From an uncultured bacterium (GTDB lineage: Bacteria > Vulcanimicrobiota > CADAWZ01), in the NCBI GenBank assembly GCA_949288455.1, contig CASEKF010000002.1, positions 1-41,882 of the forward strand: a stretch of DNA of 41,882 nt, given 5' to 3'. Positions within the stretch are counted from its first letter, which is position 1; the number at the start of each line of letters is the position of its first letter. Both the position numbers and the translations under genes were made by a program. Below, piece by piece: positions 1 through 41,882 of this stretch. The notes below the pieces were generated by a model. It ran no database searches. It was given only the letters and a program-made list of their open reading frames with translations, and was not told where the DNA came from.

Positions 1-1
1 T

Positions 2-226
2 ATTTCTACCGTGCGTTTTTTTAACAAATATAAAGATAACGCGATAAAATTCAGGTTGGGATATACCCCTCTTTCTATGCTTTTTTACGGTTCTCTTTCT
101 CTTGAAGGCACGTTGATTCGTTTATGCGAGAAATTTAAAGATTCGAATTCTTTGTGCAGCGACATAATACTTCAGAAACATTACGTCGAAGGCATCAAGG
201 AAGGGGAGAATGTGCTGGGCCGTTAA
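2..226 (+). CDS. C-terminal end of a probable glycosyltransferase (5' end outside window)
   Basis: An open frame runs in from the left edge and stops with TAA at 224-226, so only the last 74 or so codons are seen. The first in-frame start (GTG at 11) lacks a ribosome site, and the frame is already open before it, so this is a truncated gene rather than a small one. The segment near the edge (RFFNKYKDNAIKF) followed by a helical tail ending YVEGIKEGENVLGR resembles the C-terminal part of family 2 rhamnosyl-type glycosyltransferases. The catalytic half is missing, so this is a weak family guess supported mainly by the glycosyltransferase that follows immediately. It may be co-transcribed with that gene. 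Confidence 0.4.
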   Translation: MSTVRFFNKYKDNAIKFRLGYTPLSMLFYGSLSLEGTLIRLCEKFKDSNSLCSDIILQKHYVEGIKEGENVLGR

Positions 227-230
227 TTGT

Positions 231-1247
231 ATGAAAAATAAGTTAGTTTTCTCCGAAGTAAAAAAAATTCTTGTTATTCGTCTGGACGCTGCCGGAGACT
301 TAATTCTTTCTACGCCTTTCTTTAGAAATTTGAGGGATAACTTTCCAAACGCCGTTATAACCGCGTTAATTAGAGAATATACGCAAGGCGTTTTAGTTAA
401 CAATCCGAACGTGGATAAGCTATTAGTTTATCCCGAAAAATCAAATGTTTTGAAGCGTATAAATTTTATTTTGTCGCTTAAAAAGGAAAATTTTGATTTT
501 GCGGTTTCGCTTTCTCCCATAGCTAAATCTTTTTTCCTTTCGTTTTTAGTTGCGGGCAAAAGAACTTTTTCATATTCTTATTCAGGTCGTTTTACCGCTA
601 ATATTATCGCTTCTCTTCTTGGAAAATGTCCTAAGCTGGATATCGCTGGGCTTCTATCTTCTGGAGAGCGAGTCCCGCATGAAGTTCTCCAGACTTTCGT
701 TATTCTGAAAAGCCTGGGTATAAATCCTAAAGAATATCCTTTGGAAGCGTTCCCTGAAGCCGCGTCTTTTAAGTTCGCTGAAAGCATATTGCCGAAATTG
801 CCCGCTATAGGCGTGCATTTAAGTTTTAAGTGGCTTACGGGAGGTTGGACTGAAAAGGATCTTGCGGAACTCGTCAAGGCTCTTAAAAGCGGTTTTCCTC
901 ACGCGTCTATCGTTGTAACTTACGGTAAGCTTGAAAACTCTTTAGCCGTCAGTTTGAAGAAACTTTTAAAGAACGAAGACGTGATATTCGCCGGGGATTA
1001 TTCCTTTTCAGATTGGGCCGCGGTTATATCAAAGTGTTCGGTTTTGGTAACTACCGACACCGGGGCTTTGCATTGTGCCGCGGCGATGCAAACTCCGCCG
1101 GTATGCCTGTATGAAGCTTCAACTTTTGAACATTGTTCCTCCCAGTGGGCTCCTTGGAAAATTAAGTCCAAAATTTTGAAAAAAACTGATTTTAAGATTG
1201 CCGTAGAAGAAATCTTAAAATCAGTAGGCGAATTAATTGATATATAG
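231..1247 (+). CDS. Glycosyltransferase family 9 (heptosyltransferase-like)
   Basis: A 338-residue protein of the ADP-heptose:LPS heptosyltransferase family (GT9), which adds sugars to the lipopolysaccharide core or a related surface glycan at the inner face of the cytoplasmic membrane. The N-terminal Rossmann half opens KKILVIRLDAAGDLILSTPF, the classic GT9 start. The C-terminal half carries the donor-binding signature TTDTGALHCAAAM near residue 285, followed by the usual PPVCLY strand. ATG 231 was chosen because the family begins close to KKILVIR. An in-frame ATG at 210 adds seven unlikely residues, and the GGGGAG at 203-208 lies only one base before it. Neither start has an ideal ribosome site. 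The acceptor sugar cannot be read from sequence. The gene begins just after the upstream stop, so the two probably form one glycan operon. Confidence 0.85.
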   Translation: MKNKLVFSEVKKILVIRLDAAGDLILSTPFFRNLRDNFPNAVITALIREYTQGVLVNNPNVDKLLVYPEKSNVLKRINFILSLKKENFDFAVSLSPIAKSFFLSFLVAGKRTFSYSYSGRFTANIIASLLGKCPKLDIAGLLSSGERVPHEVLQTFVILKSLGINPKEYPLEAFPEAASFKFAESILPKLPAIGVHLSFKWLTGGWTEKDLAELVKALKSGFPHASIVVTYGKLENSLAVSLKKLLKNEDVIFAGDYSFSDWAAVISKCSVLVTTDTGALHCAAAMQTPPVCLYEASTFEHCSSQWAPWKIKSKILKKTDFKIAVEEILKSVGELIDI

Positions 1248-1335
1248 GCAGGCAAAAAAGCCTTGAAAGTAGAAAAATTAAAATGAAGTTAACCAACTAA
1301 ATAAAGGATACTTTTAATAAAGAAGGGGTTTGTAA

Positions 1336-3108
1336 ATGAGTTACGTTAGAACGCACACATGCGGGGAGTTATGCGGAAAAGACGCAGGAAAGCATGTTTG
1401 TCTTTCCGGGTGGGTTAATAAAAGGAGAGATCTTGGAGGTCTTGTTTTCGTAGATATTAGAGACAGATACGGCATGACTCAGGTCTTTTTTGATCCAAAT
1501 GCTAACGCTGAACTTTTTAATCTTGCTTCTTCTCTAAAGCCAGAATATGTGATTTCCGTCGAAGGCGCAGTGTCCCTCAGGCCAGAGGGAATGGTCAACT
1601 CTTCGATGTCAACCGGCGAGATAGAGATTACCGCCGATAAACTTGAAATATTAAATACGTCTAAGCCTTTGCCTTTTAATATGGATCAGGATAATTTAGA
1701 TGAAAATCTAAGGATGAAATACAGATATTTGGATTTAAGAAGACCTGAAATGTCCGCTAATCTTAGATTGCGCCATAAGGTTATAAAGGCGGTTAGAGAT
1801 TATTTCGACGCTCATGATTTTATTGAAATAGAAACTCCTTCCCTTGTGAACAGCACTCCCGAAGGAGCGCGCGACTATCTTGTTCCGTCAAGAGTGCATC
1901 CCGGAAAATTTTATGCTCTTCCTCAGTCTCCTCAATTATTTAAGCAATTGCTTATGGTCGGCGGACTCGATAAATATTTTCAGATAGCCAGATGCTATAG
2001 AGACGAAGACTTAAGAGCGGACAGACAGCCTGAGTTTACTCAGATTGATCTTGAAATGTCCTTTGTAGAGAGAGACAATATTTTAAGTCTAATAGAAGGT
2101 ATGATCGCTTTCGTTTTTGAGAGGACGTTAGATTATTCCGTGGCCGCTCCTTTTAAGCGTCTTACTTGGCTTGAAGCTATGGATAAATACGGTTCGGATA
2201 AGCCTGATCTAAGGTTTCCTATGGAGATTATAGACGTGTCCGACATCGTTTCTGATTCAGGGTTTAAGGTTTTTGATTCGGCTGTTTCAGACGGAGGAAG
2301 AGTTAGAGGAATCGTAGTTCCTAAGCGCGGCTCTTCTTCTCGAAAAGAGTGCGACGCTATAATTGAAAAAGGCAAGGAATTTGGTCTTAGCGGGCTTGTC
2401 GCGCTCGCTTTCAATTCCGGAACGCCAAAAGGAGTTTTGACGAAATTTTTGAAAGAGGATCGCATTAACGAACTTAAAAAAGCAATGAATGCGGGCGGCG
2501 ACGATTTGTTGCTGTTTGCGGCCGGAGAATCTCGTTCTATTTCCGTAGCTTTAGGCAAATTAAGATTGTATCTTGCCGATAAATTTCAATTGGAGCCTTC
2601 CGAGCGTTTTAATTTCCTTTGGGTAGTAGATTTTCCGCTTTTTTCTATCGATGCGGAGACAAAAAGGATAGTGGCTGAACATCATCCGTTTACCTCTCCC
2701 GTGCCCGAAGACGAGGGCCTAATGGAAACCGCGCCTCTTAAAGTGAGATCCAACGCGTACGATCTAGTTTTAAACGGAGTCGAGCTTGGCAGCGGCAGTA
2801 TAAGAATTCATTCTAGAAGTTTGCAGGAGAGGCTTTTCAAGGTGATAGGTTTATCCTTAGAGCAAGCTAACGAGAAGTTTGGCTATCTTATGACTGCGTT
2901 TGAATACGGAGCTCCTCCTCATGGCGGCATAGCTTTAGGAGCGGATAGACTTACGGCGATTATGGCAGGTAAAGACAGTATTAGGGAAGTTTTGGCTTTC
3001 CCAAAAAATCACCAGGCTATATGTCCTTTAACCGGAGCTCCTGTCAGACCTTCGGACGAACAGTTGAAAATTTTGAATCTGAAGGTAAATTGTTCTTCTG
3101 AAGTTTAA
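1336..3108 (+). CDS. aspS: Aspartyl-tRNA synthetase
   Basis: This class IIb synthetase charges tRNA-Asp with aspartate using ATP in the cytoplasm. The 590 residues are typical for bacterial AspRS. The N-terminal OB-fold anticodon domain covers roughly residues 1-110 (GWVNKRRDLGGLVFVDIRDR). Motif 1 lies near FIEIETPSL, motif 2 near RCYRDEDLRADRQPEFTQ, and motif 3 is GIALGADRL at about 530-539. The bacterial GAD insertion domain sits between motifs 2 and 3, around 290-410. A good Shine-Dalgarno (AGAAGGGG, 1321-1328) precedes the ATG. The OB-fold has Leu in RRDL, where several non-discriminating AspRS enzymes have His. This weakly suggests an enzyme specific for tRNA-Asp. No amidotransferase genes lie in the window to test that. 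Confidence 0.97.
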   Translation: MSYVRTHTCGELCGKDAGKHVCLSGWVNKRRDLGGLVFVDIRDRYGMTQVFFDPNANAELFNLASSLKPEYVISVEGAVSLRPEGMVNSSMSTGEIEITADKLEILNTSKPLPFNMDQDNLDENLRMKYRYLDLRRPEMSANLRLRHKVIKAVRDYFDAHDFIEIETPSLVNSTPEGARDYLVPSRVHPGKFYALPQSPQLFKQLLMVGGLDKYFQIARCYRDEDLRADRQPEFTQIDLEMSFVERDNILSLIEGMIAFVFERTLDYSVAAPFKRLTWLEAMDKYGSDKPDLRFPMEIIDVSDIVSDSGFKVFDSAVSDGGRVRGIVVPKRGSSSRKECDAIIEKGKEFGLSGLVALAFNSGTPKGVLTKFLKEDRINELKKAMNAGGDDLLLFAAGESRSISVALGKLRLYLADKFQLEPSERFNFLWVVDFPLFSIDAETKRIVAEHHPFTSPVPEDEGLMETAPLKVRSNAYDLVLNGVELGSGSIRIHSRSLQERLFKVIGLSLEQANEKFGYLMTAFEYGAPPHGGIALGADRLTAIMAGKDSIREVLAFPKNHQAICPLTGAPVRPSDEQLKILNLKVNCSSEV

Positions 3109-3246
3109 CGTTTTGATATTAATCCGTATAGATTGTTGGCGTTTTAGCGCTTTTTAGCTTTAGCCGGTATTAGAAAATAAAATACGGACAGTTGCTTTTA
3201 AGTAACGATGATATATGTGTCATTTGAGTTGGAGGCGGAAAGTTAA

Positions 3247-3924
3247 ATGAAACATTTATTTGTTTTTTTTCCTATCTTCTTCATAGTCCTGTTTCTTAGC
3301 GGCTGTATAGAATCGTCGAATACTTTGACCGTCGCTTCGGACGGTTCTTGTTCTGAGGTAAGAAGTTTTAACGTAAAAACTTTAGTTTCGGACGGCAGAA
3401 TAGATTCGAAGCTGCATGAAGCTGAAAAAGACGGATATGAAGTAATAAAAAACCTTAGAAAAGACGAAGAGGCGGAAATTATCATATCCAAGAAATATGA
3501 AACTCTCGAAGATTATTATAATAGCGTAGATTCTTTTTCGGAATTAGATTGCGGAAGCGTTTCCGGCAAAGCGACCGATTTTAATTTGTTCGTTTTTAGA
3601 AAAATTACTATTACCGAAACCGTATCGCCTTTAAACAATCCTTATTCTCCTTATACTTCCGAAGCTTTTAAATTGGTCGACAAGGTTTCGGACGCTATGA
3701 TCACGGAAAAAAGAATAATCAAGATGCCCTTTAAAATATCTTCTTCAAATGCGGATTCGATAAACGAATCTGAAAATTCGGCGGAGTGGATTACCGATTC
3801 GGAGAGGCGAGAAAGCGGATATGTGAGGCAGGTCTCCTGCGTTTATATAAATTATCCGTTGTTGATAATTATTACTTTAGCGGCGGCGTTCGGTTTGCTT
3901 GCTTTACAGCGCAGGAAAGAATAA
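3247..3924 (+). CDS. Predicted lipoprotein with a C-terminal membrane anchor
   Basis: This 225-residue protein is not recognised as a named family. The N-terminus is a lipoprotein signal with lipobox LSGC, making Cys20 the predicted lipidated residue. The mature part is acidic and probably beta-rich. Near residues 199-220 there is a second hydrophobic segment (PLLIIITLAAAFGLLAL) followed by the positive end QRRKE. That is an inside-positive stop-transfer anchor, so the protein would be tethered to the cytoplasmic membrane at both ends. The start has a strong ribosome site (GGAGGCGG just upstream). It heads a same-strand cluster of envelope proteins (PEGA, pseudopilin, secreted protein), 40 bases before the next start. 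Function unknown. Confidence 0.75.
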   Translation: MKHLFVFFPIFFIVLFLSGCIESSNTLTVASDGSCSEVRSFNVKTLVSDGRIDSKLHEAEKDGYEVIKNLRKDEEAEIIISKKYETLEDYYNSVDSFSELDCGSVSGKATDFNLFVFRKITITETVSPLNNPYSPYTSEAFKLVDKVSDAMITEKRIIKMPFKISSSNADSINESENSAEWITDSERRESGYVRQVSCVYINYPLLIIITLAAAFGLLALQRRKE

Positions 3925-3964
3925 CATCCGGTATATTGTTCTCTTTAAAGGCAGGTGTTATATT

Positions 3965-5149
3965 TTGGGAAGTTTTAAAAGATTAGACGAAGACATAGAT
4001 TTAGATTTTGACTCTGATGGCGACGTCGATTCTCCGCCTATTAAGGCTGACTCGATAGGAGACAGATTAGATAGGGCGAATGACTTTTCTTTAGAGCAGG
4101 GTTCGACTGATTTTAATGTTAAGGAATTTTCTACTCCTGAGTCGTATCCGCAGAATCCTAATCAGATTGAATCTCGGCAGAAAGCTGGAACAGGCGGAAA
4201 AAATAAAGTCGTTATTTTTTTTGCGTTAACAGTCGTCTTAGCGGCTGTGGCCGCTATAGTTTTTTTCATAATTCAGGGCAAAGATAAGACCGGAATGTTG
4301 CAAGCTCAAGAAACTGGATCTGTCGTTTTTAAATCTGATTTAAAGGATTTAAAAGTTTCAATTTCCGGTAAAGATACGGACGTAGAAGATAGGGATGGAG
4401 CGCTATCGCTTACGCTGCCGGAAGGAAAATATGATATTGAGTTTTCAAAAGAGGGATATAAATCTGAGACTTTTTCTGCGGATGTCAGGAAAAATCAAAC
4501 CGTAGATTTAGGAGCAATTAACCTTGAAAGTTCTATTTCAGGAAATACTCTTTCTTTTACTCTTAACGTCGACGGGGCGGAGATATTTATAGACGGAAAA
4601 CCTGTAGTTCCTTCCGAAATACAAGGCAATAAGTATGTCTTTTCAAATATTGAGAGCGGAAAGCATGAAATTTCTATAAAAAAGCTGAATTTTAAGACTT
4701 TATCGTCTGATTTTGAAGTTGCCGAATCGTACGGCAAAGATATGGGAAATATTGAATTGGCTAGTTTGCCTTGGCGTGTGATTGAAATTGAAGTTATGCC
4801 TGTTTTATCGCAGGTTTTTATTAATGATAACGAGGTTCAATGCGAGAGGAAAGGTTCTGTTTTAATGACCGATTACCTGGAACCCGGAGTGGTAAAAGTG
4901 GAGTTGAGAGCCAAAGGCTATAAACCTTGGATAAACGAAAGCTTTGAAATTTTTTCAGACATAACTAATTCGATAGGCCCGATTTATTTAGCTCCGGAGG
5001 AAAAGTCAAGTGAATTTGGCAAAACTTCGGAAAAAAACAGCGGAGCTAAGGGCGTCGACAGTAAATCTTCGGATAGTAAAGAGGCCGATGATTATTCCTT
5101 CGATACTGTCGCGGACGACAGCAAAGAATTTAATATAAAGGATAAATAA
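3965..5149 (+). CDS. Membrane protein with acidic cytoplasmic tail and PEGA-like repeats
   Basis: A 394-residue single-pass membrane protein. I place the start at TTG 3965 because AAAGGCAGG (about 3948-3956) sits at normal spacing. The longer frame from 3899 would overlap the upstream gene and lacks a ribosome site. Residues 1-80 are hydrophilic and acidic, including DFDSDGDVD (about 14-22), which resembles part of a DxDxDG calcium loop but lacks the final Glu. Residues 81-103 form a transmembrane helix (inside-to-outside). The exported part has about three beta-sandwich repeats of PEGA type: a surface-exposed 'GKYDIEFSKEGYKS', then 'IFIDGKPV...GKHEISIKKLNFK', then 'VFINDNEV...GVVKVELRAKGYKPW'. 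A Ser/Asp/Lys-rich tail follows. PEGA domains are extracytoplasmic and often found in surface or secretion-related proteins. The exact role is unknown. Confidence 0.75.
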   Translation: MGSFKRLDEDIDLDFDSDGDVDSPPIKADSIGDRLDRANDFSLEQGSTDFNVKEFSTPESYPQNPNQIESRQKAGTGGKNKVVIFFALTVVLAAVAAIVFFIIQGKDKTGMLQAQETGSVVFKSDLKDLKVSISGKDTDVEDRDGALSLTLPEGKYDIEFSKEGYKSETFSADVRKNQTVDLGAINLESSISGNTLSFTLNVDGAEIFIDGKPVVPSEIQGNKYVFSNIESGKHEISIKKLNFKTLSSDFEVAESYGKDMGNIELASLPWRVIEIEVMPVLSQVFINDNEVQCERKGSVLMTDYLEPGVVKVELRAKGYKPWINESFEIFSDITNSIGPIYLAPEEKSSEFGKTSEKNSGAKGVDSKSSDSKEADDYSFDTVADDSKEFNIKDK

Positions 5150-5178
5150 CTAAAAATTACGATACGGCGAGGGGTATT

Positions 5179-5631
5179 ATGAGGGCGATTGTAATGACTG
5201 CTGGGAAAAATAAAGGATTCACTCTTGTAGAAGCGGCTATTTTATCGGCCGTGTTGGGACTTATTTTATGTCTTTCAATTCCGTTTATAGTAAAAAATCG
5301 ATGCGAGCATAAATATAAAGTTTGTACTTCTAACGTAAAGTCTATTTTTAAAGAGCTAGAAAAATTTTATTTTAAAAATAACGGAAGATACCCTACCGAG
5401 GACGAATATAAGTCGGTTTTCGCTTCGGAATATTTTCAGAATGCTTTGCCTGTCTGTCCGGTAGATAAATCCCCGTATATTTATAAGCTTGAATCGAGCC
5501 ATAACGGAGAGGCGTCTAACTATATTCTTTATTGTTCGTCCGAAGACGCTCATAATTACCTTGATAAGAAAGGCTTTCCGAAGTTTGATAAGTCGGGCTC
5601 TTTGGATCCTGCGGACAAAAGAAAAAAATAA
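5179..5631 (+). CDS. Type IV pilin / type II secretion pseudopilin-like protein
   Basis: A 150-residue protein with a class III (prepilin) signal: a short basic leader ends at Gly13, then F14-TLVE with the key Glu at +5 of the mature protein, then a hydrophobic helix to about residue 37. Prepilin peptidase would cut GKNKG|FTLVE. The globular part is small, with Cys residues near 42 and 49 and a later pair that could form disulfides, and a GRYPTEDEYK segment common in pseudopilins. Ribosome site GAGGGG precedes the ATG. No pilus ATPase, secretin, platform protein or prepilin peptidase gene is in this window, so it either works with a machine encoded elsewhere or forms a small structure of its own with the adjacent genes. 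Confidence 0.85.
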   Translation: MRAIVMTAGKNKGFTLVEAAILSAVLGLILCLSIPFIVKNRCEHKYKVCTSNVKSIFKELEKFYFKNNGRYPTEDEYKSVFASEYFQNALPVCPVDKSPYIYKLESSHNGEASNYILYCSSEDAHNYLDKKGFPKFDKSGSLDPADKRKK

Positions 5632-5646
5632 TCTCCGGAGTTTTTG

Positions 5647-6267
5647 ATGTTGAAAAAATTTGCCGTTAGCGTAATTTTATTCGTCGTGCTTTTGGCCTCG
5701 TCTCTTTTTGCGTCTGAGCCACGGGAAACTTTGCAGTCCGTTTCTGGCGAAGGCTCGCCTTTGGTTGTGGAATCGGAAGGCTGCGGCGAGTTGGACGGTA
5801 ATGATTCTAACGACTTGATAAACGCTTTAGACGTTATTTTTACGTTCGCTATTCCTTATGCCAAGAGTAATTTAGCCGTAGCCTGCGTAAAGGTTTTGGA
5901 TAAAGACGGTTGTGAGTTGGCCGTTTTTTATCCGGGAGGAGAGCCTTCCGATTCTTTAAGAGCCGTTATGCCCGCCGAGGATATGCGAGGATGTTGGGGA
6001 GAGCCGCTCGTATCGGAAGACGGAGTTAAGTATAGAAATATTAACGATAAAACGTCCCGATTTGATTTTTCATGTTTCGTTATATCTATGCCTCGCCATT
6101 TTGAGGATGGCGATTATATTTTAGTAAAATATATGGATGTAAAAAGCGATCTTATACCTTTATCTATCGTTTATAATAACAAATTCGTGCGGATGGGGCA
6201 GATATATCTTGAAGGAAGCGGAAAGTGGAATGAGGATTTATTTGAAATTCCTCTTGCGGGCGATTAG
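5647..6267 (+). CDS. Secreted/periplasmic protein of unknown function
   Basis: A 206-residue protein not assigned to any family. ATG 5647 follows CTCCGGAG at good spacing, so it is preferred to TTG 5644. A clear signal peptide (residues 1 to about 22, ending SLFA before SEPRE) points to export. The mature protein looks beta-rich. It contains a conserved-looking core in which a predicted strand pair (LAVACVKVLDKDGCELAVFYPGG) is followed by a Cys-containing GCWGEPLV stretch. It sits 15 bases after the pseudopilin stop and its 3' end overlaps the next gene, so it is almost certainly co-expressed with both. A surface or minor pilus-associated role is a guess from position only. Confidence 0.65.
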   Translation: MLKKFAVSVILFVVLLASSLFASEPRETLQSVSGEGSPLVVESEGCGELDGNDSNDLINALDVIFTFAIPYAKSNLAVACVKVLDKDGCELAVFYPGGEPSDSLRAVMPAEDMRGCWGEPLVSEDGVKYRNINDKTSRFDFSCFVISMPRHFEDGDYILVKYMDVKSDLIPLSIVYNNKFVRMGQIYLEGSGKWNEDLFEIPLAGD

Positions 6268-6724
6268 CGTTTTTTCAGACAGAGCTTACGAAGACGTAGA
6301 TAAATTGAAAAAAGAACTTTGCGACGAATATTGCCGCGTTTGTCCAGACAATTGTTGTTCAGGAAGACTTAACGTTTCTTTTAGGGATAACGCTAATTTT
6401 AGAGGCATTCCTATAGTTAGGTCAAGGTGGCAGAGACCTCCGAGAAGCGAAGCTTATATAAGCGACAGGAGATTTTTATTTTTTGGAAAGAAGCATTTAA
6501 TAGGCAGGTGTCCATATCTGACCGACGAAGGCAGATGCGCCGTGCATGAAAAGACCGATAGGCCTGCGGATTGCGTTGATTATCCTTTGTATATCGCTAA
6601 TTTTTTATTCGGGCGCATTTTAAAGGCTGAAAAATCATGTTTTATTTTTACGTATCCTAAAAATTGCCGAAAAGTTTTAGATCTTGGACGGAAATTAGAT
6701 TTGCCGGTAATATTTAACGATTAG
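6230..6724 (+). CDS. YkgJ-family cysteine-cluster protein
   Basis: A 164-residue protein with the Cys pattern of the YkgJ/UPF0153 family (putative zinc- or iron-chelating): a C-x3-C-x2-C-x3-CC cluster near the N-terminus (CDEYCRVCPDNCC), then CPYL...GRCAVH and ADCVDYP, then a lone Cys in the C-terminal third. Members bind a metal or iron-sulfur centre; their cellular role is mostly unknown. ATG 6230 is preferred over TTG 6209 because AAGGAAG (6212-6218) is better spaced. With this start it overlaps the upstream gene by 38 bases in another frame, which implies translational coupling. Cytoplasmic; no signal peptide. Confidence 0.75.
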   Translation: MRIYLKFLLRAISVFSDRAYEDVDKLKKELCDEYCRVCPDNCCSGRLNVSFRDNANFRGIPIVRSRWQRPPRSEAYISDRRFLFFGKKHLIGRCPYLTDEGRCAVHEKTDRPADCVDYPLYIANFLFGRILKAEKSCFIFTYPKNCRKVLDLGRKLDLPVIFND

Positions 6725-6818
6725 ACGTAAATTTTTAGGAATAATGAGTTTTATGTTTTGTGCCGGAGGCTTATTTTACGCGATAAGATAAGCAGGCTAC
6801 GTAAGGAGAGTTTTTAAT

Positions 6819-7097
6819 ATGGACGAGTATTCTCTTTTAAAATCCAAAGTAGACGCAGATATTATGCTTAAGCTTAACGGAGACAAATATACGCCGCTTA
6901 ACGTTATAATTCAGACTCCGGACGGTTTGAAAAAAGCCGATTACGATTTAGTTAAGTCTGTCGGAGGAAAAGTTAAAGACGATTTATATATAATAAACGC
7001 TTACTCTGCAGAAATACCTATAGACGGTTTGAAAAAGCTTATTTTAAGCCCTAGAATAGTGAAGGTCTTTAACGACGGTAAAGTTCGTTCTATGTAA
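6819..7097 (+). CDS. Free-standing inhibitor I9 / subtilisin-propeptide-like domain
   Basis: A 92-residue protein without a signal peptide. The pattern VIIQTPDGLKKADYDLV, then a Gly-Gly-Lys turn, then YIINAYSAEIPIDGLKKL and a final RIVKVFNDGKVRSM matches the small ferredoxin-like fold of S8 peptidase propeptides (inhibitor family I9): helix, a 'I-N-A-x-S-A-E-I-P' strand, helix, then 'I-V-K-V-x-x-D'. In subtilases this domain chaperones and inhibits its own protease. Here no protease domain follows: the stop comes at once and the next gene is glyS. Strong ribosome site AAGGAGAG (6805-6812 region). It may inhibit or help fold a protease encoded elsewhere. The family call rests on reading only. 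Confidence 0.65.
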   Translation: MDEYSLLKSKVDADIMLKLNGDKYTPLNVIIQTPDGLKKADYDLVKSVGGKVKDDLYIINAYSAEIPIDGLKKLILSPRIVKVFNDGKVRSM

Positions 7098-7145
7098 ATT
7101 TATGTAAATATAGTTAGTTAATTTTATTTTTGGGAGTTGAGTTTT

Positions 7146-8483
7146 ATGAGCGTCAATACTTCTTCTGTATCCCTTGGCGGTAAAATGGATAAAATCGTAT
7201 CTCTTGCAAAACGGAGAGGTTTCGTATTTCCTAGTTCCGAAATATATGGCGGGCTTGCGAGCTGTTGGGATTACGGTCCTTTAGGCGTTTTGCTTAAAAA
7301 TAACGTTAAAAGAGCCTGGTGGATCGACAACGTTCAAACAAAAATGAATATGTGCGGGTTAGACGCGGCTATTTTAATGCATCCTCAGGTTTGGGAAGCG
7401 TCGGGGCATGTTAACTGTTTTCAGGATCCTATGGTCGATTGTAAATCTTGTAAGAAAAGGTTTAGAGCAGACGAGCTTAATACTTCCGTTTGTCCGGAGT
7501 GCGGCGGAGAATTGACCGAGGCTCGTCAATTTAATTTGATGTTTAAAACGTTTATGGGACCTCTTGAGGACGCTTCCGCTATCGTTTATATGCGTCCTGA
7601 AACCGCTCAGGGCATTTTCGTTAATTTTAAAAACGCGGCTAATTCTACGAGAAAAAAACTTCCTTTTGGAATAGCTCAAATAGGCAAATCTTTTAGAAAC
7701 GAAATAACTCCGGGTAAGTTTACGTTTCGTACTAGAGAATTTGAACAGATGGAAATAGAATTCTTTTGCCGTCCGGACGAATCGGACAAATGGTTTGATT
7801 ATTGGGTGAACGAGAGGTATAATTGGTATATAGAGCATGGCGTCAAGCCTGAAAATTTGCGTTTGAGAGAACATGATAAATCTGAGCTTGCGCATTACGC
7901 TAAAGCTTGCAAGGACGTCGAATATAATTTCCCTTGGGGGTGGTCCGAACTTGAAGGCATAGCTTCTAGAGGCGATTACGATTTAAAATGTCATCAGTCT
8001 TCGTCAGGCGAAAATTTGACTTATTTTGACGAAGAAAGAAACGAGCATTTCTTGCCTTTCGTTATAGAGCCTTCCGCCGGAGCGGATCGCGCTGCTTTAG
8101 CCTTTTTGACCGACGCGTACGACGAGGAAGAAGTCCCTAATGACAAAGGGAAACCGGACGTTAGAACGGTTTTGCGTTTCTCTGCCGATATTGCTCCCAT
8201 AAAAGCTGCCGTTCTTCCTCTTTCTAAAAAACAGGAGCTGATTAGCGTTTCGGAAAAGCTTTTCGCCGACATATCTAGAATATGTCCCTGCGAATATGAC
8301 GAAAGAGGCAGCATCGGCAAGCGTTATCGCCGTCAAGACGAGATTGGCACTCTTTATTGCGTAACCGTTGATTTTGAGACTCTTAACGATTCTCAAGTTA
8401 CGGTAAGGTACAGAGATTCAATGAAACAGGACAGGATTTCAATATCTGAATTGACAAATTGGTTGAAAGACAAAATATTTTAA
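7146..8483 (+). CDS. glyS: Glycyl-tRNA synthetase (single-chain, alpha2 type)
   Basis: A 445-residue class IIa synthetase that joins glycine to tRNA-Gly. It is the homodimeric form seen in many bacteria, archaea and eukaryotes, not the alpha2beta2 GlyQ/GlyS enzyme. Visible landmarks: [15 protein letters not shown] near residue 37; a zinc-binding CKSC...CPECGG insertion around 98-122; [14 protein letters not shown]; motif 2 in [11 protein letters not shown]...RTREFEQME; motif 3 in [11 protein letters not shown] near 300. A C-terminal anticodon-binding domain follows. ATG 7146 is preferred over TTG 7137 because GGGAG (7132-7136) is at nine bases. No T-box leader was recognised in the short upstream gap. 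Confidence 0.96.
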
Positions 8484-8507
8484 ATTTATAGAGGAGTAAG
8501 TTTAGTA

Positions 8508-9383
8508 TTGAGAGCAGATCCGAAAAAGTATATATTTAAAATATTCTTATTCGTCTTAGCGGCGTCGCTGTTATCGTTAGGGGAGGCTTGGGCTCAATCA
8601 GGCTTCGATTCGGGTTTTGCCATGCCTTCCGTTAAAGTGGATATGGACGCGATGCAGAGCGAGCCTGTGCCTATGACTTTGCAGATTTTGCTTTATTTGT
8701 CTATGCTTACTGTTCTTCCTTATCTTTTTATCTGCTGCACGTCGTTTATACGAATCAGTATAATTATTTCTTTTTTGAAAAGCAATTTAGGTTTAAGCAG
8801 GGGAGTTCCTAAACAGCTTTGGGTCGGATTAGGCTTAATGCTTACTTTGTTCGTAATGGCTCCGGTTATGACGAGAGTTGAGAAAGAGGCTTACGAGCCT
8901 TTTTTAGCTAAACGTATAACTTATTCCGTCTTCCTTCAAAGGCTTAGTCGGCCCGTTCTTGATTTTATGAGGAAAAATACGAGAACTAACGATTTAAAAC
9001 TTTTTATAAGTTTATCGGGCATTAAGCCGGATCATGCAAACTCTGGAGATAAAGCCAAGTATGTTAAGAAAGGAGGAAAATACGTCAGAACGTTATCCGC
9101 CGCTTCTCAAAAGTTTGAAAAGACTTTAAAGGATCCTCCTTTTCATATTCTTCTTGCGGCTTTTATGATCAGCGAGATGAAAACGGGCTTTTATATCGGT
9201 TTTATCATATATTTGCCTTTTTTATGCATAGATATGATAGTCGCTGCGACTCTTATGTCCATGGGTATGTTTATGCTTTCTCCTATGGGATTCTCTTTGC
9301 CTTGCAAAATGATGTGTTTCGTTATGATCGACGGATTTGAAATTCTGTGCGAAGGTCTTGTTAAAAGTTATAGGTATAACTAA
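8508..9383 (+). CDS. fliP: FliP/SctR-family export-gate membrane protein (orphan)
   Basis: A 291-residue membrane protein of the FliP/SctR family, which builds the export gate of flagellar and injectisome type III secretion with FliQ/SctS and FliR/SctT. It begins with a cleavable signal peptide, as FliP does. Family blocks are clear: SFIRISIIISFLKSNLG, then GLMLTLFVMAPVM; DLKLFISLSG; ISEMKTGFYIGFIIYLPF; and a C-terminal MSMGMFMLSPMGFSLPCKMMC. It is longer than usual because of a lysine-rich insert near residues 172-205 (GDKAKYVKKGGKY), and the normally invariant DGW near the end reads DGF. Start TTG 8508 lies 11 bases after GAGGAG. No other flagellar or type III gene is nearby, so partners must lie elsewhere if it is functional. 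Flagellar versus injectisome type cannot be decided. Confidence 0.85.
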   Translation: MRADPKKYIFKIFLFVLAASLLSLGEAWAQSGFDSGFAMPSVKVDMDAMQSEPVPMTLQILLYLSMLTVLPYLFICCTSFIRISIIISFLKSNLGLSRGVPKQLWVGLGLMLTLFVMAPVMTRVEKEAYEPFLAKRITYSVFLQRLSRPVLDFMRKNTRTNDLKLFISLSGIKPDHANSGDKAKYVKKGGKYVRTLSAASQKFEKTLKDPPFHILLAAFMISEMKTGFYIGFIIYLPFLCIDMIVAATLMSMGMFMLSPMGFSLPCKMMCFVMIDGFEILCEGLVKSYRYN

Positions 9384-9813
9384 CCAATATCTCTTAATTT
9401 TGCGAGTAGGAGTAATATATTAAAGCGTTTTTTCTTATTAAGAAGGTTGAGATTTTAAGATCTGTTTTGCTCAAGAATTTGCCGACGAATACGACGAATA
9501 TGTAGCTTGAAGTTTTATCCCTTTCTTCGATGGCGCGCGAAGGAGCGGCTTTTTTCGCCGATTACGCGAAACCTTTTCAGGATAATGCGACGAAGTTTTT
9601 TGAAGTAGAGCAATATTGTTTTTGCTTTTGCGGACGTGGCAAGGATTTCGGCTTCATTAATAGAGATCGGATAAGAATTCCCGGAGGGCTCTCTGGGTGG
9701 GCGCGCGCAACGGATTGCGTTCGGTTTTTTTAAACCGTAAACGGAGGATTTTGCTTTTAAGAGTGAGAGCCAACCGGTCGAATAATTTTAAGGCGTAGTT
9801 TCAGACTTAATAC
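9384..9813 (+). other. 430-base stretch without a convincing gene
   Basis: This gap separates fliP from the mutH-like gene. A 67-codon frame at 9530-9733 has no ribosome site, odd composition and no similarity I recognise, so I do not call it a gene. A small hairpin (CGGTTT/AAACCG, 9722-9737) follows a GC-richer patch (9670-9715), which could be the end of a short untranslated RNA or a degenerate terminator. I see no tRNA, SRP RNA, RNase P or tmRNA signature. It may be the remains of a decayed gene. Confidence 0.4.
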
Positions 9814-10482
9814 ATGAAGTTAAAAACGGCTTACAAAGTTTTGAATAAAATATCTAACGTTCCGTTTGGAGACCTTTTTTCTGCTGAGGATATGGAATTA
9901 ATCGTTAAAAACAAGGGAAAAACAGGTCAGCTTTTGGAGCTTGCTTTGGGTATGAGGCTTTCTAATTGCGGTTTGGATTTTGAAGACGGAGAGCTTAAAA
10001 CCAATAAATGCGATTCTTTTGGCAATCCTAAAGAAACAGTTTTTATCGCTCAAATTAGCGGCATGATCGACGATCTTCTTCAAGTCTATCCTTTTAAAGA
10101 CACGTATCTTTTTAAAAAGATTAGCAATATGTTATACGTTCCGGTTTGCAAAGATGGACAACCTAGCGAATGGATGTTTCTACCCGCTATTCACGTAGAT
10201 TTGTCGATGCCGGTTTACTCTGAACTTTATGAAATTTGGGCCGAAGATTATTATTCGATATGCTCGCAGTTAAAACGTCATGTAGAATCAGGAAAAGACG
10301 GGTTTATACATACTTCTAACGGCAGGCATATTCAAATAAGAAGCAAAGACGCAAAGTCGCTTTGCGGGCGATATCATCCTATTTATTCGTCTTTGTACGG
10401 ACGTTATGTATCTAATAAAAATCATGCTTTTTATTTTAAAAAACAGTTTGTCAAATATATAAGAAGAGCGTTTTGCCCTTGA
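9814..10482 (+). CDS. MutH-family DNA endonuclease (likely GATC restriction enzyme)
   Basis: A 222-residue protein that aligns by eye along its whole length with the E. coli mismatch-repair nickase MutH (229 residues) and with the MutH half of Sau3AI. Putative catalytic residues are all present: Glu42 in GKTGQLLELALG, Asp55, and Glu60-x-Lys62 in DFEDGELKTNKCD, the family's D...E-x-K centre. The loop between Asp55 and Glu60 is two residues shorter than in MutH. The conserved C-terminal block (GRHIQIRSKDAKS ... AFYFKKQFVKYI) is also intact. MutH and Sau3AI both act at GATC. The next gene is a DpnA-like GATC methylase, so a restriction role is more likely than mismatch repair. ATG 9814 lacks a clear ribosome site. 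Confidence 0.8.
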   Translation: MKLKTAYKVLNKISNVPFGDLFSAEDMELIVKNKGKTGQLLELALGMRLSNCGLDFEDGELKTNKCDSFGNPKETVFIAQISGMIDDLLQVYPFKDTYLFKKISNMLYVPVCKDGQPSEWMFLPAIHVDLSMPVYSELYEIWAEDYYSICSQLKRHVESGKDGFIHTSNGRHIQIRSKDAKSLCGRYHPIYSSLYGRYVSNKNHAFYFKKQFVKYIRRAFCP

Positions 10483-10549
10483 TTTTTGCTTTTTGAGATT
10501 TTAGGCTTATATTAAGCTTCTTTATATACTTGATGTTCTATATATATTT

Positions 10550-11344
10550 ATGCTTTCTTTTTTTCTGAATGATACTAATCCTTTTTATATTTCTTCATCC
10601 GAGATTCTTATTTTGGGCGACGCGGCGCTTTGCCTGGATATAATACGTCCTGAGTCCATAGATATGATTTTTGCGGATCCGCCTTATTTTTTGAGCAATG
10701 GAGGCGTAACCTGTCAAGCAGGAAAAATGGTTTCGGTTAATAAGGGAGTTTGGGACGAAGGGGCTGATTTAGAAAAAAAGCATGAATTTAACCGAATTTG
10801 GATTAGAGCTTGCAGAAAAGTTCTTAAGAGGGACGGGAGCATATGGATAAGCGGGACGCTTCACAATATTTACAGTATAGGAATGGCTTTAGAGCAAGAA
10901 GGTTTTAAAATAATAAACAATATTACATGGAGAAAGACGAATCCTCCTCCGAATTTAGCTTGCAGATGTTTTACTCATAGTACCGAAACTATTTTATGGG
11001 CTCGTAAAAACGATAAAAAGGCTAAGCATGTTTTCAATTATGCTTTGATGAAGTCTGAAAACGGAGGAAAACAAATGAAAGACGTTTGGGAAGGAACGTT
11101 GACTCCTCAAAAAGAAAAAACTGAGGGAAAACATCCTACTCAGAAACCTCTTTATCTTTTAGACAGAATAATAAAAGCTTCTACCAAACCTTACGACGTA
11201 GTTTTAGATCCTTTCTGCGGAAGCTCTACCACCGGCGTAGCCGCTAAAAATCTTTGCAGGAAATATATAGGAATAGACAGCGATTTAGAGTATTTGAAAT
11301 TATCCGTTAGGCGTTTAACGTTAGAAAATAATCGCGACTGCTAG
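10550..11344 (+). CDS. dpnA: Beta-class N6-adenine DNA methyltransferase, DpnA-like (probable GATC)
   Basis: A 264-residue methyltransferase. The catalytic motif IV (DPPY, residues 43-46) precedes the AdoMet-binding motif I (DPFCGSSTTG, 220-229), the order of the beta class. Long blocks, such as FADPPYFLSNGG, KHEFNRIWIR, LHNIYSIGMALEQEGFKI and FTHSTETILWARKNDKKA, closely match the DpnA (M2.DpnII) protein of Streptococcus as I remember it, more closely than HinfI or CcrM. The long CcrM C-terminal domain is absent. DpnA-type enzymes methylate adenine in GATC and can act on single-stranded DNA. It lies 67 bases after the MutH-like gene on the same strand, so the two probably form a restriction-modification unit in which this enzyme protects host GATC sites. 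Confidence 0.9.
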   Translation: MLSFFLNDTNPFYISSSEILILGDAALCLDIIRPESIDMIFADPPYFLSNGGVTCQAGKMVSVNKGVWDEGADLEKKHEFNRIWIRACRKVLKRDGSIWISGTLHNIYSIGMALEQEGFKIINNITWRKTNPPPNLACRCFTHSTETILWARKNDKKAKHVFNYALMKSENGGKQMKDVWEGTLTPQKEKTEGKHPTQKPLYLLDRIIKASTKPYDVVLDPFCGSSTTGVAAKNLCRKYIGIDSDLEYLKLSVRRLTLENNRDC

Positions 11345-11362
11345 TCTATTTATAAATATACT

Positions 11363-12784
11363 TTAACGCGTAAGTCCGATCGCTTTTTTTAAGGCGGCCT
11401 TAGCAGTATTTAAATTAGATTCCGCTGTTATTACGTTGCTTTCGGCTCTAAGCAGCGTGTTTTGCGCGTCAAGTACGTCTAAAAGTATTCCGACTCCGGC
11501 AATGTATCTGCCTTCAGCCAGTCTATGCGCTTCTTTAGCGCTTTTTACCGCGTTTTTTGAAGTTTCCAGCGATTGTTTTGCGTTTTCAAGCTCTAAATAT
11601 GCTTGAGATATTTCCTCAATAATATCTTGCTCTGTCTGGCGTCGTCTTTCATACGCCATATTAAAATTGGCTTGAGCTTGAGTGATTTCTCCCGCTTTAT
11701 TTCCTCCGTCTAAAATAGGTACGTTTAGCGTTACGTTAGTTTGAAGGTAATTATATTGTCCTCCTAAACGCCTGTCGCGTCCAATCCATTCCGCTTGAGC
11801 GCGTATAGAAGGATTATTTAGTGTTTTGGCCGCTTTTATTTGATATTCCGCGGCTTCCATTTCAGTGGTTGCTATTAGTATTTCCGGTCTATTTTGTAAA
11901 CCTTGACAGCAAAGTTCTTCAAACGTTTGAAATTGGATTTCTTCTTCTTGATCGTCCGTTATTTCCAAGGGAGTTCGAGGATCTATGCCCATCGTTTTAG
12001 CCAAAGCTATTTTAGCTACGTTAGCTTCCGTTCTCGCTTGAGTTAAATTATACGCCGCTTCCGAGACCGCAGCCTGCGTCCTGACCGCGTCCGACGGCAG
12101 TCCTACTCCGGCGTTGTAGCGTTCTTCGGCCATTTTCATATGAGCTTTTTGATTTTCAAGATTAAGTTCATATACTTTTACAAGATATAGAAGCCTTCGA
12201 TAATTATAATATGCCGATTTAGCGTTAAACGCGGCGTCTGAAATCGAAGCGAGAAAAGCCCCCCAAGCGGCTCGCTCTTCGGCTTTGGCTTGCTCGATTA
12301 GATATTTAGTATGTTTGCCGTCGTAGATAAGCTGGGAAAGCGATAAGCCGGGAGAGTAATACGAATACTGCGAGCTTGAACTGCTTCCGGACGGGTTTGA
12401 ACCGGCTGATGGAGAGTAACCCATATATTCTAGGGTTCCGGATAAGTTAGGATATAAGGCAGATTTTATTTTTTGGATATTGCCTTGAGAATATTTTTGA
12501 GAATATTTCGCGATATTTACTTCAGGATGGAATCTCATAGCTATATCGGCCGCTTGTTGCGCCGTTAAACTTAAAATTTCGTCAAGTTCGGGCGGAGCCG
12601 GAATATCTATTTCTTTGGGATCTTTTATTGTTATTAATTCTAGCACATACTGTTCTTGACCGTCGGTATTTTTCGTTTTTTTATTTTGAGCGTAAACGCT
12701 GAGAGCAGATAATAAAAAAATCGACGAGCTGAACAAAATCAATAAGCTTATTCGTATAGCGTTTGATATGTAATTTTTAGACAT
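11363..12784 (-). CDS. TolC-family outer-membrane efflux protein
   Basis: A 473-residue outer-membrane channel protein of the OEP/TolC family. A signal peptide (to about residue 33, ending VYAQ) is followed by a spacer and then two copies of the coiled-coil/strand repeat. The first starts at LTAQQAADIAMRFHPEV, with SLSQLIYDGKHTKYLIEQAKAEERAA, and the second starts near RPEILIATTEMEAAEYQIKAAK, with LNVPILDGGNKAGEITQAQAN. It ends AEGRYIAGVGILLDVLDAQNTLLRAESN, the classic TolC end. A Ser/Tyr-rich stretch (about 125-145) interrupts the first repeat. It stands alone, convergent with the methyltransferase (18 bases between stops) and divergent from punA. No transporter is adjacent; it may serve pumps or type I exporters encoded elsewhere. 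No strong ribosome site. Confidence 0.9.
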   Translation of the reverse strand: MSKNYISNAIRISLLILFSSSIFLLSALSVYAQNKKTKNTDGQEQYVLELITIKDPKEIDIPAPPELDEILSLTAQQAADIAMRFHPEVNIAKYSQKYSQGNIQKIKSALYPNLSGTLEYMGYSPSAGSNPSGSSSSSQYSYYSPGLSLSQLIYDGKHTKYLIEQAKAEERAAWGAFLASISDAAFNAKSAYYNYRRLLYLVKVYELNLENQKAHMKMAEERYNAGVGLPSDAVRTQAAVSEAAYNLTQARTEANVAKIALAKTMGIDPRTPLEITDDQEEEIQFQTFEELCCQGLQNRPEILIATTEMEAAEYQIKAAKTLNNPSIRAQAEWIGRDRRLGGQYNYLQTNVTLNVPILDGGNKAGEITQAQANFNMAYERRRQTEQDIIEEISQAYLELENAKQSLETSKNAVKSAKEAHRLAEGRYIAGVGILLDVLDAQNTLLRAESNVITAESNLNTAKAALKKAIGLTR

Positions 12785-12805
12785 ATTTGACTGGATATTT
12801 GAACC

Positions 12806-12847
12806 TTTAATTTTTTAATTTTCAGTATATTTTAATTTTTTAATTTT
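12806..12847. repeat. Two 17-base AT-rich direct repeats, 25-base period
   Basis: TTTAATTTTTTAATTTT occurs perfectly at 12806-12822 and again at 12831-12847. The 8 bases between (CAGTATAT) hold, on the minus strand, a possible -10 box TATACT (12829-12824) for the tolC-like gene. No good -35 is seen, so the runs may act as UP-element-like or protein-binding sites. They could also be simple AT drift. Confidence 0.5.
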
Positions 12848-12873
12848 TATATTAAAGATGATATTTCCTTGTT

Positions 12874-12901
12874 TACGGCGTTTTGTATGCCGTATTTTTT
12901 T
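12874..12901 (+). terminator. Terminator-like hairpin in the punA leader region
   Basis: A 6-bp stem TACGGC (12874-12879) / GCCGTA (12889-12894) with a 9-base loop is followed at once by seven T (12895-12901). The polarity is plus-strand. No plus-strand gene ends nearby (the tolC-like gene is on the other strand), so it would stop read-through from the convergent region or a short leader RNA. Confidence 0.5.
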
Positions 12902-13000
12902 ATTTTTTTGAATTTTCGAACTTTCCGGAAGCTTGTTTTATTTAACAGGAATGCAAAAATAACAAAGCGAAAATAATAAATAAAATAATATTTTTCAATT

Positions 13001-13028
13001 TTGACGTTAACTCGTAAGAGCGTATGTT
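13001..13028 (+). promoter_or_regulatory. Candidate sigma70-type promoter for punA-pdp
   Basis: TTGACG (13001-13006), 16-base spacer, TATGTT (13023-13028), preceded by a long A/T-rich run that could act as an UP element. It lies about 80 bases before the punA start. Sequence match only. Confidence 0.4.
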
Positions 13029-13111
13029 TTCTCTGGCCATTTTAAAAGAGGTTTAGCTGGGATAAAACTGCCGGCATACGTTAAAACAATTTTAGCTAAG
13101 GAGAACTTTAT

Positions 13112-13927
13112 ATGAAGACATTGAGAGATAAAGTTAAAGAGAGCGCAAGTTTCATAAAGGCAAAGCTGGACGTTTTGCCTGAAGTTGGAATGGTTCTTGG
13201 ATCTGGACTTGGAGTTCTTGCCGAAGAAGTTGAGGATCCGATATCCATAGATTATCAAGAAATTCCTAATTTTCCTGTTTCTACTGTTAAAGGGCATTCG
13301 GGATGTCTTGTCATTGGAAAAATGGAAGGTAAAAACGTGCTTATTCAAAAGGGCAGATGGCATTATTATGAAGGTTATTCTATGGAACAGGTCGTTTTTT
13401 GTATACGAGTTATGCGCGAACTTGGCATTACGAAGCTTTTTGTCACTAACGCTGCAGGCGGGATAAACCCTCTTTTTGTCCCTGGAGATTTGATGGTGAT
13501 TTCTGACCATGTAAATATGATGGGAACTAATCCTCTTATTGGTCCTAACGACGATTATTTTGGCACAAGATTTCCTGATTTAAGCAAAGCTTATGATCCG
13601 GATTACAGAGCTCTGGCCGTTAAATGCGCCGCAGAGTTAGGATATCGAGTGCATGAGGGAGTTTATTTAGGCTTGACCGGGCCAAGTTATGAAACTCAGG
13701 CTGAATTGAGAATGTTTCAAAGATGGGGATTAGACGCCGTAGGTATGTCTACCGTTCCGGAAGTAATAGCCGCCGTTCATTGCGGAATGAGAGTTGTAGG
13801 AATATCATGCATAACGAATATTTTTATTCCCGGCAAAGCTGCGGATCATAAAGAAGTATTGGATGCGGCTGAATCGGTAAAGCCGTTTTTTAAACGTTTA
13901 ACTCGTCAAATTGTGTCGAGAATGTAA
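13112..13927 (+). CDS. punA: Purine nucleoside phosphorylase (trimeric, 6-oxopurine type)
   Basis: A 271-residue cytoplasmic enzyme that splits inosine and guanosine (and deoxy forms) with phosphate to the free base and (deoxy)ribose-1-phosphate, in purine salvage. Family marks in order: VLGSGLGVLAEEV (phosphate loop), FPVSTVKGHSG, GRWHYYEGYSM, FVTNAAGGINP, YLGLTGPSYETQAE, VGMSTVPEVIAAVHCG and SCITN near the end. The Asn in the last motif is the residue that selects 6-oxopurines in the trimeric class. Ribosome site AAGGAG just upstream. It is followed 23 bases later by the pyrimidine enzyme, so the pair covers nucleoside salvage in both classes. Confidence 0.95.
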   Translation: MKTLRDKVKESASFIKAKLDVLPEVGMVLGSGLGVLAEEVEDPISIDYQEIPNFPVSTVKGHSGCLVIGKMEGKNVLIQKGRWHYYEGYSMEQVVFCIRVMRELGITKLFVTNAAGGINPLFVPGDLMVISDHVNMMGTNPLIGPNDDYFGTRFPDLSKAYDPDYRALAVKCAAELGYRVHEGVYLGLTGPSYETQAELRMFQRWGLDAVGMSTVPEVIAAVHCGMRVVGISCITNIFIPGKAADHKEVLDAAESVKPFFKRLTRQIVSRM

Positions 13928-13950
13928 GAATATAGGAGGAGCTAACTGTT

Positions 13951-15255
13951 ATGACCCCTTACGACATTATTATGAAGAAAAGAGACGGCGGAGTTCTCTC
14001 TAAAGACGAGATTGAATATATGGTGTTCGGCTATACTAAAGGGTTGATTCCGGATTATCAGATGAGCGCGTTTCTGATGGCTGTCTTTATTAAAGGCATG
14101 ACTGACGAGGAAACGAAAAATATAACGGTAGCAATGACAGAGTCAGGGGATAAAGTCGATTTGTCTTCCATTGATGGAATAAAAGTTGACAAGCATAGTA
14201 CCGGCGGAGTAGGAGATACTACGACTTTACTTATAGGCCCTATAGTGGCCGCAGTGGGATTAAAATTTGCTAAAATGTCCGGAAGAGGCCTTGGACATAC
14301 GGGAGGCACTATCGATAAATTAGAATCTATACCAGGTTATAGAACGTCGCTGTCTGAATCGGAGTTTATAGAGCAGGTAAAGCGTATTGGCCTTTCCGTT
14401 ATAAGTTCTACCGGAGATATAGCTCCTGCAGATAAAAAAATGTACGCATTGCGCGACGTGACTGCGACCGTGGATTCAATTCCTCTTATAGCAGGTTCGA
14501 TAATGTCTAAGAAATTGGCTTCCGGAGCCGACGTTATTCTTCTTGACGTTAAAGCCGGAGGCGGAGCTTTTATGAAAACTCTTCCGGAAGCGTTTAAGCT
14601 TGCCGAGGCGTTAGTCGATATAGGGCGCCTTGCGGGAAAGAAAACAAGAGCCGTTATAACGGATATGGATCAACCCTTAAATACCCATATAGGTAACGCT
14701 CTTGAAGTTAAAGAAGTGTTCGAAATTCTTTCGGGCAAGCGTAAGGACAGCGCTTTGAGAGAAATTTCCGTCGCGCTTTCCGCGCATCTTATAGTTATGG
14801 CCGGTCTGACGGAATCGTTCGAAGACGCTTTGGCTATGGCGGAAGATGCCTTGGAAAGCGGTAAGGCTAAAGAAAAAATGCGCGAGCTTCTTGAAGCTCA
14901 GGCCGGTTCTTCAGAAGCGTTGGATAACCTTTCTCTTCTTCCGCAAGCTCCAATCGTAAAATCTCTGAAGGCAGAGAGCGACGGTTATCTTAAATCGATA
15001 GACGTTTTGGAGCTGGGGATTGCCGCCAGAGATTTAGGCGCCGGCAGACTTACAAAAGAAGATACAATAGATCCTTCCGTTGGCCTTATCCTTTATAAAA
15101 GAGTAGGAGATAAAATTAATAAGGGCGATTTGATAGCCGACGTTCATGCGTCATGCGAAGATTTAGGCAATAAAGTTTTGGATAGATTGCGGAATTCTTT
15201 AACTATAAGCGATTGTGAAGTTAAACGCAAACCGTTAATTTTGGGAGTCGTTTGA
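13951..15255 (+). CDS. pdp: Pyrimidine-nucleoside phosphorylase
   Basis: A 434-residue enzyme that phosphorolyses thymidine, uridine and deoxyuridine to base and (deoxy)ribose-1-phosphate. It matches the Bacillus-type Pdp more closely than E. coli DeoA. Landmarks: the helical N-terminal domain (MSAFLMAVFIKGM); the phosphate site DKHSTGGVGDTTTL near residue 72; the family signature KMSGRGLGHTGGTIDKLES near 99; PADKKMYALRDVTATVDS; then DVKAGGGAFMKT. A C-terminal alpha/beta domain (residues 340-434) ends in the usual lipoyl-like fold. Strong ribosome site TAGGAGGAG. Acts as a homodimer in this family. Its stop overlaps a possible start of the S4 protein. Confidence 0.95.
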   Translation: MTPYDIIMKKRDGGVLSKDEIEYMVFGYTKGLIPDYQMSAFLMAVFIKGMTDEETKNITVAMTESGDKVDLSSIDGIKVDKHSTGGVGDTTTLLIGPIVAAVGLKFAKMSGRGLGHTGGTIDKLESIPGYRTSLSESEFIEQVKRIGLSVISSTGDIAPADKKMYALRDVTATVDSIPLIAGSIMSKKLASGADVILLDVKAGGGAFMKTLPEAFKLAEALVDIGRLAGKKTRAVITDMDQPLNTHIGNALEVKEVFEILSGKRKDSALREISVALSAHLIVMAGLTESFEDALAMAEDALESGKAKEKMRELLEAQAGSSEALDNLSLLPQAPIVKSLKAESDGYLKSIDVLELGIAARDLGAGRLTKEDTIDPSVGLILYKRVGDKINKGDLIADVHASCEDLGNKVLDRLRNSLTISDCEVKRKPLILGVV

Positions 15256-15256
15256 A

Positions 15257-15263
15257 AAGGAGG
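15257..15263 (+). promoter_or_regulatory. Ribosome binding site that sets the S4-gene start
   Basis: AAGGAGG is a full-strength Shine-Dalgarno lying just after the pdp stop. Only GTG 15276 lies downstream of it at a workable (12-base) distance in the S4 frame. An alternative TTG at 15252 lies before this site. Confidence 0.5.
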
Positions 15264-15275
15264 TCTTATAGACGG

Positions 15276-15515
15276 GTGGAAATTATTTCAATAGCTCCTT
15301 CCGAAATTCCCATAGACGGTTTGCTTATTATAAATCTTTTAGTCGAGTCTTCGATTGCCGAAACGAAAAAGGAAGCCAGACAGCTGCTTTCAAGAGGACT
15401 TGTTAAAGTCGACGAGGTTAGGGTAGGGCCTGAATTTAAGCTTATGCCGTTTTTTGGAAGCGTTATTATAGAAGCGGAAGGATTTAGAACCGTTAAATTG
15501 ATCGTCTCCGAATAA
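15276..15515 (+). CDS. Small stand-alone S4 RNA-binding protein (TyrS C-terminal-like)
   Basis: A 79-residue protein consisting of one S4 domain, the fold that binds structured RNA in ribosomal protein S4, pseudouridine synthases and tyrosyl-tRNA synthetase. The core INLLVESSIAETKKEARQLL is followed by SRGLVKVDEVRVG and a strand ending VKLIVSE. It resembles the C-terminal S4 domain of bacterial tyrosyl-tRNA synthetase (LLVExGLAxSKxEARRLI), here without the synthetase. GTG 15276 follows AAGGAGG; TTG 15252 would add eight basic residues and overlap the pdp stop as TTGA. Its RNA target is unknown. The stop codon lies inside the long hairpin. Confidence 0.8.
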   Translation: MEIISIAPSEIPIDGLLIINLLVESSIAETKKEARQLLSRGLVKVDEVRVGPEFKLMPFFGSVIIEAEGFRTVKLIVSE

Positions 15516-15573
15516 GTTTTACGACATACGAGGCTGAGGAATTTTCCTCAGCCTCGTATGTCGTAAAACTTAT
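15512..15573. repeat. 30-bp perfect inverted repeat between convergent genes
   Basis: Arms 15512-15541 and 15544-15573 are exactly complementary over 30 bases with only TT between. It sits between two convergent operons, contains the stop of the S4 gene and ends one base before the nitrilase stop. The A and T runs are on the 'wrong' sides for a standard bidirectional terminator (TTTT before, AAAA after the GC core). On the plus strand T-rich sequence (ATTATTTTTT) follows. It probably ends or stabilises both transcripts; other roles are possible. Confidence 0.9.
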
Positions 15574-15574
15574 A

Positions 15575-16462
15575 TTATTTTTTATAAGGGATTCTTTCCG
15601 CAGGCTCAAACGCGGAACGCCCTTCTCTTAATATTGTTCCGTAGACGCCAACGTTTCTATCTTCAATATGATCAAATTTTTGTATAGCGTCGCTTCCATA
15701 TGATATATGCTTTATAGGATCAGGAGATAGAGAAGCGTATATAATTTCTTCCGAGCATCTCGCCAGAGCTAGAGTCTGAGCCACCGGACTTACTATCATA
15801 CTGTGCCCGAAGCAAAGTGAGCCTCCTCTGTCTTTACCCAGGGCGTTTACCGATACCATATAAACATGATTGTCATACGCTCTCGCTTTATTCGTCAGCT
15901 CCCAGATTTCAAAGCTTCGCATAAGCGCGGACGGCCGAAGTATTACTTCGGCTCCGTCGAGAGCTAAAATTCTTGATAACTCGGGAAAATCTCCGTCGTA
16001 ACATATTATTATTCCTACTTTTGCAAACGGGAGCTGGCATACTGTCGTTTCGTTGCCGGGAGTAGTCCATCCTCCGCCTTCTAAGCGTTCCGTGGGGAAT
16101 GGATGGGTTTTTCTATAATTTGCGGCAAGATTTCCGTCGCCGTTGAAAAGAGCCGCCGAATTGTAAATTATTCCTTCGGGACCTTTTTCATAAATCGGCC
16201 ATAAAACGCATAAGTCGAGTTCACGCGCCGCTTCCTGTATTTGTTCAGTGTCTCTGCCCGGTATAGAGTCAAGCTCTTTGTAGAATTCTTCCGGTTTCAT
16301 TCCGGGATTGAAACCGGTCGTGATCGATTCCGGAAAAACAGCGAGGGACGCGTTATATTCTCCCTTAGCTTTTTTTAGATATTCGACGGCTTTTTTTATC
16401 AGTTTGCTTTTGTTGTCAGCGTTATAGGCTATTTGTATTCCCGCAACCGTAAATTCCTTCAT
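15575..16462 (-). CDS. Carbon-nitrogen hydrolase (nitrilase superfamily amidohydrolase)
   Basis: A 295-residue cytoplasmic enzyme of the nitrilase superfamily, which hydrolyses C-N bonds of amides or nitriles. The catalytic triad is plain: Glu45 in VFPES, Lys118 in NYRKTHPF, and Cys154 in IICYDGDFPE. The LRPSALM and AYDNHVYMVSVN blocks are typical of aliphatic amidase/formamidase-type branches. The true substrate cannot be read. It is last in the minus-strand operon after the DciA-like gene (34 bases), ending at the long hairpin. Confidence 0.9.
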   Translation of the reverse strand: MKEFTVAGIQIAYNADNKSKLIKKAVEYLKKAKGEYNASLAVFPESITTGFNPGMKPEEFYKELDSIPGRDTEQIQEAARELDLCVLWPIYEKGPEGIIYNSAALFNGDGNLAANYRKTHPFPTERLEGGGWTTPGNETTVCQLPFAKVGIIICYDGDFPELSRILALDGAEVILRPSALMRSFEIWELTNKARAYDNHVYMVSVNALGKDRGGSLCFGHSMIVSPVAQTLALARCSEEIIYASLSPDPIKHISYGSDAIQKFDHIEDRNVGVYGTILREGRSAFEPAERIPYKK

Positions 16463-16496
16463 AATATAATAACGACTCCTTTAACGTTTCTTTTTG

Positions 16497-17111
16497 TCAG
16501 ACGTATTTTTTCAGCGTCGCTATGTGAGCTTTACAAACTACGCATACGCCTCGTTCTTCATGAACGCATCCGCATAGCGGACAAACGCTTCCTCCTTTAT
16601 CAATTTTTTCCTTCTTCCAAAGCGTATCGCGTTTTATAAATTTTTGATACGCTTGTCTTATATCATAATCTTTGACGTAAGACGATTTTTCTTCAATTAT
16701 TAGAAGTTCTTCTTTAGTCAAAGAATATTCTTTAGGCGGTATTTTGGGTTCTTGAGGCTTTCTAAGCGGATATGCCGGAGTAAAAATTAGATCTTTTACT
16801 TCAAACGGCTTTATTTCCTTGTTCAGCTTGTCGAGAAGAAATTTTTTCATCGCCGTTAAGTTAGCGGCCCAGGTTGCGTTAAATGTTTTAATAAATAATT
16901 TGCCTGTGGCAAAACCGCTTATCGCAGTCTTTCGGTTAACTTCGCGGCCTGCGCACGTAGGCCATTTTTGGGCTATGATTACGCACCTCATTAAATCTCT
17001 TGCTTCTTCTGCCTGTTTGGAGAATATATAACCTATTTTTTCGAAGGAGCCTTCTCTTTTAACTCGCGAAACGTTTCTATTTTTTAGATATTCTGTCGGG
17101 ATTGAATTCAT
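16497..17111 (-). CDS. dciA: DciA/DUF721-like protein with C-terminal zinc ribbon
   Basis: A 204-residue protein. The middle (about residues 45-110) follows the DUF721/DciA pattern: WPTCAGREVNRKTAISGFATGKLFIKT..WAANL..LLDKLNK. DciA loads the replicative helicase DnaB in many bacteria. Directly overlapping the end of recF (35 bases) is the standard genomic context for this family. The unusual part is the long C-terminal region, ending in a four-Cys ribbon (CPLC ... CVVC, about residues 178-195), not part of the usual short DciA. ATG 17111 follows GGGGAAA on the minus strand. The helicase-loading role is inferred from family and neighbour, not shown. Confidence 0.75.
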   Translation of the reverse strand: MNSIPTEYLKNRNVSRVKREGSFEKIGYIFSKQAEEARDLMRCVIIAQKWPTCAGREVNRKTAISGFATGKLFIKTFNATWAANLTAMKKFLLDKLNKEIKPFEVKDLIFTPAYPLRKPQEPKIPPKEYSLTKEELLIIEEKSSYVKDYDIRQAYQKFIKRDTLWKKEKIDKGGSVCPLCGCVHEERGVCVVCKAHIATLKKYV

Positions 17112-18204
17112 CGATTATTTCCCCGTTTTTTATTTGATATTTGGACGCAATTAATCGTTCGTCCGTTTTTTCGCCGGAAGCTATAAAAGTTTGGCCTTGT
17201 TCCGCTAGATATTCCGTCAGTTTTATTCTGCGCATATCGTCAAGTTCAGAGTAACAGTCGTCCATAAATATGATGGGAGAAGTATTTGTCGATTCTTTGA
17301 TAATAATGGATTCTGCAAGTCTAAATATTAAACTTGTTATTTTTTGTTGCCCCTGAGACGCGTAAAATTTTACCGGGCGGTTGTTTATATATATCAAAAA
17401 ATCGTCTCTATGAGGTCCCAATAAAGATAATTTGCGGGCTTTTTCATAGCCTGCGGCTTTTTTGAAAGCCAAAGCTATTTCGTTTTTAAGGATATTTTTA
17501 TCTGTGGCCGAAGAATGGACGCTTGGCGCATATCTCGCCGACATATGAATTTCGGTTTCGAATAGGCGATTATAAAGCTTTTCGGCTTTTTCAGATAAGA
17601 TTGAAACCGCTTTAGTTCTGGCTAACTGGATCTCCGACGCATATTCGCTCATTTGCAGATTAAGTATGTCCAAAAGATCTTCGTTTAAATGCGCGCTTTT
17701 AAGAGCTTGATTTTTTTGTTTCATAGCATGTTCATATCGTTTCAGCGATTGAAGATATAAAGGATCTGAAAATGAGAGCAGACGATCTATAAAATATCTG
17801 CGCGCTGCCGGAGAACCTATCGCGACGTTTATATCGTCTCGAGAATATATAGAGTTACTTATTTTGCCAACGAATTCAGACAGAGCTTTGACGGTTTTGC
17901 CTTCTAGCGAAATATTTTTTATAACGCCGTTAGGCTTTCTGGCCACTACGGCTTTAATTCTGACAAATTTATCGGATTGGCAGATCTCCGCTTCGACTAC
18001 GGCCGCTTCGGCGTCGTAATTTATCATATCTTCGTCCCTTGACGTTCTGAAGGAACGCCCGTTGGCAATAAAAGAAACGGCTTCGAGAAAACTGCTCTTA
18101 CCTTGAGAATTTTCGCCCGTGAAAAGATTGATTCCTTTAGAGGGGGAAAAAACGCAGGGTTTGATATTTCTGAAGCCTGATATTCGAATTCGATTAATAA
18201 ACAT
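17077..18204 (-). CDS. recF: DNA replication and repair protein RecF
   Basis: A 375-residue SMC-like ATPase that binds single/double-strand DNA junctions and, with RecO and RecR, helps load RecA at gaps. Walker A is GENSQGKS (30-37), the signature lies in SQGQQKITSLIFRLAE and Walker B in PIIFMDDCYSELD. The typical RecF opening RIRISGFRNIKP is present. Length is typical. It is followed by the DUF721 gene as in many bacteria, but the usual upstream neighbours dnaA and dnaN are not here; an exported coiled-coil protein gene stands 20 bases before it. Confidence 0.95.
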   Translation of the reverse strand: MFINRIRISGFRNIKPCVFSPSKGINLFTGENSQGKSSFLEAVSFIANGRSFRTSRDEDMINYDAEAAVVEAEICQSDKFVRIKAVVARKPNGVIKNISLEGKTVKALSEFVGKISNSIYSRDDINVAIGSPAARRYFIDRLLSFSDPLYLQSLKRYEHAMKQKNQALKSAHLNEDLLDILNLQMSEYASEIQLARTKAVSILSEKAEKLYNRLFETEIHMSARYAPSVHSSATDKNILKNEIALAFKKAAGYEKARKLSLLGPHRDDFLIYINNRPVKFYASQGQQKITSLIFRLAESIIIKESTNTSPIIFMDDCYSELDDMRRIKLTEYLAEQGQTFIASGEKTDERLIASKYQIKNGEIIDEFNPDRISKK

Positions 18205-18224
18205 CGCCGGGAATTTGTTTTATT

Positions 18225-19625
18225 TTATCTTCTATTTCTATTATACGTATCGTTATTATATCGTTCGTTGAAACGCTGCTTTCTAGTCTGAGCGTCGTCT
18301 TCTTCTGCGTCGGAATCTTTAGAAGAAGAGTAACCTGTTTTTTTCTTTGATGATTTTGCAGGCGTTTTTGGCCGTCCTTTCTCGTCTAACCAACTTATTT
18401 CGATTTTTTTGTCTAGTATAGATTCAAGCTTTACTTTAACGTTTTGGATTCCTAATTGTACGCCTTGAGAGTCTGTCAAAGGGAAGTAAACGTTGCCGTA
18501 AGTCGTTTGGTTTGGCCCAAGAGTTTTATCTAAAGCTTCGTCGTATTTTACCGCTTTTATTTGTTCGTTCGAAGAAGTGATTAAACTCATTTTCCATTTA
18601 AAAGGAGCTAATTGAATAGGCACGTCCGAGTTTTTGTTGGAGATTGTGACCTGAAATACGGCGTAAGCGTCAAGTTCCAGCTGCTGCCTGAGTCCGTTCG
18701 CAATTGCTTGAACTTGTTCGTAATTATCCTGTTGATCGTCTTTTGCCGCGAACATTCTGGCTTGCGATCTTATTAACTCGGGAGTATAAAATAGAATTTC
18801 TATATCTATATTAGCGTCCTTTTTAGCCGCTTTGTTAGCTCTGTGATTGTCATGAGTTAGGTTGGTTGCCATTCCGTATATCATATTAGGAACAGAAATC
18901 CATCTTCCTCCGGCCCAGTTGTAGCTTCCGGCGTCAAAGGTGTATTCGAGATATCTGTAAAGGGAATATCCTTGAAGAAGTTTTATAGGATTAGGAAAAA
19001 GAGTTGGTCCCGAGCGTTTGTTGAACGACACGACTCTAGTGCAGTCAGCGAGTTCTTCTATATATTCGTCTTGTATTTGCTGTTTTCGTTCTTCGCGTTC
19101 TTGGAGTCTTTTCTTTTCAGCCGCTTCAGCTTCTTTTTTCAGCTGTTCTTCTCTTTTCTTGGCTTCTCTTATTAACTGTTCTTCTTTTTTCTGACTCGCG
19201 ATACTTTGTTCAGCTTCCTTCCGATTTATCTTTTTATGTTCTTCTTTATCTGTCGTTAGCGTCGTTTTAGATAACTGCCGCCGACTTGTGTCTTTTTTGT
19301 CCTCTTTAGCGTCTATGCGCGCAATGTCGCCTTTTTCAACCGCGCTTTGCCCGTTTGTCTCAGAAATTTCGCATATACAGTAATGTTCGTATAGCTCGAT
19401 GACTTTGAGTTTTGCTATTGTTTTATTTCCGCGCGTTACCGTAAACGTCTGATCATTTCCTATATTTTCATAAAAACCTTTATTGACGAAAATTTTTCCG
19501 TTCTCCACGTTAACTACTATAGGGTTATCAAAAGCGTTTTGGGTTTGTGCGCCGACTTGAGAAGAGACGCAGTATAAAAAAAAGCACAAAGCCGCGCAAA
19601 ATACGGTCATATTTTTTAACGACAT
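18225..19625 (-). CDS. Exported coiled-coil protein of unknown function
   Basis: A 466-residue protein not recognised as a known family. A signal peptide (1 to about 26, ending VGA) is followed by a small beta domain (residues 30-105: IVVNVENGKIFVNKGF...). A very charged Lys/Glu/Arg/Gln stretch (about 110-200: KKEEQLIREAKKREEQLKKE) is almost certainly a coiled coil. A larger domain (about 205-430) contains a Trp-Ala-Gly-Gly-Arg-Trp turn and a C-terminal beta domain. A low-complexity Ser/Lys/Asn/Arg tail follows. AAGGAGG lies five bases before the ATG. It heads the recF operon and starts from a strong promoter. Location is predicted to be periplasmic or surface. Confidence 0.65.
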   Translation of the reverse strand: MSLKNMTVFCAALCFFLYCVSSQVGAQTQNAFDNPIVVNVENGKIFVNKGFYENIGNDQTFTVTRGNKTIAKLKVIELYEHYCICEISETNGQSAVEKGDIARIDAKEDKKDTSRRQLSKTTLTTDKEEHKKINRKEAEQSIASQKKEEQLIREAKKREEQLKKEAEAAEKKRLQEREERKQQIQDEYIEELADCTRVVSFNKRSGPTLFPNPIKLLQGYSLYRYLEYTFDAGSYNWAGGRWISVPNMIYGMATNLTHDNHRANKAAKKDANIDIEILFYTPELIRSQARMFAAKDDQQDNYEQVQAIANGLRQQLELDAYAVFQVTISNKNSDVPIQLAPFKWKMSLITSSNEQIKAVKYDEALDKTLGPNQTTYGNVYFPLTDSQGVQLGIQNVKVKLESILDKKIEISWLDEKGRPKTPAKSSKKKTGYSSSKDSDAEEDDAQTRKQRFNERYNNDTYNRNRR

Positions 19626-19657
19626 TAGATCCTCCTTTTAAAATCATCTTACTAAAG

Positions 19658-19686
19658 GATATAACTTATTTCTGTTGAATAGTCAA
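19658..19686 (-). promoter_or_regulatory. Sigma70-type promoter for the recF operon
   Basis: Read on the minus strand: TTGACT (19686-19681), a 17-base spacer, then TATATC (19663-19658), 33 bases before the ATG at 19625 and followed by the AAGGAGG ribosome site. The near-consensus boxes and ideal spacing make it the best promoter match in the window. Confidence 0.6.
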
Positions 19687-19739
19687 GGTGTAATTTCTTC
19701 TTCTCTATTTTAAATATGTTCCGTATGAGGATATAGTTT

Positions 19740-20303
19740 TTGGCCAGAACTAAATTTGAAAAAAAGACAAAATTTACTTTACCCGTTAATCCTCTTACTA
19801 TTACCGTCGCCTTTTTGATTATCGCTTTAATTACGCTCGGAGTGATAAGATATACGATATCGAGATCCCAGCCTTTTATAAATAAAGCCAGCGCCGATTT
19901 AGATTATCTGCTTTTCAGGCTGGAAATGGAACAGGAAAAATATCATTTTGGCGAACCTGTAAAATTGAGGATGAAAATTCAGAATACTTCAAATAAACCC
20001 GTCACTCTAAATTTTCCTTATTCGGAGGAAGTAGATTTTTGGGTTTATAGAGAGGACGATTGGTTGTTTTTTAAATTTCCTACTTTGATATGGAAATATT
20101 CTAAGTATAAAAACTCTGTCGCTCAACCTCATAAAATTACTCTTCAGCCTAAAGAGGTTAAAATTTTTTCCGGAGTTTGGCCTCAGGCTTATCAAAACGG
20201 GAAAAGAGTTCCTCCGGGAATATACAGAATCGTTTGTAAGGTTGAAGCGAACGATTTCGCTATTTCGATGACTCTTAGAGGAAATGCTGAAAAAGAACCG
20301 TAG
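19740..20303 (+). CDS. Membrane-anchored BsuPI-like domain protein
   Basis: A 187-residue protein: basic N-terminus, one transmembrane helix (about residues 20-41) and an exported beta-sandwich. That domain (about 57-180) follows the BsuPI pattern of the intracellular proteinase inhibitor family: KYHFGEPVKLRMKIQN-x-SNKPVTL-x-F, then a pair of aromatic strands, then GVWPQAYQNGKRVPPGIYRI. The name comes from the Bacillus inhibitor of the major intracellular serine protease. Most membrane-bound homologues have no tested function. Start TTG 19740 follows GAGGA. It begins the long plus-strand run to 33885. Confidence 0.75.
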   Translation: MARTKFEKKTKFTLPVNPLTITVAFLIIALITLGVIRYTISRSQPFINKASADLDYLLFRLEMEQEKYHFGEPVKLRMKIQNTSNKPVTLNFPYSEEVDFWVYREDDWLFFKFPTLIWKYSKYKNSVAQPHKITLQPKEVKIFSGVWPQAYQNGKRVPPGIYRIVCKVEANDFAISMTLRGNAEKEP

Positions 20304-20356
20304 ATATTTTGCTTTTTTCGTATCGTGATTTTTATAGTTTTTAGGAGGATTTTTAT

Positions 20357-21646
20357 ATGGTAAAAAGATTAAGATTTTTAATACTGTTTTTTATAGTTGT
20401 TCTTTTATGCCAACGCGCGGCGTTAGCTAACCCGATAGTATTTTGGCACGCATTGCCTGATTCCCAGGCGTCGGTTATAGACGAGCTTGCCGCTCAGTAT
20501 ATGGAGAAAAATCCAAGTATTACGATTGAAATTAAAAAATTTGCTAATATGGAAGAACTTCATTCGGCTCTTTTAACTTCAGATCCAGCAGTCCTTCCGG
20601 ATATAGCCGCTATCGATTCTTCTTGGCAGGAGGAATTGAAAGACGCTTCGAAAATAGTTCCGGTAGAGGATAGTTTGTTAAAATCTGTCAAAGTAGCTCT
20701 TAAAATGGATACTTACCCGCCTTTATGGAAAGCGGCATGTTTTGACGACGCGCTTTGGACAATGCCTTATTTCGCTTATAATTACGCTTTGGTTTACGAC
20801 GCCGACGCATTTGCGGAAGAAGGACTTAAAACTCCTCCGAGCGACTGGTCTCAACTTTATGAGTATTCTAAAAAACTTACCGATTCGGAAAAAGGGATTT
20901 ACGGTTTTTTTATACCGGCTGAAAAATCGGCCAAAGACTTCGCGTATTTCTATATGATGTTCCTTTGTCAAGCGGAAGATCCGGAATATACTTTGCAAAA
21001 AGAGGGTATAGACGGGAAAAATGCGGAGCTGTCTCTTTTTTACTTATATGATTTGCTTCATACCCATAAAATAGCGCAGGCTGAAGACGTGACGAAGTCT
21101 CCTATTTTTATAGGTTCTCCGGAAGATTTTATTCAGGCCTCGGCAACCAGACCTAATCTTAAGGTCGCCAGATGGAGCGGTAAAAATTCGGTGGGAAATA
21201 TTGTTTTAACGACTCTGGCTATGGTAAATAAAACTTCTTTGGATAGAGAAAATTCTTGGTTTTTTATATATTATCTGACGGAGTTCCCCCAGCTTCAGAA
21301 ATTGGCGTTAGCTTCTCCTGCGCTGCCTGCGAATAAACAGGTGACCTTGTCTCCCAATTATTTTCAATTTTTAGAGAAGTATCCGGGAATAAGAACTTTT
21401 TTAACTCTTATGGGTAAGGGAAGCGTTAAACCTTCTATGGATAATTACGAATCTGTTTTAAAAGCTTTAGGTTCTTCTCTTTTAGATGGATTAAACAATA
21501 AAAAACCTATCAAATCAGCGGTTTTAGAATCAATGGAGACGGTTAATTCGGTTGTAAATCCCGAGGTTGAGCCTTCTCAGCCTACCGGAGAAAATTTGAA
21601 CGTATATGACAAGGAACCAAGCAAATCTGACAAAACCGGGAAATAG
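20357..21646 (+). CDS. Extracellular solute-binding protein (family 1, sugar-type)
   Basis: A 429-residue periplasmic binding protein. A signal peptide (to about residue 25, ending ALA) precedes the family opening IVFWHALPDSQASVIDELAAQY. A typical FIPAEKSAKDFAYFYMMFL region follows, and aromatic residues (WSQL, PYFAYNYALVYD) line the probable ligand site. The closest type is UgpB/MalE (glycerol-phosphate or oligosaccharide). The last 40 residues are a Ser/Pro/Glu/Lys-rich tail. Good ribosome site TAGGAGG. No ABC permease or ATPase for sugar uptake is adjacent; the next gene is mlaE. Partners may be elsewhere. Confidence 0.85.
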   Translation: MVKRLRFLILFFIVVLLCQRAALANPIVFWHALPDSQASVIDELAAQYMEKNPSITIEIKKFANMEELHSALLTSDPAVLPDIAAIDSSWQEELKDASKIVPVEDSLLKSVKVALKMDTYPPLWKAACFDDALWTMPYFAYNYALVYDADAFAEEGLKTPPSDWSQLYEYSKKLTDSEKGIYGFFIPAEKSAKDFAYFYMMFLCQAEDPEYTLQKEGIDGKNAELSLFYLYDLLHTHKIAQAEDVTKSPIFIGSPEDFIQASATRPNLKVARWSGKNSVGNIVLTTLAMVNKTSLDRENSWFFIYYLTEFPQLQKLALASPALPANKQVTLSPNYFQFLEKYPGIRTFLTLMGKGSVKPSMDNYESVLKALGSSLLDGLNNKKPIKSAVLESMETVNSVVNPEVEPSQPTGENLNVYDKEPSKSDKTGK

Positions 21647-21709
21647 CTTACTGAGATTGAGGTTATTCGGTTTTACTGCAGATTTTCTTAAACATTCAGA
21701 AAGCGTAAA

Positions 21710-22498
21710 ATGAAAGATTTACTTATAAAATTTTTTGGCGGAGTCGGCGATAAGACATTAGCTGTTTTTGAGTATATAGGAGGCATAGTTATCCTTTTAT
21801 TCAACGCCGTAATGTGGATATTTAGACTGGATATAAGGCTAAAGCTTACTATACAACAAATGGCGCTGCTTGGAGTCAATTCTATATTTATTGTGTTCGT
21901 TACGACTTTTTTCGCCGGAGCAGTAGTGTCTCTTCAGCTTGCGGAGCTTGCCGTAAGATATGGTTTAGGTAAATTTGTCGGAGGCGGAGTCGCTATAGCG
22001 ATGTGCAGAGAGCTCGCCCCTATGCTTACGGCCGTAGTCGTAGCCGGTAGAGCCGGTTCGGCTATCACGGCTGAAATCGGCTCTATGAAAGTCACGGAAC
22101 AAATTGACGCTCTTGAAGTAATGGCAGTTAGTCCCGTGAAATATTTAGTAGTTCCGAGGCTGATAGCTTGCGTAGTTCTTTTTCCTATACTTACGCTTTT
22201 TGCAGATTGCGCCGGGGTTTTAGGAGGAGGAGTCGTCGCAAATATTTTAGCCGGCATAGATTTATCTTTATATACGGACAGTATAAAAAACATGCTTTTT
22301 ATGGAAGATTTTTTGGGCGGCTTGTATAAATCTGTTTTTTTTGCTATAGAAGTCGTTTTGATTGGATGTTATCAGGGAATGACTACTAAAGGAGGAGCAG
22401 CGGGAGTAGGAATAGCGACGACAGGATCGGTAGTTTATTCGATAATCGTAGTGTTTATAACGAATTATTTATTGTCTTCTATAATTTTTTCTTTGTAA
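21710..22498 (+). CDS. mlaE: MlaE-family lipid ABC transporter permease
   Basis: A 262-residue inner-membrane permease of the Mla/MCE lipid transport system, which moves phospholipids between the inner and outer membranes. About five to six helices are visible. The core ELAPMLTAVVVAGRAGSAI, with the following TAEIGSMKVTEQIDALEVM, is the MlaE signature contacting the ATPase. It is followed, after a 231-base gap, by mlaF and mlaD. The usual accessory mlaB and mlaC genes are absent, as in the shorter systems of non-proteobacterial diderms. Confidence 0.95.
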   Translation: MKDLLIKFFGGVGDKTLAVFEYIGGIVILLFNAVMWIFRLDIRLKLTIQQMALLGVNSIFIVFVTTFFAGAVVSLQLAELAVRYGLGKFVGGGVAIAMCRELAPMLTAVVVAGRAGSAITAEIGSMKVTEQIDALEVMAVSPVKYLVVPRLIACVVLFPILTLFADCAGVLGGGVVANILAGIDLSLYTDSIKNMLFMEDFLGGLYKSVFFAIEVVLIGCYQGMTTKGGAAGVGIATTGSVVYSIIVVFITNYLLSSIIFSL

Positions 22499-22729
22499 TT
22501 TTTATCGTCGTCTTTTCGAGCCGTTTTTGATTGAGGTTAAACGCGCCTCGGCCGTTTTAAGCTCGAGTCGCTGCTTAGCGGTTTCTGCAGATAGCTTTTG
22601 ACAAGCCGAACGTTTTATCGCAGTTCGTAATTTTCCTTAGATATCGGAATTTTTTTAGGCTTGGTTTTAACGGCTGAATTTTTGAATTTTTTATTATTTA
22701 ACGAATTTGGAAAGTGTTAATTTTGGCAA
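22499..22729 (+). other. Unusual 231-base gap inside the mla operon
   Basis: No open frame of note. Two short hairpins occur: CGCT/AGCG near 22570-22580, and CGAAC/GTTCG (22607-22611 / 22623-22627) followed by TAATTTTCC. The second could be a weak terminator or processing site. I see no promoter of good quality. Confidence 0.4.
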
Positions 22730-23509
22730 TTGAGTAAGACTAATGAAAAGAATAAAAACGAATTTTTCCTTGAAGTAAAAAATTTGCTTTTAAAAAGAGG
22801 AGAAAGAACTATTTTAGATCGCGTGAGCGTGACGCTTCCAAAAGGCGAGACTCTCGTGCTTATGGGATTGTCCGGAGCGGGTAAAAGCACTTTGATACGA
22901 TGCGTTATAGGTTTATTGTCTCCCACGTCCGGAGAAATATTGATAAACGGCTCTAACGTAGCCAATTTGAAGGGTAGAGCTTTAGATAATCTCAGGAAAA
23001 AGATCGGTATGGTTTTTCAATCCCCGGCTCTTTTCGATTCTTTGACTATTATGGACAATATAGCTTTCGGATTACGCGAAAATACTAAGATTCCCGAAGC
23101 CGAGATTAAAGAAAGAGTTTTGAAAGCTCTTCATATAGTAGGTTTAGACGGAACTGAAAACCAATTCCCGTCTGAGCTTTCAGGAGGCATGCAAAAGAGA
23201 GCCAGTATAGCCCGGGCGATTGTCACTAATCCTGAATTGATATTATACGATGAACCTACAAGCGGTCTAGATCCGATTATGTCTAGCGTGATAAACGATT
23301 TGATAAACGATTTAAAAGTGACTTTTAATATGACTTCTATTGTCGTAACTCATGACTTAAAGAGCGCATATGCTATAGCCGATAAAATTATTTTGCTTTA
23401 TAAAGGCAAATTTTTATTAATCGGTTCTCCGGATGAATTTTCAAAATCTCAAGATCCGGTAGTGCGTCAGTTTATAGAAGGCAATTCTAAAGGTCCGGTG
23501 AAAATGTGA
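22730..23509 (+). CDS. mlaF: MlaF-family ABC ATPase
   Basis: A 259-residue ABC ATPase that powers MlaE. Walker A GLSGAGKS (46-53), Q-loop MVFQSPALFD, signature LSGGMQKRASIARAI, Walker B LILYDEPTSGLDP, and the H-loop His in VVTHD are all intact. The family trait of Met after the LSGG is present. TTG 22730 is the only sensible start for this frame; its ribosome site (GGAAAG) is weak. It stops 22 bases before the mlaD start. Confidence 0.95.
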   Translation: MSKTNEKNKNEFFLEVKNLLLKRGERTILDRVSVTLPKGETLVLMGLSGAGKSTLIRCVIGLLSPTSGEILINGSNVANLKGRALDNLRKKIGMVFQSPALFDSLTIMDNIAFGLRENTKIPEAEIKERVLKALHIVGLDGTENQFPSELSGGMQKRASIARAIVTNPELILYDEPTSGLDPIMSSVINDLINDLKVTFNMTSIVVTHDLKSAYAIADKIILLYKGKFLLIGSPDEFSKSQDPVVRQFIEGNSKGPVKM

Positions 23510-23531
23510 TATTTGCAGCGAGGTGTTGTTT

Positions 23532-25007
23532 ATGGTAGGAACGTCTGTAAAAGTTGGCTTTACGGTTGTCGTGGCAATTATTCTCTTTGTTTTTGTAATG
23601 AATTTTATGGGGGTTTTTAAGAAGGAAGAGATCGGAACTCCTTATTTTATCGTGTTTAAGCAAGTGGCCGGGCTTCAAATCGGAGCTCCGGTATTAAAGG
23701 CCGGAGTAAAAGTCGGAAAGGTTATTTCAGTCGTAGTAATTTCTCATAACGAGCCTTCAAAATATAAGGATATGGTTCGATTGACCATTATGCTGAATAG
23801 CGATAAGGAAGTTTTGACGGAGACCTCCGGCTTTTTTATTTCGTCTAATTTAATGGGAGATAAGTGGCTTGAGATAATTCCGCGAGACGGGAAAATATTG
23901 AAGCCGTGCGATTATCGTTCCGCGACTCCTTGGACTGAGCCTTGCGCCGTCGGTATCGCTCCTATTTCGATAGACGAGATGATGATAGCGGCTGATCAAA
24001 CTCTTACTAGACTGGATGAAGCAGTGAGAAATTTTAACGATTTTTTAGGAGACGATAAAGTTCAAGAGGATATGAAATTGGCCATAAGCAATGTGAAAGA
24101 CGCGGCCTCTAGTCTCAGTCACTTGGCTTCTAACATGGATCGACAGTTCAACGTAGTCGTAGATAAAAGCGTGAAAGTTATAGACGGAGCCAATAAAGTC
24201 GTTCAAAACGTAAATGCCGTAGTAGTATCGGCCGGCGGAAATATAAGCGATATTACGTCTTCGGTGAAGACTTTAGTAGACTCTAACGGAGCTTCTATAA
24301 GCGATATTGTGAAAAATCTCGACGAAACTTCAAAAAATCTTAATTTAGCTATGAAGGCGATACAGGAAGTAGTAGCCGACGAGCGTTTCGGATCCAGCAT
24401 ATTGGGTACTCTTGAAAATCTTGAGAAGACGACCGTTGAGTTAGAAGGAGTAGTAAAAGACGTTAGAACTATTACTTCAGATCCTAACGTTCAGGAAAAT
24501 TTAAAAGCTACTTTGCAAGAGACTAGAGAAACGGTAACGGGCGCGAATAAGCTTATAAAGAGGGTTCGTAAATTTTTGGGAGACAAGGATAACGGAGAAA
24601 GCGGAAGTCGTTCGCGCATAATGCAGCTCGACGCGGATATGTTATGGGATACTCCCGAAGGGTTTTCTCATGGCAACGCAAATTTATATTTGTTTCCCAG
24701 AGGGGAGCATATGTTAAAGCTTGGCGTCGAAGAAATAGGAAAAGATAATAAAGTTAATTTTCAGTATGGCAAAAACATAGGTTCGTTCCGTCCAAGAATA
24801 GGAGTGGTAAGATCTCAGCTGGGGATTGGAACTGACGCGTTTATAGGCAAAAATATCGAACTTAGCGTAGACGCTTATAATACTTCGGACGTTCAAGTGG
24901 ATTTGCTTGGCAAATATATAATTAACGACAGCGTATACTTTATGGGAGGCGTAAGAGACGCCTTTGATACTAAGCAGGGCGTTTTAGGCGTGGGTAAAAG
25001 ATTTTAA
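23532..25007 (+). CDS. mlaD: MlaD/MCE-domain protein with long helical stalk and C-terminal barrel-like domain
   Basis: A 491-residue protein, more than twice E. coli MlaD. One N-terminal transmembrane helix (8-27) is followed by the MCE domain (about 37-117: YFIVFKQVAGLQIGAPVLKAGVKVG ...). A long helical segment (about 145-350) with many heptad-like repeats follows. The C-terminal 130 residues (359-491) are beta-rich with alternating strands and Gly-containing turns and end in Phe, as outer-membrane barrels do. The same architecture is described in Veillonella parvula, where MlaD is thought to bridge the whole envelope with a barrel in the outer membrane. ATG 23532 follows GCGAGG; GTG 23523 is less likely. 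Good evidence for the architecture; the bridge itself is inferred. Confidence 0.9.
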   Translation: MVGTSVKVGFTVVVAIILFVFVMNFMGVFKKEEIGTPYFIVFKQVAGLQIGAPVLKAGVKVGKVISVVVISHNEPSKYKDMVRLTIMLNSDKEVLTETSGFFISSNLMGDKWLEIIPRDGKILKPCDYRSATPWTEPCAVGIAPISIDEMMIAADQTLTRLDEAVRNFNDFLGDDKVQEDMKLAISNVKDAASSLSHLASNMDRQFNVVVDKSVKVIDGANKVVQNVNAVVVSAGGNISDITSSVKTLVDSNGASISDIVKNLDETSKNLNLAMKAIQEVVADERFGSSILGTLENLEKTTVELEGVVKDVRTITSDPNVQENLKATLQETRETVTGANKLIKRVRKFLGDKDNGESGSRSRIMQLDADMLWDTPEGFSHGNANLYLFPRGEHMLKLGVEEIGKDNKVNFQYGKNIGSFRPRIGVVRSQLGIGTDAFIGKNIELSVDAYNTSDVQVDLLGKYIINDSVYFMGGVRDAFDTKQGVLGVGKRF

Positions 25008-25039
25008 TTAACGTACGGCATTAATTGCGGAGGTATTAG

Positions 25040-26245
25040 GTGTTAGAAAATCTTGACAGTACTCAGGACAGCAGATGGCTTAGGGAAAATTCAGTTCTTG
25101 ACGATCGGTATAAAGTTCTTAAGCTTATAAAGGCCGGGGGTATGGGGGCGGTTTATCAAGCTGCCGATATGAGGATGGAAAACAGAATCGTTGCCATTAA
25201 GCATATGTTGGATAATTTTAGCGATCCTCAGGAACGGCGGGATGCAATAGATAGGTTCGTTTCTGAAATTCAGGTTCTCACCGAGATTTGTCATCCTAAT
25301 ATTCCTCATGTAAGCGATCATTTTTTGCTCGATAACGCTTTCTTTTTTGTGATGGACTATATAGAAGGAAAGGATTTGTCTTATATACTTAAAAATGAAG
25401 GTTCTCCGGGACTTCCTGAAAAAAGGGTCCTTGAAATAGGAGTAGAAGTTTGCGAGGCTTTAAATTATATCCATAATTTGGAGACTCCTTTCGCTCATCG
25501 AGATATAAAACCTTCAAATATCATAATAAGGAATGCAGACGGAAGAGTTATGCTTATCGACTTTGGAATAGCAAGAGTCACAAATCCAAGCGAGGGGTTT
25601 TGGATAGGCACTCCCGGATACGCTCCTCCGGAGCAGCAGTTTGGAAAACCGGAATTGAGATCCGATATATACGCTCTTGGAGCGGCTATGCATGAACTTT
25701 TGACAGGGCATAGACCCGTGGATTTTGATTTTCTTCCTTTTTCTGAATTTGGAGTTTCCGTATCGAAAGAATTGGAGAACATTATATTTGACGCTCTTAA
25801 CTGGAATCCTGACGACAGAATACAAACTGCTCTTGACTTTCAGAAGCGGTTGATAGACGCCTTAGGGTATTCGACTCTTTCTTACTGTCAGGGCGACGCA
25901 TTCGCGTTTACGGAAGCCGTAAATAAATACAAGTCTAAGGTTTTAGACTCTTTATTAAATTCCTTGCTTCAACGGTACGCTAACGAATGTCATACTAGTT
26001 TTATTCCTAAAAATCTTGATTATCTAACGGTTACTCTGGCGTGTCCAATGTCTTTTCAGTTGATAGTAAAGAAAAATGAAGTCGATAGAAAAATTGAATT
26101 TTTTAAAAAAGAAGGCATATTGTCCCCTGCGTTTTTAGGAAAAATCGATCCGTTAACGGACGGCTCTTCCGCGGCAGAGCGGATTATAGACGTATTTGTC
26201 GACGAATATGAAAGATTTAAGGCCGGTTCTTGGGGGATATTTTAA
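25040..26245 (+). CDS. Serine/threonine protein kinase with an extra C-terminal domain
   Basis: A 401-residue Hanks-type (PknB-like) kinase with no transmembrane helix. All key parts are present: Gly-rich loop KAGGMGAVY (31-39), Lys54 in VAIKHM, catalytic HRDIKPSN (153-160), DFG (174-176), and the APPE motif after a short activation loop. The kinase domain ends near 275. Residues 280-401 are a separate, soluble, unrecognised domain (GDAFAFTEAVNKYKSKVLDSLLNSLL ... VFVDEYERFKAGSWGIF). GTG start with GGAGG. It lies 32 bases after mlaD and 30 before wecA, so it may regulate envelope synthesis or lipid transport; its substrate is unknown. Confidence 0.9.
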   Translation: MLENLDSTQDSRWLRENSVLDDRYKVLKLIKAGGMGAVYQAADMRMENRIVAIKHMLDNFSDPQERRDAIDRFVSEIQVLTEICHPNIPHVSDHFLLDNAFFFVMDYIEGKDLSYILKNEGSPGLPEKRVLEIGVEVCEALNYIHNLETPFAHRDIKPSNIIIRNADGRVMLIDFGIARVTNPSEGFWIGTPGYAPPEQQFGKPELRSDIYALGAAMHELLTGHRPVDFDFLPFSEFGVSVSKELENIIFDALNWNPDDRIQTALDFQKRLIDALGYSTLSYCQGDAFAFTEAVNKYKSKVLDSLLNSLLQRYANECHTSFIPKNLDYLTVTLACPMSFQLIVKKNEVDRKIEFFKKEGILSPAFLGKIDPLTDGSSAAERIIDVFVDEYERFKAGSWGIF

Positions 26246-26275
26246 AAAATTATTAATACTAACGAGGCTTTTTAA

Positions 26276-27250
26276 GTGTACTTGATTTTTGCGGGCGTCT
26301 TTATAGCGGCTTTGCTAATTTCGTTTTTTTTAACGCCTTTAGTTATAAAAATAGCTGCGGCCAAAGGTTTTGTGGATCGTCCTAACGAACGTAAAATGCA
26401 TAAAGTTCCTATACCTTACGGCGGAGGAATAGCTATGTTCATAGCTTTTATAGCGTCCGCTTCCTTAGGTTTTGCCGTAATGTGGATCTACCGCTCTGAA
26501 GCGTCTATGCGCGAGATCCTGCTTTTTACGGCTTTTTGCGCCGGGAGCTTTCTCGCTTTTGTAATAGGCCTTATAGACGATATTATATCGATGCCGGCTA
26601 AGGTAAAATTATTATGTCAGATAGTGGCGGTGTCCATAGTAATGGCCTTTGGCGTTTCCGTTACTTTCGTTACTAATCCTTTTGGAGAAGGTTTGATTTA
26701 TTTCCCCGTATTCGTTACGATTCCGCTTACTATTTTCTGGATAGTCGGAATAATGAACGCGGTTAATTTATTGGACGGTTTAGACGGTCTTCTTGGCGGC
26801 GTGTCTGTTATATCGGCTTTAGTATTTTTTATAGTTTCTTGTATGAAGGGGCAGATTTTAGTAGCCTGCATGATGGCAGCTATCGCCGGCAGCGCTCTTG
26901 GGTTTTTAAAATATAATTTTAATCCGGCTAAAATTTTTATGGGAGACACCGGAAGTCTTTTCCTTGGTATGGTTTTCGCTATAGCTTCGGTTGTCGGAGG
27001 TCTTAAAACTACTACGACCGTAGCTTTTCTTATTCCCTTTTTGATAATGGGTTTCCCCATAATAGATACGGCATGGGCTATTATACGCAGAGCAAGCAGC
27101 CGCCAGCCTATTTTTAAGCCTGATAAAGGACATATTCATCATAGGCTTTTGGGGTTGGGATTGACTCAAAAACAGGCCGTATGTATTATCTATGCTATTA
27201 ATTTATGTTTAGGGCTTATAGCCATTGCAATTTGCTATTTTACCGTTTAA
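26276..27250 (+). CDS. wecA: Undecaprenyl-phosphate GlcNAc-1-phosphate transferase (WecA/TagO-like)
   Basis: A 324-residue polytopic membrane enzyme of the MraY/WecA family with about ten helices. It joins a sugar-1-phosphate (usually GlcNAc from UDP-GlcNAc) to undecaprenyl phosphate, starting a surface polymer. Marks: the first cytoplasmic loop DRPNERKMHKVPIPYGGG; the catalytic GLIDDI; NAVNLLDGLDGL; KIFMGDTGSL; and the family His motif GHIHHRLL. GTG 26276 is used. It is followed by wecB, so this pair likely makes a GlcNAc- or ManNAc-linked polymer rather than peptidoglycan lipid I. Confidence 0.93.
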   Translation: MYLIFAGVFIAALLISFFLTPLVIKIAAAKGFVDRPNERKMHKVPIPYGGGIAMFIAFIASASLGFAVMWIYRSEASMREILLFTAFCAGSFLAFVIGLIDDIISMPAKVKLLCQIVAVSIVMAFGVSVTFVTNPFGEGLIYFPVFVTIPLTIFWIVGIMNAVNLLDGLDGLLGGVSVISALVFFIVSCMKGQILVACMMAAIAGSALGFLKYNFNPAKIFMGDTGSLFLGMVFAIASVVGGLKTTTTVAFLIPFLIMGFPIIDTAWAIIRRASSRQPIFKPDKGHIHHRLLGLGLTQKQAVCIIYAINLCLGLIAIAICYFTV

Positions 27251-27273
27251 AGTTTATTTGGGGGCATGTTTAT

Positions 27274-28419
27274 ATGATAAAAGTTACGGCTGTGTTTGGA
27301 ACGCGACCTGAAGCCATAAAAATGGCTCCGGTTATACTTGCTCTGAAAAAAGATCCTGTTTTTGAGACTTCGGTAGTTTTGACAGGGCAGCATAGAGAGA
27401 TGCTTGATCAGGTAATGTCTTTGTTTAACTTGAAAGCGTCTTTTGACTTGAATATAATGAAAGATAAGCAAACTCTTTCCGATATTACCGTCGGAGCATT
27501 GTCCGGCCTTGAAAATATTTTTAAAGTAAGCCGACCGGATATAGTCTTGGTACAAGGCGACACTACTACCGCTTTTGCCGCCGCTCTCGCGTCTTTTTAT
27601 CAAAAAATTCCCGTGGGGCATATTGAAGCCGGTCTTAGAACCGACGATATATATAATCCTTATCCTGAAGAAATGAACAGGAGAATGATCACTGCCTTAG
27701 CTTCTCTTCATTTTGCGCCTACTAGAGAAGCTAAGCAAAATCTTTTAAAGGGCGGCGTCGATCAAAAGAATATATTTTTGACCGGGAACACTGTGGTAGA
27801 CGCCTTATTATATATGACTAAAAACAATGGAGCGGATTTGCCGGACGAATATCGAAAAAGGCATAAAGTCGGAAATCGAGTAATTTTTGTAGAGACGCAC
27901 AGACGTGAAAATTTAGGAGAACCGATGCGTCGTATTTGCGGAGCGTTAAAGAAACTTACGGAAAAATACGGCGACGTCGAGGTAGTATTTTCCGTTCATA
28001 GAAATCCTCTCGTTCGCGAAGTTGTTTTCGACGAATTACAAAATCTTAGTAGAGTTATTCTTCTTGAACCCGTAGATTATCCGGTAATGATAAAGCTTAT
28101 GGAAGAGTCTTTTTTTATTATGACCGATTCCGGAGGTCTTCAGGAAGAGGCTCCTTCTTTGGGCAGGCCGGTTATTATTCTTAGGGACAATACGGAGCGT
28201 CCCGAAGGAATCAGAGCCGGAACGGCCGTTTTGGCCGGGACGTGCGAAAATAACGTGTTCAGCGAAGCTTCCGGCCTTCTTGACGACGGCGAGCGATATA
28301 CGAAAATGGCTAAGGCCGCTAATCCGTATGGAGACGGTTTGGCTTCGGAGAGAATAGCTTCTATTATTCGCAGTGTTAACGACGTATCCTTACCGTATTT
28401 AGAGGAGTTTCCCGGATAA
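27274..28419 (+). CDS. wecB: UDP-N-acetylglucosamine 2-epimerase
   Basis: A 381-residue enzyme that interconverts UDP-GlcNAc and UDP-ManNAc, feeding ManNAc into surface polymers. Motifs: GTRPEAIKMAPV at the start; VQGDTTTAFAAALASF; GHIEAGLRTDD-YNPYPEEMNR; ETHRRENLG; and TDSGGLQEEAP...LRDNTERPEG. ATG 27274 is preferred over the upstream TTG because it starts right at IKVTAVFGTRPE and has GGGGG before it. The gene overlaps the next by one base (TAATG), showing tight coupling. Confidence 0.95.
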   Translation: MIKVTAVFGTRPEAIKMAPVILALKKDPVFETSVVLTGQHREMLDQVMSLFNLKASFDLNIMKDKQTLSDITVGALSGLENIFKVSRPDIVLVQGDTTTAFAAALASFYQKIPVGHIEAGLRTDDIYNPYPEEMNRRMITALASLHFAPTREAKQNLLKGGVDQKNIFLTGNTVVDALLYMTKNNGADLPDEYRKRHKVGNRVIFVETHRRENLGEPMRRICGALKKLTEKYGDVEVVFSVHRNPLVREVVFDELQNLSRVILLEPVDYPVMIKLMEESFFIMTDSGGLQEEAPSLGRPVIILRDNTERPEGIRAGTAVLAGTCENNVFSEASGLLDDGERYTKMAKAANPYGDGLASERIASIIRSVNDVSLPYLEEFPG

Positions 28420-28667
28420 TGAAGGAAAAAAATTATCTTTTTCTATCTAGGCTTTCTTCTATAGGTTTTACGATTGTCATTTGCGTAGTAGGTTCTTTTT
28501 TTGTCGGTTTATTTATAGATAAGTATTTAAAAACTTCGCCGTTATTTATGATTTTATGTATGTTGGCGGGAATTATTGCCGCGGGTTATTCGGTTATAAG
28601 ACTTGCTAACAAGATTCAGAAAGAATTGGACGCTAAAGATGATAGGAATCTTCAAGGAAGCCGTTAG
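28419..28667 (+). CDS. atpI: AtpI-like small membrane protein
   Basis: An 82-residue protein with two transmembrane helices (about 14-34 and 40-62) and the AtpI/AtpZ pattern GSFFVGLFIDKYLKTSP...AGIIAAGYSVIRLA. In other bacteria this small protein helps assemble the F-type ATP synthase c-ring or carries Mg2+. It is joined to wecB by a TAATG overlap, the order also seen in some Firmicutes and other lineages just before atpB. Here no ATP synthase gene follows; an exporter permease overlaps its 3' end by 29 bases. Confidence 0.8.
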   Translation: MKEKNYLFLSRLSSIGFTIVICVVGSFFVGLFIDKYLKTSPLFMILCMLAGIIAAGYSVIRLANKIQKELDAKDDRNLQGSR

Positions 28668-29766
28668 AATGCTTTTAAGAAGAAAATCTCGGGTAATCCC
28701 GGCGTTATGCGCCGTTAGTTCCGGGATTTTTCTATTAATTGTGACGGCTTCGGTAAGCGCTTATTTTATGGAATTGTCGTCCGGTCTAATCGACAGCTTT
28801 AAGGGTAAAGCGTTTCTTTGCGAAAAGAAAAATTTTTGGATAGGCGGAGGGCTTATTCCGGAAGAAAAGATTTCTTCTCTGCGGACTATCGAAAATATAG
28901 GAATTTTGATTCCTATGCTTATATCTCGCGCTGAAGCGGACGATATCGTAGTTATGGGGATACCGGATATAATAGTGGGGATTCCTCTTGAACTTTGTCA
29001 TTTTTACGTCAATGCTTCCGCTTTGCTAGAGGGCAAGTTTCCCGAATCTCCGGACGAAGTTGTGATAGGTTGGGATATCGCAAAAAATCGACGTCTGAAA
29101 ATAGGCGAGGAGATAGAGTTAAAATGCGGTAAATTTAAAGTTTCCGGAATTACTAAAAAAACTTCTTCCATTCTTGACAAGCAGATAATAGCCTCGCTCT
29201 CTGAAATGCAGCGGCTGTTAGAGAGAAAGGAACTGCTGACATGCATAATGGCTATTCCGTCTAAAGAGAATGCGATTGAAAAGATTTCTGAGGAAGTAAA
29301 GTCTAAAACCGGTTATATACAGACTATTTCTTCACGCTATATTGAAAAAGAGATCGCTCAGACGGTATCTTTTTGGAATGCTCTTACCATAGTTTTTTTT
29401 CTTATTTCAGGGCTCGGTTCTCTGGCGTCAGTTTCTGCCGTAACCGCTATGGCCGTTACGGAGCGAAAAATTGAGATAGCGGTTAAAAAAGCGATAGGAG
29501 CAAAAAATAAGGATATCTACATAGAATATCTTTCCGAGTCGCTTATTATTACTTGCGTCGCTTGGATTACGGCTCTTGTCTTCGCTTTGGCGTTCATTTT
29601 ATTTTGCGAGTCTTTTCCTTGGACTAGCAACGCCGCAGTTTTTAGTATCACTCCTTTTATTTTGTTTTTTTCTCTTTTATGGTCCGTTCTTATCGCCGCG
29701 GCCGCGTCGTATCTTCCTTTAAGAGATATCTTGTCCGAATCTCCGGCCGTTCTTTTAAGAAGTTAA
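28639..29766 (+). CDS. MacB/FtsX-type ABC exporter permease
   Basis: A 375-residue permease of the MacB/LolCE/FtsX superfamily with four transmembrane helices: one at about 15-40, then a large exported loop (40-245), then three at the C-terminal end. Conserved cues: IGIFKEAVRMLLRRKSRVIPAL at the start; TERKIEIAVKKAIGAKNKDIYIEYLSESLII after helix 2; and SESPAVLLRS at the end. Start ATG 28639 matches the family opening better; ATG 28669 has the better ribosome site but would cut into it. Unlike MacB it has no fused ATPase: two separate ATPases follow. Confidence 0.85.
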   Translation: MIGIFKEAVRMLLRRKSRVIPALCAVSSGIFLLIVTASVSAYFMELSSGLIDSFKGKAFLCEKKNFWIGGGLIPEEKISSLRTIENIGILIPMLISRAEADDIVVMGIPDIIVGIPLELCHFYVNASALLEGKFPESPDEVVIGWDIAKNRRLKIGEEIELKCGKFKVSGITKKTSSILDKQIIASLSEMQRLLERKELLTCIMAIPSKENAIEKISEEVKSKTGYIQTISSRYIEKEIAQTVSFWNALTIVFFLISGLGSLASVSAVTAMAVTERKIEIAVKKAIGAKNKDIYIEYLSESLIITCVAWITALVFALAFILFCESFPWTSNAAVFSITPFILFFSLLWSVLIAAAASYLPLRDILSESPAVLLRS

Positions 29767-29782
29767 AATTGGAGTTTGTTCA

Positions 29783-30460
29783 ATGTCAAAGCTACTTAGA
29801 ATGGAAAAAGTTTCTAAAGTTTTTAAAAAGGGCGGTTTGGAAATTCTCGCTTTGAAGGATATTGACATAGAGCTTTTTGAAGGCGAATTCGTATGCATAA
29901 CGGGCCGTTCCGGAAGCGGCAAAACTACTTTTTTGAATATTGCGGGCTTTCTCGACGTTCCTACGTCCGGAAATATTTTTTATTTGGATAGACCTGTTTC
30001 ATTTTCTTCTTACGACGAAATGACTGAATTTAGGCGGAATAATATCGGTTTTATTTTTCAAAAACTTTATTTGCAGTCTCATCTTACGGCTATAGAAAAT
30101 ATTTTGTTGCCCGTACGGTATTCTTCTTATTCGCTTTCCGACGCCGAAGAACGAGCTTTAGAGCTTTTAAGATCTTTCGGTTTAGCCGACAGGAGAGATT
30201 TTTTCCCTTCCGAACTTTCAGGAGGAGAATGTCAAAGGATAGCTATAGCGAGAGCTTTGATAAATTCTCCTAAGATAATATTGGCCGACGAACCTACTTC
30301 GGATCTGGATAACAGAACTTCCGTTGAGGTTATGGATATTCTTAAGGATATTTCTGAAAATCGCAAAGCCTCCGTATTGACGGTTACTCATGATTCTTCG
30401 GTAGTTCCTTACGGGGATCGAGTTTTTATTATGGACGAAGGAATGATTCGACTTGCTTAA
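29783..30460 (+). CDS. ABC exporter ATPase 1 (MacB/LolD type)
   Basis: A 225-residue ATPase. Walker A GRSGSGKT, Q-loop FIFQKLYLQ, signature LSGGECQRIAIARAL, Walker [13 protein letters not shown] and the H-loop VTHD are intact. It resembles LolD and the ATPase half of MacB. It sits 16 bases after the permease and overlaps the second ATPase by 8 bases. Its shared role with that gene is inferred from position. Confidence 0.92.
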   Translation: MSKLLRMEKVSKVFKKGGLEILALKDIDIELFEGEFVCITGRSGSGKTTFLNIAGFLDVPTSGNIFYLDRPVSFSSYDEMTEFRRNNIGFIFQKLYLQSHLTAIENILLPVRYSSYSLSDAEERALELLRSFGLADRRDFFPSELSGGECQRIAIARALINSPKIILADEPTSDLDNRTSVEVMDILKDISENRKASVLTVTHDSSVVPYGDRVFIMDEGMIRLA

Positions 30461-31136
30461 AGCCTTGGATATCAAGAAAGATTATATAATAGGCGATAAA
30501 GTTTTATCTGTTTTAAAAGGTATTTCTTTTCATCTTCATAGAGGCGAGTTTATGTCCGTTATGGGACCTTCAGGAGCCGGCAAGTCGACTTGTCTTCATA
30601 TTTTGGGATGTTTAGACCGTCCGTCTTCCGGTTTTTTAGAGATCGATTCTATTAATACTTTTGGACTTTCCGATTCGGAGCTGGCTTCTTTAAGAAACAA
30701 AAAGATAGGTTTCGTTTTTCAGAGTTTTAATCTTCTTCCAAAGTTAACGGCTTTCCAAAACGTAGAGCTTCCTCTTATATATGCCGGAGTAAAAGTTAGG
30801 AAACAGATATGTCTTGAGGCTTTGGATAGCGTCGGTTTGCTTAAGAGATCGGAACATCGTCCTTCCGAACTTTCCGGGGGCGAGCAGCAGAGAGTCGCCA
30901 TCGCTCGAGCTCTTGTAAATAATCCCGCTATAATATTGGCCGACGAACCTACGGGTAACTTGGACACTAAGTCAGGTCGCGATATTATGAATATTTTCGA
31001 CTCTTTAAACGCTTTGGGACGAACGATTCTTATGATAACGCATGATCGCAAGGTAGCGGAGCATGGCGATAGAATTATTCATCTCAAGGACGGGATAGTC
31101 GAGTATGAGGAGCCGTCTTCCGGCGTTAAAGAATGA
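30453..31136 (+). CDS. ABC exporter ATPase 2 (MacB/LolD type)
   Basis: A 227-residue ATPase, clearly related to the preceding one but distinct. Walker [10 protein letters not shown]-loop [14 protein letters not shown], signature [15 protein letters not shown], Walker [14 protein letters not shown] and H-loop ITHD. This is the more typical LolD/MacB sequence. TTG 30453 is the start, within the end of ATPase 1. The last bases overlap the next gene (ATGA at 31133-31136). Either the two ATPases make a heterodimer or each serves a different permease. Confidence 0.92.
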
Positions 31137-32590
31137 GACTGCTTTATTATTTTTTTATTTTATTCTTTTTTACCGTATTTCTCTTTGGAAAAGCCGCGTT
31201 TTCATCTGAGGGCCGCGTATGTGATATTACTCTTATAGAATGCGTCGCCTCCGCTTTAAATCATAATTATGCTTTAAAACAGGCTCAAGAACGTTTAATT
31301 CAAGCGGAAACGGAATATTATGATTCCATAAACGACAAACTTCGAATGAAATTGTCTGGCGCGGCTTATATAGCTAAGAATCCATCGGCTTCTTCAGAGG
31401 GCTTTTTCAATTCCGGAGGAACCTTGGAATATATTTCTCCCGACGGCAGCTCATTTTCATTGGACGCGGAAATGCTTCATTCTTCTTCTTCGTCTTCGAA
31501 TTACGATTTAGGAGTTTCATACCGCAGGCCTTTAGCTAGAGGGGGCGGCGTTGTTACGGCTTGGCAGGACGTAAGAAGTTCGGAAAGAAACTGGGCCGGA
31601 GAACGATATCAGTTTTTTCTTGAGCGTCAGTCTTTAGTTTATTCTCTTATTCAATCTTACTTGCGTTTGATCTATGCTCAGAGGCGTATTGAAGTCAATA
31701 AACTTTTTGTGAAATCATCTTTAGACAATCTTACTGTTACTAAAAGAAAATTTGAAGAGGGACTTGTTCCTAAAATAGATTTATCTAGAGCCGAAGTTAA
31801 TCTTTTAAATTCCAAAGCTTCTTTATTAAACGCCGAGACAAGCTGGGAGGAGCAGAGAGACGCTTTGTTGTTGGAAATAGGATTGGATCCGCGTTTAGCG
31901 GTTCGTCCGGTTTACGATTTATCTTATTCTCCGGCAGTTTTCAATGAGGACGAATGTATAGCTGCCGCTCTTTCCCTGAGAAAAGAGCCTAAAATGGACG
32001 AAATTGACTTGGAAGGTTTAAAAGACGATTTAACCGTGGCGAAAAATAATTTTAAGCCTCAAATTGATTTTGTGGCCAGTTGGAACAAAACGCTTTTTAA
32101 CGATCCCGCGCGAGATTCCGGATTAGTTTCTTCGCGCAGAACTAACTCTTGGAGCGCAGGAATCGAATATACCGCCGAGATAGGTCAAAGGAGGAAAAAA
32201 TCGGATATAGATCGGGCTAATAGAAATTTAATTTTGGGCAGCGAAAAGCTTGAGCAAACGAAAAGAGAGATAATTAAAGAGGTGCGGGACGCGATAAGAG
32301 ATTTAAAGCTTGCCGAAAATCAAGTGATTATAAAAGAAGAAAGTTTAGTCGCGGCCGAAGAGCGTTTAAGACTTGCCACAAGGAGTTGGGAAGAAGGCAT
32401 AGTTAACAACAGAGAAATGCTGGACGCTCAGGAAGATTTAACCGACGCTCGTATTTCCTTAATAGGAGCGCGTATAGATTATGTGATTTACGCTTACGCT
32501 TTAAAGAAAGCAATGGGCATAGATCTTTTAAAATCTCTTCTTGAAGAGCCTGGAAATACTGTCGATAAACTAAGCGAGGATACTCTATGA
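31133..32590 (+). CDS. TolC-family outer-membrane protein of the exporter
   Basis: A 485-residue OEP-family channel. Signal peptide to about residue 23, then the opening IECVASALNHNYALKQAQERLIQAETEY, followed by two repeats of the coiled-coil type; the end is RSWEEGIVNNREMLDAQEDLTDARISLIGARIDYV. Its start overlaps ATPase 2 (ATGA) and its stop overlaps the fusion protein gene (ATGA), so the operon is tightly coupled. It is clearly distinct from the TolC-like gene at 11363-12784. It would provide the outer-membrane exit for the MacB-type pump. Confidence 0.9.
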   Translation: MRLLYYFFILFFFTVFLFGKAAFSSEGRVCDITLIECVASALNHNYALKQAQERLIQAETEYYDSINDKLRMKLSGAAYIAKNPSASSEGFFNSGGTLEYISPDGSSFSLDAEMLHSSSSSSNYDLGVSYRRPLARGGGVVTAWQDVRSSERNWAGERYQFFLERQSLVYSLIQSYLRLIYAQRRIEVNKLFVKSSLDNLTVTKRKFEEGLVPKIDLSRAEVNLLNSKASLLNAETSWEEQRDALLLEIGLDPRLAVRPVYDLSYSPAVFNEDECIAAALSLRKEPKMDEIDLEGLKDDLTVAKNNFKPQIDFVASWNKTLFNDPARDSGLVSSRRTNSWSAGIEYTAEIGQRRKKSDIDRANRNLILGSEKLEQTKREIIKEVRDAIRDLKLAENQVIIKEESLVAAEERLRLATRSWEEGIVNNREMLDAQEDLTDARISLIGARIDYVIYAYALKKAMGIDLLKSLLEEPGNTVDKLSEDTL

Positions 32591-33885
32591 CGAAAAAAAA
32601 CTTTATAAAGTATTTTGTCGCGGTCATTATTATTGCGGTCTTAGGATTTGGAGGGTATCGAATTTATTTAGCTTTTTTTTCTAATATGACTTCGGAAGCT
32701 CCAATAGCGACTTCGGAGGTTAAGCGCGGAAAATTCGTACTTAAGATAAATGATTTAGGTTTTGTTTCGGCTCGTAAATATACGCCGGTTTTCGCTCCTA
32801 TAGCAGGTAAAATAATTAAGCTGTGCAAGGAGGGTACGACCGTTAAAAAAGGCGATTTTTTAGCTCAGCTGGACACTACTTCTCTAGATAAAGAATTGAA
32901 GGAGAAGGAGCTTCTTTACGAGCAGGCTCTCGCGGACGTGACCCAGGCTGAAGAAGAGCTTAGAATATTGAAGATTACCGCCGAATTAAATATTAAAACT
33001 AAAATTTCTCAGCAACAGTATGATAAAACGGAGCTTGAAGTCGCAAAAAACAAGTTGGAACGTCAAAAAAGGCTTTATAAAGAACAGATTGTCACTTTAA
33101 AAGAGGTGGAGGCCGAAGAGAGCAGCGTTAGAAGTAAAGAGGTAGCGGTAAGAAGAGACGCTATAGACGTCGATATTGAGCGTCAGAAAATGCGTTCCGA
33201 TATCATTAAAAAACAAGCTGAGATAGAACTTAAAAAAACTAAAGCAGAAGGCGCGGAGCTTGACTACAAGCTGGCTGCGGCAAATAAAAATAAAGCTACT
33301 ATAAGAGCCGAAGGAAACGGTTTAGTAGTATTTAGGGCGATGTGGCGCGGCGACGCTTACGTTAAATTAGCCGAGGGAGACGATGTTTACAATAGAGCGA
33401 ATATTATGTCTATTTCAGACGTTTCGTCTCTTATCGTTAACGTAAGATTGAGAGAAACTGATATACATAGGGCGGCCTTGGGTCAAAAAGTAAACATTTT
33501 TTTGGAGGCTTTGCCCGGAGAAGTGTTTTACGGCAAGGTTGAAACGGTAAGCAATATAGCAGATTCTTCGGGCGATTCCGAAATATCGACAGGGCCGGGA
33601 CAGAAAATGTTTCCGGTTTCCATAGGGGTTATCGGAGATCCGGGAGTAAAAATGCGTCCGGGAATGACCGCTTCGGTAGAAATTATTGAAAAAGAGATCC
33701 CGGACGCATTGTACTTGCCGATAGACGCTGTTTTCTCATCCGAAGATGGAAAGTACGTATGGAAAAAAGAGGGAGATTCTTTTCGAAAGGTATTTATTGA
33801 AATTATCGATCGTAACGAGGATTACGCAGCGATAAACGGAGATTTGAAAAAAGGAGATGTCGTGGCTTTATCGGACGTTTGTTAA
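32587..33885 (+). CDS. Membrane-fusion (HlyD/MacA-type) protein
   Basis: A 432-residue periplasmic adaptor. One N-terminal membrane helix (about 8-28) is followed by a lipoyl half (VFAPIAGKIIKLCKEGTTVKKGDFLAQLD). A long coiled coil (about 100-235) runs KEKELLYEQALADVTQAEEELRILK and back; the second lipoyl half, beta-barrel and membrane-proximal domains (about 240-432) include KMRPGMTASVEI near the end. It links the inner-membrane permease to the outer-membrane channel. No lipobox. It closes the long run that started at 19740. Confidence 0.92.
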   Translation: MTKKNFIKYFVAVIIIAVLGFGGYRIYLAFFSNMTSEAPIATSEVKRGKFVLKINDLGFVSARKYTPVFAPIAGKIIKLCKEGTTVKKGDFLAQLDTTSLDKELKEKELLYEQALADVTQAEEELRILKITAELNIKTKISQQQYDKTELEVAKNKLERQKRLYKEQIVTLKEVEAEESSVRSKEVAVRRDAIDVDIERQKMRSDIIKKQAEIELKKTKAEGAELDYKLAAANKNKATIRAEGNGLVVFRAMWRGDAYVKLAEGDDVYNRANIMSISDVSSLIVNVRLRETDIHRAALGQKVNIFLEALPGEVFYGKVETVSNIADSSGDSEISTGPGQKMFPVSIGVIGDPGVKMRPGMTASVEIIEKEIPDALYLPIDAVFSSEDGKYVWKKEGDSFRKVFIEIIDRNEDYAAINGDLKKGDVVALSDVC

Positions 33886-33976
33886 GCGGGATGCTTATAG
33901 ATAATTTTCTCGTATTGATCAGAAAACATCGCTAAAAACGTCTAAGTAATAAATATAACTTGTTTTTGAACGCTGT

Positions 33977-34963
33977 TTATATCTCTGAATAAAGCGCAAA
34001 TAGAAGTTTGTCAAGTTTTAGTTTTCTAGCTTCGATTATACCGTATACGATTAAGCTTATTTCAAAATATTCTCCGTCAGGCTTAAACGGAGAAAAATTT
34101 TTATTAGATAAATAATTAGGAAAACATTCTTCAAGAAATTTAAATACTTGTTCATAGACCGGAATAATTTGTTTTTTTCCGGTTTTTCGTCCGGCATGCA
34201 ACAGAAATCTCAGAATAAATTTTACGAAAAAATATTCGATAAATTCTCGGTTTTCGCCTTGTGAGGCACAAGGCGAAATTTTGTCAAAAATGTATTCGAG
34301 CGTTTTAATCATTTCACGCCATTTTTCCAAGTTTTTTTGCGTGAAATTAGATTCGGACGACATTCTTTTTCTCCAATTATAGCCTTGATAATCTATTATC
34401 GCAAATTTGTTCGTATAAAATATTGCCGGAATATTTAACGCGGCGTCTTCTCCGTACCTAGTATCGAGAAATTGCAGATTATTGTTTGTAAGAAAGCTTT
34501 TTTTATAAATTCGTCCCCACGGCTCTATTCTTTTGAAAAGGGTCCATTTTTTGTTTTTTACTTTGACTTCGGATAATATTTTTCCCTTTTCGCTTATTAT
34601 TCTGTAACCGCCTAAAGCCATGTCCAGTCCGCCGCTTTTTATTTTATTTACGTACACTTCCAAGTAGTCGCGATCTATTTCGTCGTCGTTGTCTATAAAA
34701 ACTATGTATTCTCCTTTCGATACGTATATTCCGAGGTTTCTTGTTTGTGCGATGCCTTTATTTTCCTGCGCTATTATTTTTATTTTATCGGGCTCCAGTT
34801 TTTCGTAGTTACGTAATATTTCTTCGGTTTTGTCTGTAGAGCCGTCGTTTATAAGAATTATTTCATAATTTTCGTAAGTTTGCTTCAATATTGATTCTAA
34901 GCATAGATTGATATATTGTTCGGCGTTATAGACAGGTATTATTATAGACGTTTCTTTTTTCAT
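33977..34963 (-). CDS. Glycosyltransferase family 2
   Basis: A 328-residue GT-A fold enzyme. The opening ETSIIIPVYNAEQYINLCLESILKQTY, IILINDGSTDKT and the metal-binding DNDD (about 91-94) are typical. The C-terminal half (170-328) has no membrane helix and lacks a clear acceptor motif. It probably adds a sugar to a surface glycan. A perfect 12-bp hairpin lies within the coding region (see repeat at 34252). The gene stands alone on the minus strand, convergent with the exporter operon and divergent from nrdJ. Confidence 0.9.
   Translation of the reverse strand: MKKETSIIIPVYNAEQYINLCLESILKQTYENYEIILINDGSTDKTEEILRNYEKLEPDKIKIIAQENKGIAQTRNLGIYVSKGEYIVFIDNDDEIDRDYLEVYVNKIKSGGLDMALGGYRIISEKGKILSEVKVKNKKWTLFKRIEPWGRIYKKSFLTNNNLQFLDTRYGEDAALNIPAIFYTNKFAIIDYQGYNWRKRMSSESNFTQKNLEKWREMIKTLEYIFDKISPCASQGENREFIEYFFVKFILRFLLHAGRKTGKKQIIPVYEQVFKFLEECFPNYLSNKNFSPFKPDGEYFEISLIVYGIIEARKLKLDKLLFALYSEI
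34252..34278. repeat. 12-bp perfect hairpin inside the GT2 coding region
   Basis: Arms 34252-34263 and 34267-34278 pair over 12 bases with a 3-base loop. Read on the minus strand they encode ISPCASQGEN in the C-terminal part of the glycosyltransferase. Such a stable, GC-containing stem inside a coding frame is unusual in this AT-rich DNA; it could reduce translation, act as an mRNA signal, or be an inserted palindromic element that kept the frame. Confidence 0.85.
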
Positions 34964-35415
34964 TATTCGATTAAGCCCTTATACTGCGGCCGTAAATTTT
35001 ATCTTTGGATATTTTTTATTCATTTCTCGACTTTTATTTTCCTGTGGTTTTCGGTTGTTTTTACCGCTTGATGTTATAGCCTATCAAAAGGAAAAAAACG
35101 CTGTCTGTAAAATTTAAAAGTAAAGCGCTTGGCCTATCGCGAGGATGTTGCCTATAAGTATCTTTTATATTTTCGCGCTATATACGTAAGATTCGCGGGA
35201 ACTATTGAAAAAATTTTAAGCGAAACCCGCGCTTGTATCCAGCGTTTCGTATTATTTTGAACATGCCCTCAGAGCTAATTTTATTCGTTTGGACTTTAGG
35301 TTTTTCGTCTTTTTATATTTTATGTAATTTTGCATAGGGCGCGTGCTTTTTGGAATGATTTTAATACGGATAAGGCGTCGATTTATTGATTTATAATTTT
35401 ATAAGGTGGTTTGTT
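34964..35415 (+). other. 452-base upstream region of nrdJ
   Basis: Divergent region between the GT2 gene and nrdJ, with no convincing gene. A 24-codon hydrophobic frame near 35263 has no ribosome site. A long-range stem CGCGGG (35194-35199) / CCCGCG (35226-35231) is present. I looked for a B12 riboswitch and NrdR boxes and saw neither. AAGGTGG (35402-35408) is the nrdJ ribosome site. Confidence 0.5.
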
Positions 35416-37731
35416 ATGGTTAGATCTGATTGGACTAAAAATTTTGACTTTTTGTCGGAGGGACTTTTTTCTTCTTCTTTTACCGCAAAAAGCGTTCTTG
35501 AAAAAAGATATCTTGCTAAAGACGAATCTTCCGGTAAAATTGAGACTCCGGAAGAGATGTTTTGGCGGGTCGCCTGCAATATAGCTTCTGCGGAAATTAA
35601 ACTAGGAGGCGGAGAAGATAAAGCTTTGAATACCGCCGTATCTTTTTATAAATTGATGTGTTCAAAGGATTTCCTTCCTAATTCTCCTACTTTGATGAAT
35701 GCGGGCAGACCTCTTCAACAGCTGGCCGCTTGCTTTGTAATTCCCATTGAAGATTCTATGGAGTCTATTTTTGAGGCTATCAAACAAACGGCCATTATAC
35801 ATAAAACCGGAGGAGGAACAGGTTTTTCGTTTAGTTCTCTTCGCCCTTTAAAAGATCCGGTAGCTTCTACCGGAGGCGTTGCGAGCGGTCCTTTATCCTT
35901 TATGAAAGTGTTTAATTCCACTACGGACGTAGTTAAGCAGGGGGGCACTCGCAGAGGAGCTAATATGGGGATTCTTCGCGTAGATCACCCGGATATTCTT
36001 TCGTTTATTACTTCTAAAAACGATCAGACTTCTCTTACGAATTTCAATCTTTCGGTCGCGGTTACAGATAAATTTATGGAGGCTTTGGAGAACGACGGCG
36101 ATTACGAGTTGATAAATCCTAGAACCGGCCAAGTTTCGCATGTACTTAGAGCCGGAAAGGTTTTCGAGCTTATCGTGCAGATGGCTTGGAAAAACGGCGA
36201 ACCCGGCATCCTTTTTATCGACAGATTAAACCGCTTTAATCCTACTCCTCAAGTCGGTCAGTTTGAAAGTACCAATCCATGCGGCGAGCAACCGCTTTTG
36301 CCTTATGAATCCTGTAATTTAGGAAGCGTAAATCTTGCTAATATGGTAGACGAGGAATCTCGCTCTATTAATTGGGACAAGCTGGCTTCCGTCGTTAAGA
36401 CTTCCGTCCGTTTTCTTGACAATGTTATAGAGATGAATAATTATCCTATGGAAGAAATAAGGCGAATGTCGCTTGGAAATAGGAAAATAGGGCTTGGAGT
36501 AATGGGATTTGCGGATATGCTTATAAAGCTTCGAGTTCCGTATAATAGCGAGAGGGGGCTTTCTTTGGCCGATAATATAATGGCTTTTATCCGGAGAAGA
36601 GGTTTTGAGGCTTCTGCCGATTTGGCTTCTGAAAGAGGGGCTTTCCCTAATTTTAAAGGGAGCGTATACGACGTTGAGGGCGGTCCGGAATATCGTAACG
36701 CCACTATCACGACTATAGCGCCTACCGGAACTATAAGCATACTAGCCGGTTGTTCCAGCGGAATAGAACCTCTATTCGCTCTTTCTTATATAAGGAGAAT
36801 ACTAGACGGAGACGAATTTTTAGAAACGCATTCTGAGTTCAGAAAAACGTTGGCTTCTCTAGGATTGCTGAACGATTCGTTTATAAGAAAGATTGCGTCG
36901 TCAGGTTCGATAGCGGATTTTAAAGAGCTGCCGCAAGACGTTAGAAATATTTTTGTAGTTTCTCATGATATATCTCCGAAGTGGCATGTTAAAATGCAGG
37001 GAGTTTTTCAGAAACATACCGACAACGCCGTTTCAAAGACGGTTAATTTTCCGCGTTCCGCTTCTCAAGACGACATTAGGGCGGCGTTTATAGAGGCCTA
37101 CAATCAAGGATGCAAAGGAATTACGGTTTATAGGGACGGCAGTAGAGACAGCCAGGTTTTAAATCTCGATTCAGGATCTTCGGAAAAGCCGATTAAACGT
37201 ACGGATAATTCCGTTAGAATAATACCCAGAGAGCGCCCCAGCGTGACCGAAGGATCTACCGAAAAAATTCCTATTGGGTGCGGCAATATTTACGTTACGG
37301 TGAATTTTGACGAAGTAGGCATTTGCGAAGTGTTCACTCAGACCGGCAAAGGAGGAGGATGTCCTTCTCAGTCCGAAGCCGTGGGGAGGCTCGTTTCTAT
37401 GGCTTTAAGATCTAATTTGGATCCTGAAGCCGTCATAAATCAGCTTAGAGGAATAAAATGCGTATCATGCACCAGAAAACCCAATTTAAAGGTTCAGTCA
37501 TGTCCGGACGCCATATCTAGAGTTATGGCTAGAGCTTTAAAAGTCAGAAATATAGATAGAAATTATGATTTGAACGATGCTTGCAAAGATTCGTTCAAAG
37601 AGTCGGAACTTACCCGAGATTCAGACAATGATTTTAGCCTGCCGCATGTATGTCCCGAGTGCGGGCATGATATCGAAATGGAAGGAAGATGTTATACTTG
37701 CAAAAATTGCGGATATTCAAAATGCGGTTAG
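35416..37731 (+). CDS. nrdJ: Vitamin B12-dependent (class II) ribonucleotide reductase
   Basis: A 771-residue enzyme that reduces ribonucleotides to deoxyribonucleotides using adenosylcobalamin, independent of oxygen. Cys106 is the probable redox Cys in LAACFV; Asn287, Cys289 and Glu291 in NPCGEQ are the catalytic trio, with the partner Cys300 in ESCNLG nearby. Other marks: GGTRRGANMGIL, ATITTIAPTGTIS, and GCKGITVYRDGSR. The C-terminal tail is a four-Cys ribbon (CPECG ... CKNCG), usual in this family. ATG 35416 follows AAGGTGG; TTG 35386 is unlikely. It implies access to cobalamin and works without a class I/III partner in this window. Confidence 0.96.
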   Translation: MVRSDWTKNFDFLSEGLFSSSFTAKSVLEKRYLAKDESSGKIETPEEMFWRVACNIASAEIKLGGGEDKALNTAVSFYKLMCSKDFLPNSPTLMNAGRPLQQLAACFVIPIEDSMESIFEAIKQTAIIHKTGGGTGFSFSSLRPLKDPVASTGGVASGPLSFMKVFNSTTDVVKQGGTRRGANMGILRVDHPDILSFITSKNDQTSLTNFNLSVAVTDKFMEALENDGDYELINPRTGQVSHVLRAGKVFELIVQMAWKNGEPGILFIDRLNRFNPTPQVGQFESTNPCGEQPLLPYESCNLGSVNLANMVDEESRSINWDKLASVVKTSVRFLDNVIEMNNYPMEEIRRMSLGNRKIGLGVMGFADMLIKLRVPYNSERGLSLADNIMAFIRRRGFEASADLASERGAFPNFKGSVYDVEGGPEYRNATITTIAPTGTISILAGCSSGIEPLFALSYIRRILDGDEFLETHSEFRKTLASLGLLNDSFIRKIASSGSIADFKELPQDVRNIFVVSHDISPKWHVKMQGVFQKHTDNAVSKTVNFPRSASQDDIRAAFIEAYNQGCKGITVYRDGSRDSQVLNLDSGSSEKPIKRTDNSVRIIPRERPSVTEGSTEKIPIGCGNIYVTVNFDEVGICEVFTQTGKGGGCPSQSEAVGRLVSMALRSNLDPEAVINQLRGIKCVSCTRKPNLKVQSCPDAISRVMARALKVRNIDRNYDLNDACKDSFKESELTRDSDNDFSLPHVCPECGHDIEMEGRCYTCKNCGYSKCG

Positions 37732-37765
37732 TTAAAATATAAATTTGTAAAAGGAGGGTACGTAT

Positions 37766-38641
37766 ATGAGATTTGTTAAGGCAGCCGCCATATCGGTTTT
37801 ATTAATCTTGTTTGCGTCTTCTTTTGTAATCGCCGCCGGAGAACAAACTAAAACAAATTCGGATAATGCGAGAAAGAAGGCTTACATGTTAAAAGAGAAG
37901 GGCAACGAGGCTTTAGTTTCCGGCGACGAACGCAAAGCGATTCAACTTTATATGCAATCTATAAAAACTGACCCCACGTATGCTAATTCTTATAATAATA
38001 TAGGTATGATTCTTGATAAAAAGGGAGATAAGGATAAAGCTTTGAAGTATTATGAAAAGGCAATGAGTCTTGATCCTAAGCTATATCATCCGGTTATAAA
38101 CGCAGCTTTTATTTATTTCGACGCCGAAGATTTTAAAAAAGCTTCTCTATATTGCGACAAAGCTCTTAAACTTAATCCTAAAGACAGCGACTGCATAAGC
38201 TTAAAAGGGCAGCTTTTAGAGCGTTCAGGAGATTCTTCTTCGGCGAAGGCTATGTACGAAAAGTCTATAGCCGCCGATCCAAAGAATTACAAGGCTTATT
38301 TTTTGCTGGGAACGTATTATTTTAATCTGCGGTTATACGAATCGGCGACTAAATATTTAAGCAAGGCCGTCGAGCTTAAGCCGGACGATTCCGGGAGCTT
38401 GTTCAACCTTGCGCAGGCTGAAAAAATGTTGGGAAATTATTCTTCGAGCGAGAAGCATTTTGCCGCTTATCTAAAAAAGAGACCTGATGATATTGAAGGC
38501 CTTTTCAATATGGGACAGCTACAAATTAAAGCCGGAAAACCTAACGAGGCCGCGCCTTATTTTAAAAAATTTCTTAAATTGGCTCCTAATGATAAACGCG
38601 CTTCTATGGTTAGAGCCTTTATTAATCAGTCTGCCTCTTAG
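37766..38641 (+). CDS. Exported TPR-repeat protein
   Basis: A 291-residue protein with a signal peptide (1 to about 24, ending VIAAG) followed by about seven TPR units of 34 residues (e.g. AYMLKEKGNEALVSGDERKAIQLYMQSIKTDP; NNIGMILDKKGDKDKALKYYEKAMSLDP). TPRs bind other proteins, so a periplasmic scaffold is likely; the partner is unknown. Strong ribosome site AAAGGAGGG. Lies 34 bases after nrdJ, but shared function is not implied. Confidence 0.85.
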   Translation: MRFVKAAAISVLLILFASSFVIAAGEQTKTNSDNARKKAYMLKEKGNEALVSGDERKAIQLYMQSIKTDPTYANSYNNIGMILDKKGDKDKALKYYEKAMSLDPKLYHPVINAAFIYFDAEDFKKASLYCDKALKLNPKDSDCISLKGQLLERSGDSSSAKAMYEKSIAADPKNYKAYFLLGTYYFNLRLYESATKYLSKAVELKPDDSGSLFNLAQAEKMLGNYSSSEKHFAAYLKKRPDDIEGLFNMGQLQIKAGKPNEAAPYFKKFLKLAPNDKRASMVRAFINQSAS

Positions 38642-38843
38642 AAACAATATGCGGAGCGTATTTTGCTTTTCATAGTTTTAAAATATACGTATTTAAAAAT
38701 ATCTCCGCTTAAAATTTAGTAAGAGACAACGTCGAGAATTTAGCTTTTGTTCAGAACATTGGAAATATATGGTTATTTTTGTCTATTTTGAAAAGTTTTA
38801 TTAAATTACCCTTAAAAGTATTTTTGAGCGAGGGAGAAATATA

Positions 38844-40676
38844 ATGAGTAATAATCGGTCTGATATTGAAAATAAAGATAATAACGAAAATTTAAATTCC
38901 GATTCCGAATTGACGTCTAATAACGTAAAAGAAAGCGATATGAAGTCCGACGGCGTCGATAAGAACAAACATGAACAGGTTCATGAAGTTTGGCCTCAGT
39001 CTTTTACTACTTACGACGATTATTTGAAAAACGTTAAAGCTGAAAAAAGTAAATTCGGCATACTTCATATAGTAGTTTTTCTCGTGTTGCTGGCTATATT
39101 TTGCGCCGCAGCTTTTTTGCTGTATGTGGGATATATCAATAAAAACGTTACGAAAAAGCATTTTTCCGATTCTAAAGTTTCGGTTTTATACGCTCCCTCC
39201 GGGATGTTTCAAAAACAGTGGGATCCTTTTGATTGGTATGATCTTAAGCGCGCTCCTTTGGCGTATAAGTCTTTAGGCGACGGAGTGTTCGACGAAGTTG
39301 CGATATACTCTGATTATATTTCAGGTAAAAAAAAATTGGGTTTTGTCGTAGACCAGCATTTTTTCGATATCAATTATTTGCTTATAAAAAAGATGTATAT
39401 CGGAAATATTTCTGAAAAATTAATAAAATCGTCTATCGCCAGAGAAATAAATCGATTTTTTAAAGAAGCTAAGATAGAAGGCATAAAAGCAGATTTAGAA
39501 TCTTTCAAACTGAAAGATTCTTTTTTAAAAAATGTTTTAATAAAATATAAGACAACTTTGCTTCAAGCCTTTGAAAAGGCCGGAACCAATGAATCGATTT
39601 CTAATTCTGACGCGGCGAAAGAAAAAAAAACTTCTTTTAATTTAGGCGTATTTGACGATTTTGAGAATATTTTTTCTTACGCGATTTTAAACGGCCTTTA
39701 TTTTGGTCTTGGCGATCCTTATTCTACTATTTTGACTCCGGATGAGTTCAAAGATATGATGGAAAATTTAAATGAGGAGACTTTCGGCGGGATAGGCGTT
39801 TATATAGAAAAAACTCAGGACAACGACAGCGCGTTGACTATAGTCGAGCCGGTAGAAGGAACTCCAGCTTTTAAAGCCGGAATTCTTCCGGGAGACGTTA
39901 TTTTGGCTATAGACGGCATGAATACCAAGAACGTTGATATAATGATGTGCGTTTCAAAAATGAGAGGTCCTAAAGGTTCTTCCGTTCTTTTGACTATTGA
40001 GAGAGAGCATAGAGTATTTGACGTTAAGGTAGTGAGGGACGATATAAAGGTAACGTCTGTCAGCCATAAACTTTTGCCGGGCAATATAGGATATATAAGG
40101 TTGAGATCGTTTTCGGCCGATACCGCAGACGAATTTGACGTATCTCTTGCGGAATTGATTAAGTTGTCTTTTACTTCGGGAGGCAAACTTAGGGGACTTA
40201 TCGTAGACGTGCGAAATAACGGCGGAGGGTATTTGATTGCGGGATTGGAAGTAGCCAGCCGTTTTGTTCCTATGGATAAAATAATACATAAGCAAGTGGA
40301 TCATAACGATCGTATTTCTTCCGTATCGTCTCTTGAAGCCCCTAAGATCAATGTGCCTTCTATTCTTCTTGTAAATAGATTTTCCGCAAGTTCTTCTGAA
40401 ATTTTAGCTGCGGCTCTTAAAGATAACGGCTCGGCTGACTTAGTCGGAGAAAAAACTTTTGGCAAAGGCTCGGTTCAGCAAGTTTTGGATCAGGATAACG
40501 GCTGCGCCGTTAAGCTTACCGTCGCTTATTTTTTGTCTCCTAACGGTTACGTTATAAACAAGCGGGGAGTTACTCCTAACTTTACTTTAGAGATGTCTCC
40601 TAGAAACGTAGGAAAAGATAACGATTCTCAATTAGCAAAAGCCATAGAAATTTTAAAATCTAAAACGACGATATAG
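38844..40676 (+). CDS. C-terminal processing protease (S41, CtpA/Prc family)
   Basis: A 610-residue membrane-anchored serine protease. Residues 1-72 form an unusual Asn/Asp/Ser/Glu-rich cytoplasmic tail; 73-97 is the transmembrane helix. A long N-terminal domain (about 100-310) precedes the PDZ domain (about 315-400: GIGVYIEKTQD...GILPGDVILAIDG). The S41 core follows. The likely catalytic pair is Ser516 (in NRFSASSSEI) and Lys541 (in GEKTFGKGSVQ), at the typical 25-residue spacing. Such proteases trim or degrade periplasmic proteins from their C-termini. The long acidic tail and extended N-terminal domain are not in standard CtpA. Ribosome site GAGGGAG. Confidence 0.93.
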   Translation: MSNNRSDIENKDNNENLNSDSELTSNNVKESDMKSDGVDKNKHEQVHEVWPQSFTTYDDYLKNVKAEKSKFGILHIVVFLVLLAIFCAAAFLLYVGYINKNVTKKHFSDSKVSVLYAPSGMFQKQWDPFDWYDLKRAPLAYKSLGDGVFDEVAIYSDYISGKKKLGFVVDQHFFDINYLLIKKMYIGNISEKLIKSSIAREINRFFKEAKIEGIKADLESFKLKDSFLKNVLIKYKTTLLQAFEKAGTNESISNSDAAKEKKTSFNLGVFDDFENIFSYAILNGLYFGLGDPYSTILTPDEFKDMMENLNEETFGGIGVYIEKTQDNDSALTIVEPVEGTPAFKAGILPGDVILAIDGMNTKNVDIMMCVSKMRGPKGSSVLLTIEREHRVFDVKVVRDDIKVTSVSHKLLPGNIGYIRLRSFSADTADEFDVSLAELIKLSFTSGGKLRGLIVDVRNNGGGYLIAGLEVASRFVPMDKIIHKQVDHNDRISSVSSLEAPKINVPSILLVNRFSASSSEILAAALKDNGSADLVGEKTFGKGSVQQVLDQDNGCAVKLTVAYFLSPNGYVINKRGVTPNFTLEMSPRNVGKDNDSQLAKAIEILKSKTTI

Positions 40677-40965
40677 TTGTATAGTTTGGCGTACGTTAAT
40701 TTTTCTTAGAATAATTTCTTTAGACAGGTAAAGCGAGCGTTTTATCGAATTTAATTTATATAATTTTGTAGATAGGCTCTTTTTATGACGCTATTTCGGA
40801 GTTAGAGCTGTATTTAAGACGCTATATTAGATTAAGTAAACTTTTAAATATATTTTGTAACTTTGCTTTGAAATAATTTATAGAGCCTGAGCTTATAGTT
40901 TAACCGTTTTTGTATCGAGCGGAAAAAAGTATCTTTAATTTTATCTAACAATATAAGGAGGAAGA
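40677..40965 (+). other. 289-base gap without a recognised feature
   Basis: AT-rich, with no open frame longer than a few codons and no clear promoter or hairpin. The end (AAGGAGGAAG) is the ribosome site of the next gene. Confidence 0.5.
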
Positions 40966-41805
40966 ATGGCCAGTATTTGTCCAAGATGCGGAGCTAAAAT
41001 GAACGAGGGAATGACAGAAACCGGTCTTATGGGAATGACCGTTAAAGGATGCAGTCATTGCGGAGGTTTTCTTGCCGATTATTCAAGCGCGGGAGAAGCC
41101 GTAGGCAAGGCTGTGGAGCACGCCGGAGAACTCGTTATTAAAGACGAGGAATTGGGTGAGGACGCTAAGAAAGCTCTTTCGGGCGTTTGTCCGGTATGCG
41201 GCGGAGAATTTTTCCCGGTGCCTCTTAATTTTGAATTTTCTAATGGCACCGTATATCTTGAGCAGTGTAAAAACTGCAATGGAATTTGGTTTGATAAAGG
41301 CGAGTTAAAGGAAATTTTCGATTTAGCTTTTAAGGAGGCCGTAGCGGTAGGTCAGTTTGAAGATAATATGGATGATATTTCAGGCAAAGAGCCTACTAGA
41401 TTCCATTGTCCAAGATGCAATAAGGAAACTAGCGCTATGAATGGAACAATAATAGAGTTGGAAGTAACGAAATGCGACGAGTGCTGCGGCATATGGGTTT
41501 CCGACGGTCAGTTTGACGAAGTGGTAGGAGACGTAAGAAATATTCCTGTTCCGGAGCATTCTTCCGCCCTTATTAATAGCCCTGAGGAGGGAGCAGAATC
41601 GGTCGAAGGTTTATGTCCCGATTGTAATTCTACTTTGCAAAAATGGGAAAATCTACCTAAAAATATAAAAGATTTATATATTGATTATTGTCCTAATTGC
41701 GGCGGATTATGGTTTGATAAAGGAGAGTTTTCTTCATTCTTTAAAATTTTCAACGATTCTCCGTTTATTGTTTCGGAATCGCAAGAAGAATCTGCCGAAG
41801 CGTAG
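40966..41805 (+). CDS. Protein with four zf-TFIIB-type zinc ribbons
   Basis: A 279-residue protein, apparently cytoplasmic, made of four related zinc ribbons. Repeat 1: CPRC/CSHC (Cys5, 8, 29, 32), ending GGFLADYSSAGE (degenerate). Repeat 2: Cys75, 78, 101, 104, with the family end NGIWFDKGEL. Repeat 3 (about 148-186): CPRC/CDEC, ending CGIWVSDGQF. Repeat 4 (about 218-258): CPDC/CPNC, ending GGLWFDKGEF. The C-x2-C...C-x2-C-x2-(G)-x-W-(F/V)-D-x-G-E/Q pattern is that of small bacterial zf-TFIIB domain proteins, of unknown function. Each is normally present once or twice; four in a row is uncommon. Ribosome site AAGGAGG. Ends just before the terminator-like palindrome. Confidence 0.85.
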   Translation: MASICPRCGAKMNEGMTETGLMGMTVKGCSHCGGFLADYSSAGEAVGKAVEHAGELVIKDEELGEDAKKALSGVCPVCGGEFFPVPLNFEFSNGTVYLEQCKNCNGIWFDKGELKEIFDLAFKEAVAVGQFEDNMDDISGKEPTRFHCPRCNKETSAMNGTIIELEVTKCDECCGIWVSDGQFDEVVGDVRNIPVPEHSSALINSPEEGAESVEGLCPDCNSTLQKWENLPKNIKDLYIDYCPNCGGLWFDKGEFSSFFKIFNDSPFIVSESQEESAEA

Positions 41806-41842
41806 AACATAAATCGTTTTTAGTTTTGTGTTTAACTTATAA

Positions 41843-41882
41843 AAAATTATGCCCTGACTTAATTAAGTCAGGGCATAATTTT
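41843..41882. terminator. 40-bp perfect palindrome, likely bidirectional terminator
   Basis: The last 40 bases form a perfect palindrome: a GC-containing core GCCCTGACTTAATTAAGTCAGGGC flanked by AAAATTAT before and ATAATTTT after. That A-run/stem/T-run layout works as an intrinsic terminator on both strands. It follows the zinc-ribbon gene by 37 bases. The window ends here, so the stem may extend further, and a convergent gene is expected to the right. Confidence 0.8.

Follow-up and report, generated by a model that had tools for sequence, protein, structure and literature searches.

The locus described here most probably encodes a minimal lipid transporter, an MlaEFD system with a long MlaD, in which MlaD would bridge the cell envelope and its barrels would anchor it in the outer membrane. 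It lies within a stretch of 41 882 nucleotides (the window) from an uncultured bacterium of the Vulcanimicrobiota, and consists of three genes, mlaE, mlaF, and mlaD, that are adjacent and all read in one direction (Table 1). Pfam and NCBIfam matches to these genes bear out the original prediction, made from the letters of the window, of a minimal MlaE–MlaF–MlaD set. For the mlaF product, which has 81% identity to family relatives, the top NCBIfam model is MlaF (7.6e-71, under the cut-off set for the E. coli-type protein). The ATG at 23532 appears a likelier start for mlaD than the listed GTG at 23523, because MlaD in relatives begins at residue 4 of the open reading frame (ORF); the resulting length of 491 amino acids, compared with 494 from the GTG, agrees with the residue numbering of the original prediction. 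Residues of MlaD are counted here from the GTG, and numbering from the ATG is obtained by subtracting 3. The gap between mlaE and mlaF (22499–22729) is 231 nt long; in the closest relatives it measures 7, 58, and 19 nt. An mlaB gene hidden within it was considered and rejected, as there is no coding-strand ORF of more than 24 amino acids there.

Table 1. Genes of the locus, domains of MlaD, and the gene upstream of mlaE (positions in the window; MlaD residues counted from the GTG).
Feature	Position	Strand	Evidence
Gene for a periplasmic solute-binding protein, ending 63 nt before mlaE	20357..21646	+	SBP_bac_8 1.1e-14
mlaE, permease subunit, 262 aa	21710..22498	+	Pfam PF02405 (MlaE) 3.6e-75; TIGR00056 4.2e-73, over cut-off
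mlaF, ATPase subunit, 259 aa, TTG start	22730..23509	+	Pfam ABC_tran 2.1e-37; NCBIfam MlaF
mlaD ORF, GTG start, 494 aa	23523..25007	+	Pfam PF02470
mlaD from ATG, 491 aa	23532..25007	+	Starts of relatives
MlaD membrane helix, residues about 8-33	23544..23621	+	Sequence; helix 5-30 in low-confidence model
MlaD MCE domain, residues 39-120	23637..23882	+	Pfam PF02470 E 1.1e-8, over cut-off; genome profile search
MlaD helical stalk, residues about 145-355	23955..24587	+	Heptad periodicity; helices 150-352 in low-confidence model
Putative ten-stranded C-terminal beta-barrel of MlaD, residues 366-494	24618..25004	+	Beta alternation, couplings, family conservation
Strands of the putative barrel, residues 366-377, 381-393, 396-406, 410-420, 422-431, 432-443, 444-456, 457-469, 470-482, 484-494			Limits by eye, approximate

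The layout of MlaD agrees closely with what had been read from the sequence: one membrane helix, an MCE domain, a helical stalk of about 200 residues, and a beta-rich tail of 130 residues with a final Phe. The helix is evident in the sequence and the MCE domain is matched by Pfam. The stalk, of about 210 residues, is amphipathic, with a heptad periodicity (z = 10.0) reached by none of 500 shuffles and a beta periodicity of z = 0.2. The tail (residues 364–494, about 130 in all) has the opposite pattern, with a beta periodicity of z = 4.6, again reached by none of 500 shuffles, and no alpha periodicity. Its last residues are LGVGKRF, which place a Phe at the C-terminus.

Whether the tail forms a barrel can be addressed through the variation among its relatives. 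Hydrophobicity averaged over the family alternates with the beta period (z = 4.3, above all 2000 shuffles) and has no helical periodicity. A mean-field coupling analysis was conducted on 164 tails, an effective number of about 121, using ten strands with limits set by eye. The nine consecutive strand pairs, taken in antiparallel register, have a mean coupling of 3.97. Pairs that are not adjacent average 1.83 (p = 3e-5), and the nine pairs scored in parallel register average 2.43 (p = 0.006); the result persists when near-diagonal pairs are excluded. The couplings have the pattern of a ten-strand up-and-down antiparallel meander, with the strand number reported for Veillonella parvula, as read from an analysis in which a membrane barrel and other meanders give no distinguishable signal. 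Strand pair 6–7 is weakly coupled (1.81). The pair that would close a barrel, 1–10, has a coupling of 2.47, ninth of 36 and not over background.

These observations bear on a rival reading, in which the tail would be soluble in the periplasm, a beta domain touching only outer-membrane proteins or peptidoglycan; a soluble or disordered tail had been named at the outset as a possible refutation. The closure of strands 1 and 10 lacks coupling support, as such a domain would allow, and AlphaFold gave no barrel, with a pLDDT of 32 for the tail and 34 for full MlaD in runs that used two-row alignments of the window sequence and a truncated relative (L032); models of such low confidence count neither for nor against a barrel. 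Scans of the tail against Pfam and PDB returned nothing usable: PDB gave no match, and a match to FapF (E 0.58) was not significant. The regular alternation of hydrophobic and polar residues, the order of the strands in a meander, the aromatic C-terminal residue, and the co-occurrence of BamA in a diderm with LpxC all stand against a soluble tail, which we regard as unlikely. The evidence from sequence favours a ten-stranded outer-membrane barrel: hydrophobicity alternates with the beta period, consecutive strands are coupled in antiparallel register, the last residue is aromatic, and the tail is widely conserved in fusion with the MCE domain. The original reading of a barrel-bearing MlaD is thus supported on these four points, with the closing pair at background level.

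A second prediction concerned the shuttle components. The host genome (2.13 Mb, 98.9% complete) encodes one MCE protein, MlaD. Neither MlaC nor MlaA was found in it at E <= 0.001, in a search that was positive in E. coli and Caulobacter controls, and across the phylum both proteins were found in 0 of 148 genomes. The presence of mlaC and mlaA elsewhere in the genome had been set beforehand as a possible refutation; both are absent from the host, and the absence of mlaC that had been claimed for the locus extends to 148 of 148 genomes of the phylum. For mlaB, the claimed absence holds among the ten neighbouring genes scanned, where no mlaB/STAS gene was found. The host genome also encodes TamB, BamA/Omp85, and LpxC. 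From these families, the cell is presumably a diderm with lipid A synthesis and the capacity to insert barrels.

It could be asked whether another protein has taken the place of MlaC. The solute-binding protein gene is directly upstream of mlaE on the same strand, at a distance of about 20–140 nt, in the window's own family as well as in f14 and f15, and its product might act as a periplasmic partner. We consider this very improbable: most of the phylum's other families with the same mlaEFD lack the gene there, sugars or small solutes are the ligands of its fold family, and a bridge requires no shuttle.

The closest known counterpart of the locus is the MlaEFD system of V. parvula, which has the same layout and whose isolated barrel is found in the outer-membrane fraction (PMC10665443, Grasekamp et al. 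2023). The bridge model proposed for it consists of an MlaD hexamer with an MCE ring and helical tunnel, and outer-membrane barrels, making a shuttle unnecessary (PMC10665443). Both systems consist of three genes, mlaE, mlaF, and mlaD; in both, the single membrane helix of MlaD is followed by the MCE domain, an extended helical region, and a tail of ten apparent strands, the tails being likened by layout; and in both, MlaA and MlaC are absent and TamB is present. The likeness that was originally drawn to V. parvula MlaD is supported by gene set, domain order, and the absence of MlaA and MlaC, and the system is of the V. parvula type. The hosts differ, V. parvula belonging to the Negativicutes, and MlaD is about 70 residues longer here (about 491 compared with 419), mostly in the stalk (about 210 compared with about 150).

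Other MCE systems are more distant. Homology to the E. coli MlaFEDB–MlaC–MlaA system extends over MlaE, MlaF, and the MCE domain of MlaD. However, E. coli MlaD, of 183 amino acids, has neither stalk nor barrel and requires MlaC and MlaA; the MlaC shuttle and MlaA lipoprotein of this six-component system are both missing here. E. coli PqiB and LetB (YebT) and mycobacterial Mce1 also form MCE hexamers in which helices or stacked rings serve as a periplasmic conduit, and the MCE and stalk part of MlaD has PDB matches in this comparison. These proteins differ: they contain several MCE domains or assemble as hetero-hexamers, work with other membrane partners, and lack a complete barrel in each chain.

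The bridge is the model that we prefer; its closed barrel, its hexamer and tunnel, the place in the outer membrane, the lipid as substrate, and the direction of transport are inferred. If the solved MCE systems are a guide, MlaE2F2 would be seated in the inner membrane together with a hexamer of MlaD. MlaE and MlaF would energise lipid movement at the inner membrane, the MCE ring would take or hand over phospholipid, and the six stalk helices would form a hydrophobic conduit through the periplasm, whose far end would be fixed in the outer membrane by the C-terminal ten-stranded barrels. MlaC and MlaA would not be needed because the MlaD bridge would span to the outer membrane. Both termini of the barrel would point toward the periplasm because the strand number is even. 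The terminal Phe would fit insertion by the BAM machinery, of which BamA is encoded in the genome.

Against this model, the predicted barrel of V. parvula was judged too narrow for lipid passage, and a ring of six barrels looked unlikely in the authors' models (PMC10665443). We give roughly even chances to the tail being an outer-membrane anchor only, with MlaD still spanning the envelope and lipids entering or leaving at the tunnel mouth beside the barrels. A ten-stranded barrel, even if correct, is narrow; anchoring was raised as a possible role by the V. parvula authors (PMC10665443); and about 210 stalk residues, at 1.5 Å per residue, should suffice for a helix bundle that spans the periplasm. 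An anchoring role is nevertheless a refinement of the bridge, and all of the evidence is common to both.

The likely function of the bridge would be ATP-driven retrograde removal of outer-membrane phospholipid, opposed by TamB, as proposed for V. parvula. Transport here is probably retrograde because of the analogy with V. parvula tamB suppressors. Delivery of phospholipid to the outer membrane by MlaEFD is the less probable direction, with a modest chance of being correct. Which way Mla moves lipid has been a matter of dispute (PMC10212509), and sequence fixes no direction; against this, tamB mutations in V. parvula suppress mla phenotypes, and its authors read the two systems as working in opposite directions, with Mla retrograde (PMC10665443).

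Barrel-tipped MlaEFD is already known, having been described in Veillonella in 2023, and the Vulcanimicrobiota system joins it. That work reported long MlaD to be widespread and barrels to be present across diderm Terrabacteria, took MlaEFD alone as probably ancestral, and put barrel-type MlaD at about 10% of MlaD sequences (PMC10665443). The Vulcanimicrobiota are not mentioned in its main text. In this phylum, MlaD was found in 142 of 149 genomes and the tail profile has a match in 125 of 148, including 78 of the 85 good ones; mlaE, mlaF, and mlaD are side by side, in that order, in all related loci compared. Judged by these matches, the three-gene MlaEFD with a putatively barrel-tipped MlaD is the standard form throughout the Vulcanimicrobiota (Eremiobacterota). 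In a wider draw of 388 genomes the profile matches 192. Outside the phylum these comprise 66 genomes in 55 families, about a quarter of the outside genomes sampled. Among 181 tail-bearing ORFs recovered from fetched DNA, 175 also contain the MCE domain, and the other six are fragments at contig or stretch ends or have a split frame, so that in this DNA every complete tail-bearing ORF has the tail fused to an MCE domain. The two occur together in 33 of the 33 loci fetched from outside the phylum. A genome from horse faeces holds a relative of the window's MlaD, and no relatives were found among viral contigs.

Two small additions to the 2023 work are the absence of MlaA and MlaC throughout a phylum with near-universal tails, and the reach of the tail profile to 55 outside families. 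That one profile from a single phylum reaches so far hints that about 10%, as reported, may be an underestimate, but this is a lead, as the two figures have different denominators. A broader proposal, to which we give slightly less than even chances, is that the tail is one homologous, vertically inherited domain, much commoner than about 10%, and that barrel-tipped MlaEFD is the default in whole phyla such as the Vulcanimicrobiota. The tail profile provides a means to measure how common barrel-tipped MlaD is. The phospholipid bridge model is widened from one experimental species to a whole phylum without the E. coli shuttle parts, and a cultured host is available in which it could be tested. 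Vulcanimicrobium alpinum WC8-2 (printed as V. alpinus) was the first cultured member of the Eremiobacterota and is reported to have a typical Gram-negative wall, its outer membrane covered by LPS (PMC9758169). NCBI taxonomy places it in the Vulcanimicrobiota, kingdom Bacillati. The phylum member that we take to be this species (G118) has mlaE, mlaF, and mlaD, with the same MlaD layout and tail.

Some members of the phylum depart from this form. Members in f15 and f16 (L182, L183, and L184) encode, besides the barrel-tipped protein, a second MlaD-like protein of about 350–385 amino acids that is barrel-less and ends after the helical part. Three genomes of family f3 (G005–G007), two of them 97–98% complete, have a marginal MlaD match (E about 5e-4 to 1e-3) and no match to the tail, which may have been lost or changed in this family.

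The surroundings of the locus are partly conserved. In the window's family the SBP_bac_8 gene is kept at its place; f14 and f15 have it there too, at about 25% identity, and others do not. After mlaD there are genes for a Ser/Thr kinase, a WecA-like glycosyltransferase, and a WecB epimerase (25040–28419), in an order that is kept in distant families, which hints at a block of genes for envelope biogenesis. In the window's part of the phylum, mlaD is followed by the kinase gene and often also by glycosyltransferase and wecB genes. The opposite strand carries, upstream, a gene for a 466-aa secreted protein without a family match (18225–19625), whose position beside the BsuPI-domain gene is kept in several families.
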